Shown here in pieces: positions 1-62,116 of a stretch of DNA of 62,116 nt (positions are counted from its first letter, which is position 1; each line of letters opens with the position of its first letter). The translations under genes were made by a program, and so were the position numbers. Source of the DNA: a virus; IMG/VR virus record IMGVR_UViG_3300005527_000068, positions 1 through 62,116 of that record; one strand, given 5' to 3'. The notes below the pieces were generated by a model, which saw nothing but the letters and a program-made list of their open reading frames with translations, was not told the origin of the DNA and did not search any database.

Positions 1-413
1 ATGTTTTTATTATTTAAAAATTTTATTTTAAAATTAATACTAGAGTTTTGAATTTTTTTTGTTTCTCTAAACGAATCGCCTCTATTAATACCCTTCATTT
101 TTATTTTCATCTTTTCAGAATGTTCTGGTCTTAATTTACCTTTACTATGATAACCCTTAAAAAAATTAACGCAGTCATCAGGCCATGCAAATCTACCGTT
201 CTTCCATATTTTTAATATGTTGTTATTTGAGTAACAATTCTTAAAATTATCAAATGTTAATACGTTATTTAAATATAAGTTTTTCAAAGCTTTGTGTTTT
301 TGATATACATCTTTTATTATTTTATCAATATATTTAATTAATTCTGAATCAAATAACGTTATAAAATCTTTGTTATTAATTAATTCATTTATTTTTGTGT
401 GTTTTTTTATCAT
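1..413 (-). CDS. Partial homing-endonuclease-like ORF (3' end outside window)
   Basis: My translation from an ATG at 413 runs open for 137 codons to the window edge, so the C-terminus is missing. The protein is Lys/Asn-rich. Residues about 85-120 include a WPDD segment and then LRPEHSEKMKIKMKG, which resembles the NUMOD3-type DNA-binding repeats of phage homing endonucleases. No catalytic motif is visible in the part present. It lies just downstream of an NrdA gene that ends in a split-intein N-fragment, the place where fractured-gene arrangements carry a free-standing endonuclease of the Vsr-like (EDxHD) group. The start codon directly follows a perfect 23-bp hairpin, which probably controls translation. 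Assignment to the endonuclease class rests on context and the short repeat, so it is moderately sure. Confidence 0.6.
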   Translation of the reverse strand, partial: MIKKHTKINELINNKDFITLFDSELIKYIDKIIKDVYQKHKALKNLYLNNVLTFDNFKNCYSNNNILKIWKNGRFAWPDDCVNFFKGYHSKGKLRPEHSEKMKIKMKGINRGDSFRETKKIQNSSINFKIKFLNNKN

Positions 414-465
414 ATAAATTGGTCTTTTTAATAAATATTTTAATTTATTAAAAAGACCAATTTAT
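414..465 (-). promoter_or_regulatory. Perfect 23-bp hairpin at the start codon of the endonuclease-like ORF
   Basis: Bases 414-436 and 443-465 are exact reverse complements with a 6-nt loop (437-442). The ATG of the downstream ORF is at 413, immediately after the stem. In read-through RNA from nrdA the translation start would be occluded. An AATATTTATTA element (429-439, minus strand) lies across the loop and proximal arm; a transcript starting just below it would lack the distal arm. There is no long T tract directly after the stem, so a simple terminator is less likely. Confidence 0.75.
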
Positions 466-472
466 GTTTAGG

Positions 473-1954
473 TTATTGTAATATTTTTAACATATCGTTT
501 TCAATTAAGTCTTTAGCCATAACATACCCTCTATTAATTGTATATATTTTATGTTCTGGTGTGCATATTAGTTTTTTATTTGTTTTATCATCTATTATTT
601 CTAAAACTTCTGCATCTTTACTAGTCATAGCTGATGCTAATAGCTGTTTGTATTCTATAATATCGTTTTCAATATTATAAGATTTAACTAATATATTCTT
701 ATTGACTTTAAATAATTCATTTAATGTTTTGATATCAACCTTATGTTCTTCATTATCTAAAATTATGTCTATTATTGAATCTTCAGATATGCATAGATTA
801 CTCATTTTAATTGGACCAATATTTGATTGCATATTTCTTTTGTTAGCGTTGTCTTTATACATAACATAAGGTCTGCCACTCTCAACTTGAGATTTAATAA
901 TAGAGTCAAATATTTCTTTAGGATTTACTTTCTTACCTATACCTAGATTAACAGCTTTTTCATACTCTTCATTAAATTCAGTACCATATAAATCATATAA
1001 TGGTCTTAATCCAGCTTTTTTAATATCATTAGGACAAAATAAATACCAATCACCACCAGTTTCTAATCTCTCCATAAACAAATCATTTATTACAACAGCT
1101 GTAAATAAATCACGTGTTCTTAATTGTTCATCCCCAATTGGTAATGTTAATTCTAAGAAATCAATAATATCTTTATGCCAAACAGATAAATATAAAGCGC
1201 AACTACCAGAACGAGAACCTTGTTTATAAAATCTCATTTTTGATTGTACCATGTCAGCAAATCTAACAATACCACCAGCATTACCTTGAAAAGATTCTAC
1301 AACACTTTCTTTGCTTCTTAATGGGTCAACCAATAACCCAATACCAGAACCTTCTTTAGATGCTGCTGATATCATCGTTAATGTGTTTTCTATTTCTTGA
1401 AAGCTATCCCCTTCTAAATGTGTTAAGTTACAAGAAATCATACCACCTCGTTTATCAATACCAGCATTGGTATAAATTGGTGTGGCAAAATTAATTCTTT
1501 TTAAATTAAGCTCATTTATTAAATTATTTCTTAACTCTTCATTATCACCATGTAAATGATTTGCAACCCTTTCATACATACATGATGGTAATTCAATAGG
1601 GTTTTTATTAGAATCTCTTTTAGAATATTTAGTTAAAAAAGTTGTTGCAGCAAAAAAATCATATGTTAAATCAACTGGTTTTAATTCTTTACCAATTAAT
1701 TTAGATTGTCTACTTAATAAAATCCTACCACCAAGTAATGAATAATCTGGGTGTTGTATTATCTTGTCAGCCGCTTTAAACGCTATTATCTCGTCAATCT
1801 CAGTTGTTGTTATGTTATCCGTTATCAATGGTATAACCTCTTGAAATAATGAATCAGAATCAATTTTTAATCCATTTGATTGACCTTTTATTCTACTTAG
1901 AATCTTATTTGGCATAAATGCCTGTGTCGTTTTATCTCTCTTTAATATTCTCAT
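473..1954 (-). CDS. nrdA: Ribonucleotide reductase large subunit, N-terminal half fused to a split-intein N-fragment
   Basis: Class I RNR alpha subunit, N-terminal portion only. Residues 1 to about 90 form an ATP-cone-like region (allosteric site). The barrel begins with the conserved MISCNL and SAASKEGSGIG segments. The gene stops at residue 493 instead of about 750. After the SNL triplet (385-387) the sequence leaves NrdA and becomes an intein N-fragment starting at Cys388. In E. coli NrdA the next residue after NL is active-site Cys439, so the intein sits directly before the catalytic cysteine and that residue probably serves as the +1 splicing nucleophile. The C-terminal half is not in the window and should lie beyond base 1. 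A host-type promoter lies just upstream (1962-1993). nrdB is a separate gene 3.7 kb away. Confidence 0.93.
   Translation of the reverse strand: MRILKRDKTTQAFMPNKILSRIKGQSNGLKIDSDSLFQEVIPLITDNITTTEIDEIIAFKAADKIIQHPDYSLLGGRILLSRQSKLIGKELKPVDLTYDFFAATTFLTKYSKRDSNKNPIELPSCMYERVANHLHGDNEELRNNLINELNLKRINFATPIYTNAGIDKRGGMISCNLTHLEGDSFQEIENTLTMISAASKEGSGIGLLVDPLRSKESVVESFQGNAGGIVRFADMVQSKMRFYKQGSRSGSCALYLSVWHKDIIDFLELTLPIGDEQLRTRDLFTAVVINDLFMERLETGGDWYLFCPNDIKKAGLRPLYDLYGTEFNEEYEKAVNLGIGKKVNPKEIFDSIIKSQVESGRPYVMYKDNANKRNMQSNIGPIKMSNLCISEDSIIDIILDNEEHKVDIKTLNELFKVNKNILVKSYNIENDIIEYKQLLASAMTSKDAEVLEIIDDKTNKKLICTPEHKIYTINRGYVMAKDLIENDMLKILQ
476..793 (-). other. Split intein N-fragment (IntN) within NrdA, 106 residues
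   Basis: The segment begins with Cys (block A: CISEDSIIDII) and has a block B region, AEVLEIIDD followed by CTPEHKIYTINRGY, containing the TxxH-type motif (TPEH). It ends in AKDLIENDMLKILQ and a stop. It resembles, from memory, the N-fragment of the environmental split intein NrdA-2 of the fractured-gene class. There is no endonuclease domain and no C-terminal HN-C motif in this ORF, so splicing must occur in trans with a fragment encoded elsewhere. Confidence 0.88.
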
Positions 1955-1961
1955 ATAATTA

Positions 1962-1993
1962 CAAATTTACTACTTTTTTTTAAATATAACAAA
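1962..1993 (-). promoter_or_regulatory. Host-type promoter of nrdA
   Basis: On the minus strand, TTTG (1993-1990), 20 nt, then TAAATTTG (1969-1962) matches the Bacteroidetes TTTG-N17-20-TAnnTTTG promoter form. The element ends 8 nt before the ATG at 1954, so the transcript would have a very short leader or none. Confidence 0.55.
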
Positions 1994-2064
1994 GAAACAA
2001 ATAACAAATAAAATATAAAAAAAAAATTATTATTTATAAAAAATCAATACTTTTTTTCTTTTAA

Positions 2065-2077
2065 CATATTTATTATT
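2065..2077 (+). promoter_or_regulatory. Late-type AT motif upstream of tail tube
   Basis: CATATTTATTATT, a variant of the ATATTTATA motif found before many structural genes here. It lies 52 nt before the ATG, farther than the usual 12-19 nt, so support is weaker. Confidence 0.35.
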
Positions 2078-2128
2078 AACAATAACAAAAATAAAAAAAT
2101 AACAATTAACTAAAAAAAATAAATTACT

Positions 2129-2617
2129 ATGGCCGATTTACTCATGAAAATGCCACTACCTTATGAACCTAAAAGAAAAAATAGGTGGCTTATTACTTTT
2201 CCAGCAGATTTAGGTATTCAACAATGGTGGTTGTCTTCAGCTTCAAGACCATCAATAACACAAAATGAAACTGAAATAGCATTTTTAAATACCTCAACTT
2301 GGGTTGTGGGTCGTTTTAATTGGGAAGCTATTGATGTTACTTTCCGTGACCCTATCGGACCTTCAGCTTCTCAAGCTATTATGGAATGGGTTCGTTTACA
2401 CTCAGAATCAATTACTGGTAGACAAGGTTATGCAGTTGGTTATAAAAGACCTGTAGAATTGGAAATGCTTGACCCTACTGGTGTTGTGGTTGAAAAATGG
2501 TTACTTGATGGTACTATGTTAACTAACGTTAATTTTGGTGACCTTTCTTTTGAAGATGATGGTATTGCTGAAATTACAGCAACTTTAAGATTTGATAGAG
2601 CAATACTCCTTTTTTGA
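2129..2617 (+). CDS. gp19: Tail tube protein (T4 gp19-like)
   Basis: The 162 residues match the T4 tube protein length (163). The fold pattern fits: an N-terminal segment (KNRWLITFPADLG), a hydrophobic strand around WVVGRFNWEAIDVTFRD, a helix with EWVRLHSES, and a C-terminal ITATLRFDRAI strand. Hexamers of this protein stack to form the inner tube of the contractile tail through which DNA passes. It is the only structural gene on the plus strand in this part of the window, isolated among minus-strand genes, with its own terminator at 2654-2683. Family assignment is confident from length, pattern and the presence of a sheath gene. Confidence 0.82.
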   Translation: MADLLMKMPLPYEPKRKNRWLITFPADLGIQQWWLSSASRPSITQNETEIAFLNTSTWVVGRFNWEAIDVTFRDPIGPSASQAIMEWVRLHSESITGRQGYAVGYKRPVELEMLDPTGVVVEKWLLDGTMLTNVNFGDLSFEDDGIAEITATLRFDRAILLF

Positions 2618-2653
2618 TTTTTTGATTATCAACTACTTACGTATTTTTTTAAT

Positions 2654-2683
2654 AAAAACTCTTTCAAACGAAAGAGTTTTTTT
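2654..2683 (+). terminator. Rho-independent terminator after tail tube
   Basis: A 12-bp stem (2654-2665 with 2670-2681) with loop AAAC, followed by a T tract. It ends the tail tube transcript. Confidence 0.85.
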
Positions 2684-2703
2684 ATTTTAATATAATTAAG
2701 TGT

Positions 2704-2787
2704 ATGTCAGAATCAGAAATTATGTTATCTAGAGGTATAAATAAGATATATGATTGTGGTACTGTTAAATGGGTAATTAATTACTAA
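2704..2787 (+). CDS. Small 27-residue ORF
   Basis: An ATG at 2704 opens 27 codons: MSESEIMLSRGINKIYDCG, then TVKWVINY and a stop. The RGxxKIYDCG core looks like a short protein or C-terminal pattern I associate with T4-like phages, though I cannot name a family. It lies after the tail tube terminator and overlaps, tail to tail, the last 11 bases of the ADP-ribosyltransferase-like gene. No clear promoter is visible. It may be a real micro-protein or a chance frame. Confidence 0.35.
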   Translation: MSESEIMLSRGINKIYDCGTVKWVINY

Positions 2788-3670
2788 ACGTGTCAAAAAT
2801 TTTTCTATGGAACTCATCGTAGGTTAAATCTGGTGATATTGTTACAATAGGGTTAATTTTTATTTCTAAATTTATTGGTAGTTCTTTATTTAATATTTTT
2901 GCTGCCATATATCTATGATGACCATCTTCTATATAAAACCCTGGTTTTTTATTTTTAATTTTTAAAAATGAGACATCAATTGGTTCTGATAAGTTTATTT
3001 TTTTAGCCCATTCTTTTGGTGATAAACCGCTTTTTTCTATTTCATATACAACATTTTCCAAATCGGCTAACCATTTTAATTTTAATTCTTTTGGTTTTAA
3101 GGTTTTAATATCTTCTTCAGAAAAACCATGTGCTAATCTATCTAATAGTTCTATTGATAAACCACCACTTCTAAGTAATTGTTCTGATGTTTCATATTTT
3201 GATAATTCTTTTTTTAAATCATTAATGTATAAATCATTTTTAAATTTAAAAACATCATTATATAATGTGTTTTCAGTTATTAGTTCGTCAAAAATAACAT
3301 CCCATTTGGTTAGAGGTATCCACCCATATTTTGTTTTTATTTCTAATTTATTTACTGGGATATTTTCAAATGTTATATATTCATCACCTTTATTATTTTT
3401 TATTCTGTTAGACAATTCAAAATCATCAGTTAAAATTGTTCTTAATATTACCATTCTATCTTTACCACCTTTAGACATGGCATAATATTTTGCATAATCA
3501 ATATCGTTTGTGAAGCTAATTGAAGGTTTTATTTCACCAACATTATTTGTTTTAATATAACCATCTTTTTTTATATTGTTTGCAGCACCTTTACTAGTCC
3601 CATGATAAAGATAAATCTGTTCATTATTATTGGTAATTTCCCTTAATAGTTTTCTTATTAGTTGTTTCAT
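2777..3670 (-). CDS. Probable packaged ADP-ribosyltransferase fused to a ParB-like domain
   Basis: 297 residues. Residues 1-11 (MKQLIRKLLRE) form a short basic leader ending in LxxE, like T4 capsid-targeting peptides cut by the prohead protease. Next comes LYHGTSKGAANNIKKDGY (21-38), the His-containing first motif of H-Y-E type ADP-ribosyltransferases. SISFTNDIDYAKYYA (50-64) and DEYITFENIP (96-105) supply the Tyr and Glu regions. The C-terminal part has EDGHHRYMAAKIL (248-260), the DGHHR motif of ParB/Srx-like domains. The likely role, by analogy with T4 Alt, is a protein packaged in the head and injected to modify host targets. The next two genes have almost the same leader. The ART call is inferred from short motifs; the target is unknown. 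Confidence 0.6.
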   Translation of the reverse strand: MKQLIRKLLREITNNNEQIYLYHGTSKGAANNIKKDGYIKTNNVGEIKPSISFTNDIDYAKYYAMSKGGKDRMVILRTILTDDFELSNRIKNNKGDEYITFENIPVNKLEIKTKYGWIPLTKWDVIFDELITENTLYNDVFKFKNDLYINDLKKELSKYETSEQLLRSGGLSIELLDRLAHGFSEEDIKTLKPKELKLKWLADLENVVYEIEKSGLSPKEWAKKINLSEPIDVSFLKIKNKKPGFYIEDGHHRYMAAKILNKELPINLEIKINPIVTISPDLTYDEFHRKIFDTFSN

Positions 3671-3685
3671 TTATCTTTTTTTTTA

Positions 3686-4195
3686 TTAAAATAAATCAAT
3701 ATAATATTTTTGGGTGAATTCTTCTATTTTAAATAGGGTTCTGTTCATATCATTTATTATTCTATCTAATTCGTTTTTTGGTATTTCTTCATTATTTTTT
3801 ACCATTATTTCTTTATTATAAGATAGGGTTTCATTTAAACCTTTCATCGCAATAATAAAAACTCTAAATGTTAAATCATCCATTTCTTTTGGTTGCATTG
3901 TATGAAATTGATTTTTTATAATAAATTTATGAAACGTATTATCATTTATTTTATGTGGGTAATAAATGATTTCAGATGAGATGTTTAACTGTGGGAATTT
4001 TATTATTTCATCACCCATCATCATTGTTACGTTTTCATTATAAACTACTCTTTGTGCTTCTAATCTTTTTTCGTCTCTAGGGTGTTTAAATATATTATAT
4101 TCTTTAAGAAAAGGGATTCTTTTAATTAATATATCTTTAATATTATTGTTTGATTCTAAGTTTTCTCTTAGTAATTTTTTAATTAATTTTTTCAT
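3686..4195 (-). CDS. Unknown protein with capsid-targeting-like leader
   Basis: 169 residues starting MKKLIKKLLRENLESNN. I chose the ATG at 4195, 4 nt after the upstream stop, because it gives the shared leader; the frame continues only to a TTG at 4216. After the leader the protein is a soluble, mixed-charge domain with no motif I recognise (HPRDEKRLEAQRVVYNE near 40-55; a predicted helical C-terminus). It sits between two ADP-ribosyltransferase-like genes with the same leader, so it is probably a head-packaged, injected protein. Its function is unknown. Confidence 0.6.
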   Translation of the reverse strand: MKKLIKKLLRENLESNNNIKDILIKRIPFLKEYNIFKHPRDEKRLEAQRVVYNENVTMMMGDEIIKFPQLNISSEIIYYPHKINDNTFHKFIIKNQFHTMQPKEMDDLTFRVFIIAMKGLNETLSYNKEIMVKNNEEIPKNELDRIINDMNRTLFKIEEFTQKYYIDLF

Positions 4196-4199
4196 GTTA

Positions 4200-4775
4200 T
4201 TAATGGTCTCCGACAATAGCGTTAATTGGTTTTTTTAATTCTTCACCATTTATTTTAATTATTTTCACATTAGTACCTTTATTTAGCGCACATTCCCATT
4301 GGTCTTCACCATACCAAATAAATGAATGAAACCCATAAATCCAATCTATATCTTTTGGGTTAATAATAGCTTCTAATATATAAGGTTCACCCGTTTTCAT
4401 CATTTTTATATTTGGGTGTCGCTCTCCGTATGCCCCAACGCCATTTTCATCAAATGACCAATGCTTACCTATATCTTTTATATCTAAATCTTTTATAGAA
4501 TTTAATTTAATTAATCTATAAATTGTTATTTTATTACTGTTTTTTAATTCATTATATTTATCAACATATAGTTCTATTCTTTCTATATAATTATCTCTAG
4601 AGTATTCTGCTTGTATATCATTTTTATCTTCTTCATACGCATCAAAAGATTCAGCAACGTCTTCTATATTTTCATAAGCGTATTTTGTCGCTGTTTCGTA
4701 GTTAGATAAAAATGAATCATATTCATTATATTCATTTAAATTTTCTCTTAATATTTTTTTAATTAAATTTTTCAC
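4200..4775 (-). CDS. Probable packaged ADP-ribosyltransferase (R-S-E type)
   Basis: 191 residues from a GTG start at 4775. The leader MKNLIKKILRE ends in an LxxE-type cut site. R-S-E class features appear in order: Arg87 in ITIYRLI, Ser107 in KHWSFDE, and Glu161 in GEDQWECAL, with Gln159 two residues before, giving a QxE form. PYILEAIINPKDIDW between them fits the core strands. QxE enzymes of the C3 type often modify Asn, and ExE enzymes Arg; E157/D158 nearby make this uncertain. By analogy with T4 Alt it is likely packaged in the head and injected with the DNA. It overlaps no neighbour and sits in a run of similarly tagged genes. Confidence 0.62.
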   Translation of the reverse strand: MKNLIKKILRENLNEYNEYDSFLSNYETATKYAYENIEDVAESFDAYEEDKNDIQAEYSRDNYIERIELYVDKYNELKNSNKITIYRLIKLNSIKDLDIKDIGKHWSFDENGVGAYGERHPNIKMMKTGEPYILEAIINPKDIDWIYGFHSFIWYGEDQWECALNKGTNVKIIKINGEELKKPINAIVGDH

Positions 4776-4776
4776 G

Positions 4777-5616
4777 TTACTTTTCTTTACTCATTTTATA
4801 TAAATTAATTTTTTCTGATGTTCCAATAAGATTGCCGCTATCATCATAGTTAGAAATAGTTTGATAGGTATATTTAACATATTCTGAACCTTCTTTAATT
4901 AAATTTGTACAATATTTATATAATGTATTAGACTGTGTGTCATTAGTTTCTTTAATAATTTCTTCAGCTGCTCTTAACCCACCATTAGCTAAGTTTATAC
5001 TAGCCTCACCAAATGTTTTAATGTCTTCTGGGTTAACAACACCATGTGACTCTCTTAATCTTATTAAATATATTATTGCTTTAGTTACCATGTTAGTATC
5101 TCTTAAATGTTCTGACCCTCTTTCTTTCATATCCATTATAAAACCTATGGCAATATTTATATGCATTTCACTTATTGGTTGATTAGTTGTACTAGCGTAT
5201 GCTAATGAAGCTGAAATAATTAAAAAAACCATAACTAATATAGTTAAGTTAATAAGTTTAAATACTACAGGGTATTTTTCTCTAAAAGATAGAACTGTTT
5301 TTGATACCCAATTAATAAAAGTTTTTAATTTTTCTAATATTTTTAATCCTATTTTAGATGCGTTTAACAAAAAAGTGTTTAACACTTCTATTATCTTTTG
5401 GTTTATTTTTTCAGATATATTTGAAAATATATTTTCATTAATTGTTAAATTTAATTCTTTAATATATTCTTTTTCACTTATTTTATTTTCAATAAAATTT
5501 TTTGTTAATTTATGTTCTATTAAGAATTCTTTATTAAACTCAATTTTAGTGTGATTTTGTTGTTCTTCTAATAAGTTCTTAAACTTATTCATAAACATTC
5601 TCATTTCTTTGCTCAT
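4777..5616 (-). CDS. Unknown membrane-anchored protein, possibly head-packaged
   Basis: 279 residues. The start is uncertain: Met1, Met5, Met7 and Met9 are all possible. The start at Met9 (5592) gives MNKFKNLLEEQQ, again a short leader with LxxE. Residues about 120-145 (LINLTILVMVFLIISASL) form one strong transmembrane helix. The region before it is amphipathic and helical; the region after carries no motif I recognise. The stop is 1 nt from the next gene's start, so it is co-transcribed with the ADP-ribosyltransferase-like genes. A late-type motif lies 15 nt upstream. Function unknown; it may be injected and inserted into the membrane. Confidence 0.55.
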   Translation of the reverse strand: MSKEMRMFMNKFKNLLEEQQNHTKIEFNKEFLIEHKLTKNFIENKISEKEYIKELNLTINENIFSNISEKINQKIIEVLNTFLLNASKIGLKILEKLKTFINWVSKTVLSFREKYPVVFKLINLTILVMVFLIISASLAYASTTNQPISEMHINIAIGFIMDMKERGSEHLRDTNMVTKAIIYLIRLRESHGVVNPEDIKTFGEASINLANGGLRAAEEIIKETNDTQSNTLYKYCTNLIKEGSEYVKYTYQTISNYDDSGNLIGTSEKINLYKMSKEK

Positions 5617-5630
5617 AATATATTAATTTT

Positions 5631-5646
5631 TATATAAATATATTAA
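5631..5646 (-). promoter_or_regulatory. Late-type AT motif upstream of the tagged-protein operon
   Basis: Minus strand reads AATATATTTATATA, 15 nt before the ATG at 5616. It would drive the four genes down to 2777. Confidence 0.45.
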
Positions 5647-5654
5647 CAATAAAA

Positions 5655-5676
5655 AAACCCACTTTAAAGTGGGTTT
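5655..5676 (-). terminator. Terminator of nrdB
   Basis: A perfect 22-nt palindrome (AAACCCACTTT and its complement) followed on the minus strand by a run of seven T. It lies right after the nrdB stop. Confidence 0.85.
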
Positions 5677-5682
5677 ATATTT

Positions 5683-6636
5683 TTAGAATTCTTCATCAAA
5701 AATACCATCCATTGTTTTTGGTATTTCAATTCTTGTGTATTCACCTTCTCTTTTTTCAAAGAAATTATTTTTTGTTGATAGACCTATTCTTGACATAAAA
5801 TCAAGTGGATTTGAGACCATAAATTCTCTTTCGCAACCAAAGTCATTTAAAACGATATCTGTAACATATTGTATATATTTTAACATATCATTTTTTGTCA
5901 GACCTTGAAGACCATCTGGCATACTTTCTTCAACAAATGTTTTTTCTACATCATAGCAACCAAGAATTATATTTCTAATTTCTGTTTTATTTAGCTTATA
6001 TTCTTCTTTTAGATAGTTTTTATATAAGTTTAATGCGAACTCGTAATGAAATGTTTCATCTCTTAATATAAGTTCATTCATAGCTGCTAAACCTTGCATT
6101 TTATTTCTACTTCTAAACCAGAACACACCAGAGAACACACTAGCAAATGAAATACCTTCAACACAAGCAAAAGCTAATAATCTATGTGGAAATGATGGGT
6201 GTTGTATCCATTTTTCAGCCCATTCAGCTTTTTTAAATACAGCTTTGTTTGTTTCCATCGCATTAAATAAATCTTCTTTTTCTTGTAGATTTTTTATGTA
6301 GGTATCGATTAATAATGAATAACCATTTGCATGAACTTGTTCAATAAATGTTTGGTGTCCATAAAAATATTGTGCCTCTAACAATTCAACTTCATTTAAA
6401 AAGTTTGTTGCTAAGTTATCAATAACGAGACCATCAGATACAGCAAAGAAAGCTAAGATGTTTTTAAGATATGTTTTTTCATTATCTTTTAGTTCATCGA
6501 ATTTATCTTTACTCAAATCAGTTTCTTCAGCAACCCATGTTTGGGATTCTGCTTTTTTATACATTTGCCATAAATCATTGTGTATGATTGGGAAAATGGA
6601 ATATCTTTTTTTAATTGTTGAATCTTTCAGGTACAT
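5683..6636 (-). CDS. nrdB: Ribonucleotide reductase small subunit (class Ia beta)
   Basis: 317 residues. All diiron ligands and the radical tyrosine are present with the spacing of eukaryote-type R2: Asp68, Glu99, His102, Glu160, Glu194, His197 and Tyr106 (HANGYSLLIDTY). It generates the tyrosyl radical used by NrdA to reduce ribonucleotides. The C-terminal tail (GIFDEEF) fits the peptide that docks on NrdA. It follows the helicase gene by 6 nt. nrdA is not adjacent: the tail tube and tagged-protein genes separate them. No intein or frame break was seen. Confidence 0.96.
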   Translation of the reverse strand: MYLKDSTIKKRYSIFPIIHNDLWQMYKKAESQTWVAEETDLSKDKFDELKDNEKTYLKNILAFFAVSDGLVIDNLATNFLNEVELLEAQYFYGHQTFIEQVHANGYSLLIDTYIKNLQEKEDLFNAMETNKAVFKKAEWAEKWIQHPSFPHRLLAFACVEGISFASVFSGVFWFRSRNKMQGLAAMNELILRDETFHYEFALNLYKNYLKEEYKLNKTEIRNIILGCYDVEKTFVEESMPDGLQGLTKNDMLKYIQYVTDIVLNDFGCEREFMVSNPLDFMSRIGLSTKNNFFEKREGEYTRIEIPKTMDGIFDEEF

Positions 6637-6642
6637 ATGTTT

Positions 6643-8052
6643 TTAATTTTCTTCTGTTGTTATGTTTAATAAATTCTTTCTATTATTAAATATCTCGGCA
6701 ACTCTTTGTTGGTTCTCTTTTTGTGTATTATTTTTTATTTCTGTTCTTGTTACACCAAAAGTAGTATTATCCATAGATACTGCTATTCTTGAGTTATCGA
6801 ATTCAACATCTTCAAATACCATTCCATCTTTACCAAATCTTGATTTAAGGATTGTTATTGTTGCTTTATGTGTTTCTCTTTGTGGTAATGATTTACCTAC
6901 AGACATTATAAAGTGAGCTACTTGACCTTTTTTGATTGACCCACCCATTTTATCTGCTTCAACAATCTCTGAATTTAAGCTTTGTCTATTCCCTTGAACA
7001 GCTGTCCAACCTGCCATATCAAAATCAGATAATATCGTCTCAAATTGTCTCATTACAGCACCTTCACTTGTAAAGACATCTGTATATTCCTTTGAAGGGC
7101 TAACGCAGTCTATATAGTCTAATAATACGATATCTGGTCTAAAACCTTCTGATATTTTCTTTTCAATGTGTTTTCTAATCATTGGCATTGTTATACCATC
7201 GCTAGGAAGTTTTAACAAAACCAATCTACCACCATTTTTTTTCATTTCTTCAGTTTTATTGAAGACTTCTTCTTTATGGTTATGTAGTTCATTTAATTCA
7301 ATACCAGTCCAACATGCCAAATGTTTTCTCTGAATTATTTTTGTTTTATCTTCAAAAAATATTTGTAATACCTTATAACCATCATTATATGCTGTGTTAG
7401 CCATTTTGGTGATTAGAGTTGTTTTTCCGACCCCAAATGGGGCCAATATAAGCCCCAATTCACCTTTTGATAGTCCACCATTCATTATCTCATCAAGCTT
7501 CGTTATACCTGTTCTAATTGGCTTTCTGAAGTCATCTGATAAAGCTTCTGTTATATTATGTAGAATATCTACACCATCATTTTCTGTATTACCATAACTT
7601 ATAGCTGTTTTAAGAATTTCTAGACACTCATCATACTTTTCATGTTGATGTTTTGAGATTATCTTTTGTATTTGCTGTACGGCTTTATTAATTTCTTGTT
7701 GTTTAAAAAACTTTTTAGAAACATCTTGAATATAAAGCGCATCATGCACAACCAATTCTTTAATTTTGGCTATGGTTTTAATTAGATAATTTTTCTTTAA
7801 TTCTTTTAAATCTAATTCAGCTGCTCTTATTAATAAGCTATCAAAATCTGGTACAACATTATAATCTTTTTTACTTTGTTTTATTAAAGAGATTATTAAT
7901 TTACTTTCATCGTTACTAAAATAATTTGGGTTAACAATATCTATAATGTTATTACCAAACTTTTGGTCTACGATTATTTGATTAATAAGTTTCTCTTCAT
8001 ATTTAACACCTAAGTAATCTAAAGTTGCTTCTTTATTTATACTATCATTCAT
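6643..8052 (-). CDS. gp41: Replicative DNA helicase (DnaB/T4 gp41-like)
   Basis: 469 residues with an N-terminal helical domain and a C-terminal RecA-like ATPase domain. Walker A is APFGVGKTT (204-212); Walker B is PDIVLLDYIDCV (about 293). Downstream segments fit DnaB motifs H3 and H4 (SLNSEIVEADKMGGSIKKGQ). It unwinds the fork ahead of the polymerase on the lagging strand. It lies in a replication block with RNase H, UvsX and gp32. Many relatives of this gene carry split inteins; this one is intact. A late-type motif lies 19 nt upstream. Confidence 0.9.
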   Translation of the reverse strand: MNDSINKEATLDYLGVKYEEKLINQIIVDQKFGNNIIDIVNPNYFSNDESKLIISLIKQSKKDYNVVPDFDSLLIRAAELDLKELKKNYLIKTIAKIKELVVHDALYIQDVSKKFFKQQEINKAVQQIQKIISKHQHEKYDECLEILKTAISYGNTENDGVDILHNITEALSDDFRKPIRTGITKLDEIMNGGLSKGELGLILAPFGVGKTTLITKMANTAYNDGYKVLQIFFEDKTKIIQRKHLACWTGIELNELHNHKEEVFNKTEEMKKNGGRLVLLKLPSDGITMPMIRKHIEKKISEGFRPDIVLLDYIDCVSPSKEYTDVFTSEGAVMRQFETILSDFDMAGWTAVQGNRQSLNSEIVEADKMGGSIKKGQVAHFIMSVGKSLPQRETHKATITILKSRFGKDGMVFEDVEFDNSRIAVSMDNTTFGVTRTEIKNNTQKENQQRVAEIFNNRKNLLNITTEEN

Positions 8053-8070
8053 TTATATTTAAATTATTTG

Positions 8071-8083
8071 TTATAAATATTAA
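8071..8083 (-). promoter_or_regulatory. Late-type AT motif before the helicase
   Basis: Minus strand TTAATATTTATAA, 19 nt before the ATG at 8052. It overlaps the stop codon of the preceding gene. Confidence 0.35.
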
Positions 8084-8571
8084 ATGCTAATATTAAGATA
8101 CGTCTTGGTATAGTTTTTTTTGCTTAGTTTACTTCTAATCTCAGAGATAATATCTGGGATGATTTCTTTAATATCAACAGCGTATCTAAATTTTTGGTGG
8201 AATGATGTTCCAGAAAAAATAGATTTAGCAACTGTTTTTCTATCTATTTTAATTTCAAAACTGAAATTATCTTCTTTATCTGAAGGTTGTTTAACAGCCT
8301 GTTCAGATTGATTCATAAAATAATGAGAGTTGGCCAACATAAATTCGATTGTTTTATTCTTAAGATATGTTGGGATAATACCCATACTCCCATATTGACC
8401 ATTATTCATACCACAAATATTATCCATTAATTCTTTAATCTCATAAGACTTTACTGAATTAGGATTAAAGTTATTTATTGGAAAATAACGTTGACAAATA
8501 ATGTTGTCATTGATGTAGAGTACGAACTCAAATCTTTCTTGTTCAATTTTTTTTGCTTCTTCTTTTTTCAT
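8080..8571 (-). CDS. Unknown protein in the replication block
   Basis: 163 residues; I do not recognise the family. It starts with a basic-acidic helix (MKKEEAKKIEQERFEF), then a β-rich stretch with VLYINDNIICQRYFPI and a second similar stretch, SFEIKIDRKTVAKSIFSG, suggesting two related halves. No catalytic motif is visible. Co-directional with and close to RNase H (19 nt) and helicase (27 nt), it likely serves DNA replication or repair, but that is by position only. Confidence 0.6.
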   Translation of the reverse strand: MKKEEAKKIEQERFEFVLYINDNIICQRYFPINNFNPNSVKSYEIKELMDNICGMNNGQYGSMGIIPTYLKNKTIEFMLANSHYFMNQSEQAVKQPSDKEDNFSFEIKIDRKTVAKSIFSGTSFHQKFRYAVDIKEIIPDIISEIRSKLSKKNYTKTYLNISI

Positions 8572-8590
8572 TTTATTTATTTATTTAAAT

Positions 8591-9643
8591 TTAATTCATA
8601 TTACAATCACGATTCGCTAATTTTTTAAATGGTATTAGAAAATCGTCATATCTTGATGCACCCATTGCTTTATCTAATCCATCTCTTTTCATCAAACCCA
8701 ATATTGTTTTAAGTGAAAAATCAGTATAATCAAAGTTACCGTTTATTAGTTCATTTAATTCATCCATGGCTTTTTCAGTAATCATAGGTTTTTTTAAATT
8801 AACCAATCTTTCATTTATCTCGTAAATGTTTTCTTTTTGAACCCCATCAGTAACTTTATTTATTATATTATTTAATACTTTAAGTGGTTTTTTCTTTTCA
8901 GATAAACGTTGGTTTTGTCTAGCGTTAGCCAATTCAATTACTTCATCAATAGTTAATTTTCTTTCATTCAACTCAGGGATTAATTTTAATAATGTTTTTT
9001 CACGCAATCCTTTAATACCTTTTATCGTATCACTATTATCTCCAAGTATTGTTTTCAATAACATTGCGTTTTCTTGTATATAACAAAAATACGAAGAATA
9101 ATTACTAATTTCAACATATTGTCTTAAATCAAGAAAATAAATTTTTATATCATTGGAAATCAGCTGTAAAAAATCTCTGTCTGTTGATGCTATGGTGATA
9201 GTTTCATTTTCTTTTTTGTTTAGACAATAATAACCTATAAAATCATCACTTTCTACGATTTCATCTGTTAATTGTCTAACGTTTAATGCATTTAGATAAT
9301 CCCATATCTTTTTTCTTTGTTCTAGTTCAGCTAAGTCTATTGGGTGTGTACCATTTTCATAGTCTTTACCTCTAGAACTTTTGTATGGTTTATATATTTC
9401 ATATCTTAACTTACCGCTAAGTTTACCGTCCCAAAAAACAAATACTTTATGGTATAAATCTTCATTCAATAATTTTCTCATAATAACTAAAAATGAGTAT
9501 AACCCACCGATGTGTTCACCGTTTGTGTTATACTCATTCTTAGCACCAAGATATGAGAATTTAAATAAAGCATTACCATCTATAAGTAATGTATTTGTTT
9601 TTTTTATTTTATTTTCTCCGTTTTTTGGTGGTCTTCTATTCAC
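8591..9643 (-). CDS. rnh: 5'-3' exonuclease, T4 RNase H-like (FEN/PIN family)
   Basis: 350 residues. N-terminal metal motif LLIDGNALFKFSY with Asp22, then VFVFWDG, ESDDFIGYY (acidic pair), ASTDRDFLQL and a helix-hairpin-helix type GDNSDTIKGIKGL. These follow the order of FEN-type nucleases. It removes RNA primers and flaps during lagging-strand synthesis. It lies 2 nt after uvsX, in the gp32-uvsX-rnh-helicase operon. An earlier basic stretch (RRPPKNGENKIKK) makes the exact start slightly uncertain. Confidence 0.9.
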   Translation of the reverse strand: MNRRPPKNGENKIKKTNTLLIDGNALFKFSYLGAKNEYNTNGEHIGGLYSFLVIMRKLLNEDLYHKVFVFWDGKLSGKLRYEIYKPYKSSRGKDYENGTHPIDLAELEQRKKIWDYLNALNVRQLTDEIVESDDFIGYYCLNKKENETITIASTDRDFLQLISNDIKIYFLDLRQYVEISNYSSYFCYIQENAMLLKTILGDNSDTIKGIKGLREKTLLKLIPELNERKLTIDEVIELANARQNQRLSEKKKPLKVLNNIINKVTDGVQKENIYEINERLVNLKKPMITEKAMDELNELINGNFDYTDFSLKTILGLMKRDGLDKAMGASRYDDFLIPFKKLANRDCNMN

Positions 9644-9645
9644 AA

Positions 9646-10740
9646 TTACGCTTTGAAATCGTTATCGCTTAAATTACTTTCTTCTTTTTCGATGATAAAG
9701 TCATCATATTCAGTATTTAAACGGGTTTTAATATACTCTTTATGAATTTCTTTATATTCGTTTAATCTATCTGGGTTCCAATAACCATGTGGTGTTGATG
9801 CTAATCTACCTTTTTGCTCAATACCGTTAACTTGGTTTTTTTCACATCTAATTTTAGTTTCAACACCAAACTGATATTCTTCACCATTTAGTGTTGCTTT
9901 TAATTTTTCTGTTGAATGTGTTAAAATACCGCCAAAATGGAAAATTAATCTTGGGGAATAGAAAAACGCTTCACCGCCTTTATGTTTAATGACTTTATTT
10001 TCATTATCTAACCATATTTGTTGAACTACAGCAAATGTAGCAGTATACTCTGAAGTTTCACGTCTTGTTGATGGTATTCTATAGTTAATTAAACTTTTAA
10101 AAGAATTAGCTAACGCACCTGCTGTCCACTGATTATTGCTTGTTTTTGATGTTGCAGATTTAAAACAATTAACGCTACCAACAGAATCCCATAAGAAACA
10201 AACATTTTTTTGTAAGCTACCATTTTTTTGTGCATCCAATATAGAATGCATATGTAAAGCAATATCTTCAACAACTGGTTCATCTCTTAATGGTTTTGTA
10301 CCCATTTTACTATGTTGGTGGTCGTAATTTGCGTACATAGTTACTAAATCATAACCAGAAATGTAAATAAAATCACCAACATATTTTTCTTTATTTGTTT
10401 CTTCATCATAAACAATACTATAATCAATACCAATATTTCTAGCGTGTTCCCAATTAAAATTAGTTTCTGTATCATATATAATCGGTAAAATACCTAATTT
10501 TTGACAGCCAACTATCGTTTCAATTATAGCTGTTGATTTACCAGTGTTTGAATATCCTCTAAATGATGTGAAATACCCAATAGGGATACCTGGAACTTTA
10601 ACAGCTTCATGAAATGCTTCAGACATTGGAATCCATGCTAATTCTTTTTCTTTTACATTAAAATCAAGACCCATTTGTTTTTTAAATGCTTCTAAATCAA
10701 ATTCTTTTTTTTCAATTTCTTTTTGTGGTTTTTTTGCCAT
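9646..10740 (-). CDS. uvsX: RecA/UvsX-like recombinase
   Basis: 364 residues. Walker A RGYSNTGKST (61-70), the DTETNF segment after the second strand, Walker B-like VCFLWDSVGSV, and FAVVQQIW fit the RecA core in order. It forms filaments on ssDNA for recombination-dependent replication and repair, working with gp32 in the neighbouring gene. The acidic C-terminal tail (EKEESNLSDNDFKA) is typical of UvsX/RecA regulators of DNA access. A terminator hairpin separates it from gp32. Confidence 0.9.
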   Translation of the reverse strand: MAKKPQKEIEKKEFDLEAFKKQMGLDFNVKEKELAWIPMSEAFHEAVKVPGIPIGYFTSFRGYSNTGKSTAIIETIVGCQKLGILPIIYDTETNFNWEHARNIGIDYSIVYDEETNKEKYVGDFIYISGYDLVTMYANYDHQHSKMGTKPLRDEPVVEDIALHMHSILDAQKNGSLQKNVCFLWDSVGSVNCFKSATSKTSNNQWTAGALANSFKSLINYRIPSTRRETSEYTATFAVVQQIWLDNENKVIKHKGGEAFFYSPRLIFHFGGILTHSTEKLKATLNGEEYQFGVETKIRCEKNQVNGIEQKGRLASTPHGYWNPDRLNEYKEIHKEYIKTRLNTEYDDFIIEKEESNLSDNDFKA

Positions 10741-10780
10741 ATATCTATTTTTATTTATTTACTTTATTTATTTTTTTAAT

Positions 10781-10810
10781 AAAAAGGGATAGTTTTAACT
10801 ACCCCTTTTT
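10781..10810. terminator. Bidirectional-looking terminator between gp32 and uvsX
   Basis: AAAAAGGGATAGTT pairs with AACTACCCCTTTTT (one mismatch), with A and T tracts on either side. In the minus direction it follows gp32, probably giving a separate abundant gp32 transcript. Confidence 0.75.
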
Positions 10811-10832
10811 ATTTTGTTAAACATTTTTTATA

Positions 10833-11750
10833 TTAAAATGGAAGGTCATCATCTTCATCTTCTTCTTCAGAAGGTTCTTCAATTTTTGTTGATGGTTTTG
10901 ATTTACTTGCCAACATGTTAGATTTAACTGTTTCCAAACTTGTATTGATTTCTCCATTTAATTCAACTGATTCTTCTTCAGTGGAAGTCAACGAATCTTT
11001 ATCAACATATTTGTTTTGGTTAGAATCCCAAGCTGGTGTACCACCTTTTACAATGATTTCAAGATAATCATAATTCTTAACAGCATACACATCTTCCCAT
11101 GTTCTGGTATCTGACAACCAAAGTTCAGCTTCTGCTGAATCTTCGCTCAATGGTGATGGGTCGCCAGCTGCAATTGCGGATACAACGATAGCGTTATTTT
11201 GGTTTCTATTAATAGTTACCACAAGGTCTCTACCATTTTCAACGTCTGTAATATCTTTATTCTTTTTAAGTGCATTCATAGCACCAATGATTTTATCATA
11301 GATACCTTCTTTTCTATAATCATGATTAAATCTCCAGAACTTAACACCATCTTGTTCGTTATCTCTATCGATAACTTTAACAACATACATAAGTCTTGCT
11401 TTATAGTTTTTAGAAAGTTCTTTGTCTGTTTCTGTACCTGTTTCTAATAAGGCTTCACGTGCTTCACAAAAAGGGCAAGGTTCTTCTCTTTCGTGTTTTA
11501 AGCAAGCAAATGTTTTCCATTCTCCATTAACTTGGATTTTATGACCCCAAACTTCAGTAAATGGTGAACCATTTTCAGATGGTAAAACCCTAATAGTTTT
11601 TGTTGCTGACTTAACACCTTCTTTAATGTAAGTAGAGAAATAGTTTTTTAAGTCATAAACTTTCTCACTTTTCTTTTCGTACAGTGGTTTACTGTTTTTT
11701 TCGTACTGTGCCAGAATTGCTTCTAAGCTGTTTTCACTTGTTTTACTCAT
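10833..11750 (-). CDS. gp32: Single-stranded DNA-binding protein (T4 gp32-like)
   Basis: 305 residues, close to T4 gp32 (301). The zinc site is His70, Cys83, Cys92, Cys95 (FACLKHEREEPCPFCEAR), matching gp32's H-C-C-C arrangement. The C-terminus is a strongly acidic tail ending DDDLPF, the SSB-type partner-binding tip. It coats ssDNA and recruits polymerase, helicase and recombinase. A host-type promoter lies upstream and a terminator directly after, consistent with high early expression. Confidence 0.94.
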   Translation of the reverse strand: MSKTSENSLEAILAQYEKNSKPLYEKKSEKVYDLKNYFSTYIKEGVKSATKTIRVLPSENGSPFTEVWGHKIQVNGEWKTFACLKHEREEPCPFCEAREALLETGTETDKELSKNYKARLMYVVKVIDRDNEQDGVKFWRFNHDYRKEGIYDKIIGAMNALKKNKDITDVENGRDLVVTINRNQNNAIVVSAIAAGDPSPLSEDSAEAELWLSDTRTWEDVYAVKNYDYLEIIVKGGTPAWDSNQNKYVDKDSLTSTEEESVELNGEINTSLETVKSNMLASKSKPSTKIEEPSEEEDEDDDLPF

Positions 11751-11795
11751 TTTTAATATATTTAAAATTTAACGTTATTTACTAACCTATATTTA

Positions 11796-11826
11796 CAAAT
11801 ATACTAAATTAAAACACGTTTATCAA
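11796..11826 (-). promoter_or_regulatory. Host-type promoter of gp32
   Basis: Minus strand TTG (11826-11824), 20 nt, TATATTTG (11803-11796). The flanking TTTAG before the box is shared with the polymerase and HD-protein promoters. Confidence 0.6.
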
Positions 11827-11844
11827 GTATTTTAAATATTTTTT

Positions 11845-12573
11845 TTAAATATCTTCTTCTTCGTATGAATTATCGTCAACACTAAACGATTGTCTTATGT
11901 TGTTGTCGCTATAATCATAATTAATATCATCAGTAGTTAATGTATATTCTTTATTAGTGTCACTAGTGACTTCATAACCATCGTGTTTTTGACCCCAAAA
12001 ATCAGTTAATTTTTGATTATATGGGAAAGAGCTTAAAGACCTTAATTCTAATTTTTCAACTGGTGTTGGGTTTCTTTTAACCATTTCTCTTTCTAAGTCA
12101 TCGATTTTATTGGTTATGTTATCCATTTTTGCCAATCTACTTTCCAAATCAGCCAATTTACTTATTAAGGTTTCAGTATTTCTTGTTGCTTCTTCTGCTG
12201 ACCTTTTAGCTTCTTCAGAGCCTTTAACTAATTCTGTGACATCTATTTCAACATCTTCTTCTCCACCACCCATGTCAGCAGGTTGTTCCATACCCATATC
12301 AGCACCCATATCACCAGCCATATCAGTAGGTTGTTCTGTTCCCATATCAGCACCAGCATCAATAGGTTGTTCTGGAGTTTCTTCAGCACCAGTGTCAGCA
12401 GGTTGTTCTGGAGTTGCTTCAGCACCTGGTTCTGGTTCTTCGTCTTGTTCTGATAATGAGCCTAATATAACATCTTTTTCATCTTTTTCTTCATTATAAA
12501 AGTCATATTCTAATAATAACTTAAATCTTTTAAGTTCTTCGTTTAATAGTTGTTTGTTAATATTTTTTTTCAT
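11845..12573 (-). CDS. Acidic internal virion protein candidate with targeting-like leader
   Basis: 242 residues. The leader MKKNINKQLLNEELKRF has an LxxE site (LLNE). Residues about 45-110 are a low-complexity Glu/Pro/Ala/Asp/Met region with repeated EQPxDxGA units. A coiled-coil-like helix follows (EEAKRSAEEATRNTETLI and on), then SLSSFPYNQKLTDFWGQK, a folded C-terminal part. The composition resembles head core or scaffold-type proteins. It precedes nothing enzymatic and is followed 1 nt upstream by a small protein gene. Function is inferred only from leader and composition. Confidence 0.6.
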   Translation of the reverse strand: MKKNINKQLLNEELKRFKLLLEYDFYNEEKDEKDVILGSLSEQDEEPEPGAEATPEQPADTGAEETPEQPIDAGADMGTEQPTDMAGDMGADMGMEQPADMGGGEEDVEIDVTELVKGSEEAKRSAEEATRNTETLISKLADLESRLAKMDNITNKIDDLEREMVKRNPTPVEKLELRSLSSFPYNQKLTDFWGQKHDGYEVTSDTNKEYTLTTDDINYDYSDNNIRQSFSVDDNSYEEEDI

Positions 12574-12574
12574 A

Positions 12575-12769
12575 TCAAATCAATAGTTGTCTACCATCTT
12601 CAGTAATTATTTTTTTATTAATTCTTTCTACGATGCTTTTATCACCTTTAATAACGCATACGCCAGAGGAACAGTCTAAATTAGGGTCTTGATTGTTTTC
12701 ATCAATCATTAAATCAAGAGCTTTGTTTAAATCTTTTTTGTTGTTCTGATTATTAGTATTATTTTCCAT
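12575..12769 (-). CDS. Small conserved-looking protein
   Basis: 64 residues. Asn-rich start, then LDCSSGVCVIKGDKSIVERI with a CxxxxC pair and a C-terminal KKIITEDGRQLLI. The pattern looks familiar from T4-like phages but I cannot assign a function. It lies 1 nt from the acidic internal-protein gene and shares its operon. A late-type motif lies upstream. Confidence 0.6.
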   Translation of the reverse strand: MENNTNNQNNKKDLNKALDLMIDENNQDPNLDCSSGVCVIKGDKSIVERINKKIITEDGRQLLI

Positions 12770-12787
12770 AATATAAATTTATTATAC

Positions 12788-12800
12788 TAATAAATATTAT
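12788..12800 (-). promoter_or_regulatory. Late-type AT motif before the 64-residue protein
   Basis: Minus strand ATAATATTTATTA, 19 nt before the ATG at 12769; it overlaps the stop of the upstream gene. Confidence 0.4.
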
Positions 12801-13426
12801 GTTTTATAAAAAAAGTTTAATTTATCTTCTACTTTATTAAAAATGAAATATAAAAATGGTATATATTTTACATTATTGTTAATATATTCTATATATTGTT
12901 TATATTGTGAAATAATATCATTACCTATTAAGTAGGTATTACTAATATTTTTTATTTTTTGTTTTATTTTATTTATATTTATACCTATGTATTTTAATAG
13001 ATTTAAATCAACACCGAATATTAAGTTATCTGAATATATATAAATCATATTATTTTTTTCATATGATATAATATTATTTAGTGAATATATTTTATTGATT
13101 ATCTTTTTAATTGTTTTTTTATTTTGTTGTATTGGGTCTATAATGATATATTTAACATTTGTTATTAATTCGTTATATAACTTATGTTGAAACCAATTCA
13201 AATCGTCTTGGAATTTATCTCTATCTTCTGTTTTTTTAACTGTCCAATATAAATTAGGTTTGATTTCTCTGTTTAATATATCAAAGTCTTTAAACAATTT
13301 TTTTGTTAAATCATATCCAACAATAAGTGTTGGTAGGTTATCTATTATGTCATCTATTGATGAAACAATATTAAATTGTTCAGGTAATGAAATATTCGAA
13401 GTAGAAACTATATTTGCTATTTTCAT
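12797..13426 (-). CDS. Unknown 209-residue protein
   Basis: No family recognised. The N-terminal half alternates β strands and helices (TLIVGYDLTKKLFKDFDIL, then LYWTVKKTEDRDKFQDDL), and the C-terminal half is Ile/Asn/Lys-rich. A TATATTTG box sits 5 nt before the ATG, so the mRNA could be leaderless. It lies between the tail lysozyme and the small acidic-operon genes. Function unknown. Confidence 0.6.
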   Translation of the reverse strand: MKIANIVSTSNISLPEQFNIVSSIDDIIDNLPTLIVGYDLTKKLFKDFDILNREIKPNLYWTVKKTEDRDKFQDDLNWFQHKLYNELITNVKYIIIDPIQQNKKTIKKIINKIYSLNNIISYEKNNMIYIYSDNLIFGVDLNLLKYIGININKIKQKIKNISNTYLIGNDIISQYKQYIEYINNNVKYIPFLYFIFNKVEDKLNFFYKT

Positions 13427-13430
13427 ACTA

Positions 13431-13438
13431 CAAATATA
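13431..13438 (-). promoter_or_regulatory. Possible host-type -7 box
   Basis: TATATTTG on the minus strand, preceded by AATAG, close to the shared TTTAG. No TTG is found at the expected -33 distance, so support is weak. Confidence 0.3.
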
Positions 13439-13447
13439 CTATTTTTA

Positions 13448-13921
13448 TTAATTATATTTGTAATAAGCTTGTTTATATAATAATAATGTTTTATCAGGTT
13501 TAAATTTATTTAAAGAAGTCCAAGTAGTTTTTAATTTATTGCTTACTTCAGTCATTTCAGCTTCATTAGTAATGTTAAAATCAAAATTTTGACCTAATAT
13601 TCTTTTAATTAATTTTAACGCTGCATTATCTTGATTTACTTTAGTCATAGGTGCGTTTATTTTATTATTCATTTCTTCCCAAGTTGACCCAATAAATTGA
13701 TACCTACCAGCGGCTGTAGTGAATAATGTTTTATCTTTGTTTATAGCGACTTTCCATTTTTCTTTACCATGTATAATTGTTGTATCTTCAGTCCAATTAT
13801 TTATTACTCTTAACTCACTGGGTTTTGCTGAATATAAAACATCGTAACCATTTTTACTTTTACCATATGTTCCCTCACAATAAGACAATAAATCTAAGAA
13901 AGCTTTTTCGTAATTTGTCAT
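13448..13921 (-). CDS. Lambda R-like lysozyme/lytic transglycosylase
   Basis: 157 residues, same size as lambda R (158). KAFLDLLSYCEGTYG (6-20) places the catalytic Glu at 16, as in the lambda WSEGT motif; GYDVLY, TTAAGRYQFIGSTWEEM and the C-terminal TTWTSLNKF also align in order. It would cleave the glycan strands of peptidoglycan. It ends 6 nt from the giant baseplate gene with an M23 peptidase domain, so it may act as a tail-associated wall enzyme rather than, or as well as, the lysis enzyme. No signal peptide or holin is visible nearby. Confidence 0.85.
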   Translation of the reverse strand: MTNYEKAFLDLLSYCEGTYGKSKNGYDVLYSAKPSELRVINNWTEDTTIIHGKEKWKVAINKDKTLFTTAAGRYQFIGSTWEEMNNKINAPMTKVNQDNAALKLIKRILGQNFDFNITNEAEMTEVSNKLKTTWTSLNKFKPDKTLLLYKQAYYKYN

Positions 13922-13927
13922 AAAATT

Positions 13928-16900
13928 TTATATTTTTATTTGTTTATCTCCAATACTTGGTAATGTTTGTGCTGGTAAAATTGCTATATCACCAATTACT
14001 TCTGGTTTTTTTCTACCTAAAGGTAAACAAGTATCAACATTTACTACTTCACCACTAAAAAATTCAAAACCTTGTTGTTGTCCTCGTCTTATCTCAAAAT
14101 GTAAATGCGCACCACTTGATTCTCCTTCCATAGGTAGTTTTAAATCACCACCTAAATATGATGGATTATTATCATCACCACCACTTTTTGCTATTATTTG
14201 ATTTTTAATAACATTTATACCTGGATTCCAATATTTACTTAAAATTTTTGTTTTTAAATCTTGTGTTAAATTATTATTTGATACATTAGCAACTATATTT
14301 GATTCTATATCTGATAAATGACCATATAATGATTTATAATAAAAACCATCACTTAATAAACCATGGTTTATAATTAAATAAAGACCATACCCTGAACCAG
14401 ACCCTTGATATGCTATTTTCTCTATTGTACCATTATAGATAGCATACAAATCGGAACCCTTTTTAGCTGGTATATCAATACCTTTATGTACATCACCTTT
14501 TTCATGAAATAAATTAACACCTCTACCTAAGCGTATATAACTTCTTATAGGGTCATCGAACCCTAAATCTTTTTCTGGTATTGCACCAGATTCACCTGCA
14601 CTGCTATTACTTATAAACTCACTTGGTGTACTATAACCTAACGCTTTACTTATATTTACAAATAAAGATTGTCTATCAACTAGAGGTAATTGAGAATATT
14701 TAATTCTTTGACCAGTAAATGATGTTGTCATGTAATTAGGTTTTATATTATGTGATACATTTGTTATTAAATAAGCACCATGAAACATTGGTATATTATT
14801 TAATTGAAAATACATCATTGGTTGTATCATAGGGTTACCTAACATGCTTACTTTTGCGGAATAACTTCTAACATTATATACGTTATATAAATTTTGTCCA
14901 ATAAATGTTCTATTATTTTCAGATTTATTATCGACCAAATCTGAAGTAGTTCTAAGTGATTCATCAGTTTCTTTAAATTCGCTTTGGTCTAATTCAATAT
15001 CTGTAAATATACTTTGATTTTGTTGGCTATAATTAACTTTAAAAACAGCTAAACCATTTTCAGTTCCAGTGTTATCAAAATCTGATGGTATAGTACTATT
15101 ATTTGATGGACATATAAAATCAAAACCATCATTTTTTAAATTAGCCGAATCACTTAAATCTAACGCTCTAGACTTTTCTCCAGAATAAATACAAATAAAT
15201 GTTGGTCCACATGTTGGTGTTTTATCATACCAATCTGGAAACGTTTTAAAAACCGATTTTAATTCTTCTTCATCACGATAATTTATAAATGTTGGTAATG
15301 GTATAAAATCAAAATTATTATCAGTTAATAACTTAGCATAAAAATTATAAAAACTTATATTAGGGTTTGTGTTTATAGTGTTTGGTATTTCAGAAGGGTT
15401 TATATAAAAAACATCACCAATATCTCTAAAACTTCTAGAAACAAATCTAAAACTATCTAATAATGTCGCACCATTAGTTTTATTAAATGATGCATAATCA
15501 CCAGTACATTTATAAATTATTTTATTTTCATCTTCAGAACTTGTAACCCATTTATCATTTATGTTTTTACAAAATTTATATAAATTTAACTTAATTATAT
15601 TTAAATCAGCCGTACCAAAAGTTTTTTGTAGTGCTTGTTTATCTTCATTAGCTAATTCTTCTTTTTTTACATTTAATAAATCATATATTGTTTTTATATA
15701 TAATTCTAAATTTTCTTTTTTAGATGTTATTTCAGAATATCTAGTATTAGCTAATTTTGGGTCTAACCATATTTTATAACTAGTGTTAGCAATAACAACT
15801 TCTTCCTTTAACCCATCAATAATAAGAGTTACTGGTGTTGTTTCTCCATTAATAATTGTATTATATTTACCTTTTAATTCTAGTTCTATAAAATATTTAG
15901 TATTTTGTTCTACATTATTAATTATAATATTGTTATAATATGTTAGATTGAATGTTTTTTCTAATGTTGTTTTGCTAACATTTGTTAGTGTTGTTAACAA
16001 ATCTACTTTTGATTTAAACGTTACCACATCACCATTATGTATTTCTAATTTTGTTTTAAAATCTTGCCAATCGTTATTAACAAAATCAAAAAAAATTTTT
16101 TTAAATTCTTCTTTAACTTGAGCTGGTAATGATTCTAATATTTCATCATAATCTTTTTTAAATGTTATGTTTGAAATTAATGGAACAAATTTATTGAGTA
16201 CTATAATACTAAATAAATCGTTTCTATTAGGTGTCCAAACATCACCTTGACTAAATAACTCTGACCAATTTATTGGGTCTATACTACCAGAACCACCACC
16301 AACTATTCTTAGATTATTGTCTAAAGTATAAAGTGATTTATCATTTCTCCAAATTAAACCACCTATAAAAGCACACCAAAGTTTTGGTACATGTATAAAA
16401 GAAGCTTTTTTATTAAAAAGATTTAAAACTTCGGTTGTGAATATATTTATTGTGTCTTGAAAAACACCTTCTTTATAATAAGTGAAAGGTAATGTATTTA
16501 AAAATAATAATGCCTTGCTATAATTACCAACTATTTTTCTATATGGTGTTGTGTCTTCTTGTGAATAATAAAAAGAAGAACCAAATAAACTAAAACCATA
16601 ATAATTAGAAAAAGCGTTTATAAACAAACTAATAGGATTATTTACACGTACACCATCTTCACCTCTAAAAATTTGTTTTACAAAAGGATATGTTATATCA
16701 GTTTCATTTTCAATTAAAAAGTTCCTTATTTTACCAAATGATTTATCATCTTTATACATTGGTGTGTTTTGTTTTGCAGTTACTATATCAGAATAATCAG
16801 TTACTATTGGTATAACATTATTACTTAAATCATAAGGACTTTTATCATCATTAGTTCTAGGTTTACAAATTGAGTTAAAACTATTTGAATGATAAAACAT

Positions 16901-19417
16901 ATATTTTAAATCTGATTCACCCAAATTTTCATCATCAAAATTCATTTTAACAAATTCTTGAATACCATAACTACCACCAAAAGAATTAAGTCCAGCACTA
17001 TTTGCACTTGAATCTTTTAACCCAGATAAAGAAATAACATTATCAGTTGGAACTTCATATTTTAATTCTTTTAAATTTGCTTGATTATAAAAATCATCTA
17101 AATTAAATATCTTAATATAAACACCACCATTTAAACCTTTTAATAAACTATTTTCAGCACTATAATTAGTTAAAAAAACGCTAGTTTCTGATTTAACATT
17201 TAAATCTTTTATTATTTCACTGCTTTGTTTTTTTGGTGATGGCCATTTTGTAAATGAAGTTGTTTCATTAGGGTTAAAATCATTTTGTATTGGTAATACT
17301 TTATATGGTGAATCATTTGCATCACGATATTGTATAAAATCATATTTATAATTTTGACCGTCATCAACAATAATAGGTTTATTAAAACCAAATGTACCTT
17401 TTGTATTTGTTATAAATGTATTAGGGGTTGCTAAATCATTTATTAATGCTATAATCAATTGTTTATCTTGGATTTCACTTAACAAACTAGCCTCAGCTTC
17501 AGCCATTTTTGTTATTTCATCATTTGTTAAATTAGTTTCATTGTTACTATAACCTAAAAAAGTTATAGCTCGCATTAAAAGTAATGTTTTTAATGAAGCA
17601 AAATCATTTGATTGTGTGTCCAATCTAGAATAAGGTGTTTTATCAACACCAAATAATATAGTGTCAGCTGGATTAACAGGTATCCAATTTTTTTCTAAAT
17701 TAGAAGTTGCTATTTCTTCAAGCCTTTTTTGTTTCTCTCTCTCTATAAACGCTTGTAATAAATTTTCAACAAATAATAACTCATCTATTTTACTTTCATT
17801 ATTACCTTTTATGTTTTGAGCTGACCCTAAATATTTTTCAACATATGAATCACCTTGGTTAGTACCTTTTTCAAAATAAGAAGGCCAAGGATAATAATTA
17901 TTATTTTTATTATCGTTGTTACTATAATCATTTTTGTAGTAATCACTAGAAAAAGTTTCTTTTAATATATTTTTTCTTTCTTGGTTTTTTTCAGCACTAA
18001 CTGAAACTTTAAAAATAACTTTTAAAAAAGTTTCAATAGCTTTAGTGAAAATTGATGTAACATATTTTATAGTAGGTGTAAAATTTGAATTACTTGCTAA
18101 GTTTTCTATTTGTTGATTAAACTCTATCGTATTTTTATCTTTAGCTAAATTTATTTCTGATGTTATTTCATTTAAAGCACTTATTGCTACTCTTGTATCA
18201 ATATAAAAAAATTCTTGAGTGTCTGTTAATGTTGATTTATTTTTAATTAAATCAATAAGTTCTTGTTTTTTTACTTCTATTGATGAACTAGTAATAGGAC
18301 CAAAACTTATAGCACCATTTTTAATATCGTTTATCGTTATTTTTTTACTAAATTCTAAGGATAAAAGATTTTCATTTAATTTTATTGTGTTATCGGTATT
18401 AAAAGTATTTATTAAATCTTTAATTGAGTTATTATATATATCTATTTGTGTTTTATCATCATTACCAGATAATATTATTTTATAAAAATCCAATAAATCG
18501 TTGGTGTTATTAGGTTTTTTATCTTCAACAACAAAAGTTGTTTCTACTGTTGAACCTAAAGTAGTTATTTGGTCTTTAATTTGATTTATTATATTTTCAC
18601 AATCTTCTAATTTTTCTTTTGTTTTTGAAGCTTCAGTGTTTTGCGATAATTTAGTTAGGTCATTATTAAAATCTTGTACTTGTTTTATAAATTCATCAAT
18701 TGTTGGTATATTACTGTTTTTATATTCTTCTTTACCTAAATCAGTATAATTAATAACCGATAAATAACCTAGTAACATATCAGCTAACATTGCATAAGTA
18801 TAACCAATAAATTTAGCCGTTATTTCAAAATTACCTGTTTGTGAATTAAATTTAGAAGAAAAATTTGTCATGTGTAGACAATATTTAACAGGTTTACCAA
18901 AATAACCTTTAATAGTTAATTCATATAATGGATATGGAAAATCAAATAATACACGATATTTGTTCTTATTTAATTGATAATCATTTTGAAATATAGCACT
19001 ACCTCTAATATCAACAAAGTTAATTGTTACCATAGGATGGTAAGAAGTATCGAATTCAATATTAATATCAGTTATACCAAAATTTTCATCATTATCTCTT
19101 TCATTATTATCAAATGATGTTGTTAATAATGTATAGTTTGTCGTTAATGATTTATTTTTACTTTCTATACTATCATCACCAATAAATGAAATAGTGACAC
19201 CACCTGTCTCTTCAGTTGTTTGTTGTTGTCCTGACGCTCTGAAAATTGTTCTACCTCTTGTAGTAGTTCTTAACTGAACTGATATGTTTAATTCTTCATT
19301 TTGAATAGGAACATTATTAGTTGAATCCAAAAAATCTCTACCATCATTAGGGTCAATTATTGTTATTCCATTTACAGAACAACCAGTTTTATTTTTATTA
19401 ATAGATTCAGATGCCAT
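13928..19417 (-). CDS. Giant baseplate protein with C-terminal M23 peptidase domain
   Basis: 1829 residues. The N-terminal ~200 residues (NIEFDTSYHPMVTINFVDIR, then PYPLYELTIKGYFGKPVKYC) look like a phage baseplate domain. The middle is a long Asn/Lys-rich region. Near residue 1500 is SYSAKVSMLGNPMIQPMMYF, a hub-like segment. The C-terminus carries an M23 metallopeptidase: HKGIDIP (about 1643) and AHLHFEIRR (about 1770) provide the HxxxD and HxH zinc ligands. The role is baseplate hub with cell-wall-cutting tip, doing the job of T4 gp27/gp5 with a different enzyme. It overlaps the gp53-like gene by 11 nt and sits beside the lysozyme gene. Confidence 0.8.
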   Translation of the reverse strand: MASESINKNKTGCSVNGITIIDPNDGRDFLDSTNNVPIQNEELNISVQLRTTTRGRTIFRASGQQQTTEETGGVTISFIGDDSIESKNKSLTTNYTLLTTSFDNNERDNDENFGITDINIEFDTSYHPMVTINFVDIRGSAIFQNDYQLNKNKYRVLFDFPYPLYELTIKGYFGKPVKYCLHMTNFSSKFNSQTGNFEITAKFIGYTYAMLADMLLGYLSVINYTDLGKEEYKNSNIPTIDEFIKQVQDFNNDLTKLSQNTEASKTKEKLEDCENIINQIKDQITTLGSTVETTFVVEDKKPNNTNDLLDFYKIILSGNDDKTQIDIYNNSIKDLINTFNTDNTIKLNENLLSLEFSKKITINDIKNGAISFGPITSSSIEVKKQELIDLIKNKSTLTDTQEFFYIDTRVAISALNEITSEINLAKDKNTIEFNQQIENLASNSNFTPTIKYVTSIFTKAIETFLKVIFKVSVSAEKNQERKNILKETFSSDYYKNDYSNNDNKNNNYYPWPSYFEKGTNQGDSYVEKYLGSAQNIKGNNESKIDELLFVENLLQAFIEREKQKRLEEIATSNLEKNWIPVNPADTILFGVDKTPYSRLDTQSNDFASLKTLLLMRAITFLGYSNNETNLTNDEITKMAEAEASLLSEIQDKQLIIALINDLATPNTFITNTKGTFGFNKPIIVDDGQNYKYDFIQYRDANDSPYKVLPIQNDFNPNETTSFTKWPSPKKQSSEIIKDLNVKSETSVFLTNYSAENSLLKGLNGGVYIKIFNLDDFYNQANLKELKYEVPTDNVISLSGLKDSSANSAGLNSFGGSYGIQEFVKMNFDDENLGESDLKYMFYHSNSFNSICKPRTNDDKSPYDLSNNVIPIVTDYSDIVTAKQNTPMYKDDKSFGKIRNFLIENETDITYPFVKQIFRGEDGVRVNNPISLFINAFSNYYGFSLFGSSFYYSQEDTTPYRKIVGNYSKALLFLNTLPFTYYKEGVFQDTINIFTTEVLNLFNKKASFIHVPKLWCAFIGGLIWRNDKSLYTLDNNLRIVGGGSGSIDPINWSELFSQGDVWTPNRNDLFSIIVLNKFVPLISNITFKKDYDEILESLPAQVKEEFKKIFFDFVNNDWQDFKTKLEIHNGDVVTFKSKVDLLTTLTNVSKTTLEKTFNLTYYNNIIINNVEQNTKYFIELELKGKYNTIINGETTPVTLIIDGLKEEVVIANTSYKIWLDPKLANTRYSEITSKKENLELYIKTIYDLLNVKKEELANEDKQALQKTFGTADLNIIKLNLYKFCKNINDKWVTSSEDENKIIYKCTGDYASFNKTNGATLLDSFRFVSRSFRDIGDVFYINPSEIPNTINTNPNISFYNFYAKLLTDNNFDFIPLPTFINYRDEEELKSVFKTFPDWYDKTPTCGPTFICIYSGEKSRALDLSDSANLKNDGFDFICPSNNSTIPSDFDNTGTENGLAVFKVNYSQQNQSIFTDIELDQSEFKETDESLRTTSDLVDNKSENNRTFIGQNLYNVYNVRSYSAKVSMLGNPMIQPMMYFQLNNIPMFHGAYLITNVSHNIKPNYMTTSFTGQRIKYSQLPLVDRQSLFVNISKALGYSTPSEFISNSSAGESGAIPEKDLGFDDPIRSYIRLGRGVNLFHEKGDVHKGIDIPAKKGSDLYAIYNGTIEKIAYQGSGSGYGLYLIINHGLLSDGFYYKSLYGHLSDIESNIVANVSNNNLTQDLKTKILSKYWNPGINVIKNQIIAKSGGDDNNPSYLGGDLKLPMEGESSGAHLHFEIRRGQQQGFEFFSGEVVNVDTCLPLGRKKPEVIGDIAILPAQTLPSIGDKQIKI

Positions 19418-19730
19418 ACAATGTTTTATGGTTATTAACTTGTGTTACATACCTAGATAAACCAGAACTATATGGAAAAGGAATCCTTAATACTGTCATA
19501 TCTGGTATATTAAATTCTAACCCACCAAATTGTGGATTAGCTAACAAAATTAACCAACCGCTATAAGGATTATTATAATACTCATTACTAACATTGTCAA
19601 GTCTTGTATTGCCTTTTTTATATAAAGCATATTTATCATTAGGGTCTTCTGGGATTACAATACCAGGTACTGGTTTTATGATATTATCACCAATCTTAAA
19701 GTCTGAATATCTATCAAAATATTGTGCCAT
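19407..19730 (-). CDS. Baseplate wedge protein (gp53/LysM-like)
   Basis: 107 residues. NTRLDNVSNEYYNNPYSGWL, then ILLANP and VLRIPFP, match the LysM-like pattern of gp53-type wedge proteins (LDxVSxxYY...WLIL.AN...RIP). It joins wedges around the hub. Its ends overlap both neighbours (11 nt with the hub gene, 1 nt with the 1452-residue gene), so translation is tightly coupled. Shorter than T4 gp53 (196). Confidence 0.65.
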   Translation of the reverse strand: MAQYFDRYSDFKIGDNIIKPVPGIVIPEDPNDKYALYKKGNTRLDNVSNEYYNNPYSGWLILLANPQFGGLEFNIPDMTVLRIPFPYSSGLSRYVTQVNNHKTLYGI

Positions 19731-22700
19731 TATTTTAAGTTTAAAAATGGGTTAGTTAAATTTTTATTACCTATATTATTATTATTATATTTTACTATAA
19801 GTTTATAATCTTTTTTATAATTATTTTCTAATGTATCCTTATTTATTATTTCTATTATATTACCATTTAACAATATTTTTTTTATATTTTCACTATCTGT
19901 GAATACATTACTATAAATTGTTTTAATATCAGTTATATTTGTTTCTTGTTCACCAAAAATTGTTATTTGATTTGGGTCTGGATAAGTTATTTCTTCATTT
20001 ATTGTTATATTAACACCTTTTTTTATTAATTTATTAAATTTATCGTCATTCATTCCAGTAACAAAATTACCATTAGCATCAAATATATTTTGACTTTCTA
20101 ATTTTATTTTAAGTAATAAATTAGTTATATTGGATTGTTCAATAAGCCAATCAGCTTCTTGTATCCTTGTTATTTTAGGTTCACTTGTTGTACCTGATTG
20201 TGATGGTACTTCTCCATTAAGTTGTTTATCAGCTTCTTGAGTTTGATTTGATGGGTTATAACTTAAAGATTTACCAATATCACTACCACTGCCACTACCA
20301 CCCTTAAATTTATCATCTGTAGTAGAAAATGGTTCAAATGAATCATTTGCATTTTTAATACCATTCTTAATCGTACCATTTCCACTAGTATCAATTTCTA
20401 TGTAATCAGCCCTTGGGTCATAAACTTCAGTATTTGCATAATAATTAAAAGATAATGCGTTTTGTAATTTATTTAAAGGACCATTTAATGATGAACCACC
20501 AATAATCTTAAGACCTAATGTAACTTTTGCAATCATTGGTTGAACACCAATACCTTCTGGGTTTAAATCCCAAACTAATGGTTCATAATCAATACTTAAA
20601 CTATCAATAGCTATTTTTGTGTGAAAGAAATCACCAATTCTTAATATACATATAGGTGCTCTACCAAAAGCTAAGTTATCAGCTCCTTGTTCTTCTTTTG
20701 TCGCCCCTTGTCTAGTGCATTGATGTAAAAATGTTAACCTAGAATTTAAACCTTCTGGTGTTGTTGAATGGAACGCTGGATGAAAATATTTTATCTTTTC
20801 TCTAAAACTATCAAAAATAAACGAACCACCTTCATTATTACAATCACCTTTTTCTAACTTTTCAAAGAAATTAAGTTCATTGTAAAAATTATATCTACCA
20901 TCAGTATCTTTTATAGTTTCAGTTATTGTTGTTGTTGTTGTTGTTGTGTTATCTGGTTTAACTTCTTCTGATGCCTTTTCTGGGTTTGTGTTGAAAGTAA
21001 TTGTTACATATCTACCTTCTTTACAGGCTTTAGCATCTGGTCTGGTTGGGTTTAAGTTGGTTGGAGTTATTTTTGGTTTACAGCTTTCACTTTCAACTAC
21101 TTGACCACTTATAATTTTAATATCGTTAGTTATACCTACAGTATTTTTTAAATAATATTCAACCGCTTGAGACCTATAATTAGTTAATTCTGTTTGGTCT
21201 CTATTGCCTTTTTCTTTATCAACACCACCTTGTATTGTTGCAAATCCTTGAATTGTTATAGTGCAAGTTTTACATTTATCATCTAAATGTTTTTTTAAAT
21301 CTGTAAAAAAATTAGGGTCTTGCAACGTATATGGTTTACCATCAATAGATAATTTTTGGTTTACACCATTTAAACCAAAATTAGTTTTATCCGTAAAATC
21401 TGTGTTTGATGTATAACCACCATCAAAATTACCTATACCACCCCATTTTGAAGTCGGGTCATTAACACCTGGTGGATATCCTTCCACACCAGCTGCATTA
21501 ATAGTATAATCTATTGGTGTATTTAAATTAAACCCAGATTCATATTTGTTTGTTGTACTACCAATGCCACCATTTAAAATCTTATCAACTGAAACATTTA
21601 TATCATTTTGACTAGGATAGTCATTAGGAAAATAAATTTTAAATGAATTCATTGGTACTTTTTCTTCACTAGCTGTTTTTTGTTCTTCTGATGTTGCTGA
21701 ACTATTTTGAGTTTGTTCTGTTTTTTGTGTTATTTTTTCTCTTATTTTTGTTGCTATTAATTCATTAGTTAATGTTTCATCAGGTAAAATACAACAACCA
21801 GCAAAAAATGACGCTATATAATTATCATCAGGTCTGTTATTTTTATTTTTAAACGCATTAGCATATGTAGGATGGTCAACTATAATAGAAAATGATAATG
21901 TACCTGTTCTTTCTGTATTATTATATGTATATATTGGTTCGCCTCTCCCGATAAAATTTGTTGATTCCCATTGAACTGATACACTTTCAGAAAAATTAAT
22001 ATCATATGGTGGAAACCACATTATTCTACCTTTTCTATTTGTTGTTGTGTCACCTGGTCCTCTTTCACCAGCAGGTAAATCAGGATAATTATCATTCCAA
22101 GCTAAATTTTCAATAGAAAACATATAATTTTTAACATTAGCTTTTCTTGTTATGATAGGTCCATTTTGGTCAAAATCACTTGTATATGGTGCTATCTTAA
22201 CAAATCCAGTATCTTCTAACACAGATAAATTAGGATTGAATTTATCATTTCTATAAGGCATATTATCTTTAAGTAATGCACTTCTTCTGATTAAATTACC
22301 TATACTATCATATCTATTAGTTGCAACCCAACTCCTACAAAATATATCATCAGCACTACCACCAACACCATTAAACGTATAATTAGTGAATTGACCACTT
22401 TTTAGCACAGCACTACCCTTAGACGTGGCATTACCATTAGCTGTACTTATTTGAGTTGAATCTCTTAATTCTGTATCACCTTTAACAGACACTATATTTC
22501 TATTACTAGAACTATTAAATAATTTTTGTGTCTTTTTTAATAATGTTTTCTTTAAATTCTTACCATTATACTCATCTGGGAAAACATTAGAAACAGGTAA
22601 AAAAGGTATTGTTGTTGTGCTATCATTTACTCTATTTAATGGTCCTGTTTGTAATGGAGATGGTGTGTCTTGACTTTGGTTATCACTTACCCAAGTAAAT

Positions 22701-24088
22701 GTTGTTGTTTTAGGTGTTCTACCATTATATTTCGTTATATTAGGTAAAACATCTTCAAAACCATAAAAACCATATTCATCTATTTTTCGTTTATTATAAT
22801 TTAAATCTGGTATTATTCTATCATTAATACTTAAAGGATTTATTAATGTACCATTACCATTATAATAAGCGTATATATTATAGTCATTTGATTTAATATC
22901 TCTATCATTAGTATAACCAGCAGCATAACCACTTCTAAATGTCGCTAAACTAGGGTTATCAATACCATATATACCTTGCAAACTACCGTTAACGTTTGTT
23001 ATTAAGGCTTTTATCTGACCTTTACCAGTGTTATCTAACATAGCATTAGCTCTTGCTATATTTTCGCTATTACCGTTTTCATATTGAAAAATAGAGCCGC
23101 TATCTTGTAGATAACTTTTAGGTAAAGTAAATCCTAATATTCTTGATGTATAATCAGCTACTCTACCTAATGTATCACCAGGTACAGTAATCTTATAGTT
23201 AGGTCTAAATACTGGTGATGTACCTTCTTTTATTAAATTTAATATATTTTCACCAACATTTAAACTACCTAATATCTCTTGTTGAACATTAAACGCTGCG
23301 TTATTTCCTAATGCAACTGCAAGTTGTTGTGCACCAATAATACCTAATTCAGTATCATTTAATACACCTGTCAATCCCAATGCTCTACCAGCTAATGTTG
23401 ACCTTAAATCAAAATTTGTTACTAACCCTTCATTTGAAAAACCTAATCCTTGGCCATTCAATAAACTACCAATAACATTAGAAGCTTGAACAGCACCTCC
23501 TTGTCCTAAATTTAAAGCACCGTATTCATTTAAATAACCATTTATTTGTTTAGTTATTTGTGACTCTGTTTGGATTTGAGCATCTGTTTGTTCAGACGCA
23601 TCCAAATATTCATTCTTTGCCGTATTAAACTCTCTATAACCAGCGTTATTTGTTTTACCTATAATACCATATTGACTAACCTCATCTGTTGCTGATTCAG
23701 GGTATTGTTGCGTACCATGTGGCCATTCAGCATCACCAAATTGTGGATTATTTATATCTTGAATATAATCTACCGTTACATAAGGATTTGTTCTTGTATC
23801 TTGGTCTGGTCTAAATGTATTTCTACCAAAACTATCTTGTGCATTATTGGCACTATATTCTTCAATAGGTGAAAAATCAGGTGTTATATTTGAATTAGTA
23901 CCAACTACAGTATCTAATACAGGTTCACCTATTCTTGGTGAACCATTAACATTTGTTGATATTTGTGGGTATCTTGGTTGTAATTTTTTATTTAATAAAA
24001 AATCTCTAATACCAAAATTAGTAGCAATATCTGTTATGGTATTTTTATTACCTGGTGTTGGTTCAGATGTATTATAAAAAATTGGCAT
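19730..24088 (-). CDS. Large baseplate/tail protein with OmpA-like domain
   Basis: 1452 residues. The N-terminal ~550 residues are Gly/Asn-rich. Around 640-780 lies a structural core (MWFPPYDINFSESVSVQWES). At about 930-1050 is an OmpA-like peptidoglycan-binding pattern: ITIQGFATIQG, then NYRSQAVEYYLKN and IKIISGQ. Around 1130-1230 is LCILRIGDFF-like core sequence (PICILRIGDFFHTKI; LVWDLNPEGIGVQPMIAKVT). It is probably a baseplate arm or tail protein that can hold peptidoglycan. Neighbouring gp53-like and hub genes support a baseplate role; the precise T4 equivalent is not clear. Confidence 0.65.
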   Translation of the reverse strand: MPIFYNTSEPTPGNKNTITDIATNFGIRDFLLNKKLQPRYPQISTNVNGSPRIGEPVLDTVVGTNSNITPDFSPIEEYSANNAQDSFGRNTFRPDQDTRTNPYVTVDYIQDINNPQFGDAEWPHGTQQYPESATDEVSQYGIIGKTNNAGYREFNTAKNEYLDASEQTDAQIQTESQITKQINGYLNEYGALNLGQGGAVQASNVIGSLLNGQGLGFSNEGLVTNFDLRSTLAGRALGLTGVLNDTELGIIGAQQLAVALGNNAAFNVQQEILGSLNVGENILNLIKEGTSPVFRPNYKITVPGDTLGRVADYTSRILGFTLPKSYLQDSGSIFQYENGNSENIARANAMLDNTGKGQIKALITNVNGSLQGIYGIDNPSLATFRSGYAAGYTNDRDIKSNDYNIYAYYNGNGTLINPLSINDRIIPDLNYNKRKIDEYGFYGFEDVLPNITKYNGRTPKTTTFTWVSDNQSQDTPSPLQTGPLNRVNDSTTTIPFLPVSNVFPDEYNGKNLKKTLLKKTQKLFNSSSNRNIVSVKGDTELRDSTQISTANGNATSKGSAVLKSGQFTNYTFNGVGGSADDIFCRSWVATNRYDSIGNLIRRSALLKDNMPYRNDKFNPNLSVLEDTGFVKIAPYTSDFDQNGPIITRKANVKNYMFSIENLAWNDNYPDLPAGERGPGDTTTNRKGRIMWFPPYDINFSESVSVQWESTNFIGRGEPIYTYNNTERTGTLSFSIIVDHPTYANAFKNKNNRPDDNYIASFFAGCCILPDETLTNELIATKIREKITQKTEQTQNSSATSEEQKTASEEKVPMNSFKIYFPNDYPSQNDINVSVDKILNGGIGSTTNKYESGFNLNTPIDYTINAAGVEGYPPGVNDPTSKWGGIGNFDGGYTSNTDFTDKTNFGLNGVNQKLSIDGKPYTLQDPNFFTDLKKHLDDKCKTCTITIQGFATIQGGVDKEKGNRDQTELTNYRSQAVEYYLKNTVGITNDIKIISGQVVESESCKPKITPTNLNPTRPDAKACKEGRYVTITFNTNPEKASEEVKPDNTTTTTTTITETIKDTDGRYNFYNELNFFEKLEKGDCNNEGGSFIFDSFREKIKYFHPAFHSTTPEGLNSRLTFLHQCTRQGATKEEQGADNLAFGRAPICILRIGDFFHTKIAIDSLSIDYEPLVWDLNPEGIGVQPMIAKVTLGLKIIGGSSLNGPLNKLQNALSFNYYANTEVYDPRADYIEIDTSGNGTIKNGIKNANDSFEPFSTTDDKFKGGSGSGSDIGKSLSYNPSNQTQEADKQLNGEVPSQSGTTSEPKITRIQEADWLIEQSNITNLLLKIKLESQNIFDANGNFVTGMNDDKFNKLIKKGVNITINEEITYPDPNQITIFGEQETNITDIKTIYSNVFTDSENIKKILLNGNIIEIINKDTLENNYKKDYKLIVKYNNNNIGNKNLTNPFLNLK

Positions 24089-24165
24089 TTATATAATATT
24101 ATAATATTATTATTTATTTAATAATAAATAGATTGTTTTTATATTTTTTATATAAATTATTTATT

Positions 24166-24217
24166 ATTATTAATATTATATATTATATATTATTAATATT
24201 ATATATTATATATTATT
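24166..24217. repeat. 23-bp AT-only tandem repeat
   Basis: Two exact copies of a 23-bp unit made only of A and T (24166-24188 and 24189-24211) plus a partial third, inside a non-coding stretch (24089-24311) that is almost pure A+T. This stretch also holds a host-type promoter; otherwise I see no gene in it. Confidence 0.8.
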
Positions 24218-24239
24218 TATTATTATTTATATATATAAA

Positions 24240-24270
24240 CAAATATACTGATTTTTTCTGACAAAATCAA
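24240..24270 (-). promoter_or_regulatory. Host-type promoter upstream of the baseplate operon
   Basis: Minus strand TTG (24270-24268), 20 nt, TATATTTG (24247-24240). It lies about 150 nt upstream of the 1452-residue gene, beyond the AT repeat. Confidence 0.5.
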
Positions 24271-24311
24271 GTTTTTTTATAAAAAAATTAACTATTTTTC
24301 AATAATTATCA

Positions 24312-26747
24312 TTATAATTTACCGTTAATATTCTCAGAAATTTGAATATTAACCAATCTTGTCATATTTTTAATGAATGTTGGGTCACTTATTAATCCAG
24401 TTGATATATTATTTCCACCAGGTAAAGATATTTTAATATCACCACTAATTTTTAATTCATCAAATCTATGTATCATATTACCATTACTATTCATAGCTTC
24501 AGCTAATGCTCTATTACCACCAGCATCTGTTCCAGCAATCATAGTAGCGTCATTTAACTTCATAAATTTATCTTTTGGGTTAAATTTTATTATACCATCA
24601 TTAATAGTAACATCACTTGCATCATCAACAATATCACTCGTATAATCATTTGGATTACCCCTAATGTCTGAAAATAAATCTTTATTAGGTATAACAGTTG
24701 GTGCATTAGGGTATTTTTTTCTATAAATTGCTCTAGCATTAGCTAAATTGTCTGTACCCATGTTTTCAACACTTAACCCGATTTTCTTATTTACATATTT
24801 AAGAGGGTTGAAACTATCCTCACCCACACTTTCAAGTAATGACATACCTGAACCTCCAAATGACTCAAAAAAACCACCAAATCCTGTGTTTCTAGTTTTT
24901 TCATCACTCGCAAAATCAAATATATCTTTAGCTGCACCGAGTATTGCCGCTATACCTGCTAACGTACCAGCAAGTCTAGTTAAACCACCCAATAAAGGCT
25001 TAACAAAAGAAAATGCACCTTGTATCATAGGTCCAAGATTTTTCATTGTAGCTAAATTAAAACCAGCACCAAAAGATAAACCAGATGCAAACCATTTAGC
25101 CCCTTCAAGTAAACCTATACCAAGAATTGCACTTCCTATACCCAAACCTGGATTATCAATAAACCATTTAACATACCCACCAATTGTTTCAGCAAAACTA
25201 ACTAATTTTTTCGCATAGTCTTCAAATTTTACGTTTTTAAGATAATATGCTAATTTTTCTACTGCTGGTTTAAAACTTTTAACTAATTCTTTAGCAAAAA
25301 CATCCAAAACTGGCATAATGGGTAAAAATAATTCTTTTACACCATTTATAAAATTAGTTATTGTTTCATCAAATGTTTGTGCACTTTCAGCTCTTTCAGC
25401 TAATGATTTTTTTTCTTCCATTTGTTTTTTAATAAATTCATTACCTGATTTACCAAGTGCACTTAAAAATTTCTTTTCACCATTAACTTCAATATAAGCT
25501 TTACCGTTTTTATCTAATTTAGCGGTATTCATCAAAAATTCTTTTTCTTCATCACCAATACTAAACGAAACTTGGCCTTCTATCATACTGAATTTTTTTG
25601 CGTTTTTTCCAGCTGTAACCAAATCTTCAAAAGCGATACCAGTTTGTTCAGCAATTTTTCTTAATCTATGTAATTCAAGACCTGACATATCAAATTCACC
25701 AGTCTTACTATTAAATTCGACTGATTGTTCAACAGCTTTACCTATTTCTTCAGTTAATCCAGCAACATCATTTCTTGCCATATACATTAAATGAAATGGG
25801 TCAGCCAAATTTGAAAATGAACCACCCAAAACTTGCAATTGAGCAGACATTTGAACAGCACCTTCAATATCAAATAACTTTTCAGCCATACCAGTTGCAA
25901 AGTTCATATCAACACCAAGTCTTGTTGTTGTTTCAGCCATTTTCTTTAAACCAGCTACACCACCTTTAAAATTATATTTATTTAATAATTTAATGTTATT
26001 TGATATTGCTTTTACAACTTTACTAGCATTTAAACCCATTTTACTAGAATCATTCATCGTTTGGTCAATAAATTCACCAGTTCTTTCAGCACTATAACCT
26101 ATAAGTTCAAAATCAGCAGCCATTTTAGCTGCACCTTCAGCACCTAAACCAGTTGCAGCAGCCATAGCACCGATAGCCACCAATCCATCTTTACCTAACA
26201 TTACTGTTCTACCCATTTCTTCAGTGTATGCCGCTTGCATCTCAGCTAATTGACCTTGGTTTATACCAAATTCATTTGTGATTCGACCAGCATCAGCTAA
26301 TGACTTTCTAAAAGATTTTGTTTGTGTATCTAAAATGCCCATGTTTAAAGCAGACATTTTAATTTTTTTGTCTATTTCAGCTAAATATCGTGTATAAGAA
26401 ACTATACTACCATATGCGCTAGTAATACCACCTAATAAATTTTTTGACGTTTGTAGAGCTGATGCAGAAAATTCTTGTGCTTTGACTATATTAGACGTTT
26501 CTTTTGCTATGCGCTTATATCTTACTTCTAATTCTTTTACTTGCCTTAATTCTTCTTCTAAAATATCCTTTTGTTCGCCAGTAGCTTTTGATATTTGTTT
26601 TTCTAAATAAGCTATATTACTCTTAATAGCTTTAATCTTTTTTACAAATTCAATATAACCGCCAGTATCTTCGTTTATTCGTCTTACTAACTCTGCTTCA
26701 TCTCTTAATTGTTCTAAAAGTTTTTCTCTTTCTCTTTCTCCAGCCAT
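24312..26747 (-). CDS. Tail tape-measure protein candidate
   Basis: 811 residues. Residues 1-110 are a long charged coiled coil. The middle is Ala/Gly/Met-rich and helical with repeated AEMQAAY, AAMAAATGLGAEGAAKMA and related segments. Residues about 530-660 contain hydrophobic helices (GIGSAILGIGLLEGAKWFAS; GLTRLAGTLAGIAAILGAA) that could insert into the membrane during DNA entry. Coiled coil plus hydrophobic stretch is the usual tape-measure plan, and the gene lies among baseplate and tail genes. T4 gp29 is 590 residues. Confidence 0.7.
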   Translation of the reverse strand: MAGEREREKLLEQLRDEAELVRRINEDTGGYIEFVKKIKAIKSNIAYLEKQISKATGEQKDILEEELRQVKELEVRYKRIAKETSNIVKAQEFSASALQTSKNLLGGITSAYGSIVSYTRYLAEIDKKIKMSALNMGILDTQTKSFRKSLADAGRITNEFGINQGQLAEMQAAYTEEMGRTVMLGKDGLVAIGAMAAATGLGAEGAAKMAADFELIGYSAERTGEFIDQTMNDSSKMGLNASKVVKAISNNIKLLNKYNFKGGVAGLKKMAETTTRLGVDMNFATGMAEKLFDIEGAVQMSAQLQVLGGSFSNLADPFHLMYMARNDVAGLTEEIGKAVEQSVEFNSKTGEFDMSGLELHRLRKIAEQTGIAFEDLVTAGKNAKKFSMIEGQVSFSIGDEEKEFLMNTAKLDKNGKAYIEVNGEKKFLSALGKSGNEFIKKQMEEKKSLAERAESAQTFDETITNFINGVKELFLPIMPVLDVFAKELVKSFKPAVEKLAYYLKNVKFEDYAKKLVSFAETIGGYVKWFIDNPGLGIGSAILGIGLLEGAKWFASGLSFGAGFNLATMKNLGPMIQGAFSFVKPLLGGLTRLAGTLAGIAAILGAAKDIFDFASDEKTRNTGFGGFFESFGGSGMSLLESVGEDSFNPLKYVNKKIGLSVENMGTDNLANARAIYRKKYPNAPTVIPNKDLFSDIRGNPNDYTSDIVDDASDVTINDGIIKFNPKDKFMKLNDATMIAGTDAGGNRALAEAMNSNGNMIHRFDELKISGDIKISLPGGNNISTGLISDPTFIKNMTRLVNIQISENINGKL

Positions 26748-26761
26748 AATTATTTATTTTA

Positions 26762-27700
26762 TTAGTTATTAGGTACAATATAACCATAATTATCTCCAGA
26801 ACCAGGTATCATTGTTAATATGTTATTATTAGTGTCGTTATCATTATCAACTAATTCACCAGTTCTTTTATCTCTAACTTTTGTTATAAACGTATTGTCA
26901 CGAACATTATATGTTTTAATTATTGTAAATATATATTTATTTGTATCTAATTTAATTTCTTTATAATCATTTATTACTTTACCAGTATATTTTTGATTAT
27001 CATATTTAAATTCAGCATTTTTGTTTGATATAAAATTTTTATTATTTGGAACAGATTTAAGTTTATAATTAATACTATTTCTTAAATCACGTGTTAAATC
27101 ATCCAATTTAATTATACCCTTACCTTCTCTAGCTTTATTACCTTTTATAACATTAAATAACCTACCAAATAAATTAGGTGCCTTATAAAAAGATTGTCTT
27201 AATAATGGGTCATCCAATAATTTATTATAATCTATACTATCTGCACTAACACTTTCACCACCTTGTTCACCACCTTGTTCACCACCTTGTTGATTACCTT
27301 GTTGATTACCTTGTTGATTAGAATTTGTAGGTCCGTCAATAGTATCAACAACATTACTACCTCTAACTAATTGAATTGGTGACATCATATTAAATTCTTC
27401 TATATCCCATATTTTAGGGTTATTTAATTTAAATTTGTCTTTAACTGTATCAGCAATTCTTAATCTTAATTTATCATTGATAACACCATCAATGTAATAC
27501 AACTTATCTTTGTGTTTTGGGTTTTGGTTTTTAAAAATTTTTTTTGTTAAATCAAAAACTGATAGTTTAACATCTTTGTTTTCTATTTTAAATGTTATGA
27601 CATCATTCTTTTTCAATTTTGATATAAAATCTTTAACTGTTGATTCTATCAAATTATTTTTAAGTGTTTTATATTGATTTTCAGTGATTATTATTTTCAT
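26762..27700 (-). CDS. Unknown virion protein with targeting-like leader and QG repeats
   Basis: 312 residues. The leader MKIIITENQYKTLKNNLIE contains ITE and NLIE sites and resembles other leaders here. Residues about 129-150 form a Gln/Gly/Glu repeat (GNQQ three times, then GGEQ). The C-terminal half (KYDNQKYTGKVINDYKEIKL) looks like a small β domain. A late-type motif lies 13 nt upstream and a terminator hairpin just beyond. Function unknown; likely packaged or structural. Confidence 0.55.
   Translation of the reverse strand: MKIIITENQYKTLKNNLIESTVKDFISKLKKNDVITFKIENKDVKLSVFDLTKKIFKNQNPKHKDKLYYIDGVINDKLRLRIADTVKDKFKLNNPKIWDIEEFNMMSPIQLVRGSNVVDTIDGPTNSNQQGNQQGNQQGGEQGGEQGGESVSADSIDYNKLLDDPLLRQSFYKAPNLFGRLFNVIKGNKAREGKGIIKLDDLTRDLRNSINYKLKSVPNNKNFISNKNAEFKYDNQKYTGKVINDYKEIKLDTNKYIFTIIKTYNVRDNTFITKVRDKRTGELVDNDNDTNNNILTMIPGSGDNYGYIVPNN
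27254..27319. repeat. 12-bp tandem repeats inside a virion gene
   Basis: Consecutive 12-bp units, three ending in TTCA and three in TTGATTA-type sequence, encode the GGEQ and GNQQ repeats. Unit number may vary between related phages by slippage. Confidence 0.75.
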
Positions 27701-27712
27701 AAAGCTAATTAT

Positions 27713-27726
27713 ATAATATAAATATA
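27713..27726 (-). promoter_or_regulatory. Late-type AT motif
   Basis: Minus strand CTATATTTATATTA, 13 nt before the ATG at 27700. Confidence 0.45.
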
Positions 27727-27738
27727 GAAAAAATAAAA

Positions 27739-27760
27739 AAACCCAAAATTAATTGGGTTA
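27739..27760 (-). terminator. Terminator after the chaperone-like gene
   Basis: AACCCAA pairs with TTGGGTT around an AT loop, followed on the minus strand by a T-rich tract. It overlaps the stop of the 27758 gene. Confidence 0.6.
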
Positions 27761-28021
27761 ATTATTTGGTATTTCACCGCTTTTTAATTTTGATTTTAGT
27801 GCTTCACCACTTATTTTTGTTGTTCTACCACTTTTACCGCTTGATTTATTTTTCATTTCTTCATATTGTTCTTCACGTTGTCTTGCTTGTTTTGTTAATA
27901 ATGATAAATAATATCTTCTTTCATAAATTGGTAAATTAAGAATATCAGAATAAGTAAAACCTTTTAAATGTTGTGTACAAATAAATATTTCCTCAAGTAG
28001 TGATGGTTTAAATTCTGGCAT
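27758..28021 (-). CDS. Small baseplate assembly protein candidate
   Basis: 87 residues from an ATG at 28021 that overlaps the end of the gp26-like gene by 14 nt. KGFTYSDILNLPIYERRYYL is a pattern seen in small T4-like baseplate hub assembly proteins. The C-terminus is basic and Lys/Ser-rich. The frame is open upstream to 28090, but that extension is antisense-like padding overlapping the neighbour. A T7 run near the junction could allow a +1 shift from the upstream gene; a plain overlapping start is simpler. Confidence 0.55.
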   Translation of the reverse strand: MPEFKPSLLEEIFICTQHLKGFTYSDILNLPIYERRYYLSLLTKQARQREEQYEEMKNKSSGKSGRTTKISGEALKSKLKSGEIPNN

Positions 28022-29150
28022 CAGGCCAAAAAAACTTGATGTTAAGTGGAAGAAAGGTATCAATTGACCCACCTCTAGGAGTCGGAACACTGATATTTAA
28101 ATCAATACCTGGTTCAATCGTAGATATATATTTTAATAAAGCTTTTGAATCACCAATTCTCATTGATTTTGATAAATTTGAAATAAGATTTCTATCTCTA
28201 TCACCATCAATCTCAACAATCATTTTTTCTAATGTATATGTGTTTGTATTATTAACAGCCACATTATCTTCTTTTTCTTTAGCTATAATTTGTTCAATAA
28301 CATCAACATCACCACAAGTTAATAATTTAAATTTAATTACTGATTTACTAATTGGTAATGTAAAAGTAAATAAACCTTCATCGTCAGGGTCAACTTCTAA
28401 TTTTTTAATTTTTAAATCATTTAAATTAACTTCAGTATCAAATGGGTCATCTAGTTCATCTAGTAACGTTACAGGATACATTTCACCATAACTAGTTGCC
28501 CTTAACCAAATCATAATAGCATTTCTATCACCAATTAATAAATCTTCATATCTTAATTCGGTATCTAAAATTTTTCTATTAATTAATATTTTTAAAAACT
28601 CACCGCTTTGTAATAGATTAGGACTCGTCAAAATATTCTCATCAGCAGTTGTCATATAAGAAACTTTAATATTTGGTTTTCTATTTCGATATACTTTACC
28701 TTGAGATGGTAATGGAATAACATCAAATGCTGAATTAAAATCTGGTTGACTTAATTCTATAATTTGTGAATTTAAATTTGATGGTAATTCACCATAATTT
28801 TCTGGTTTGTTTTTAGTTGTCATATTAGTTTTAATTGTATTATAATTTTTATTTTCTACTTTATTTTGATTAATTGTTGTATCTACAACCTTATTTACTT
28901 TTTTAACCTCACTTAAATTATCTTCAACAACAACACCAGTGTTATTCTTTAAATTTAATTGTTCTTGTGTTCTTTTCATCATCGCCTCTACAGCAGAAGC
29001 ATAATTTTGATTTACTTCATTTGAATTTTTAGTGTTTTCATAAATTTCTTTTGCTACATCAATTTTTTCTCTATGATATTTTTCTTCTTCAGCTTTTCTT
29101 TTTGCTGCTTCCATATCTTCATTTGAAGGTATTACATTAAGTTTACTCAT
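28008..29150 (-). CDS. Baseplate protein, T4 gp26-like family
   Basis: 380 residues. N-terminal ~150 residues are charged and Asn-rich. The conserved core begins FDVIPLPSQGKVY, VSYMTTADENILTSPNLLQS, then a helical region ending IKFFWPDARI. The PLPSxGKxY and DENILTS motifs mark the T4 baseplate hub family (PF12322-type). T4 gp26 is 208 residues, so this version has an added N-terminal segment. It acts in hub assembly and is translationally coupled to the small downstream gene. Confidence 0.78.
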   Translation of the reverse strand: MSKLNVIPSNEDMEAAKRKAEEEKYHREKIDVAKEIYENTKNSNEVNQNYASAVEAMMKRTQEQLNLKNNTGVVVEDNLSEVKKVNKVVDTTINQNKVENKNYNTIKTNMTTKNKPENYGELPSNLNSQIIELSQPDFNSAFDVIPLPSQGKVYRNRKPNIKVSYMTTADENILTSPNLLQSGEFLKILINRKILDTELRYEDLLIGDRNAIMIWLRATSYGEMYPVTLLDELDDPFDTEVNLNDLKIKKLEVDPDDEGLFTFTLPISKSVIKFKLLTCGDVDVIEQIIAKEKEDNVAVNNTNTYTLEKMIVEIDGDRDRNLISNLSKSMRIGDSKALLKYISTIEPGIDLNISVPTPRGGSIDTFLPLNIKFFWPDARI

Positions 29151-29201
29151 AACAATTACTTTATATTAAATATAATTAGTTATATTTTTATGTAAATAAA
29201 A

Positions 29202-29227
29202 AAAAACCTAACATAAGTTAGGTTTTT
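29202..29227 (-). terminator. Terminator after the 830-residue gene
   Basis: An 11-bp perfect stem (29202-29212 with 29217-29227), loop ATAA, with A and T tracts on the flanks. Confidence 0.85.
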
Positions 29228-29234
29228 ATTGTTT

Positions 29235-31727
29235 TTAGTATTTTATTAATTTCTTTATCTTTTCTATTTCATTTTCTATTAAAACTTCTTTTGGAATAAC
29301 TTTCCTTTCAAAAATTTGTGGTCGATTAGCCTGTTGGTTATTGTTACCACCAGCTTGTTGTTGTGGTTGTTGTTGTTTTTGTTGTTGTTGTTGATTATTA
29401 CCACCTTGTGTTTTTAATTTATATAGATATTGAAAAAGACCAATTAATGTTTTTAAGAAATTAGCCAAATTCTTTTTAAATGCTGTTCTACTTTGAGCAT
29501 CTTTAGAAAATGATTTATTAGGCATTGAAGCACCATAACCAGCTTCAACCTCTGCAATTTTATTTATATTACCACCACCTAAACCTTTCATTTTACCAAC
29601 CATACTATTATCTTTAGTATATTGATTATTAGGGTCTAAATTCTTTATTTTACCTGAGAAAGCGTTACTAACTGTTTTATAATCCGTAGAATAAACTGTA
29701 TTTAAAGTTTCTTTTATAAATGTTAAAAGTTGTCTCATATCTTGTTCATTGTCAGGATTAGCATTAGTTAAAGCTTCAAAATTTGTCATCATAATAGGGT
29801 TTGAATCTAATTGATTTAAGAAACCCTTAATAACATTATCATTTGTTTTAGCTAAACTTTTCCTTAAAGTATTTCTAACATACTCTATTCTTTTTAACAA
29901 CTCTTCAAATTTTTGTAATTGGTCAACTTTTAAATTTTTTGATAAATAAGTAATAACTCTTTTATCTTTAAAAAATTTGCCTTCGTATAACATTTCTTCA
30001 CCTTCTCTTACATAATTTTGATTAGCAAAAAATCTTTCTCTACCACTTTGTGTTTGCCCACCAGCTTGTGCTCTATTACCACCTTTCATTATTTGACCAC
30101 CTTGATATGTTCTACCACCTAAACTATCTCTAGCTGAAGAACTTTGAGATTTAGAAGGTGATTTAGCACCAGTACCCATTGTACCTCTATTATTAACTAT
30201 AAATTGAAAAAGACTTTTTAAATCATTAAATAAACCATCTGTAGAACCACTATCTTGTGATATTTTTTTCGGGTCTTGAGCTTGAGCTACAGAAATTGGT
30301 GGTTCATCTGGTTTTATAACACCATCCCCACCTTCAATATTTCTAATTGATTGATATAACGCATTAAGTGTTGCAGCTCTTGAAGATTTTTGGCCTTTCA
30401 TTCGCATAAGTTTAACCAAAGCACCAGTAGCTATTAAACCAACACCAATAGGTCCTAATAAAGCACCTAAACCTTTTGCAACAAGATAACCAGCACCAAC
30501 CTTAAGACCAGTTTTCATAACAATTGTTGGTACCATTTTTACTATAGCATTGACAACAAGACCTTGTAAACCACCACCAGTTTGTGTTACCAATAAATCA
30601 CCAACACTTTTACCTGTTCCAGCCCAACTACCTTGGAACATTTCACCTAAATTTTTACCATAACTATTAGGGTTTTTAGCAATTTCTTCAAGAACTTTTT
30701 TAGCGTTATCAGGGTCCATAAATATACCACCTTTAGCTGATAATGCATCAATACCAGCTTGTAAATTACCACCACCAAGTTGTTTTACAGCATTTACAAA
30801 ATCTTGTGGTGAAGAATTTGGACTTAAGTTTAATCCCATAGCCCTATTCATTATTTGTGTCATACCTTCACCTGGTTTTATTGACGCAAAAATTGAAGAT
30901 TTTTCTTTTACTATTTGTCTAACATATTCAATAGAAGGGTTTTTGGTTATTTCAAGAAATAAACTTTTAAACCATTCTGTATTAACTAACCAACTAAAAG
31001 CACCTAAAGAAGAACCAACACCAGCTAATGTTAAAGGTAATCTATTTGATTTAAGAGTGTCCATTCTTGTACTAGCAAAATCATCACCACCACCTCTTTT
31101 TGCAGCTAAACTTTGTCTAACGGCTTTATCATCATAAACCTTACCAGCATCTGATGGTTCTTGTTCAGATAAACCAAATTCTTCATCTATTTGAGCCATT
31201 TGCTCATCAGTTATATCATACTCTTCATTCATTAAATCTTGTTCAGATTCATTAACCACTGAATATACTGCTGTTAAATCAATATCTAAGAATTTTTTAA
31301 CGTATTCTCTTAAATCATTTATAACACCATTAGCTGCATCAACAGATAGATATCCTTCTTCATTAGGATTTTTTGTTGTAGCATCAATAATAGAATCATA
31401 AACAGCTGCTATTGACATAACAGTTGATAAAAATTGTTGTGGGTCTTTATTATTTGGGAATTGTGGGTTTTCTTCTTTAATTTTATCGTTAAGATTTTTA
31501 ATTAATGTGTTAGATGCTTTATCAATAATTTGTTGTATCTTAGCACCAGCTTCTTGGTCAATTTTACCTCTACCAAAAATTTTACCACCAACTTTATATC
31601 TACCTAATTTAGACAAACCGTATTTAATTGTATCCATTAAACCTTCATCCAAATGTTTACCTTCATTTAATAAGAAATTTTCTAACATTTCTTTTTGTTC
31701 TTTTGTAATCTTAATTCTATTTTTCAT
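29235..31727 (-). CDS. Large internal virion protein candidate
   Basis: 830 residues. The leader MKNRIKITKEQKEMLENFL has ITKE, and LLNEGKHLDEG adds further LxxE-type sites. Residues about 390-440 hold hydrophobic Gly/Ala helices (VGAGYLVAKGLGALLGPIGV) able to cross a membrane. A central Gln/Gly/Ser linker follows, and another Gln tract near 785-815. No enzyme motif was recognised. The plan (leader, membrane-active centre, linkers) fits a protein packaged in the head and ejected with the DNA. Own late-type motif and terminator make it a single-gene unit. Confidence 0.55.
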   Translation of the reverse strand: MKNRIKITKEQKEMLENFLLNEGKHLDEGLMDTIKYGLSKLGRYKVGGKIFGRGKIDQEAGAKIQQIIDKASNTLIKNLNDKIKEENPQFPNNKDPQQFLSTVMSIAAVYDSIIDATTKNPNEEGYLSVDAANGVINDLREYVKKFLDIDLTAVYSVVNESEQDLMNEEYDITDEQMAQIDEEFGLSEQEPSDAGKVYDDKAVRQSLAAKRGGGDDFASTRMDTLKSNRLPLTLAGVGSSLGAFSWLVNTEWFKSLFLEITKNPSIEYVRQIVKEKSSIFASIKPGEGMTQIMNRAMGLNLSPNSSPQDFVNAVKQLGGGNLQAGIDALSAKGGIFMDPDNAKKVLEEIAKNPNSYGKNLGEMFQGSWAGTGKSVGDLLVTQTGGGLQGLVVNAIVKMVPTIVMKTGLKVGAGYLVAKGLGALLGPIGVGLIATGALVKLMRMKGQKSSRAATLNALYQSIRNIEGGDGVIKPDEPPISVAQAQDPKKISQDSGSTDGLFNDLKSLFQFIVNNRGTMGTGAKSPSKSQSSSARDSLGGRTYQGGQIMKGGNRAQAGGQTQSGRERFFANQNYVREGEEMLYEGKFFKDKRVITYLSKNLKVDQLQKFEELLKRIEYVRNTLRKSLAKTNDNVIKGFLNQLDSNPIMMTNFEALTNANPDNEQDMRQLLTFIKETLNTVYSTDYKTVSNAFSGKIKNLDPNNQYTKDNSMVGKMKGLGGGNINKIAEVEAGYGASMPNKSFSKDAQSRTAFKKNLANFLKTLIGLFQYLYKLKTQGGNNQQQQQKQQQPQQQAGGNNNQQANRPQIFERKVIPKEVLIENEIEKIKKLIKY

Positions 31728-31745
31728 ATTATAAAATTTTTTTTA

Positions 31746-31760
31746 TATCTATAAATATAT
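31746..31760 (-). promoter_or_regulatory. Late-type AT motif
   Basis: Minus strand ATATATTTATAGATA, 19 nt before the ATG at 31727. Confidence 0.45.
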
Positions 31761-31778
31761 AAATTAATTAAAAAAAAC

Positions 31779-31811
31779 AAAAAAGCTGTTAATTATCTTA
31801 ACAGCTTTTTT
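31779..31811 (-). terminator. Terminator of tail sheath
   Basis: A 14-bp stem (31779-31792 with 31798-31811) with loop TTATC and flanking A/T tracts, directly after the sheath stop. Confidence 0.85.
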
Positions 31812-31835
31812 GTTTTACGTTTTAACTAATATAAA

Positions 31836-34676
31836 TTAGATATTATCAAAAGACGCTCCTGTATTCATCACCACAAATTCAATTTTTATAAATTCTAGTG
31901 AACGGGTTGGTTTTAAGAAAATCTGTCCAGATAATTGATTTCTATCAATATCTTCAGGGTCATTTGAAAGAACAACACGGAAATCAGTTAAACCTCTTTC
32001 ACTTCTAATGTTATCCAATATTGGATTAACAAGAGCTAAGAATTGGTTTCTAACCACTGAATCATTTTGTTCGAACAATAATCTAATAGCAACAGCAGAT
32101 ATAAGTTTTCTTGCTTGTAATAAAAGTCTTCTAACGTTTATTCTATTAAGAGCAGTTTCTTTAACCTGCATTGTTTTATTACCCCAAATTTTAATACCAT
32201 CACTTGTGAATGTTGCAATAGGGTTAATTCTATTTTCATAAAGTGTATCTCTTTGAGATAATGTTAATTTTGTTCTTGCTTGAATAGCATCAACATCACC
32301 ACGCTGAACACCTGCAACAGCAAACCAAGGGAATGCAATGTTATCAGTTAAAGCGATATTTCTAACAACATCTCTTGTAGGTGGAACGAAAATTAAAACA
32401 TTATTTTCAGTGTCATTTATTTGAACCCATGGCCAATAAGTACAAGAGTAGTTACTATCATACATATCACCTATGTTATCAACAACATCATCAACAGTTA
32501 ATAATGTTTCATTATAGTAATCAGGAGTTGTCATGATATACAATGAATCTGCTCTTTCTTGTTCAACCATTTCAATTGTTGCTTCAACAAGATTAGTGTT
32601 ATCAAAGTTATCAATACCTGGTGTTGCAAATACGTTAACATTCACAGCTTCAGGGTTTCTAAATGTCCAGATACCTTCTAAGTAAGCGTAATAATCAGAA
32701 GTTATACCTAAATCACCATTAGATAATGTTCTATTAGAAAACGCACCACTAGTTAAACCAGCAGAACCATAAACACCGTTAATTAAGAATCTATCAGTAT
32801 TACTTCTTCTTGTTCTGTAAACATCCCAACCATCAAAACCACCATAAGGAACTAAAGTAAACTTACGTGCAAATACTTTTTCGTATGGACCACCAATTAA
32901 ACCAGCTTCAGTTCTAAATTGAGCCACACCAGTGTCAAATAAGAACACTGGACTATATGTACCACCACTGTTATTTATAACTACAACAACGTTATCTATT
33001 GTAGCACCAGTAGCACCAATATCCATATGGAAACCATTAGTTAAACCAGTCCAAATATCAACACCAGTAATGTTAGGAACACCTTTGTAATCAAAGAAGT
33101 CAGCGTCTACACCAACAATATTTGAAATACCTAAGAAAGCTCTTCTTTTATTTTCAAAAGTACCATAAGATTTTTTATAACTTAATACTGGGTCAATAAC
33201 TGTTGTGTTACCATTTTCTTGGTAATCACGTATTGGATAACCAATAAAACCAGCAGGGAAAGCTTCACTAGTATCTGAAGTGTCATCTAATTCAGCTAAA
33301 ACATATACAGAATTAGAAACATAAACACCATCTAATGTACCTATTCTTCTTGCAATATAATTTGCTGAAGTTGGGTCCATCGTACAACGTGTGAAACTTT
33401 CTAATACAACTGGATTTGCATCAGTATCATAGAAAGACCTGATAACAACATCAAATTCTCTTGTATCTGGTTTAATGTTTGTTATAGAGATTTTAAATTG
33501 CTCGTTAGCAGCATTACCATCAGAAATTGTCCAGAATCTAAATAATCTTAATACTTTATTACCACGTAATTCAGATACGACATAAGGTGTAACTGCTGGA
33601 CTGTATTCTTTAAGATAATTATAGAATTCTCTATCGTAACTAATTAAAGATTGTTTAATACCTCTGATTTTACCATCAGTATTTAAATTTCTAAATAAAT
33701 TATCATACAATTCTTCAACAAATAAAGCTGTTTTACCATCTTGTGCTGTTCTTCCCAATACTTTAGGTAAATAATTTCTTTGTGTTCTATCCATAGAAAC
33801 ATTGTAATTAAAATTACCTTGTAATGTAGAATTACCGCTTAATGAGAATGTACCAAGTGGGTCTGTAGTAGCACCACTAAACGTTGGGTCAAAAATAACA
33901 CCTGTTGCACCAGTTACTTCAAAAGAAGGTAATTGAGTATTAACGTTTATTGTACCTCTAGAACGAAGTAAAGCGACTAATTGATTTTCTACACCAGAAT
34001 ATACAGTACCAGAATAATATACTGTAACACCAGAGGTTGTACCAGTATTTGTGGTTGTTGTTGCACTACCAGCAGCTGTAACATAAAGATTAAATGATAC
34101 ACCACTAAAATTACTACCAGTTTTTTGATATACTGGTCCGATTGTAGATGTAGCACCAGTTGTTGCTGTACCTAAAAATGCTAATTGGGTAGTTAATAAA
34201 CCATCATTATATAATGTTTGAACAAATGTATCATTAGATACAACATTAGTTACTGTACCAGCAGTTGTTGCCGTATACTCAATTAAAGTTGCATATGATG
34301 AACCTGTTTGTGTGATAGTAACACTGGCTGGGTCTAAAGCAGCATCTAATGTTATACCCCATGCTAGACCAGCATCATAACCTGAAAACCCTAATACTCT
34401 TGTTACGAATAATTGGTTTGATTGAGAAAGATAAGATTTAGCTATATATGGTAATTCATATAATGGTGCGTTATTATCTTTTACTTTTGTTGCATTTAAG
34501 CCACCAAAAAATGATTGAAATTCACCATAATTTGATACAAAAATAGGTTGAAAAGCAGGTCCTTTAGTCGTTTCACCAACTAAGCCCAATGTAGTTACAC
34601 CGACTTGTCTGGTAATAAAGGTTAAATCTTTTTCTGATGTATAAACACCTGGACTTACGAATACTTGTGTTGACAT
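31836..34676 (-). CDS. gp18: Contractile tail sheath protein (gp18-like)
   Basis: 946 residues. It starts STQVFVSPGVYTSEKDL, the classic sheath N-terminus, followed by RQVGVTTLGLVGETTKGPAF. The C-terminal core (KLTLSQRDTLYENRINPI, NRINVRRLLLQARKLI) is the conserved sheath domain. T4 gp18 has 659 residues; extra Thr/Gly-rich insertions at about 120-300 enlarge the outer domain. Sheath rings contract to drive the tube through the cell envelope. Single-gene unit with late-type motif 39 nt upstream and strong terminator. Confidence 0.95.
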   Translation of the reverse strand: MSTQVFVSPGVYTSEKDLTFITRQVGVTTLGLVGETTKGPAFQPIFVSNYGEFQSFFGGLNATKVKDNNAPLYELPYIAKSYLSQSNQLFVTRVLGFSGYDAGLAWGITLDAALDPASVTITQTGSSYATLIEYTATTAGTVTNVVSNDTFVQTLYNDGLLTTQLAFLGTATTGATSTIGPVYQKTGSNFSGVSFNLYVTAAGSATTTTNTGTTSGVTVYYSGTVYSGVENQLVALLRSRGTINVNTQLPSFEVTGATGVIFDPTFSGATTDPLGTFSLSGNSTLQGNFNYNVSMDRTQRNYLPKVLGRTAQDGKTALFVEELYDNLFRNLNTDGKIRGIKQSLISYDREFYNYLKEYSPAVTPYVVSELRGNKVLRLFRFWTISDGNAANEQFKISITNIKPDTREFDVVIRSFYDTDANPVVLESFTRCTMDPTSANYIARRIGTLDGVYVSNSVYVLAELDDTSDTSEAFPAGFIGYPIRDYQENGNTTVIDPVLSYKKSYGTFENKRRAFLGISNIVGVDADFFDYKGVPNITGVDIWTGLTNGFHMDIGATGATIDNVVVVINNSGGTYSPVFLFDTGVAQFRTEAGLIGGPYEKVFARKFTLVPYGGFDGWDVYRTRRSNTDRFLINGVYGSAGLTSGAFSNRTLSNGDLGITSDYYAYLEGIWTFRNPEAVNVNVFATPGIDNFDNTNLVEATIEMVEQERADSLYIMTTPDYYNETLLTVDDVVDNIGDMYDSNYSCTYWPWVQINDTENNVLIFVPPTRDVVRNIALTDNIAFPWFAVAGVQRGDVDAIQARTKLTLSQRDTLYENRINPIATFTSDGIKIWGNKTMQVKETALNRINVRRLLLQARKLISAVAIRLLFEQNDSVVRNQFLALVNPILDNIRSERGLTDFRVVLSNDPEDIDRNQLSGQIFLKPTRSLEFIKIEFVVMNTGASFDNI

Positions 34677-34714
34677 ATTTTTTTCCGTTTAATATTTATT
34701 TTTATAATTTCTTT

Positions 34715-34727
34715 ATTATAAATATTG
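34715..34727 (-). promoter_or_regulatory. Late-type AT motif before sheath
   Basis: Minus strand AATATTTATAATA, a full consensus copy, 39 nt before the sheath ATG. Confidence 0.5.
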
Positions 34728-34765
34728 ATTTTTTAACAAAAGTTATAATAATGGAAAAAAATATT

Positions 34766-35032
34766 CTACAACTCTAAATAACCTTCATATCTATTTTGCA
34801 TTTGTTCACCATTTATTCTATAATTATGAACACCTGAATATTCATTATTATACCAATAAATGTCAAAACTTATGTTTTTAAAGTTATCTGGTTCTGGTGA
34901 TGGCCAGTTATTTTTTCTAACTTCTTCAATTTTTACCAAAACATCATCTGGTATTTTCCAATCACCATCAATAGTTGAAGCTTCCCAATTATATCTATAA
35001 AAAAAATTAATGTTAAAATTATATTGTTCCAT
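34766..35032 (-). CDS. Small unknown protein after the long fibre
   Basis: 88 residues from ATG 35032 (MEQYNFNINFFYRYNWEAS); an in-frame ATG at 35050 overlaps the fibre stop and is possible. Aromatic and Asn-rich with KIPDDVLVKIEEVRKNNWPS and IYWYNNEYSGVHNYRI. No family recognised. Position directly behind the 2042-residue fibre suggests a fibre chaperone or attachment factor, but nothing in the sequence proves this. Confidence 0.5.
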   Translation of the reverse strand: MEQYNFNINFFYRYNWEASTIDGDWKIPDDVLVKIEEVRKNNWPSPEPDNFKNISFDIYWYNNEYSGVHNYRINGEQMQNRYEGYLEL

Positions 35033-35036
35033 ATTA

Positions 35037-38000
35037 TTAAATATTTGCATCTATTACATTATAAGGGGTTGTTACAAAATTTGTTATACCAGAAAATGGT
35101 GTTGTATTAAAAGCACATAGATAAGTTGACGCACTAACAGTTGTTGTTGCATTTAAACTAAGACCAGAACCTGTTGATATAGCTCTTATACCAGTTAATT
35201 TAGCATTATTTTGTATTTGTGTTATTGCACTTTGATTTGCACCTAAAGCAATAAATTCACTATCTCTAACATAACCAGAAACTCTAGCTGTCCATTGACC
35301 TGTTTTATTAATTCTTAATCCAGTACCTGAAAAACCATTAGCGGTTGAACCACCAAAAGTTCTTTGTTCTGAACCACTTGATGTTGTGGCTTCACAATTA
35401 ATAAAAATACCAGTAGCTGAACCATGTGAAAAACCACCAAAAGATGTTATTGCACCACTATTTGACCTAGCCATACAATTTATAAACCTACCTGATGCTG
35501 TATTTGACCCATTAAAACCACCTTGATTACCACCAAACGAAGCATTTGCACCACCACCAGTAGATATTGCTGTACAATTAATAAATTCACCTGACGCATT
35601 ACCAGAACTACCACCACCAAAAGACCTATTAATATTAGATGATGAAGTCATAATACAATTTAAAAATCTACCGCTAGCTGTTTCAGTTGCAATTGAAACG
35701 GCTGTACCAAAACAATATATGTTTTCAAAATAACCAGATGATGTATTAAAACCACCGTCATTAACATTACCACCAAAACCATTTATCTGAGCTAAGTTAT
35801 TTACGTTAATATTTTTAAATGTACCTGATACAGTAGCACCAGCAATACCAAAAATATTTAAACCTGGGTAATTACTATGTCTTGTGACAACATTAATATT
35901 GTTAAATACACCAGTTATAGTTGTTGAGATACCACCAATGTCAATTCTATTTGGAAATACTGGATTTACTGCACCTATTTCAGTAAAAGTATTATAATTT
36001 ATATTTGTAAACGTACCAGATAAAGTTGTTGCATTAAAAAGATTATATGTTATACAATTAAAAATACTATTACTATTTGGGAAAAAACAAACCAAATCAA
36101 TATTATTAAACGAACCAGATAATGTACCAGCAGCAGTTGTTCCAGTAGCACTAAATAAATTCATTATAACGTGGTCAGTAGGATAAGTAGACCCAACACC
36201 AACAGCTAAAGTTAATAATTGTATTTGACTATATCTACCAGAAAAAGTAAAACTATTATTATGTATTCTTGTATTAACACCAGCATTTGGTCCATATTTA
36301 AAAACAATATTGTTCCATTCTTCATTAGACCTAGTTGTAGTGTTAACACCATCAATACATAATCTAGCTGTAGTATTAGCATTATTCTCTATTGTTAAAT
36401 TTTTTAACCTATAGTTAGTAATTGAACCTAATGTAACAACTGTCGCACCTGAAGAGTAAATAACAGCTAAATTAGGGTCAGATGATAAACCAATTATATC
36501 AATAAAATTGTTTGATAATGTGAATGTTGTTGAACCTATATCATAAACACCTGGTTGTAATATAATACTATATCTATTACTATTAGATAAAGCACTACCA
36601 TATGGTGTTCTTGTTGTAGCATAAGTATATGCAGCTTTTAAATTGTTTCCGTTAGTCACTTGATTAGAACCAACAGTAACAATTAAAAATGATTCACCGC
36701 TATAAGCTAAACCATCTTGATAACCACTAATTGTAAACGTTCCGCCAGTATTATTTATAAAAGTCGTTACACCATTAGCGTAAGTACCACCTGTAACAAA
36801 CACATCACTTCCGCTACCAGTGCTTGTGCTAAAACCACTAACTGAAAATGTACCACCTGTATTATTTGTAAACACAGCTGTACCAGCAGAATAGGTACCA
36901 CCTGTTACAAATACATCAGTATTTCCTGTAAATAAACCTGTTACATTAAATGTACCACCAGTATTATTCGTAAACAATATATTACCATTAGAATAAGTAC
37001 CACCAGTTACTGTAACATCTATTGGTAAATTCTGATATGTTGTTGCTGATATTGTATTTGAAAATAATGTACCACCAATTGTTGTGTTTCCAGTTATCGT
37101 ATATGAACCATTAAGTGTTTTTGTATTAACCCAAACATCATAACCATTATAAGCACTATAAACCAATAAATCACCATATGTAGCACCAGTTGCAATTACA
37201 TTATGCAATTCATCTAATTCATAACCATTTTGTGGTTTAACATATAATTGACCATTACCAGCATTAGCTCTTTGAACAACACCGATAAAAACAAGATGAT
37301 ATGGGGCATATTGTTTTGTTTTTGTAAAACCACCTGGAGTTGAATCAAGCCAAACAATATCACCTTCTGTGTAAGAACCCAAATTTAACCCATCAAGTGT
37401 ACCTTGTGTAATTACATAACCTAAACCATTTACTGCTATTGTTTCTGCAACAACACCTAAAGTTTTTGAAGATGTTGTATCACCAGTATTTGATGCTCTT
37501 TTTACAGATAGTTTATCACCACTAGCACCAAAAATATAAACAACATCACCTTTATTTAACGTAACAGAATCAACGTTTTTAACATAAGAAAAAACAGTTT
37601 CCCCAATTTTTTGTATGACATTACCACCAGTCATTGTCACTTGAGGAACACCAAAATCAGAATTCCAAGATATTTCACCAACATTTGGTGTTCCAGTATA
37701 TGATGTGTTAAAACCTAAATAATTTATATTAGAAACACTTGTTGCTGTTACTGCATTAAAATTTGAATTACCAGTGACAGATAAATTACCGTTAATTGTT
37801 AACCCTGTTAATGTATTAAATAAAACATTAAATGTACCACCAGTATTATTTCTAAATGTGAATGTATTATTAGAATATGTACTACCAGTAACATTTACAT
37901 CTATTGGTAAACCATAATAAGTTGTTGCAGAGACACTAGAACCACTAAATCCACCAGCAGCAGTAATAAATGATGTTATTACACCAGCAGTATTTTGACC

Positions 38001-41000
38001 TTCTAATAAATGTGTTGTTAAATCTGGACTTCCAGTACCATTTTGAATTGTTAACGCACCTAAAGTTGAATTTATTACGATTTCTGGAGTGGGACTATTA
38101 TTATATGCTTGTTGAAGAGTAGTTGTTGATAAACCAGCTGTACCACCAAGAGCTTCACCAAATTTAGAAACTAATGTAAATATAGCATCATTTGTATTTG
38201 ATAAATCAGTAGCACCATCTTTAACAGTTAAAAAACCAATAAGTATACCATTATCTCTATTATTGGAATATTCCACAAAAACTTCACTTTGTATACCAGC
38301 TAAAGCTTTAGCTAATGTTGGATAATGAGTTTGACCATATTGTATTCTAATTAAACCTGTTGGAAATAAATAAATTCTTTGTGTTGTAAAAGCACCAGCA
38401 CCTGGTACATCTGTAACGACTCCATTAACGTCATACTTTGTAGTATCAATTGTTGTTGTATCACCTAATGTACCACCTGTTTGAGTCCTATATGCAAATG
38501 TTGCAGGTGAACTACCAGATATAGTAACACTATTAGGATTAAGTTGGTCAGCATACCAATTAATACCATTACCCCATAAAACACCAGATGAAATGTTTAT
38601 ATTTAAATTAGCACCGTTAGGGCTAGGTATTACACCAATGTTTATTAATTTAAAAGATGTCCACATATCACGTAAAGCAGACATTGGACTAACATCAAAA
38701 TCAGTTGTATTGTTTACATTAAGTATTGTTGTTCTACTAGGATGAACTACCTTACCTAAATATATATTTTGTCTTCTCTGTTGAGGTGTTGGAAAACTAT
38801 TTTGTAAAGAAACTGTTGATGCGCTATTAATTAAAACATATGTTGCATCAGATGAACTTAAATAAGGTGTTGTTATCCCAGTCGTACCACTATATATAAT
38901 ATTTATTACTTCTGGTAATGTAGCTTTTTCATATGTATTATTGACTATCCATCCTTTTAAAGGTGCTATTGAAAATAATGTATTGGAAACTTTTGTTAAC
39001 CCAGTAAATTCATAAACCCCAGTTGATATTACATTACCTTCAAGTATATTTCTTTCAATACTAGTTAATGATAAGCTATTATCTTCATTATTAATATTAA
39101 CATATATCTTACCTGTTGTTGAACCAGTTTCAATCACATAACCTATTTCATTAGTCCTAGAATTAAAAGATAAAGAAGAAGTAGTTGAAACATAATCACC
39201 ATCATTATCATCAGATAAATATAATATATCACCGTTTGAAAAATTATTAAGGGTTATACCACTTAAAATACCATTATTTATGATTAAACCTTCTGAATTA
39301 TTGGGTATGTTTTCAGCGGATAAACCAACGGGTCTTCTAGCATAAATAGTATTAATATTTTTAGCTAATGCGATACTTGGCAATCCATTTGATGTACCTG
39401 TTATTGTTACAACCTTACCTTTATTAATTTGGCTACCAGTGCTATTATAAACTCTGGTATATAGTTGTTGACCCATAGCAATAGGTACATTATTATTTAA
39501 TATATCATAATAAGATAATGCTTTAGAACCATTATCAAAAAATACTCTACCACCAATTGCTATTGGGTTTGTTGTTCCAGTATTAAAATCAATATAATTA
39601 GTTACATTAATTGTATTAGCTGTTAAACCAGAATTAAATATAGTAGCACCAGTAACCGTACCACCACTTAATGGTAAATAAACACCATTAAAACTATTTT
39701 GTGTTGTAAAACCAGTTAATGTAAATGTACCACCAGTATTATTTATAAAATTTGCAATACCAGTGTTTGAATTATAAGTACCTCCTGTAACAAACACATC
39801 AGTAGCACCAGTATAAAAACCATTTATTGTAAACGTACCACCAGTATTATTTCTGAAAGTAGCTGAACCATTAGAATAAGTACCACCTGTAACAAACACA
39901 TCAGTATTTCCTGTGAATAAACCTGTTACATTAAAAGTACCACCAGTATTATTTATAAATAATATATTACCATTAGAATAAGTACCACCTGTTACAAATA
40001 CATCAGTAGCACCAGTATAAAAACCAGTTAATGTAAACGTACCACCAGTATTATTTCTGAAAGTAGCTGAACCATTAGAATAGGTACCACCAGTAACGAA
40101 TACATCAGTAGCACCAGTATAAAAATTATTTACAGTGAATGTACCACCAGTGTTATTTGTGAAAGTGGCTATACCAGTATTTGGGTTATACGTACCACCT
40201 GTTACAAATACATCAGTATTTCCTGTAAATAAACCTGTTACGTTAAACGTACCACCAGTATTATTTGTAAATAATATGTTACCATTAGAATAAGTACCAC
40301 CTGTTACAAATACATCTGTAGCACCAGTATAAAAATTATTTATTGTAAATGTACCACCAGTATTATTTGTAAATGTTGCAACACCAGTACTTGGATTGTA
40401 TGTCCCACCAGTAACAAACACATCTGTATTTCCTGTAAATAACCCAGTTATATTAAACGTGCCCCCAGTATTATTTGTAAACAGTATATTACCATTAGAA
40501 TAAGTACCACCTGTAACAAACACATCTAAAGGTAAGTTTTGATATGTGGTTGCTGATATTGTATTTGCAGTTATACCACCAGTAAAATTTGTTGCACCAG
40601 TTACTGTACCACCAGTAAATTGTGTTGAAGTACTAAAACCACTTAAAGTAAATGTACCACCAGTATTATTTGTGAAAATAGCTATACCAGTATTTGAATT
40701 ATAAGTACCACCAGTAACAAATACATCTGTATTTCCTGTGAATAAACCATTAATTGTGAATGTACCACCACTATTATTTATTAATGTTATAGAACCATTA
40801 GAATAAGTACCACCAGTAACAAATATGTCTGTAAAACCGCTTATACTTATGTTAGAACCATTTTTTAAACCTAATGATAATGTTTGACCGTTATAAGTTC
40901 CACCAGTAAGTGAATTACTATCAATAATATCACTTAATTGTGTTGAACCGCTAAAATAATTTGATGCCGTTATGTTATTAGCGTTTATATTATTATTTGT

Positions 41001-41165
41001 GAATATATCACCAATAACTGAAACTGTACCTACACCTAACAATATGCTTGTATTACCACTACAAGATAATATAGCGTTTGAATAAACGCCAGTACAAGCT
41101 GTAAATGTTGGTTCAAGATTATCTACTGTTTGTATTATAAATGTTTCGTTTATATTATAACTCAT
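35037..41165 (-). CDS. Giant repetitive tail fibre/adhesin
   Basis: 2042 residues. Residues 1-110 are an anchor. From about 113 to 485 come ten copies of a 34-36-residue β repeat (DVFVTGGTY, then NNTGGTF and GxFTGxT). A globular middle follows (KGKVVTITG, YLSDDNDGDYV), another repeat copy near 1100, then three more near 1380-1480. From about 1500 to the end is a right-handed β-helix-like region (ILQPGVYDIGSTTFTLSNN) with later repeats ASGRFINC. It is likely a receptor-binding long fibre. DNA repeats are highly similar and offer substrates for recombination. Confidence 0.82.
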   Translation of the reverse strand: MSYNINETFIIQTVDNLEPTFTACTGVYSNAILSCSGNTSILLGVGTVSVIGDIFTNNNINANNITASNYFSGSTQLSDIIDSNSLTGGTYNGQTLSLGLKNGSNISISGFTDIFVTGGTYSNGSITLINNSGGTFTINGLFTGNTDVFVTGGTYNSNTGIAIFTNNTGGTFTLSGFSTSTQFTGGTVTGATNFTGGITANTISATTYQNLPLDVFVTGGTYSNGNILFTNNTGGTFNITGLFTGNTDVFVTGGTYNPSTGVATFTNNTGGTFTINNFYTGATDVFVTGGTYSNGNILFTNNTGGTFNVTGLFTGNTDVFVTGGTYNPNTGIATFTNNTGGTFTVNNFYTGATDVFVTGGTYSNGSATFRNNTGGTFTLTGFYTGATDVFVTGGTYSNGNILFINNTGGTFNVTGLFTGNTDVFVTGGTYSNGSATFRNNTGGTFTINGFYTGATDVFVTGGTYNSNTGIANFINNTGGTFTLTGFTTQNSFNGVYLPLSGGTVTGATIFNSGLTANTINVTNYIDFNTGTTNPIAIGGRVFFDNGSKALSYYDILNNNVPIAMGQQLYTRVYNSTGSQINKGKVVTITGTSNGLPSIALAKNINTIYARRPVGLSAENIPNNSEGLIINNGILSGITLNNFSNGDILYLSDDNDGDYVSTTSSLSFNSRTNEIGYVIETGSTTGKIYVNINNEDNSLSLTSIERNILEGNVISTGVYEFTGLTKVSNTLFSIAPLKGWIVNNTYEKATLPEVINIIYSGTTGITTPYLSSSDATYVLINSASTVSLQNSFPTPQQRRQNIYLGKVVHPSRTTILNVNNTTDFDVSPMSALRDMWTSFKLINIGVIPSPNGANLNINISSGVLWGNGINWYADQLNPNSVTISGSSPATFAYRTQTGGTLGDTTTIDTTKYDVNGVVTDVPGAGAFTTQRIYLFPTGLIRIQYGQTHYPTLAKALAGIQSEVFVEYSNNRDNGILIGFLTVKDGATDLSNTNDAIFTLVSKFGEALGGTAGLSTTTLQQAYNNSPTPEIVINSTLGALTIQNGTGSPDLTTHLLEGQNTAGVITSFITAAGGFSGSSVSATTYYGLPIDVNVTGSTYSNNTFTFRNNTGGTFNVLFNTLTGLTINGNLSVTGNSNFNAVTATSVSNINYLGFNTSYTGTPNVGEISWNSDFGVPQVTMTGGNVIQKIGETVFSYVKNVDSVTLNKGDVVYIFGASGDKLSVKRASNTGDTTSSKTLGVVAETIAVNGLGYVITQGTLDGLNLGSYTEGDIVWLDSTPGGFTKTKQYAPYHLVFIGVVQRANAGNGQLYVKPQNGYELDELHNVIATGATYGDLLVYSAYNGYDVWVNTKTLNGSYTITGNTTIGGTLFSNTISATTYQNLPIDVTVTGGTYSNGNILFTNNTGGTFNVTGLFTGNTDVFVTGGTYSAGTAVFTNNTGGTFSVSGFSTSTGSGSDVFVTGGTYANGVTTFINNTGGTFTISGYQDGLAYSGESFLIVTVGSNQVTNGNNLKAAYTYATTRTPYGSALSNSNRYSIILQPGVYDIGSTTFTLSNNFIDIIGLSSDPNLAVIYSSGATVVTLGSITNYRLKNLTIENNANTTARLCIDGVNTTTRSNEEWNNIVFKYGPNAGVNTRIHNNSFTFSGRYSQIQLLTLAVGVGSTYPTDHVIMNLFSATGTTAAGTLSGSFNNIDLVCFFPNSNSIFNCITYNLFNATTLSGTFTNINYNTFTEIGAVNPVFPNRIDIGGISTTITGVFNNINVVTRHSNYPGLNIFGIAGATVSGTFKNINVNNLAQINGFGGNVNDGGFNTSSGYFENIYCFGTAVSIATETASGRFLNCIMTSSSNINRSFGGGSSGNASGEFINCTAISTGGGANASFGGNQGGFNGSNTASGRFINCMARSNSGAITSFGGFSHGSATGIFINCEATTSSGSEQRTFGGSTANGFSGTGLRINKTGQWTARVSGYVRDSEFIALGANQSAITQIQNNAKLTGIRAISTGSGLSLNATTTVSASTYLCAFNTTPFSGITNFVTTPYNVIDANI
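36720..37015 (-). repeat. Second cluster of fibre repeats
   Basis: Three copies of the VTGGTY...NNTGGTF coding unit near the β-helix junction, nearly identical in DNA to units at 39700-40830. Confidence 0.8.
39705..40830 (-). repeat. Main cluster of ten ~100-bp coding repeats in the fibre
   Basis: Ten units of 102-108 bp encode DVFVTGGTY(S/N)...NNTGGTF...GxFTGxT. Two subtypes alternate (YSNGNILF with LFTGNT, and NPxTGxATF with FYTGAT), suggesting a two-unit duplication history. Confidence 0.88.
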
Positions 41166-42223
41166 GATGTTGTAGTTCCGTTTAAAACAAATTTTCCAGT
41201 TGTTAAATAATTTTTAAATACTTGTATATCTATTAAATCATTATTACTGAAAATTAATGGGGTTGTCAATACTGTACCATCAAATATTACAGAATTATTT
41301 CTTCTTATAATTATTCTACTAATATTTTCAATAGTATCTAAACTATTTAATATGGTTTCGTATTGAGCATTAAAATTAAATCTTGGGAATGATTTTGGTT
41401 TAAAAACGAATGTTAATTGAATAGTATTACCAACTCTTAATGGTTCAAATATAACGTCATTATATAATAATCTTTCATCTGTTTCAAGTGTTGTTACAAC
41501 TCTATTTAATGTTGGAACAACTTCAAAATCATCTTCATTAACCAAATAACCTAAAAGTTTAATTTCAAATGATTGAACATAAAAACGAGTTTCTTCAAAT
41601 TCGTTAATATTACTTTCATCACTAATACCTTCTAATAAAAGTGGCATTGGATGACCTTTAACATTTATATAACATTGTCTAGATTGGAAAGCTCTTTGAA
41701 TTAAACCATTAAATTTATTAAGGTCTTTCATTCTATTTGTAAATATTCTAACATTGTATGTTATATCAACAGAAACTGGTTGTGGTATCTTATATAAATC
41801 GACACCTTTCCTTACACCATCCCATGTTGGTACTTTCATATAGGTATATGTTCTATATGGTGGGATATTATATAAACCAGCTTGATTTTGACCTTGTTGA
41901 ATATCTGGTTGTCTAACAACAGTTATAAATGGTAAATCTATATTTCTGTATTCATCAGCAAATTGCCAAGTTTTTGTGAATTCACTCCATCTTTGTATTG
42001 TTAAAAAGATAACTGGAATTTTTCTACCATCAATACTTAAATAAACTCTTTCATCATTATTAAAGAAATCTAAAAAAGCTTCATCCATGTCTTCTTCATT
42101 AACACCTCTAGGTAAAAAAGTACCATTTGATGAAATATCATCAAGAATCTCTTGTCTTCTTTCAAAACCTATTTTTTGGTTTAATATATTAATATTATTT
42201 CTATATCCTTTAGGTAAAGCCAT
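41162..42223 (-). CDS. Tail terminator/sheath stabiliser (gp15-like)
   Basis: 353 residues. PQPVSVDITYNVRIFTNRMKD... followed by GLIQRAFQSRQCYINVKGH and FYVQSFEIKLLGYL matches the order of T4 gp15 (PSPIKMIYELSIFTRY, long helix, VNGWMYP-type end), though identity is low. Such proteins cap the tail and join it to the neck. Longer than T4 gp15 (272). It overlaps the fibre start by 4 nt and follows the gp14-like gene, in keeping with a neck cluster. The assignment rests on pattern only. Confidence 0.5.
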   Translation of the reverse strand: MALPKGYRNNINILNQKIGFERRQEILDDISSNGTFLPRGVNEEDMDEAFLDFFNNDERVYLSIDGRKIPVIFLTIQRWSEFTKTWQFADEYRNIDLPFITVVRQPDIQQGQNQAGLYNIPPYRTYTYMKVPTWDGVRKGVDLYKIPQPVSVDITYNVRIFTNRMKDLNKFNGLIQRAFQSRQCYINVKGHPMPLLLEGISDESNINEFEETRFYVQSFEIKLLGYLVNEDDFEVVPTLNRVVTTLETDERLLYNDVIFEPLRVGNTIQLTFVFKPKSFPRFNFNAQYETILNSLDTIENISRIIIRRNNSVIFDGTVLTTPLIFSNNDLIDIQVFKNYLTTGKFVLNGTTTS

Positions 42224-42226
42224 TTA

Positions 42227-42745
42227 TTAAAAACCTCTAAATTCATCACTAGTTACAGCGGCACAAACTATTGTTCTAAATGCACCTCTATAACCCATTA
42301 TAGTATGTTTATTATCGTAATTTTTTAAGTTATCATTAACAACACTAAAATATCTTATCTCTTTTTCAGTTATTGGGTAACCTATATAATCACCATAATT
42401 AATATCAACATTAAGTTCGTTTAATTGAGCTGAATGTACGCTAAATGTAAACTTACCATCATAAATATACCTTAAACTACCATTGTCATTATATGTGTTA
42501 TTTATTGGTTCATCAGCAATTGGTAACACTTTTAATTCAATAGGCGGAAAAAATCTAATACCATCAACTGATGCTTCACCATAAACATTATCAAATTCAG
42601 TTAATTGTCTATCAACTTTATATAAAATAACAGTAAAATTACCATCGCCCTCAATGGCTTCTCTAGACATGCTGATTTCTAAATTGAAGTCTTCTTCTGA
42701 AAACCATTTATTAATTCTTGTTATAGGTACTTGTTTATTTGACAT
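42227..42745 (-). CDS. Neck protein (gp14-like)
   Basis: 172 residues. EFDNVYGEASVDGIRFFPPI and NYGDYIGYPITEKEIRYFSV parallel the YxFGED and GDLIYFP segments of T4 gp14, in a shorter protein (T4: 256). Neighbours are gp15-like (3 nt downstream) and, across the helicase, gp13-like. It would form the head-tail connector. The late-type motif 12 nt upstream begins the long minus-strand tail operon. Confidence 0.5.
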   Translation of the reverse strand: MSNKQVPITRINKWFSEEDFNLEISMSREAIEGDGNFTVILYKVDRQLTEFDNVYGEASVDGIRFFPPIELKVLPIADEPINNTYNDNGSLRYIYDGKFTFSVHSAQLNELNVDINYGDYIGYPITEKEIRYFSVVNDNLKNYDNKHTIMGYRGAFRTIVCAAVTSDEFRGF

Positions 42746-42756
42746 AATGATATTTT

Positions 42757-42769
42757 AATATAAATACTT
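42757..42769 (-). promoter_or_regulatory. Late-type AT motif before the neck-fibre operon
   Basis: Minus strand AAGTATTTATATTA-type copy, 12 nt before the ATG at 42745. Confidence 0.45.
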
Positions 42770-42845
42770 GCAATTAGGTTAATAATAATCAATTGTTGAT
42801 TTTTTTTTACCAGGTATTATATTTAATATAACAATTCATTAAAAA

Positions 42846-45176
42846 ATGATTAATTTAGATGATATTAGAGGTCGTTCAGCACTAGATTTATTAAAAAATT
42901 ATAGTGGGATAAATCCATATATAATAAAATTGAAACAAGATTTATTAAAAAATAATAAAATAAAATTAACGGATAATCAAACAAAATATGTTGCTGATAA
43001 TCACGATAAAGAACCAATATTTATTAATAGAGTAGTAAGAATAACAAGCTATTTAGGTGAAGAATTAAAAAGAGTTGATGAATTATCATTTACACCAGAA
43101 AAAATATTAATAGAATTTATTTTAGCTGAAACAAATAAAACGTTTCATATTTATGGTAAATTAACAAAAAAACAAAAAGAATCTAGATTATATTGGATTC
43201 CAAAAACACAAGTTATTGATGACCCTTATTTTGAAAATTTAGATGTTAATGTAGATTTTGAAAAGTATAATACAATACTAGAAAAATACGGTAAAAAATT
43301 ATATAAACACCAAGAAGATGGTATTAAATTTTTATTATCTAGAAATGGTTGTATATTAGCTGACGACATGGGCCTTGGGAAAACGATTCAAACAATAATT
43401 GCAGCTTTAGAAACTGGATTAGAAAGAATTTTAATCGTATGCCCAACATCAGCAAAAATTAATTGGCAAAGAGAAATAAATATTTTTTGTGATAAAACAG
43501 CAATCGTAGAAGGAAAAAGATGGAAAAAATCTAAATTCACTATTATTAATTTTGATATTTTAAAAAATTTTCATACTTTAGTTGATGGTAGAAAAATAAA
43601 TACTTATGAAGGTGAAATAAATAGAGAATTAGCAAACGCTAATTTTGATTTAATTATTGTTGATGAAGCACATAATTTAAAAAATGCTAATAGCATAAGA
43701 GGTAAAATATTATTAGAGTTAGCAACAAAGTATAATGTTAGTAAAACATGGTTATTAACTGGTACACCAGTGGCAAATAGACCAATGGATTTCTTTAATT
43801 TGTTGCGTATAATCAAGTCACCAATAACAGATAATTGGCAACACTTCGCTACTAGATATTGTGATGCAAAAAAGATGTTTAAAACGCTTAAAAACGGTAA
43901 AAAGAAAAAAATATGGATAACTGATGGTGCATCTAATTTGGAAGAATTATCACAACGAACAAAAAATATTTTATTAAGGCGTTTAAAAAATGATGTGTTG
44001 GATATGCCAGATAAAATAATAACACCAATGTATTATCAACTTGATAGCTCTTCAAATATAGAATATAATCAATTATGGGATGATTATCTAACAAAAAGAG
44101 AAATAGAAGGTAAAGGAGAAATAGATTTACAGAAAGAACTAGTTGAATTAATATTATTAAGAAAATTTATTGCGGAAAAAGCGATACCATATACAATAGA
44201 ATTAGTTGAAAATGCTATTGAAATGGATAAAAAGGTAATTGTATTCACATCATTTAATGATGAATTAAATATGTTATCTGAACATTTTGGTAAATTAGCT
44301 GTATGTCATAATGGTTCAATGACAACAAAAGAAAAACAAGCTTCTGTAGATTCTTTTCAAAACAATCCAAAGGTAAAAGTTTTTATTGGTAATATTAAAT
44401 CAGCTGGCGTTGCAATTACATTAACTGAAGCAACAGTTGTTGTATTTAATTCTTTTGATTGGGTGCCAGGAAATAATGAACAAGCAGAAGATAGATGTGT
44501 ATTTGCTGGTCAATTAATTATGACAGATAAAGGGTTTAGAAAAATAGAAGACATACAAGTTGGCGATACTGTATACACTCATTTAGGTAACTTTAAAACT
44601 GTTTTAGCCACGCATAGTCATTTAGAAAAAACTAAAGCAAGAATAGATATCACATCAATAGGTTATAATAAGACACTATCATTAACTGAAGACCATAAAC
44701 TTTATATTTATGATAAAGAACTTAACCTTTTTTATTGGGTTAGGGCTAAATTTTTAGATATTAATAAACATTTATTAACATTAAAAAATAATAAAGAATT
44801 ATTTGAAATTGATGGTTATAATTCTATACTACAAGATAGTGAACCTATATTAAAAAATGATTATTTATTGTATCCAATATTAAGTTTGCATGTTAGCAAA
44901 CCAAAAAAAGGTGAAGAATTAGTATATGACTTATCAGTTGAAGATGACCATTCTTTTGTTGTAGGTAATTATAATGTACATAATTGTTATAGAATAGGGC
45001 AAAAAAATAATGTTAATATTTACTATCAAATATTTGAAGATACTATATCAATAACGATGTGGGATGTGTTAAAAAATAAAAAAGATGTAATTTCAACAAT
45101 TATTGGTGATAAAAACATAACCGATGAAGAAATATCAAAAACAATAATAGATAATATAATTAATAATAAATTATGA
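42846..45176 (+). CDS. SNF2-family helicase/ATPase interrupted by a mini-intein
   Basis: 776 residues before splicing, 613 after removal of a 163-residue intein (551-713). Motif I is DDMGLGKTIQT (about 173-183), motif II VDEAHN (about 273), motif III LLTGTPVANRP; the C-terminal RecA lobe has KVIVFTSFNDEL and motif VI NEQAEDR plus CYRIGQ, which is split by the intein. SNF2-type ATPases move on dsDNA or remodel forks, so a repair or fork-restart role is likely. Codon use resembles neighbours. It overlaps the glutaredoxin gene by 4 nt (ATGA), so the two are co-translated. Confidence 0.92.
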   Translation: MINLDDIRGRSALDLLKNYSGINPYIIKLKQDLLKNNKIKLTDNQTKYVADNHDKEPIFINRVVRITSYLGEELKRVDELSFTPEKILIEFILAETNKTFHIYGKLTKKQKESRLYWIPKTQVIDDPYFENLDVNVDFEKYNTILEKYGKKLYKHQEDGIKFLLSRNGCILADDMGLGKTIQTIIAALETGLERILIVCPTSAKINWQREINIFCDKTAIVEGKRWKKSKFTIINFDILKNFHTLVDGRKINTYEGEINRELANANFDLIIVDEAHNLKNANSIRGKILLELATKYNVSKTWLLTGTPVANRPMDFFNLLRIIKSPITDNWQHFATRYCDAKKMFKTLKNGKKKKIWITDGASNLEELSQRTKNILLRRLKNDVLDMPDKIITPMYYQLDSSSNIEYNQLWDDYLTKREIEGKGEIDLQKELVELILLRKFIAEKAIPYTIELVENAIEMDKKVIVFTSFNDELNMLSEHFGKLAVCHNGSMTTKEKQASVDSFQNNPKVKVFIGNIKSAGVAITLTEATVVVFNSFDWVPGNNEQAEDRCVFAGQLIMTDKGFRKIEDIQVGDTVYTHLGNFKTVLATHSHLEKTKARIDITSIGYNKTLSLTEDHKLYIYDKELNLFYWVRAKFLDINKHLLTLKNNKELFEIDGYNSILQDSEPILKNDYLLYPILSLHVSKPKKGEELVYDLSVEDDHSFVVGNYNVHNCYRIGQKNNVNIYYQIFEDTISITMWDVLKNKKDVISTIIGDKNITDEEISKTIIDNIINNKL
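44496..44984 (+). other. Mini-intein in SNF2 helicase motif VI (163 residues)
   Basis: Starts with Cys551 (CVFAGQLIMTDKGFRKIEDI; block A), contains IQVGDTVYTHLG and a block B copy SLTEDHKLYIY (TxxH-type, TEDH), and ends with block F/G YDLSVEDDHSFVVGNYNVHN followed by Cys (+1). Flanks EDR and CYRIGQ rejoin to an exact SNF2 motif VI. No LAGLIDADG or HNH endonuclease is present; the central part is a short linker. Both splice junctions look intact, so it should be active. Confidence 0.93.
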
Positions 45177-45439
45177 TTAGAGTTTATAGTATACCAGACT
45201 GTCCTTATTGTACAAAAATAAAGGATTTATTAACTAGTGAAAATATCCCTTTTAGAGATATTAATATTTATTTACCAGAAAATAAAGAAGAATCTGATAA
45301 ATTATTTGAATTAACAAAATCAGACCAAGTACCTATTTTAATAGTTGAAAAACAAATATTATTACCTGATGTTAGTTTTACTACTATTGATGAATGTTTT
45401 AATATTGTGAAAAAACTGTTGAATAAAGAAAATAATTAA
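45173..45439 (+). CDS. Glutaredoxin
   Basis: 88 residues with the CPYC active site (Cys10, Cys13) at the end of the first strand, and the cis-Pro segment QVPILIV. Functions as reductant, most likely for the phage ribonucleotide reductase (nrdA/nrdB here), as T4 NrdC does. Start codon overlaps the SNF2 stop; no promoter of its own was seen. The gene is normal in length. Confidence 0.92.
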   Translation: MIRVYSIPDCPYCTKIKDLLTSENIPFRDINIYLPENKEESDKLFELTKSDQVPILIVEKQILLPDVSFTTIDECFNIVKKLLNKENN

Positions 45440-45459
45440 TTATTTTATTTTTTTTTAGA

Positions 45460-45470
45460 TATTTATAATA
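45460..45470 (+). promoter_or_regulatory. Late-type AT motif before gp13-like gene
   Basis: TATTTATAATA, 12 nt before the ATG at 45483. Confidence 0.5.
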
Positions 45471-45482
45471 AAAATAAATATC

Positions 45483-46625
45483 ATGTCAATAACAACTCAA
45501 GAACAAGAAAAACTATTTAGACAATTTAAACACTCTGTTGGTGCGCCAATAAGACAAATAGAATTAACTGATGAACAATTATGTACATTGTTAGAGATAG
45601 CTATTGAAGATTACAGTCAAATAGTACAAGATTGGTTAATAGAACATCAATGGCAATCTTTATTGGGTAAAAATGTTACTACATTAGATATGACATTTGC
45701 ACTTAGTTATAGGTCATTTGACTCTGTAACACAAGCAACCTATGCTTACTCAAAACAAGTAGGTTTACAATCAAATGGTCCTTGGGAATTAAAGAAAGAT
45801 TATGTAGAATTACAAGCTGGTAGACAAGTATATCAAATACCAGCTGGACGTGAAATAAATGAAGTATTATGGATAACACCACCACCAATTAATCAAGCAT
45901 TATTGGCTAATTATGGTGGTATTGATTATGGTTTTGGTGGTGGTTTCTCACAAGTTGGTGGTGGAACTGGAACAGGTGGACCAGGTTTTTCCAGAATGGG
46001 TTATTATATCGCACCAGCATTTGATATTTTATTGACTGCTGCTGATATGAATTTAAAAAATAGAATAATTAGAAGTGAATTAGTTTATAAAGTAACTGCT
46101 GGTCCAAATGGTACTAAATTATTACATTTATTATCAACACCAGGTTCAAGATATACATTTGGTCAACAAATAGGTGGTGTAGGTAGCACAATTAATTTAA
46201 CTGGTTGTCAAGTATGGTATTTTTATTATGATACAACACCAGAAAACGTTAATCAATGTTTGGCTGAAAACCCTGATATCATTAGATATCCAAATCAAGT
46301 TAATTTAGCTACATTAGATTATTCTTCTTTTAACCAACCTACAAAAGCTATCATACGTCAGTTATTTATCGCTGAAGCTAAAAAAGCATTGGGAAGGGTC
46401 AGAGGTAAATTTGGTGGTGTTGTAGGGCCTCCTGAAGCGGAAAGAACTATGGATTATGAGAGTTTAATATCAGAAGGTAACGAAGAAAGAAAAGCTGTTA
46501 TGGAAAAACTTGAAGAAAGGTTAACAAGGTTTACCACAACGTCACAGCTGGAAAGGGCAGCTAACGAAGCTGAACAATTAAACAAACATTTAAAACATAG
46601 ACCATTAGGTTTTTGGGTGTACTAA
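45483..46625 (+). CDS. gp13: Neck protein (gp13-like head completion)
   Basis: 380 residues. The N-terminus (FKHSVGAPIRQIELTDEQL, then LLEIAIEDYSQIVQDWLIE) matches gp13 family proteins that close the filled head and receive the tail. A Gly-rich insertion occurs at about 145-165. The C-terminal helix region (KKALGRVRGKFGGVVGPP) fits the family. T4 gp13 is 309 residues. The gene converges with DNA polymerase and overlaps its end by 4 nt. Confidence 0.75.
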   Translation: MSITTQEQEKLFRQFKHSVGAPIRQIELTDEQLCTLLEIAIEDYSQIVQDWLIEHQWQSLLGKNVTTLDMTFALSYRSFDSVTQATYAYSKQVGLQSNGPWELKKDYVELQAGRQVYQIPAGREINEVLWITPPPINQALLANYGGIDYGFGGGFSQVGGGTGTGGPGFSRMGYYIAPAFDILLTAADMNLKNRIIRSELVYKVTAGPNGTKLLHLLSTPGSRYTFGQQIGGVGSTINLTGCQVWYFYYDTTPENVNQCLAENPDIIRYPNQVNLATLDYSSFNQPTKAIIRQLFIAEAKKALGRVRGKFGGVVGPPEAERTMDYESLISEGNEERKAVMEKLEERLTRFTTTSQLERAANEAEQLNKHLKHRPLGFWVY

Positions 46626-49600
46626 AAACCCCATTCATCTACTTCATCTATTGTTATAACAGGTTCAGAAATTTCTTCTATATTTTCAGCGAATGTATCA
46701 TCATATTCGTCTTCCAATATAATATCTTCATTATATTTTTCATCAATTATTTCATCTGATTCTATATCATCAGAATCTTCATCTGTGTCTACATCTTTTA
46801 TGGTCATAACTTCTTTTTCTTCATCTATTTCATTGTTTACAGTCAATTTTATTTCACTAATTGATGTTAACTTAGTTGTAGCTGAAAAGATGTCATCATA
46901 ACCGTTTAAAAGAGATTTTGAAATAACATAATTAATCCATTGTTCGTATTTATCTTTATGTTTTTCTATTTTATGCTCTTTATAGTATTCATTTCTATCA
47001 ATTGCAATAGATTCATATTTAAAAATGTCTTCTATTGGACATAATGGTTCTTCCCATTTATTTGAAACAAGCATATAAGGTGCTTCTGTTGATATATTAG
47101 CAATTATAGATATTGTTTTTGGTAATACATTTGTTTTGATTATATCTTGTAAATCAATAACTTCTAGTTTTCTAAAAATATCATCTAATTTAGCTTTTTC
47201 TGAAACAATACCATCTGCTTTTTCTTTAATCATTCTTTGAATGTAATCTTTTCTTATGGTATCCCATTCATCTGCTTCCATATAATTTGGTTGTTTATTA
47301 ACGCTATCCCAGAATCTTATTTCTTTATCTTCCATAGTCATAAGTTTTTCATAAGAATCTTGGTCAACTTCTTTAAATGGCATACCTGAAACAAGTTCAC
47401 ATTGTTCTTTTTCAAAAATATGTTTAGGTTTTAGTTTTTCAGTCACTTGTTTTGTTTCTGGGTTTTTAACTTTAACCGTTGTTATTAAAATATCTTTTCT
47501 AACATCTGGATGAAAACAGACTAATAGTGGTTTAACCTTTTTATTAAAGGCTTCTAAGTATCTAAGTACGTTATATTCATCTATATATAGATTATCATTT
47601 AATTGATTAATGGTTTCAATTAATGATTTATATTCTTCAGAATCTGGTGATAAGATATTTAAACTTAATTTTAGACTTTCTATTTCTTTAATTGTTTCTA
47701 AATCTTGTTCAACACGTAATGAATCAATTAATTTACAATTCAATTCTGTTTTTGTTGTGAAATTTGGTTCATGACCATGCAGTTCAACATATTCCTTAAC
47801 TGCTTTTTTAGACATCTTATCACGTCTAATAGTTTTTAAGTCACCTTGACCTTTTTTAGTACCAATATTAACATAGTATATTGTATCACCCAAATCAACA
47901 TCTATTTCATTTTTAACAACAAGTTCCATATGAGCTTGTTTTGGCATTGGATTACCAGCTTTATTTTTTAATTTAGCTTTTTTTAGATAATCAGTTACGT
48001 TTATTTTAACTTTAGATTTACTAGCTATTTTAACTAATGGTATTTGATAGTTATATATTTTGTCAACATATTCTTGGTAATAGTTTATGAATTTATAACC
48101 TTCACCATCCAATAACATTCTTATACCATTATTAATAAATTCTTCAATATAAAGTGGCATTTTTTTAGATTTGATTGAGTTACCAACCAATTTTATTTTA
48201 CCATCAATATCATTAGCATAATTTTTTCTTGCGAAGTTAATCGTAGAATTACAGATATCGTCAATATCAAGACCCATTCTACCTTCCATGTATTCTTCAT
48301 TAAATTCTGCAAGAACTGCTTCAAGACCAACCAATTCTTTTCCAGCATCATTAACTGTTTTCCAATGGTTACCTTTTGCAACATATTTAATATCATTAAC
48401 ATTATCTGGGAAAGAAAAATTACAACCATCTGTATCTAAAACTAACGGTTTAAAATTATATTTCTCAGTAAAATGTCTAACCATCAAACGTAAACTCTGT
48501 CTACCACGACAAGTAGTTTCTTCAGCAGAATTTGTATCACCCCAATTAAAAATATATGGTGCGCCATATGAACCAAACCATGAGTTAGCCAATATTTTAA
48601 GTGGTAATTGTTTTTTATCGAATAAATTTGATAAGAATTTATTCTCATCAATTTCTTTAATTATTTCATTTATTGATATTTTTTCATTCTTAAGTTTTTC
48701 TTGTAGTTTTTTGACTATTTTTTTGTGTTTACCAGTTAAGAATTTAAACTCATCTCTGGTATCAACAACATAGGTCAAAATACCACGCATAACGCCAGAT
48801 ATATCCAAATCTGGGAATATACCCCAAGTTAACTGTGTCTTTGGATATAGGGCAGCAAAATCAAGTTTAACGACATTTTTAGCATAACCAACCTGAAGAA
48901 GTCTTGATAAACCACCAGTAAACTCTCTCTTTTTTTGTGTTTCAGGTATTGCTAAGTCATTTTGATATGACCATGCGGCCATAATTAATTTCCATTGACC
49001 AGCAGTACCCATTGTTGATGAACGCATAAAACTGGTTGGTAATATTTTTGATAATAAAAATGATGCTTGATTAAATATATTATCTATTTGTTCAGTTTCC
49101 CATAAGTCATCATAAAGATATCTTTTAATAACATAATCACCAGTTACAATTTCATAATTTTCTTTTAATGGTCTTTTTTCAGATATCACATACCAGTCAC
49201 CAGTATTTTCATTAAAAGCGTATTGATTCTTTTTATCAACCCATGTTGAGTTAATTTTATCGCCTGGTACATAAACACGATTTTCTTTAGCTATTTCAGA
49301 ATATTTTGTAATATATTTAAGTGTCCAACTTTTAATATCTGAGTTAATAGACATTGCTCTACGAACAGCATGTGATATATCTATAATATTATATCCATAC
49401 ATGTATGTTTGTTTATATTTTTCAGTTTCGCTACCTAACTTTAATGTTGAATCTCTTCTATATATCTTATGATATGGACTTAAAGTTTTTGCTATCTCAG
49501 TTATTGGTATATTTAATCGTTCACATCGTTCAAATAAAAACTTCCAATCAAATGATTCTGAGTTATAACCTGTAATAATATCTGGTTTTAGAGCATCAAT

Positions 49601-50266
49601 TAAATGAAAAAATTTAATTATATTACTTCTTTCAGAATTTCTTCTTTCTTGTGGTGTATTACCAGTTGTTTCTAAAATAATTTTAGAATTTCGATTATCA
49701 CTAACCCCTATTTGAAATATAGCATGTTTACTAGCAACAAGACCTTCTGTCTCTAAGTCAAATTGTAATCTATGAAGGTCATTATAATCATCAAAACCTT
49801 TGAAAAGTCTTTTACCTGTTTGTATAAAAAATTGTTCAACAGGTGAAAACATAACAAAATATTTTTTATATGTCTCATTAAAGACATCAACACCACCTTC
49901 TTTAAAAAATTGTATTAAATCGTTATAAGAATTTTTACATTTAGCGATAAATTTATAACCATTCTCCATCCTTTCTGGTGTATAACCTTCAGGATTACTA
50001 GTCTTTAATCTAGTAATTTTCACATCAAATTTTTTTGATGCTTCATATATTTTAACTCTATTACCTTTATATAATACTTTAACAACTTCTTCTTTAAACC
50101 ATAAAAAAGGCACAAACTTGTGGTTCTCAATGTATTTACCCTTATCTGGGTCATTAATTATTAAACTTATAATTGGTTTTCCATATTGCGGTTCTGCTGC
50201 TACAATATATTTTTGTGGGTCTGAACCATGTAAAAAATCTTCAATTATTTCTTTATTGATATCCAT
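46622..50266 (-). CDS. gp43: Family B DNA polymerase (gp43-like)
   Basis: 1214 residues, longer than T4 gp43 (898). Exonuclease motifs: FDLETEG (about 168), GYNSESFDWKFLFERC, and YLYDDLWE. Polymerase motifs: A, KLDFAALYPKTQL; B, KILANSWFGSYG; C, LVLDTDGCNF (about 608). All catalytic acids are present. The added length lies in the palm-thumb region and in a highly acidic C-terminal tail (about 1140-1214) ending DEVDEWGF, which could bind the sliding clamp. No intein was found at motif A, B or C. A host-type promoter lies just upstream. Confidence 0.95.
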   Translation of the reverse strand: MDINKEIIEDFLHGSDPQKYIVAAEPQYGKPIISLIINDPDKGKYIENHKFVPFLWFKEEVVKVLYKGNRVKIYEASKKFDVKITRLKTSNPEGYTPERMENGYKFIAKCKNSYNDLIQFFKEGGVDVFNETYKKYFVMFSPVEQFFIQTGKRLFKGFDDYNDLHRLQFDLETEGLVASKHAIFQIGVSDNRNSKIILETTGNTPQERRNSERSNIIKFFHLIDALKPDIITGYNSESFDWKFLFERCERLNIPITEIAKTLSPYHKIYRRDSTLKLGSETEKYKQTYMYGYNIIDISHAVRRAMSINSDIKSWTLKYITKYSEIAKENRVYVPGDKINSTWVDKKNQYAFNENTGDWYVISEKRPLKENYEIVTGDYVIKRYLYDDLWETEQIDNIFNQASFLLSKILPTSFMRSSTMGTAGQWKLIMAAWSYQNDLAIPETQKKREFTGGLSRLLQVGYAKNVVKLDFAALYPKTQLTWGIFPDLDISGVMRGILTYVVDTRDEFKFLTGKHKKIVKKLQEKLKNEKISINEIIKEIDENKFLSNLFDKKQLPLKILANSWFGSYGAPYIFNWGDTNSAEETTCRGRQSLRLMVRHFTEKYNFKPLVLDTDGCNFSFPDNVNDIKYVAKGNHWKTVNDAGKELVGLEAVLAEFNEEYMEGRMGLDIDDICNSTINFARKNYANDIDGKIKLVGNSIKSKKMPLYIEEFINNGIRMLLDGEGYKFINYYQEYVDKIYNYQIPLVKIASKSKVKINVTDYLKKAKLKNKAGNPMPKQAHMELVVKNEIDVDLGDTIYYVNIGTKKGQGDLKTIRRDKMSKKAVKEYVELHGHEPNFTTKTELNCKLIDSLRVEQDLETIKEIESLKLSLNILSPDSEEYKSLIETINQLNDNLYIDEYNVLRYLEAFNKKVKPLLVCFHPDVRKDILITTVKVKNPETKQVTEKLKPKHIFEKEQCELVSGMPFKEVDQDSYEKLMTMEDKEIRFWDSVNKQPNYMEADEWDTIRKDYIQRMIKEKADGIVSEKAKLDDIFRKLEVIDLQDIIKTNVLPKTISIIANISTEAPYMLVSNKWEEPLCPIEDIFKYESIAIDRNEYYKEHKIEKHKDKYEQWINYVISKSLLNGYDDIFSATTKLTSISEIKLTVNNEIDEEKEVMTIKDVDTDEDSDDIESDEIIDEKYNEDIILEDEYDDTFAENIEEISEPVITIDEVDEWGF

Positions 50267-50282
50267 ATAAGTTATATTTTAA

Positions 50283-50313
50283 CAAATATACTAAATAGAT
50301 AGTAGAAACACAA
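50283..50313 (-). promoter_or_regulatory. Host-type promoter of DNA polymerase
   Basis: Minus strand TTG (50313-50311), 20 nt, TATATTTG (50290-50283), 17 nt before the ATG. The box is preceded by TTTAG as at gp32. Confidence 0.6.
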
Positions 50314-50335
50314 CAATAAACATAAAAAAAAAATT

Positions 50336-50357
50336 AACTTTGTAACATTACAAAGTT
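50336..50357 (-). terminator. Terminator of the adhesin operon
   Basis: A 10-bp perfect stem AACTTTGTAA with a 2-nt loop, flanked by A and T tracts; on the minus strand it follows the 123-residue gene. Confidence 0.75.
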
Positions 50358-50407
50358 ACTAAAAAAAATCGACAAAAACAAATATTTTTTTAATTTTAAT
50401 TAAAATA

Positions 50408-50779
50408 TTATTTTTTTATATCACCATCTAATATGTTTATATATAATGATTCTCTAATAGGGACAATTAGTGTTCCAGAACCATCTAAAAACTCTATAGT
50501 AAAAGTACCAACATATTTACCTGGTTTTGATGTTTCATTTGAAGTAAATTTATAAGTTATATAAAATTCTTCACCAACACAATTTATTGGTATTACTTGT
50601 TGTAAACCAGCAGTTTTTTTAGCTATTCTTTTAACACCAGTAACGACATCCGCCATAGTAAAATATATATTAGCATTTTGGATTGCAGAAAAAAATCTAT
50701 GATAATCGTTACGACCATCAGAAATTAATTCCATTTTCAAAACTGGTAATGTTGCGTTTTTGTTTATAAAAAATTCCAT
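50408..50779 (-). CDS. Small virion protein with Ig/BppU-like start
   Basis: 123 residues. INKNATLPVLKMELISDG and IYFTMADVVTGVKRIAKK resemble baseplate-upper-protein-like domains that begin many fibre genes (a β-sandwich with FTM motif). The rest is β-rich (YKFTSNETSKPGKYVGTFTI). It lies at the end of a three-gene fibre operon, so it is probably a small collar or fibre-anchor subunit. Family is not certain. Confidence 0.5.
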   Translation of the reverse strand: MEFFINKNATLPVLKMELISDGRNDYHRFFSAIQNANIYFTMADVVTGVKRIAKKTAGLQQVIPINCVGEEFYITYKFTSNETSKPGKYVGTFTIEFLDGSGTLIVPIRESLYINILDGDIKK

Positions 50780-50785
50780 GTTTTA

Positions 50786-52642
50786 TTAATTTATACCGTA
50801 TTTATTCTTATCTAAATCAAAATTATATTTTATGTTTTCATATGGTAAATCACATATGTTAAATTTAAATTGAGACATACTACCAATAAAGGTACCAGCA
50901 AAATTTTGTTCTATTGGTAATCCTCTATCAGCCATATCTAACCCATCAAATGTTTGACTATCAATTAACCCTTGAGAACCACCACCTAAACTAAAATTAA
51001 ACGGAACACCTACTTGTTTTAAATAATGTTCATCAAGTCTTTTAGCGATAAACTCTGGAAAATTATCAACAGTAAATTTTAATTTAGAATTAATATAAAA
51101 CATTAGTTTACCTGTTCTTTGTGGTTTTGTTTGTAATTCACAATCAGTTAAATAATTTGTTGTATATCTTATTGTAATATATGACCATTCATCAAAAGTA
51201 ACTAAACCAGATAAAGAATATTCTTCTTTAATAGAAACGTTTGATTCATATAATCTTTGACCTGTGGATGCTGTATAACATGTTCCAGTAACTGTTAATA
51301 GTCTATAACCTATTTTACCATCATCTGTTATTATAAACGCTAATGCGTTATCAACAATATCTTTTTTGTAATCAACAACTGTTTGTGGTTTTGACCTACC
51401 ACTAAAACTACATTTTGTTTCAGTACCTAAACCATCATTTGGTCCACAACATGATGTGCATGTACAACCTGAAGATGAAAAACCAGCACCCCTACCATAA
51501 ATTAGAAAAGGGTTTTGATAATTATTAACAACTTCAACAGTTTTTTTAATTGCAATACCACCGCCATGATAACTACAAACTGTTTGTGTACCTAAACCAT
51601 CATTACTTAATAAATTACAAGTACAATTAGTTGAACTATTTTGTTGCATTGTTTGACCAGTGTTAATTAACACTGTACCAACTGAACCAGTTATTGTTGG
51701 TCCTCTATTATCTTGTGCTCTACCATAAATTAAAAAAGGATTTGTAATTATTTCTATTTTAACTTGTGGTGGAATTAAAGGTATTGCAAAACCATTTTCT
51801 TCTAAAACAGATATATCATCTTCTTTTATGGTTGTACACCATGTATTAACGGTTCCAGTACAACCAGAATCTTGAGTACAACCACTAGTACAACCAGTAC
51901 TATTACCATAAAATTGATTCCAAAATTTATTTTCAGCTCTTGTACCCATATAAAAGAAAATACCTTTATTGTCTGGATAAACTTCATTTAATGTTGTACC
52001 TGTAAAACCAGTAAATGAACATTCTTGTCTAGGTCTTAACCAAAATTCGGCTGACCATGCTTCGTTAACCCTTGTTGGTAATACTTTATAGTTTGTACCA
52101 TCTAACTTATAAAAACCTTGAAAAAAACCACCACATAGTTCTTCATAAACACCTTCAGTACCACCAGTAAGTGTTCTCCTAGGATAAACGTAATTACCAG
52201 TTGTTCCAGTAACTAAATTCATTGTAAATCTAGTATCACCAGATGTAATAACCAATGTAGATGCTGTTAATGCACTAAGTAATGCTAAATTACTGGTATC
52301 AGATTGGTCTTTTTGAAATGTTACTAAACCATTATCAATACCTGTTAACCCTAATGTAGTCATTGTGTAACCAGTATTAACAGCACCATTCCAATCAACC
52401 AAACTTAATAATGTACCTGTACTTGGATTGTTATTTTTATATGTTAAAGTATTATTAAAATCGTACCAAACGACAAAACAATCACCTGAAGACAATGAAG
52501 ATGAAGACCCAGCACCATTACCACCACCAACACTTTTTAAATATCTAACATTCTCATCAGTAGCTAAATAAAAATCCCAGTAATCAGAATTTGATAACTT
52601 TAAATCTATTTTGTTAAAATTGAAATTCTTAATATTCCCCAT
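50786..52642 (-). CDS. LamG-like, cysteine-rich adhesin
   Basis: 618 residues. The flanking β-sandwich pattern (NEAWSAEFWLRPRQ; FDEWSYITIRYTTNY; GKLMFYINSKLKFTVDNF) fits a concanavalin/LamG fold. An insert at about 250-410 is Cys-rich: TGCTSGCTQDSGCTG, then two related blocks each with NPFLIYGR and NDGLGT(Q/E)T(V/K)CS. The blocks are a duplication. It could bind surface glycans. It is one nt from the S74 fibre gene. Confidence 0.6.
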   Translation of the reverse strand: MGNIKNFNFNKIDLKLSNSDYWDFYLATDENVRYLKSVGGGNGAGSSSSLSSGDCFVVWYDFNNTLTYKNNNPSTGTLLSLVDWNGAVNTGYTMTTLGLTGIDNGLVTFQKDQSDTSNLALLSALTASTLVITSGDTRFTMNLVTGTTGNYVYPRRTLTGGTEGVYEELCGGFFQGFYKLDGTNYKVLPTRVNEAWSAEFWLRPRQECSFTGFTGTTLNEVYPDNKGIFFYMGTRAENKFWNQFYGNSTGCTSGCTQDSGCTGTVNTWCTTIKEDDISVLEENGFAIPLIPPQVKIEIITNPFLIYGRAQDNRGPTITGSVGTVLINTGQTMQQNSSTNCTCNLLSNDGLGTQTVCSYHGGGIAIKKTVEVVNNYQNPFLIYGRGAGFSSSGCTCTSCCGPNDGLGTETKCSFSGRSKPQTVVDYKKDIVDNALAFIITDDGKIGYRLLTVTGTCYTASTGQRLYESNVSIKEEYSLSGLVTFDEWSYITIRYTTNYLTDCELQTKPQRTGKLMFYINSKLKFTVDNFPEFIAKRLDEHYLKQVGVPFNFSLGGGSQGLIDSQTFDGLDMADRGLPIEQNFAGTFIGSMSQFKFNICDLPYENIKYNFDLDKNKYGIN

Positions 52643-54408
52643 TAAAAATCTTCTAAAGCAACTCTTTTCCAGTTGTTACTGGTTTTTATGTATAAATAAT
52701 TATCATCTCTTGTGATAGAACCATCAGTACCATTTGTATCAGTAGATGATGATGGCGTGTAAATCGGTATAATTAATTCTTTTGGTATTAAAGATGTGTT
52801 TGTAACCCAATTACCATTGTTATCAACAATAAATTCAGAATTTTTATCTGTATCTACACCATTAATAACGATAATACCACCACCATTAGCTGATTCATGA
52901 GAACCATTATAATTTAATTCAATATTATTATCTTCAGCAACAACTGTTTGAGTTGTTATGTTAATGTTGCTAACATTCGTATTATTGTCTGACAATTGTT
53001 TAATAGCTTCAACAATAATAGGAATAACACAATCTGTATGTACACCTTTATACCCACTTTTTTCATTTTTAAATACTAATAATGGCTCAACATCTTCAAC
53101 TTGTTGAGCAATAAAACCAAATCTAGGCTTTGTACCACCAGCTGACTTATCAATCCATTCATATGTTACACCACTTAATCCTTTTACTATATCTAAAGAA
53201 TTTTTTATTGATTTTATGTTTTCTTTCAAATTAATATCTGATGTGCTAGATGTTAAAAAACCATTAGCGTCAATATTAACATTATTAAAAAAAGCACCAG
53301 AACCTAAATTATCAATGTTTAAATTAACCACATGTGTTACATCATTTGCTTTACTACTAATACTTGGACCTAAAACAACTGAATCGTCATGTGTCGCCTG
53401 ACTAGCATTACCAAACGAAAAAGAACAAAGTCCTGTTGCTTGACTAGTATCACCACCAGCAAAAGAATAATCACCAGATGCTATTGTTGCTTTACCAGAA
53501 GCATGTGATGCAACACCAGAAGCTTCTGTAGAAGTACCTTCAGCATGTGAAGCATCATTAGAAGCTATTGTTGAAATACCTTCAGCATGTGAATAATTAC
53601 CAGTAGCTATTGTATCGCTACCTTCAGCATGTGAGAAAGCACCACCAGCAATTGTTTTAAAACCTTCAGACAAACTAGTGTCACCAGAAGATATTGTTTC
53701 TCGACCCAAAGATATTGAATAATTACCAGTAACTAGTGAATTATAATTAGATAATGCTAAAGAATATTGACCAGTACCACCAGACCAATAACCTGTAACA
53801 CCAGTTAAAGCTTTCCATTCTCCTTTACCCTCAGATGTTGAACAAACCCAAACATACCCAATAACAGGTGTTTTATTAATTATTAAATCATTTGTTCTAG
53901 TTATTCCAGATACATCAACCCAAATAGTTCTACCATTAAAATCTAAACTATTACCACTATAAACTGTTAATAATGTTGTTAAAATACCACCACTATAATT
54001 ACCAGAACCATCAACAGTCATACCTGTAACTAAAACATCATAAGAAACACCTGTATATGTTAATGCAATGGTATTACCATCAATAACTGTTGTTGTGTTT
54101 GCACTAAATACAAGATTAACTGTTTGAGTTACAGCAGAATTAGATGGTGTTATAGCAGATAATAACGGGTCACCAATAGACATAATCGGATAATTCCAAT
54201 TAAATATTGTTGTACCAGAATTACCTGAAAAACTACTTGTAAAAAAAACATATGTTTCACTAACACCAGTACTACTGGTATCAATACCAGATGGTAATTG
54301 TGAAAAAGGAACACCAAAAACTGTACCACCAGATAAATAGGTGGTTGTTTCAATGTTTTGTTTTATTTGTCTATTATTAGAATAATCTAATTTTGTTAAG
54401 AATGGCAT
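52642..54408 (-). CDS. Tail fibre with YadA-head repeats and S74 chaperone domain
   Basis: 588 residues. N-terminal anchor about 1-210. At about 215-345 are repeats of the YadA/trimeric-autotransporter head type (SHAEGxxTxA repeated: HAEGSDTIATGNYS, HAEGISTIASNDAS and more). At about 390 starts a peptidase S74 intramolecular chaperone: SDINLKENIKSIKNSLDIV and FGFIAQQVED. That domain usually drives trimer folding and then cuts itself off, though about 110 residues of another β domain follow here. Likely trimeric fibre. Confidence 0.82.
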   Translation of the reverse strand: MPFLTKLDYSNNRQIKQNIETTTYLSGGTVFGVPFSQLPSGIDTSSTGVSETYVFFTSSFSGNSGTTIFNWNYPIMSIGDPLLSAITPSNSAVTQTVNLVFSANTTTVIDGNTIALTYTGVSYDVLVTGMTVDGSGNYSGGILTTLLTVYSGNSLDFNGRTIWVDVSGITRTNDLIINKTPVIGYVWVCSTSEGKGEWKALTGVTGYWSGGTGQYSLALSNYNSLVTGNYSISLGRETISSGDTSLSEGFKTIAGGAFSHAEGSDTIATGNYSHAEGISTIASNDASHAEGTSTEASGVASHASGKATIASGDYSFAGGDTSQATGLCSFSFGNASQATHDDSVVLGPSISSKANDVTHVVNLNIDNLGSGAFFNNVNIDANGFLTSSTSDINLKENIKSIKNSLDIVKGLSGVTYEWIDKSAGGTKPRFGFIAQQVEDVEPLLVFKNEKSGYKGVHTDCVIPIIVEAIKQLSDNNTNVSNINITTQTVVAEDNNIELNYNGSHESANGGGIIVINGVDTDKNSEFIVDNNGNWVTNTSLIPKELIIPIYTPSSSTDTNGTDGSITRDDNYLYIKTSNNWKRVALEDF

Positions 54409-54426
54409 CGTATTTTTTTATTTTTA

Positions 54427-54440
54427 TTTATAAATATTCT
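54427..54440 (-). promoter_or_regulatory. Late-type AT motif, minus arm of a divergent pair
   Basis: Minus strand AGAATATTTATAAA, 19 nt before the ATG at 54408. Confidence 0.5.
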
Positions 54441-54451
54441 AATATTACAAT

Positions 54452-54463
54452 ATATTTATAATA
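54452..54463 (+). promoter_or_regulatory. Late-type AT motif, plus arm of a divergent pair
   Basis: ATATTTATAATA, 12 nt before the ATG at 54475. With the copy at 54427 it gives one motif per diverging operon in a 66-nt gap. Confidence 0.55.
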
Positions 54464-54474
54464 AAATATTTTTT

Positions 54475-54927
54475 ATGAAAAATAAAAATAAAAACTTAAA
54501 TATTAATGAACTTGTTGGTGGTGATATTTACGCATCAAGTGGTGATAAACCATTTAATGGGTATTCTGAAATAGAAACTGGCCCTGTACAAAAATCTTAT
54601 AATGATTATTCAGATTATGAAAAGGGACAATCAACAACAACTGATAAAGTTTTTGGTAGATATAGACAAAATATACCATGGTTCGCTGTTTATACATATG
54701 GCGGTATGAGGTCAAATGTTGGTCCAATAACATTTGAAAGTAAAATCATAAATAAAAAAACTGTTGAAGAAACAATAGATTCTATCGTTAAAAAACGTTC
54801 TAATAACGATATTAAATCTAAAGATGATAATCCTAAATTTAATAAAATATTAGATTTAATAGATGATATTAATTTAACAGATGAACAAATAAAAAAATTA
54901 AAAGAAAAATTAAATAAAGATGCCTAA
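54475..54927 (+). CDS. Unknown small virion protein
   Basis: 150 residues. Gly/Tyr/Asp-rich first half (NELVGGDIYASSGDKPFNGY), then RQNIPWFAVYTYGGMRSNVG and an acidic helical tail (DLIDDINLTDEQIKKLKEKL). No family recognised. First gene of a plus-strand operon of five small genes preceded by a late-type motif and closed by a terminator, so it is probably structural. It overlaps the next gene by 8 nt. Confidence 0.6.
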   Translation: MKNKNKNLNINELVGGDIYASSGDKPFNGYSEIETGPVQKSYNDYSDYEKGQSTTTDKVFGRYRQNIPWFAVYTYGGMRSNVGPITFESKIINKKTVEETIDSIVKKRSNNDIKSKDDNPKFNKILDLIDDINLTDEQIKKLKEKLNKDA

Positions 54928-55369
54928 TTCAAATTTAAAAGACAAATACTATAATATCGATGGTGAACAATTAAAGTACACTGCTATTGCTATGCGTGAA
55001 TCTAGATTGAAAAAAGCCAAAGAATTATGTGAAAGTTCTAAAAATTGTGAAGAATTTAATAAATTGGGTGGTCAACAAAAGCTAAATAGATATACTGAAA
55101 TAATAAAAAAAGAACAAGAAATTGATTATAAAATAAAAGACGAAAAAAGAAAAGGTGGTTTAGAAAATCAATTTATAAAAAAACACACTAAAGATAAAAA
55201 TAACGCAAACCCTACAGAAGTGGGTGGTGTACCTTTAGTAACAAAAGGTAATACTTTTGACAAAATAATGTCTGGTAAAGATATTTATAATGAAAATATT
55301 GAAAAAGAAATTATTGAGATAAAGTATTTAATAGAATACATGAATAATAACAAAAAAAATAAAATTTAA
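54920..55369 (+). CDS. Unknown Lys/Glu-rich protein
   Basis: 149 residues, mostly helical and charged (RESRLKKAKELCESSKNCEE; RYTEIIKKEQEIDYKIKDEK), with a short ordered part ADP-like PTEVGGVPLVTKGNTFDKIM. No enzyme motif. Overlaps the previous gene by 8 nt; likely an assembly or head-core protein by position. Confidence 0.55.
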   Translation: MPNSNLKDKYYNIDGEQLKYTAIAMRESRLKKAKELCESSKNCEEFNKLGGQQKLNRYTEIIKKEQEIDYKIKDEKRKGGLENQFIKKHTKDKNNANPTEVGGVPLVTKGNTFDKIMSGKDIYNENIEKEIIEIKYLIEYMNNNKKNKI

Positions 55370-55374
55370 AGAAT

Positions 55375-55749
55375 ATGCCAACAAACTACAACGGTGGACA
55401 ATCACCATTAGAAGCAGCTGCGATTATTGCTAGAAGCAATTTAATCCCTAAGAACATCTATAACAATGAAAGTAATAGTAATCAATACGGTGACACGCAT
55501 ACAAGAGCATTGTCTGACACAACAACACCAGTACATGGTAAAGGGTCTGGTAATTATCTAGATATTGAAAATTATAAAGGTGTTGGTGGTGCATTTGATA
55601 TTTTTGGTAATGCTAGTAACCCAGGTAGTGGTAGAGAACCATCACTATCATTAAATAGTAGTACATGGGGTTATGGTCCAGATGGTTTAGGAATGACAAA
55701 TTATACCGCACCAGACACATCAGCAAATAGAGGTCAAGTTATTATTTAA
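55375..55749 (+). CDS. Unknown small Gly/Ser/Asn-rich protein
   Basis: 124 residues. MPTNYNGGQSPLEAAAIIAR starts with a short helix; the rest (TRALSDTTTPVHGKGSGNYL; NSSTWGYGPDGLGMTNYT) is low-complexity and probably flexible. Function unknown. It sits between two operon members with gaps of 5 and 3 nt. Confidence 0.55.
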   Translation: MPTNYNGGQSPLEAAAIIARSNLIPKNIYNNESNSNQYGDTHTRALSDTTTPVHGKGSGNYLDIENYKGVGGAFDIFGNASNPGSGREPSLSLNSSTWGYGPDGLGMTNYTAPDTSANRGQVII

Positions 55750-55752
55750 TTA

Positions 55753-56187
55753 ATGAAACTTTACAATTTATTTAAAGATGTTATTTTAGAAGAAAGAAAC
55801 CTTTTATCTGAAGGTGTATCTCAATCTCAAATTGAAGACGCTATTAATAATCAATATAACGTCAAAATTGAATATAGAGATTATGAAAATGAACCACCAA
55901 GTAAAAGGTATATTCAGGTATATAACTTATCCAAGACAAAAGCTGGTAATTACGCTATTAGAGCTTATCAAATATTTGGTGGTTCTAAAACAACACCAAA
56001 AGAAGGTTCTTGGAAAATATTTAGATTAGATAGAATAGAAAAATGGGAACCAACAAAAGTAAAATGGAAACAACCAGTATCTGATTTAGATAACACTATA
56101 CCAAAATATAATAAATTAGGAGACAAAACAATGTCAGTAGTATTAAAAAAAGTTAATTTAAAAAATGGAAACACCACAACCAGTTGA
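55753..56187 (+). CDS. WYL-like virion protein with targeting-like leader
   Basis: 144 residues. Leader MKLYNLFKDVILEERNLL contains ILEE (LxxE type). Residues about 35-100 follow the WYL/SH3-like pattern: KIEYRDYENEPPSKRYIQVY, SKTKAGNYAIRAYQIFGG, then GSWKIFRLDRIEKWEP. WYL-type folds can bind nucleic acid or ligands. The next gene begins within its last 23 nt. The tag suggests head packaging; the ligand is unknown. Confidence 0.6.
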   Translation: MKLYNLFKDVILEERNLLSEGVSQSQIEDAINNQYNVKIEYRDYENEPPSKRYIQVYNLSKTKAGNYAIRAYQIFGGSKTTPKEGSWKIFRLDRIEKWEPTKVKWKQPVSDLDNTIPKYNKLGDKTMSVVLKKVNLKNGNTTTS

Positions 56188-56725
56188 TTTAAACAGATTA
56201 AAAGGTATTTTAAGTAATGCTAAAAAAGTAATGAAAGTAACGGATGAAAAATTCCCTACTAAAACTGCATCTAAGCAACAAGCAGAACCAATATATGAAA
56301 ATATTGGCCCTATGTATGATGAAAATGATGAAAGAGAACCAAATTATAACACTTATAACCCAAGTTCAAATAATAATGATGGTTCATATACACAAGAACA
56401 AGTATTAGCGTCAAAATTACCACAAGCAATTAAAGAAATAATGATAAAAAAACCAATTCCTAAGATAAATGGTTTACCTCAAAAATTTACATTAGATGAA
56501 TTAAGTGATTTGGTTGAAAAACCAAAAGCTAATAAAAGAACTATTACCGAAAATAAATCAAATAACGATAACATAACAATTAGTCTATCACAATTAAACG
56601 AATTAATAGACCAAAGAGTTAATAAAATTTTAGCTGAACAATTCACAAAACACATTAGTGAACAATCAATTAAAAAAACAATATCTACTTTGATTAAAGA
56701 AGGAAAATTGACTAATAAACGATAA
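56165..56725 (+). CDS. Unknown helical protein, possible head-core component
   Basis: 186 residues. METPQPVDLNRLKGILSNAK, a flexible Asn/Tyr-rich linker (YNTYNPSSNNNDGSY), then a helical C-terminal half with ISLSQLNELIDQRVNKILAE. The charge pattern and coil suggest an assembly protein. No family recognised. Last gene of the five-gene operon, followed by a terminator. Confidence 0.55.
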   Translation: METPQPVDLNRLKGILSNAKKVMKVTDEKFPTKTASKQQAEPIYENIGPMYDENDEREPNYNTYNPSSNNNDGSYTQEQVLASKLPQAIKEIMIKKPIPKINGLPQKFTLDELSDLVEKPKANKRTITENKSNNDNITISLSQLNELIDQRVNKILAEQFTKHISEQSIKKTISTLIKEGKLTNKR

Positions 56726-56755
56726 ATTAATTATTTAAATGTTTTTTTTTTATTT

Positions 56756-56780
56756 AGGGGAATTTAAGTTCCCCTTTTTT
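56756..56780 (+). terminator. Terminator of the small virion operon
   Basis: AGGGGAA pairs with TTCCCCT around TTAAG, followed by a T6 run. Confidence 0.85.
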
Positions 56781-56855
56781 ATTTACAAATTACTTATTAA
56801 AGATTATAATTGTTAAGTAATAATAACAATAAAATAAAGAACATAATAAAAAATT

Positions 56856-58135
56856 ATGAATCAAATTAATAAACAAAAAACTACCCCTGTAGGTCGTAAA
56901 TGTAAGGTACTTGTAGTCCCTTCAGACCGTACAGGGGTAGGTTAAATGGTTTTTTTAGGTCAACTAATCCACACATTGAATTAGAAAATAAATATCCTGA
57001 CTTATTTAGTGTAGATATTGATTATGAACCACAATTAGATAATGATGAATGGTTAAAACAATATGATATTATTCATTATCATAGAACTTTAGGTCCTTTT
57101 GAAACAATTCAAAATGTTTTAGATAGATGTAAAAAGCTAGGTATTGTTACTATTATGGATATTGATGATTATTGGGCACCAGGTAATCACCACCCAGCTT
57201 ATTTATTAATTAAAAATTCTGGTATGGATAAAAAAATTGAGAATAATCTAAGATATTCTCACAATATCACAACAACTACACCAATATTTGCTAAAGAAAT
57301 AAGTAAATACAACAAGAATGTTTTTGTATTACCTAATGCAATTGATGAAAAAGAACCACAATTCATTCCAACACCAGTTACATCAGAAAAATTAAGGATT
57401 GGTTGGTTAGGAGGTTCATCCCATTTAAAAGATTTAGAAATTTTAAGTGGATTAGTTAATAGATTAAAAGCAGATGGTTTATTAGATAAACTACAATTTG
57501 TTTTATGTGGATTCGATTTAAGAGGAACGCATACAGAAATTGATAAAAATACTGGACAACAAAGACAAAGACCTATTTTACCAAAAGAAAGTGTTTGGTA
57601 TCTTTATGAAAAAATATTCACAGATGATTATAAAACAATTAGTCCAGAATATAGAGATTTTCTATTAAAATTTGTGCAAGAAGAATATAAAGATGTTGAA
57701 AATGAACCTTATAGAAGAGTTTGGACTAAACACGTATCTAGTTATGCTACTAATTATAATTTATTTGATGTTTCACTTGCACCATTAGAAGAAAATGTGT
57801 TTAATAAGAATAAGAGTCAATTAAAAGTTATTGAAGCAGGTTTTCATAAAAAAGCTTTAATAGCACAAAATTTTGGACCTTATCAAATTGATTTAGTTAA
57901 TGTATTTAAGAGTGGTGGTGCAATAAATGAAAATGGTAATGCTATTTTAGTTGATTCTAACAGAAACCATAGTGATTGGTATAAAGCGATTAAAAGACTG
58001 ATTAACAACCCTGAAGTAATCGATATTATGAAAAATAATTTAAGTAACTTGGTTAAAAGTACTTATAGTGTTGATGCTGTTAATGAGACAAGAAAAAATC
58101 TTTATTTATCTTTATTAGAGAAAAATAAAAATTAA
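56856..58135 (+). CDS. Glycosyltransferase with internal frame break (candidate bypass)
   Basis: Frame from ATG 56856 encodes 29 residues ending VVPSDRTGVG, then TAA (56943). The second frame, open from about 56900 to 58135 without a good start before Met at 57155, encodes FFRSTNPHIELENKYPDLFS, YDIIHYHRTLG, MDIDDYW, PNAIDE and a C-terminal GT-B lobe (IGWLGGSSHLKDL; KVIEAG). GVGxFRSxxPH is one motif of this glycosyltransferase family, so both frames belong to one gene. If translation hops from GGT (56940) to GGT (56948) the product has 423 residues. Otherwise it is a pseudogene or an assembly error, or starts at 57155 lacking about 100 residues. It would transfer sugar to a virion or DNA target. 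Confidence 0.7.
56881..56940 (+). promoter_or_regulatory. Strong GC-rich hairpin ending at the frame break
   Basis: Bases 56881-56895 pair with 56925-56940: an 11-bp block and a 4-bp block with one bulged G, closing a 29-nt loop. CCCC/GGGG in the stem is unusual in this AT-rich genome. The 3' arm ends exactly at the first base of the GGT codon preceding the TAA. Confidence 0.8.
56940..56950 (+). other. Candidate take-off and landing codons GGT-TAAAT-GGT
   Basis: GGT (56940-56942) is the last sense codon of the first frame and is followed at once by TAA. An identical GGT (56948-56950) five bases later lies in the second frame, so a peptidyl-tRNA hop would fuse GVG directly to FFRS. Confidence 0.4.
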
Positions 58136-58136
58136 G

Positions 58137-58168
58137 TTGTTTTTTAGGGTTATTATTTAGTATATTTG
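58137..58168 (+). promoter_or_regulatory. Host-type promoter of the HD-dut-GMPR operon
   Basis: TTG (58137-58139), 21 nt, TATATTTG (58161-58168), preceded by TTTAG as at gp32 and polymerase. Confidence 0.55.
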
Positions 58169-58191
58169 TTTTGTAACAAAAAAATAAATTT

Positions 58192-58749
58192 ATGTCTTTA
58201 GAACAATCAAAAATTATCGCTAACACAAAAAAGTATTTTGACACAGCGAACAAACACGGTTTTATGACCGATGACTTAATGAAATTCTTGGGTGAGGATT
58301 TGATTAAAGCCCCTGCAACTAATTTAACATCATTATATGGTGCTTATGAAGGTGGTTTAATTGAACACATGCTAAGAGTGGCTAAATATGCTGTAGCTGT
58401 TAATAATTCTTTATCAGAAGATGAAAGAGTAGATATGAGCAGTTTATTAAAAGTTTGTTTGCTACATCAAATTGGAAAAACTAAGTTATACATTCCATGT
58501 ACTTCTGATTGGCACATTAAAAATCAAGGTAAAATGTATGATTACAACAATGACCTTACATCTATGAGAGTTGGTGAGCGAAGTGTTTATTATGCTCAAA
58601 CTAATGGCGTTAAATTAACTGAAGAAGAATATTATGCTATCATCTCTTATGATAAGACTGAAGATAAAATGGCTGACTATCATAATAGTTTACTTGGTGA
58701 ACTTTTAAAAATGGGTAATACATTAGCAATTAAAACAGTAAAAAAATAA
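58192..58749 (+). CDS. HD-domain-like protein with altered metal site
   Basis: 185 residues. [17 protein letters not shown] (52-68) gives the first His (59); [13 protein letters not shown] (88-100) is the HD position, but the Asp is Gln93 (LLHQ rather than LLHD). [13 protein letters not shown] and [13 protein letters not shown] match later HD-family segments. HD proteins hydrolyse nucleotides or phosphoesters; loss of the Asp suggests changed or lost catalysis, perhaps a binding role. First gene of an operon with dUTPase and GMPR-like enzyme. Confidence 0.75.
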
Positions 58750-58753
58750 TAAT

Positions 58754-59338
58754 ATGAAATTTAGTTTAGATTACATTAGAAAAAAGATAAACGATATTAC
58801 TGATAGTAATAAAGATTATGGCGTTAATGATTTTGAAAATGAATTTTCAAAAACATTTGTTGGTGAAGGTTACGATTATGATTTGTTTAAATTAAATGTG
58901 GGTTTTAAAAACGAGTCAAATAATCCAGACCCAGAGTATGCTACTAATGGTTCTTCTGGTTTTGATTTAAGGGCTAATTTAAATGAATCAGTAACGTTAA
59001 AAAGCGGTAATAGAGCAATAATACCTACTGGTTTATATTTTGAGATACCAGAAAACTTTGAAATTCAAATTAGACCAAGGAGTGGTTTAGCAGCAAAAAA
59101 TGGTGTTACTGTATTAAACACACCAGGAACAATTGATTCTGATTATACTGGTGAGATTAAAATAATTTTAATTAATCATGGTGATGAAGATTTCACAATT
59201 AATCATGGTGATAGAATTGCTCAAGGTGTGTTAGCATCAGTATTAAATAAAAAAATTATTAAATTAACTAAACAAACTAACATTACTTCTAATACTGAAA
59301 GAGGAAATGGTGGTTTTGGTTCAACAGGGATTCAATAA
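58754..59338 (+). CDS. dut: dUTP pyrophosphatase
   Basis: 194 residues, with an N-terminal extension of about 55 residues. All five trimeric dUTPase motifs are present: [10 protein letters not shown] (1), [11 protein letters not shown] (2), [16 protein letters not shown] (3, catalytic Asp and Tyr), GDRIAQGVL (4) and [10 protein letters not shown] (5). Converts dUTP to dUMP, limiting uracil in DNA and feeding dTMP synthesis. The extension ([18 protein letters not shown]) has no known motif. Four nt from the HD gene. Confidence 0.96.
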
Positions 59339-59349
59339 CTAAAATAAAT

Positions 59350-60351
59350 ATGAAAAGTAAATTCGATTTTAATGACATTCTAATTCAACCTGCGACCACA
59401 TCAAAGATATCTAGTCGTAGTGAAGTAAATCCATACGTAAATGGTTATTTACCCTTAATAACAGCACCAATGGATACTGTTGTTGATACTAATAACATAG
59501 ATTTATATAGTTCACTAAAAATAAATGTTTGTTTACCTAGAGGTGAATATTATGTTGATAATAATGTGTTTATATCTTATTCATTAGATGATTTTATTTT
59601 TCTATATGAAGAAAAACTATTAAACAATAGTGGTAGTTATTTAATTGATATTGCGAATGGCCATATGGAAAAACTATTAACACATGTTAGGTTATGTAAA
59701 GAAAAATATCCTAACATTAGGCTAATGGTTGGTAATGTTGCTAATCCAGAAACATATGTTGAATTATCAAATGCTGGTGCTGATTTAGTAAGATGTGGAA
59801 TAGGTAATGGAAATGCATGTTCTACAACTTTACAAACTGGTGTTGGTTATCCTATGGCTTCTTTAATTCAAGAGTGTTATGACGCTTCATGTTTATTAGA
59901 TAATCCAGCTAAAATCGTGGCAGATGGTGGTATGAAGAGTTATAGTGATGTTATTAAAGCATTAGCTTTAGGTGCTGATTATGTTATGGTTGGCAGTATT
60001 TTTAATAAAGCTATTGAATCTTGTGGTGACAATTATTTATTTGGTAAAATTAAAGTAAGTCAAGAATTTGCTGAATTAGCTTATAGATACAAATTACCTG
60101 TTTATAAGAAATTTAGAGGTATGAGTACTAAAGAAGTTCAGAAAAAATGGGGTAAAGTAAAATTAACAACGTCTGAAGGTGTTATTAGATATAGAAAAGT
60201 TGAATATCCTTTAAAAAAATGGGTAAATAACTTTGAAGATTATTTAAGAAGTGCTATGAGTTATACTGATTCTAAAACATTAAATGAATTTATCGGTAAT
60301 GTTAGTATAAATAAAATAACTAATAACGCATTTAACAGATTTAATAAATAA
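59350..60351 (+). CDS. GMP reductase/IMP dehydrogenase family enzyme
   Basis: 333 residues, TIM-barrel type, no CBS domains. FDFNDILIQPATTS and PLITAPMDTV are the family start. The active loop is CGIGNGNACSTTLQTGVGYP with Cys157 and Thr159; the TGVGYP end and absence of the IMPDH Arg-Tyr flap favour GMP reductase. IVADGGMKSYSDVIKALALG and FRGMSTKEVQKKW follow. GMPR turns GMP into IMP; IMPDH does the reverse route. It may shift purine supply or feed a modified-base pathway. Eleven nt after dut. Confidence 0.85.
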   Translation: MKSKFDFNDILIQPATTSKISSRSEVNPYVNGYLPLITAPMDTVVDTNNIDLYSSLKINVCLPRGEYYVDNNVFISYSLDDFIFLYEEKLLNNSGSYLIDIANGHMEKLLTHVRLCKEKYPNIRLMVGNVANPETYVELSNAGADLVRCGIGNGNACSTTLQTGVGYPMASLIQECYDASCLLDNPAKIVADGGMKSYSDVIKALALGADYVMVGSIFNKAIESCGDNYLFGKIKVSQEFAELAYRYKLPVYKKFRGMSTKEVQKKWGKVKLTTSEGVIRYRKVEYPLKKWVNNFEDYLRSAMSYTDSKTLNEFIGNVSINKITNNAFNRFNK

Positions 60352-60356
60352 AAAAT

Positions 60357-61547
60357 ATGGTTACAGTAGTTTGTTCATCACAAAACCAATTAGATGAATT
60401 TAAAGAGCATGTTATTAAAACATCTGGTTTACATAATAAATTAGAGTTTTTAGGGTATGAAAACAAAGGTGAATTTTCATTAACGGAAATTTACAATCGT
60501 GGTTTGCGTGAAGCCAAAAATAACATTGTAGTTTTTATGCACGATGATATCATAATCGAAAAAAATAAATGGGCTGAAAAGATAATCAAACTATTCGATA
60601 AAAACCCTGATTATGGTGTTATTGGCGTTGCTGGTACTAAATACTTATCAAGTAGTGGTAGATGGTGGGAAGACCCTAAAAAGATGTATGGTAAGGTTTC
60701 ACATACACATGAAGGTAAGACATGGTTATCATCATATTCTGAAGATTTGGGTAACGAATTAGAAGAAGTTGTTTTGGTAGATGGTGTTTTTTTTGCGGTA
60801 AATAAAGATAGACTTAAAAACAATTTTAATGAAGACGTTAAGGGATTCCATTTTTATGATGTTAATTTTTGTGTTGAGAATTACTTATCTGGGGTTAAAA
60901 TTGGTGTTACAACACTGGTTAGAATTAACCATATGTCTATTGGTATGACAAACGATAAATGGGAAGAAAACAGACAAAATTTTGCTGATAAATTTAAAGA
61001 AAATTTACCGTTAACTATTAAAAAAGTTTTAAGGAAAAACGAAAAATTAAATATAATGTTTGTTTCTTTAACTTTTGATGATACAACACAAAAAAGTAAT
61101 ATTATTTTAGAGCTTAGTAAAAAATTAAAGAATGAAGGTCATAATATAACAATTTGTTCAAATATGAATGGTAAATTACCAAATTTGGCTAAAAATAATA
61201 AAATAATTTTATCACCAATACAACAGCCACCTGGATTTTTATTAGGTGATGGTAATTGGAAAATGAATACACAACAAGGTGAAATAATATCTCAAAAAAA
61301 TACGTTATATAAAATTAAAGAAGAAAAATTTAATATTATCCATATTTTTGACGACAATATTATAGAACACTTTGTTAAATTATATCCTAATTCAGTATTT
61401 GTTAATACTAAACAAAGTAATTCTTTATTTGTTAATGATAATAAAAATGAATTTGTTTCTGGTTCAATAAACATCAGCAATGATTTAAATGATATTATTA
61501 AATTACATGTTAATGAATTAATTAAAGAATATGAAAATTATTTATAA
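60357..61547 (+). CDS. Two-domain glycosyltransferase (GT2-like plus GT4-N-like)
   Basis: 396 residues. Residues 1-220 form a GT-A (family 2) domain: VTVVCSSQNQLDEF, NIVVFMHDDIII (metal-binding DD), VLVDGVFFAVNKDRL, FHFYDVNFCVENYLSG. Residues about 225-396 (LNIMFVSLTFDDTTQKSN, then LSKKLKNEGHNITICSNM) look like the N-terminal Rossmann half of a GT-B enzyme without its second half, and the gene stops there. The next gene starts on its stop codon (TAATG). It is likely part of a surface or DNA glycosylation set. Confidence 0.75.
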   Translation: MVTVVCSSQNQLDEFKEHVIKTSGLHNKLEFLGYENKGEFSLTEIYNRGLREAKNNIVVFMHDDIIIEKNKWAEKIIKLFDKNPDYGVIGVAGTKYLSSSGRWWEDPKKMYGKVSHTHEGKTWLSSYSEDLGNELEEVVLVDGVFFAVNKDRLKNNFNEDVKGFHFYDVNFCVENYLSGVKIGVTTLVRINHMSIGMTNDKWEENRQNFADKFKENLPLTIKKVLRKNEKLNIMFVSLTFDDTTQKSNIILELSKKLKNEGHNITICSNMNGKLPNLAKNNKIILSPIQQPPGFLLGDGNWKMNTQQGEIISQKNTLYKIKEEKFNIIHIFDDNIIEHFVKLYPNSVFVNTKQSNSLFVNDNKNEFVSGSINISNDLNDIIKLHVNELIKEYENYL

Positions 61548-62116
61548 TGGTTAAAATTGTATCTGGTTATTCTGAAAAAGGTGGTTCTACTTCAGCGTTA
61601 ATTGATTTAACCAATGAATTAAATAATTATAAGATTGAAACTATTTTTTATGGTCCTCATAATTGGCATTTAGATAAATGTAATGCTAAAATATTGGATG
61701 ATAGTTTAATAGTTAATAACGATGATATACTTATTTGTCATTTTTTACAATTACCTAGTAGACCAAATGCTAAAAAAGTTATATTAAGTTGTCATGAAAA
61801 ATGGTGGTTTAAAGTAGGTGAAATTAAACAATATTGGGATATTGCTGTATTTTTACACGAAGAACATAGAAATTACCATAATAATTATATTGGTGAGTCT
61901 ATTATAATACCAAATCTAAAACCAAATCTAAAACCAAAAGATAAAAAAGACTTAGACTTAGTTGCTGGTATAATTGGTGCCATAGAAGATAGAAAACAAA
62001 CACATATTTCTATAAAAAGAGCTTTATCTGATGGTTGCGAAAAAATAAAAATTTTTGGTAATATAAATGACCAAACATATTTTGATTATTTTGTTAAACC
62101 ATTATTGAATGATAAT
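61547..62116 (+). CDS. Partial glycosyltransferase (3' end outside window)
   Basis: My translation from ATG 61547, which overlaps the previous stop by one base, is open for 190 codons to the window end. It begins MVKIVSGYSEKGGSTSALID, the GT-B start with a Gly-rich loop, then KVILSCHEKWWFKVGEI and IPNLKPNLKPK; LVAGIIGAIEDRKQTHISIK, then KIKIFGN, begin the second lobe (IGAxxxRKxTHISIxRA). Likely a family 4-type glycosyltransferase. Third in the sugar-transfer cluster. Confidence 0.75.
   Translation, partial: MVKIVSGYSEKGGSTSALIDLTNELNNYKIETIFYGPHNWHLDKCNAKILDDSLIVNNDDILICHFLQLPSRPNAKKVILSCHEKWWFKVGEIKQYWDIAVFLHEEHRNYHNNYIGESIIIPNLKPNLKPKDKKDLDLVAGIIGAIEDRKQTHISIKRALSDGCEKIKIFGNINDQTYFDYFVKPLLNDN

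Follow-up and report, generated by a model that had tools for sequence, protein, structure and literature searches.

The 62,116-base virus record analysed here (the window) carries a glycosyltransferase gene that is broken between two reading frames, and we propose that this gene is very likely expressed through a hairpin-driven programmed translational bypass, a short stop-hop, which has been spread by homing cassettes. This proposal is inferred from sequence alone and no protein product has been seen. The features of the break site are the following:

56856..56945, + strand: ORF1, leader peptide MNQINKQKTTPVGRKCKVLVVPSDRTGVG and its TAA stop (29 codons, frame 0 from ATG 56856)
56881..56895, + strand: left arm of the stem, CTACCCCTGTA followed by GGTC, encoded by an N-terminal extension mostly absent from unbroken relatives
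56925..56940, + strand: right arm of the stem, GACC, a bulged G and TACAGGGGTAG, encoding the conserved DRTGVG motif
56940..56942, + strand: take-off codon GGT (Gly)
56943..56945, + strand: TAA stop, immediately 3' of the take-off codon
56943..56947, + strand: untranslated gap TAAAT, 5 nt
56948..56950, + strand: landing codon GGT, proposed to be re-paired without a second decoding
56951..58135, + strand: ORF2, encoding the main part of a glycosyltransferase of GT-B fold (phrog_7162) from FFRSTNPH onward

The anatomy of the site is shown directly by the sequence, which reads GGT-TAAAT-GGT-TTT-TTT-AGG. The frame of ORF2, different from that of ORF1, is open from 56951 (TTT TTT AGG, beginning FFRSTNPH) to 58135, and no ATG, GTG or TTG start is present in this frame upstream of 57155. 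An earlier, sequence-only reading had claimed a gene in two frames with a joined product of 423 residues, and this claim held (29 + 394). The skip of 8 nt that it had described also held as the length of the hop, the unpaired gap being the 5 nt TAAAT, and the window has exactly 8 nt more at the break than its homologues. The matching GGT codons and the stop after the take-off codon were likewise confirmed in the window, and the pattern proved general in 37 alleles. The hairpin that was said to end exactly at the take-off codon had to be refined, as the stem takes in the first base of this codon (56940), which is the last base of the right arm. Taken as a whole, the break in the window gene is very likely real, and neither a sequencing error nor the mark of a dead gene.

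Relatives were gathered from IMG/VR with the downstream protein as query, and more were added by DNA-pattern and endonuclease-directed scans; some of the cassette alleles came from DNA patterns fixing the take-off and stop bases, the landing codon never being part of a pattern. The conservation of the site is shown by 37 distinct alleles, from many samples, that are broken at one common residue (L053-L055 and L069 were found first, then L105, L154, L142, L136, L084 and L097). Their gaps measure 2, 3 (21 alleles), 4, 5, 6, 8, 9 or 10 nt and occupy all three phases, 23 of the 37 being divisible by three, and the joined protein has the normal family length in every broken allele. A stop directly follows the take-off codon in 37/37 (TAA in 18, TGA in 19). 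The landing codon equals the take-off codon in its first two bases in all 37 and in all three bases in 14, and the two-base match is also complete (25/25) among the alleles that protein-only scans can reach. Examples, given as take-off codon, gap and landing codon, are:

L176: AGC TG AGC
L181: GGT TAA GGA
L084: AGC TGAA AGC
window: GGT TAAAT GGT
L053: AGC TGACA AGC
L069: AGC TGACTA AGC
L183: GGT TAACTAAA GGT
L302: GGT TAACCAACA GGT
L322: GGC TGAATTTAAA GGA

In the 119 distinct alleles without a break, the sequence is M...KVLVVPSDRTGV[G/S][Y/F/K]FRS...PH and has no gap, and no family gene was found with a stop at the break site and no matched landing site. The take-off codons are solely GGY or AGY, whereas the unbroken copies often have TCN, GGA or GGG at that position (codon restriction in the unbiased set, p = 0.0019 for Ser and p = 0.0023 for Gly). 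Codons ending in a pyrimidine would be expected if one G34 tRNA class were favoured, a possible explanation that is only inferred. Selection on the downstream frame is shown by dN/dS values of 0.04-0.14 between the closest distinct pairs, and we therefore infer that the downstream protein is produced and in use.

In one further allele, L229 (2834-3030), the matched GGT codons of this site are 42 nt apart. Besides the 5' stem, another strong stem-loop, CCCCCAC...GTGGGGG, is located within the gap, a design closer to that of T4 gene 60 than the alleles with gaps of 2-10 nt are, but the stop is not adjacent to the take-off codon and the design is represented by a single allele. A generic scan for a bypass architecture over the window and the fetched loci gave 16 matches in the glycosyltransferase gene and 0 in shifted controls. 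Elsewhere the same scan gave 15 matches against 9-10 in the controls, and these other sites were rejected as background; four pattern matches (L174, L175, L180 and L184) were rejected as unrelated. Searches in annotated phage genomes found no nucleotide match, and the proteins there were at most 36% identical. As a separate observation, the glycosyltransferase at L057 (2956-4168) is spread over three frames while its near relative L010 is intact, and it is either a frameshifted copy or the result of assembly errors.

The hairpin 5' of the take-off codon is the strongest of the 75-nt folds in the 62-kb window, with a z of -3.2 relative to dinucleotide shuffles and of -5.3 relative to synonymous recodings of the same peptide, none of 200 recodings being as low. 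In the 36 broken alleles measured, the minimum free energy of the 5' hairpin is always between -23 and -38 kcal/mol, and the z relative to synonymous recodings has a median of -6.0, as compared with -0.09 in the 119 unbroken homologues; no recoding (0/200) was as low in 35 of these 36 alleles. The covariation of the stem is shown at position k9 (A-T 15, T-A 8, T-G 4, G-C 4, C-G 4, G-T 1; paired in 36/36) and at position k6 (C-G 32, T-A 3, G-C 1), and in 35 of 36 alleles an arm pairs better with its own partner than the mean of swapped arms. No comparable hairpin was present in any of the 119 distinct unbroken homologues. Hairpin and gap are either both present (29/29) or both absent (119/119). 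In all 11 phylogenetically independent pairs, a change in one is accompanied by a change in the other (p = 0.00098), a co-change that supports a coupling of hairpin and gap. We conclude that the hairpin is very likely under selection in the broken alleles. The leader measures 26-29 codons in 36/36 broken alleles, with 28 codons in 25 of them, and mostly 17-19 in unbroken genes; these leaders of 26-29 residues are conserved, although the enzyme also constrains their sequence. An AGCT...AGCT mini-hairpin is present at the take-off site of L053 and L069, and nothing convincing was found in the window as a take-off stem-loop enclosing the take-off and stop codons. No Rfam family was matched in the window.

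Two other features of the window were noted. At positions 414-465 lies an inverted repeat whose 23 bp are perfect and whose loop is 6 nt long (ATAAATTGGTCTTTTTAATAAAT). A tail-fibre-like protein is encoded on the - strand at 52642-54408, and its C-terminal part, SDINLKENIKSIKNSLDIVKGLSGVTYEW, was judged by eye to resemble an S74 intramolecular chaperone.

The structure predicted for the homologue L003 has a high confidence (pLDDT 92) and matches the GT-B glycosyltransferases GlgM, MshA and BshA. The break maps to the beta1-alpha1 loop of the N-terminal Rossmann domain. Expressed by itself, ORF2 would therefore be without beta1 and the glycine loop; on the basis of this model prediction, it is unlikely to be active. 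As many family members are unbroken, the hop is not required for the function of the enzyme.

Several other explanations of the break have to be considered. A pseudogene or an assembly or sequencing error, either as an 8-nt insertion or as two extra T in a homopolymer, finds some support in the existence of unbroken homologues and in the run of 7 T that adjoins the break in the window. This explanation, which the sequence-only reading had kept as an alternative, failed against the comparative data: the same residue is affected in 37 distinct alleles from many samples, with differing inserts and landing codons that are still matched, the downstream frame is under purifying selection, and the covarying hairpin is confined to the broken copies. 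We consider it very unlikely for the window and refuted for the class. A programmed -1 frameshift near GGT TAA, or readthrough of the stop where the frame permits, is also very unlikely. A single -1 shift in the window would indeed open the downstream frame (LNGFFRS), and the frame is kept in the 23 alleles with a gap divisible by three; however, GGT TAA offers no slippery heptamer (no X XXY YYZ), the three gap phases would demand three mechanisms (-1, +1 and readthrough), extra residues would enter a loop that is otherwise invariant in length, and neither process requires the matched landing codon seen in 37/37. Since the gaps occur in all phases and the joined length is exactly that of the family, no single frameshift, readthrough or reassigned stop suffices.

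Termination at the TAA could also be followed by reinitiation at the adjacent ATG (TAAATG) and a -1 slip on U UUU UUA, leading to a separate MVFFRSTNPH... chain. The window does have the TAA-ATG and T TTT TTA in the proper register, but the ATG and the heptamer are missing in other alleles that retain the hairpin, the stop and the matched codons, and the product would be without strand beta1 and the GT-B glycine loop; this possibility is all but excluded. Finally, the gap could be removed from the RNA by splicing or processing, without any hop of the ribosome. Excision between matching codons would likewise give a clean joint, and the 42-nt gap of L229 has its own stem-loop. Against this, gaps of 2-10 nt are shorter than any known intron, the window has no Rfam family, and the frequent mismatch at the third base of the landing codon fits the re-pairing of a tRNA better than a direct repeat, so that RNA removal is very unlikely as well. 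The short bypass resembling that of T4 gene 60, as had been suggested for the window, is thus supported by the comparative data (37 alleles, three gap phases, matched landing in 37/37, a covarying hairpin and downstream purifying selection), its product remaining unobserved. Uninterrupted homologues without a hairpin had been named beforehand as an outcome that would refute it; 119 such homologues exist, yet hairpin and gap are present or absent together.

In the bypass that we favour, the hop and its motor being inferred, the 29-codon leader would be translated up to GGT, with UAA then in the A site. The peptidyl-tRNA-Gly would release, the ribosome would slide over 8 nt and the tRNA would re-pair at the second GGU; decoding would restart with UUU as the first codon of the new frame, and the product would be a GT-B glycosyltransferase with the normal length of 423 residues. 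While GGU occupies the P site, the mRNA path of the ribosome would contain the right arm, leaving no more than the top of the stem free to pair behind the ribosome. The likely motor would be this stem behind the ribosome: the GGUC:GACC top would form its pairs immediately beyond the mRNA exit, and the lower 11 bp, kept apart as long as the ribosome holds the right arm, would zip and pull the mRNA 5'-ward. The displacements of 5-13 nt are close to the number of base pairs still to zip (roughly 8-13), and we therefore infer that the stem alone could set the reach of the hop.

The genomic setting of the broken alleles points to a mobile cassette, a setting that lay beyond the view of the sequence-only reading. 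The distribution of the broken state requires 22 changes on a tree of 149 sequences, of which at least 11 are forced by well-supported branches. An endonuclease-like gene lies immediately upstream in 18 of the 27 broken alleles whose upstream region was long enough to judge; among unbroken alleles, this holds for 1 of 116. It encodes about 300 residues with a NUMOD3 motif (Pfam match) and a match to phrog_3339 ('homing endonuclease'), and its 3' end overlaps the start of the leader or is only a few nucleotides away, in many relatives sharing ATGA with the leader start. The boundary of the insertion is shown in one pair, L084 and L093, which are near-identical save for an insertion of about 1 kb within the 5' end of the gene. 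The order in L084 is the old N-terminus MKKLKVLVVPSDRTGVS, the endonuclease, a recoded second N-terminus ending AGC-TGA, and the host gene from AAGCTACTTCC; old N-termini persist upstream at 3 loci, including L053- and L105-type loci. This layout indicates that the take-off codon is part of the cassette and the landing codon part of the host gene, and the third base of the landing codon varies because the host gene supplies it. Homing and immunity are inferred: leader, hairpin, stop and gap would form a mobile cassette carrying a recoded 5' end of the gene, and the gap, by analogy with T4 mobA/gene 60, would keep the conserved glycine-loop site broken in the DNA and make it resistant to re-cutting, while the protein remains whole.

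The window's own broken copy has no endonuclease gene beside it, and L097, compared with L095, similarly has a bypass without endonuclease. In L127 (around 3950-4040), a gapless gene retains both a leader of the bypass type and an intact left arm next to a decayed right arm, so that by its appearance it is possibly a cured cassette. The endonuclease-directed scan gave about 12 endonuclease-linked unbroken copies from which hairpin and gap are absent (L311, L313, L314, L315, L316, L319, L321, L323, L325, L337, L061 and L207). Endonuclease and bypass are therefore separable, and the idea that the endonuclease tightly tracks the gap was rejected given these copies, the relation being an association and not a rule. 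An insert near residue 195 in L053, L066, L067, L068 and L069, located at GWLGG/S (ends GGSC...GNSHLKD), was considered as an intron and rejected, since by sequence it is an intein; together with the bypass cassette, it makes two kinds of homing element in one gene.

Cassettes beside distant relatives of the endonuclease were mostly rejected as ordinary genes, and only L334 resembles a second gene; three distant endonuclease matches in bacterial genome contigs showed no bypass. L334 encodes a different, unrelated glycosyltransferase (Glycos_transf_1 with an intein), and at 2850-3000 (also in L374) the end of the endonuclease overlaps the GTG start of a short leader. This leader ends ...LMFCDHPLAP-S (TCT) and is followed by TAAAT and then ACC GGA GTT GGT, with a hairpin of -33 kcal/mol ending just 5' of TCT, while its homologue L375 reads LMLCDHPLAPSGVGIQ uninterrupted and lacks both hairpin and endonuclease. 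At the landing codon ACC, two of three positions pair with the take-off tRNA, and one allele is available. Because of this two-position match and the single allele, we infer from the sequence only that L334 is probably a second glycosyltransferase family with a bypass.

A bolder reading, which we lean towards as a joint claim without being confident of it, is that these loci represent a widespread class of mobile elements, each combining a homing endonuclease with a self-contained ribosome-hopping signal. In this reading, the signal would consist of a recoded 5' end of the host gene, a 5' stem-loop, a stop and a short gap; insertion would occur at the glycine-rich loop, in phage glycosyltransferase genes of 2 or more unrelated families; the lower stem (roughly 8-13 bp) would power hops of 5-13 nt, and the host codon would set the landing. 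The data also suggest that homing elements repeatedly resort to bypassing in order to live within essential coding sequence, as an option next to introns and inteins, and that gene callers split bypass genes. Dozens of natural variants at one site, which through evolution differ in the length of the gap, the stop, the codon pair and the sequence of the stem, make the rules of take-off, motor and landing directly testable.

To our knowledge, and within a prior-art search limited to the open-access literature, no well-established bacterial or phage bypass besides T4 gene 60 has been known in more than 35 years. In T4 gene 60, the codons match, a stop is present, a 5' stem-loop serves as the motor and the insert is linked to an endonuclease; this stem-loop is thought to pull the mRNA 5'-ward after the loss of codon-anticodon pairing, with the stop in the A site (PMC5009743, PMC11194080). 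Like the present alleles, T4 gene 60/mobA is a phage system with matched Gly take-off and landing codons, an adjacent stop, a 5' stem-loop, a link to a homing endonuclease and unbroken homologues in related phages (PMC5009743, PMC3014915, PMC11194080); in the model of Bonocora et al. (2011), the gap reportedly protects against re-cutting by the endonuclease. Gene 60 is also known for nascent-peptide signals and a take-off stem-loop, which form no part of the case made for the window. In contrast, the gap of gene 60 has 50 nt, against 5 nt in the window, 2-10 nt in the 37 alleles and 42 nt in L229 only, its leader has 46 codons instead of 26-29, and the glycosyltransferase case concerns another gene and spans 37 alleles in many phages. 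T4 mobA is an HNH enzyme, whereas the endonuclease of the glycosyltransferase cassette has NUMOD3 and a C-terminal nuclease-like domain, and mobA/gene 60 splits a gene into two proteins where the cassette duplicates the 5' end of its target.

The mitochondrial byps of Magnusiomyces capitatus are also numerous short untranslated inserts in coding sequence that are bypassed, but their bypass is reported to be independent of mRNA context and not to need a landing match (PMC5009743), unlike the phage glycosyltransferase alleles with their constant, specific 5' hairpin and matched codons at one site. The candidate in the terminase of the Streptomyces phage Hau3 shares the phage gene and the proposed short coding gap; it is, however, tied to UUA decoding, and a 5' stem-loop or an endonuclease cassette is unreported in the pertinent passages (PMC5009743). 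In synthetic E. coli stop-hops, matched codons around a stop lead to one amino acid from 9 nt, a form identical to that of the 21 alleles with a 3-nt gap, although those are constructs and not natural sequences. A 2016 review stated that no natural in-frame stop-hop was known and that shorter counterparts of bypassing were 'long presumed' (PMC5009743). The at least 37 natural versions in related phages, many of them adjacent to an endonuclease gene, suggest that the one-off ribosome jump of T4 is a member of a broader class of mobile elements.
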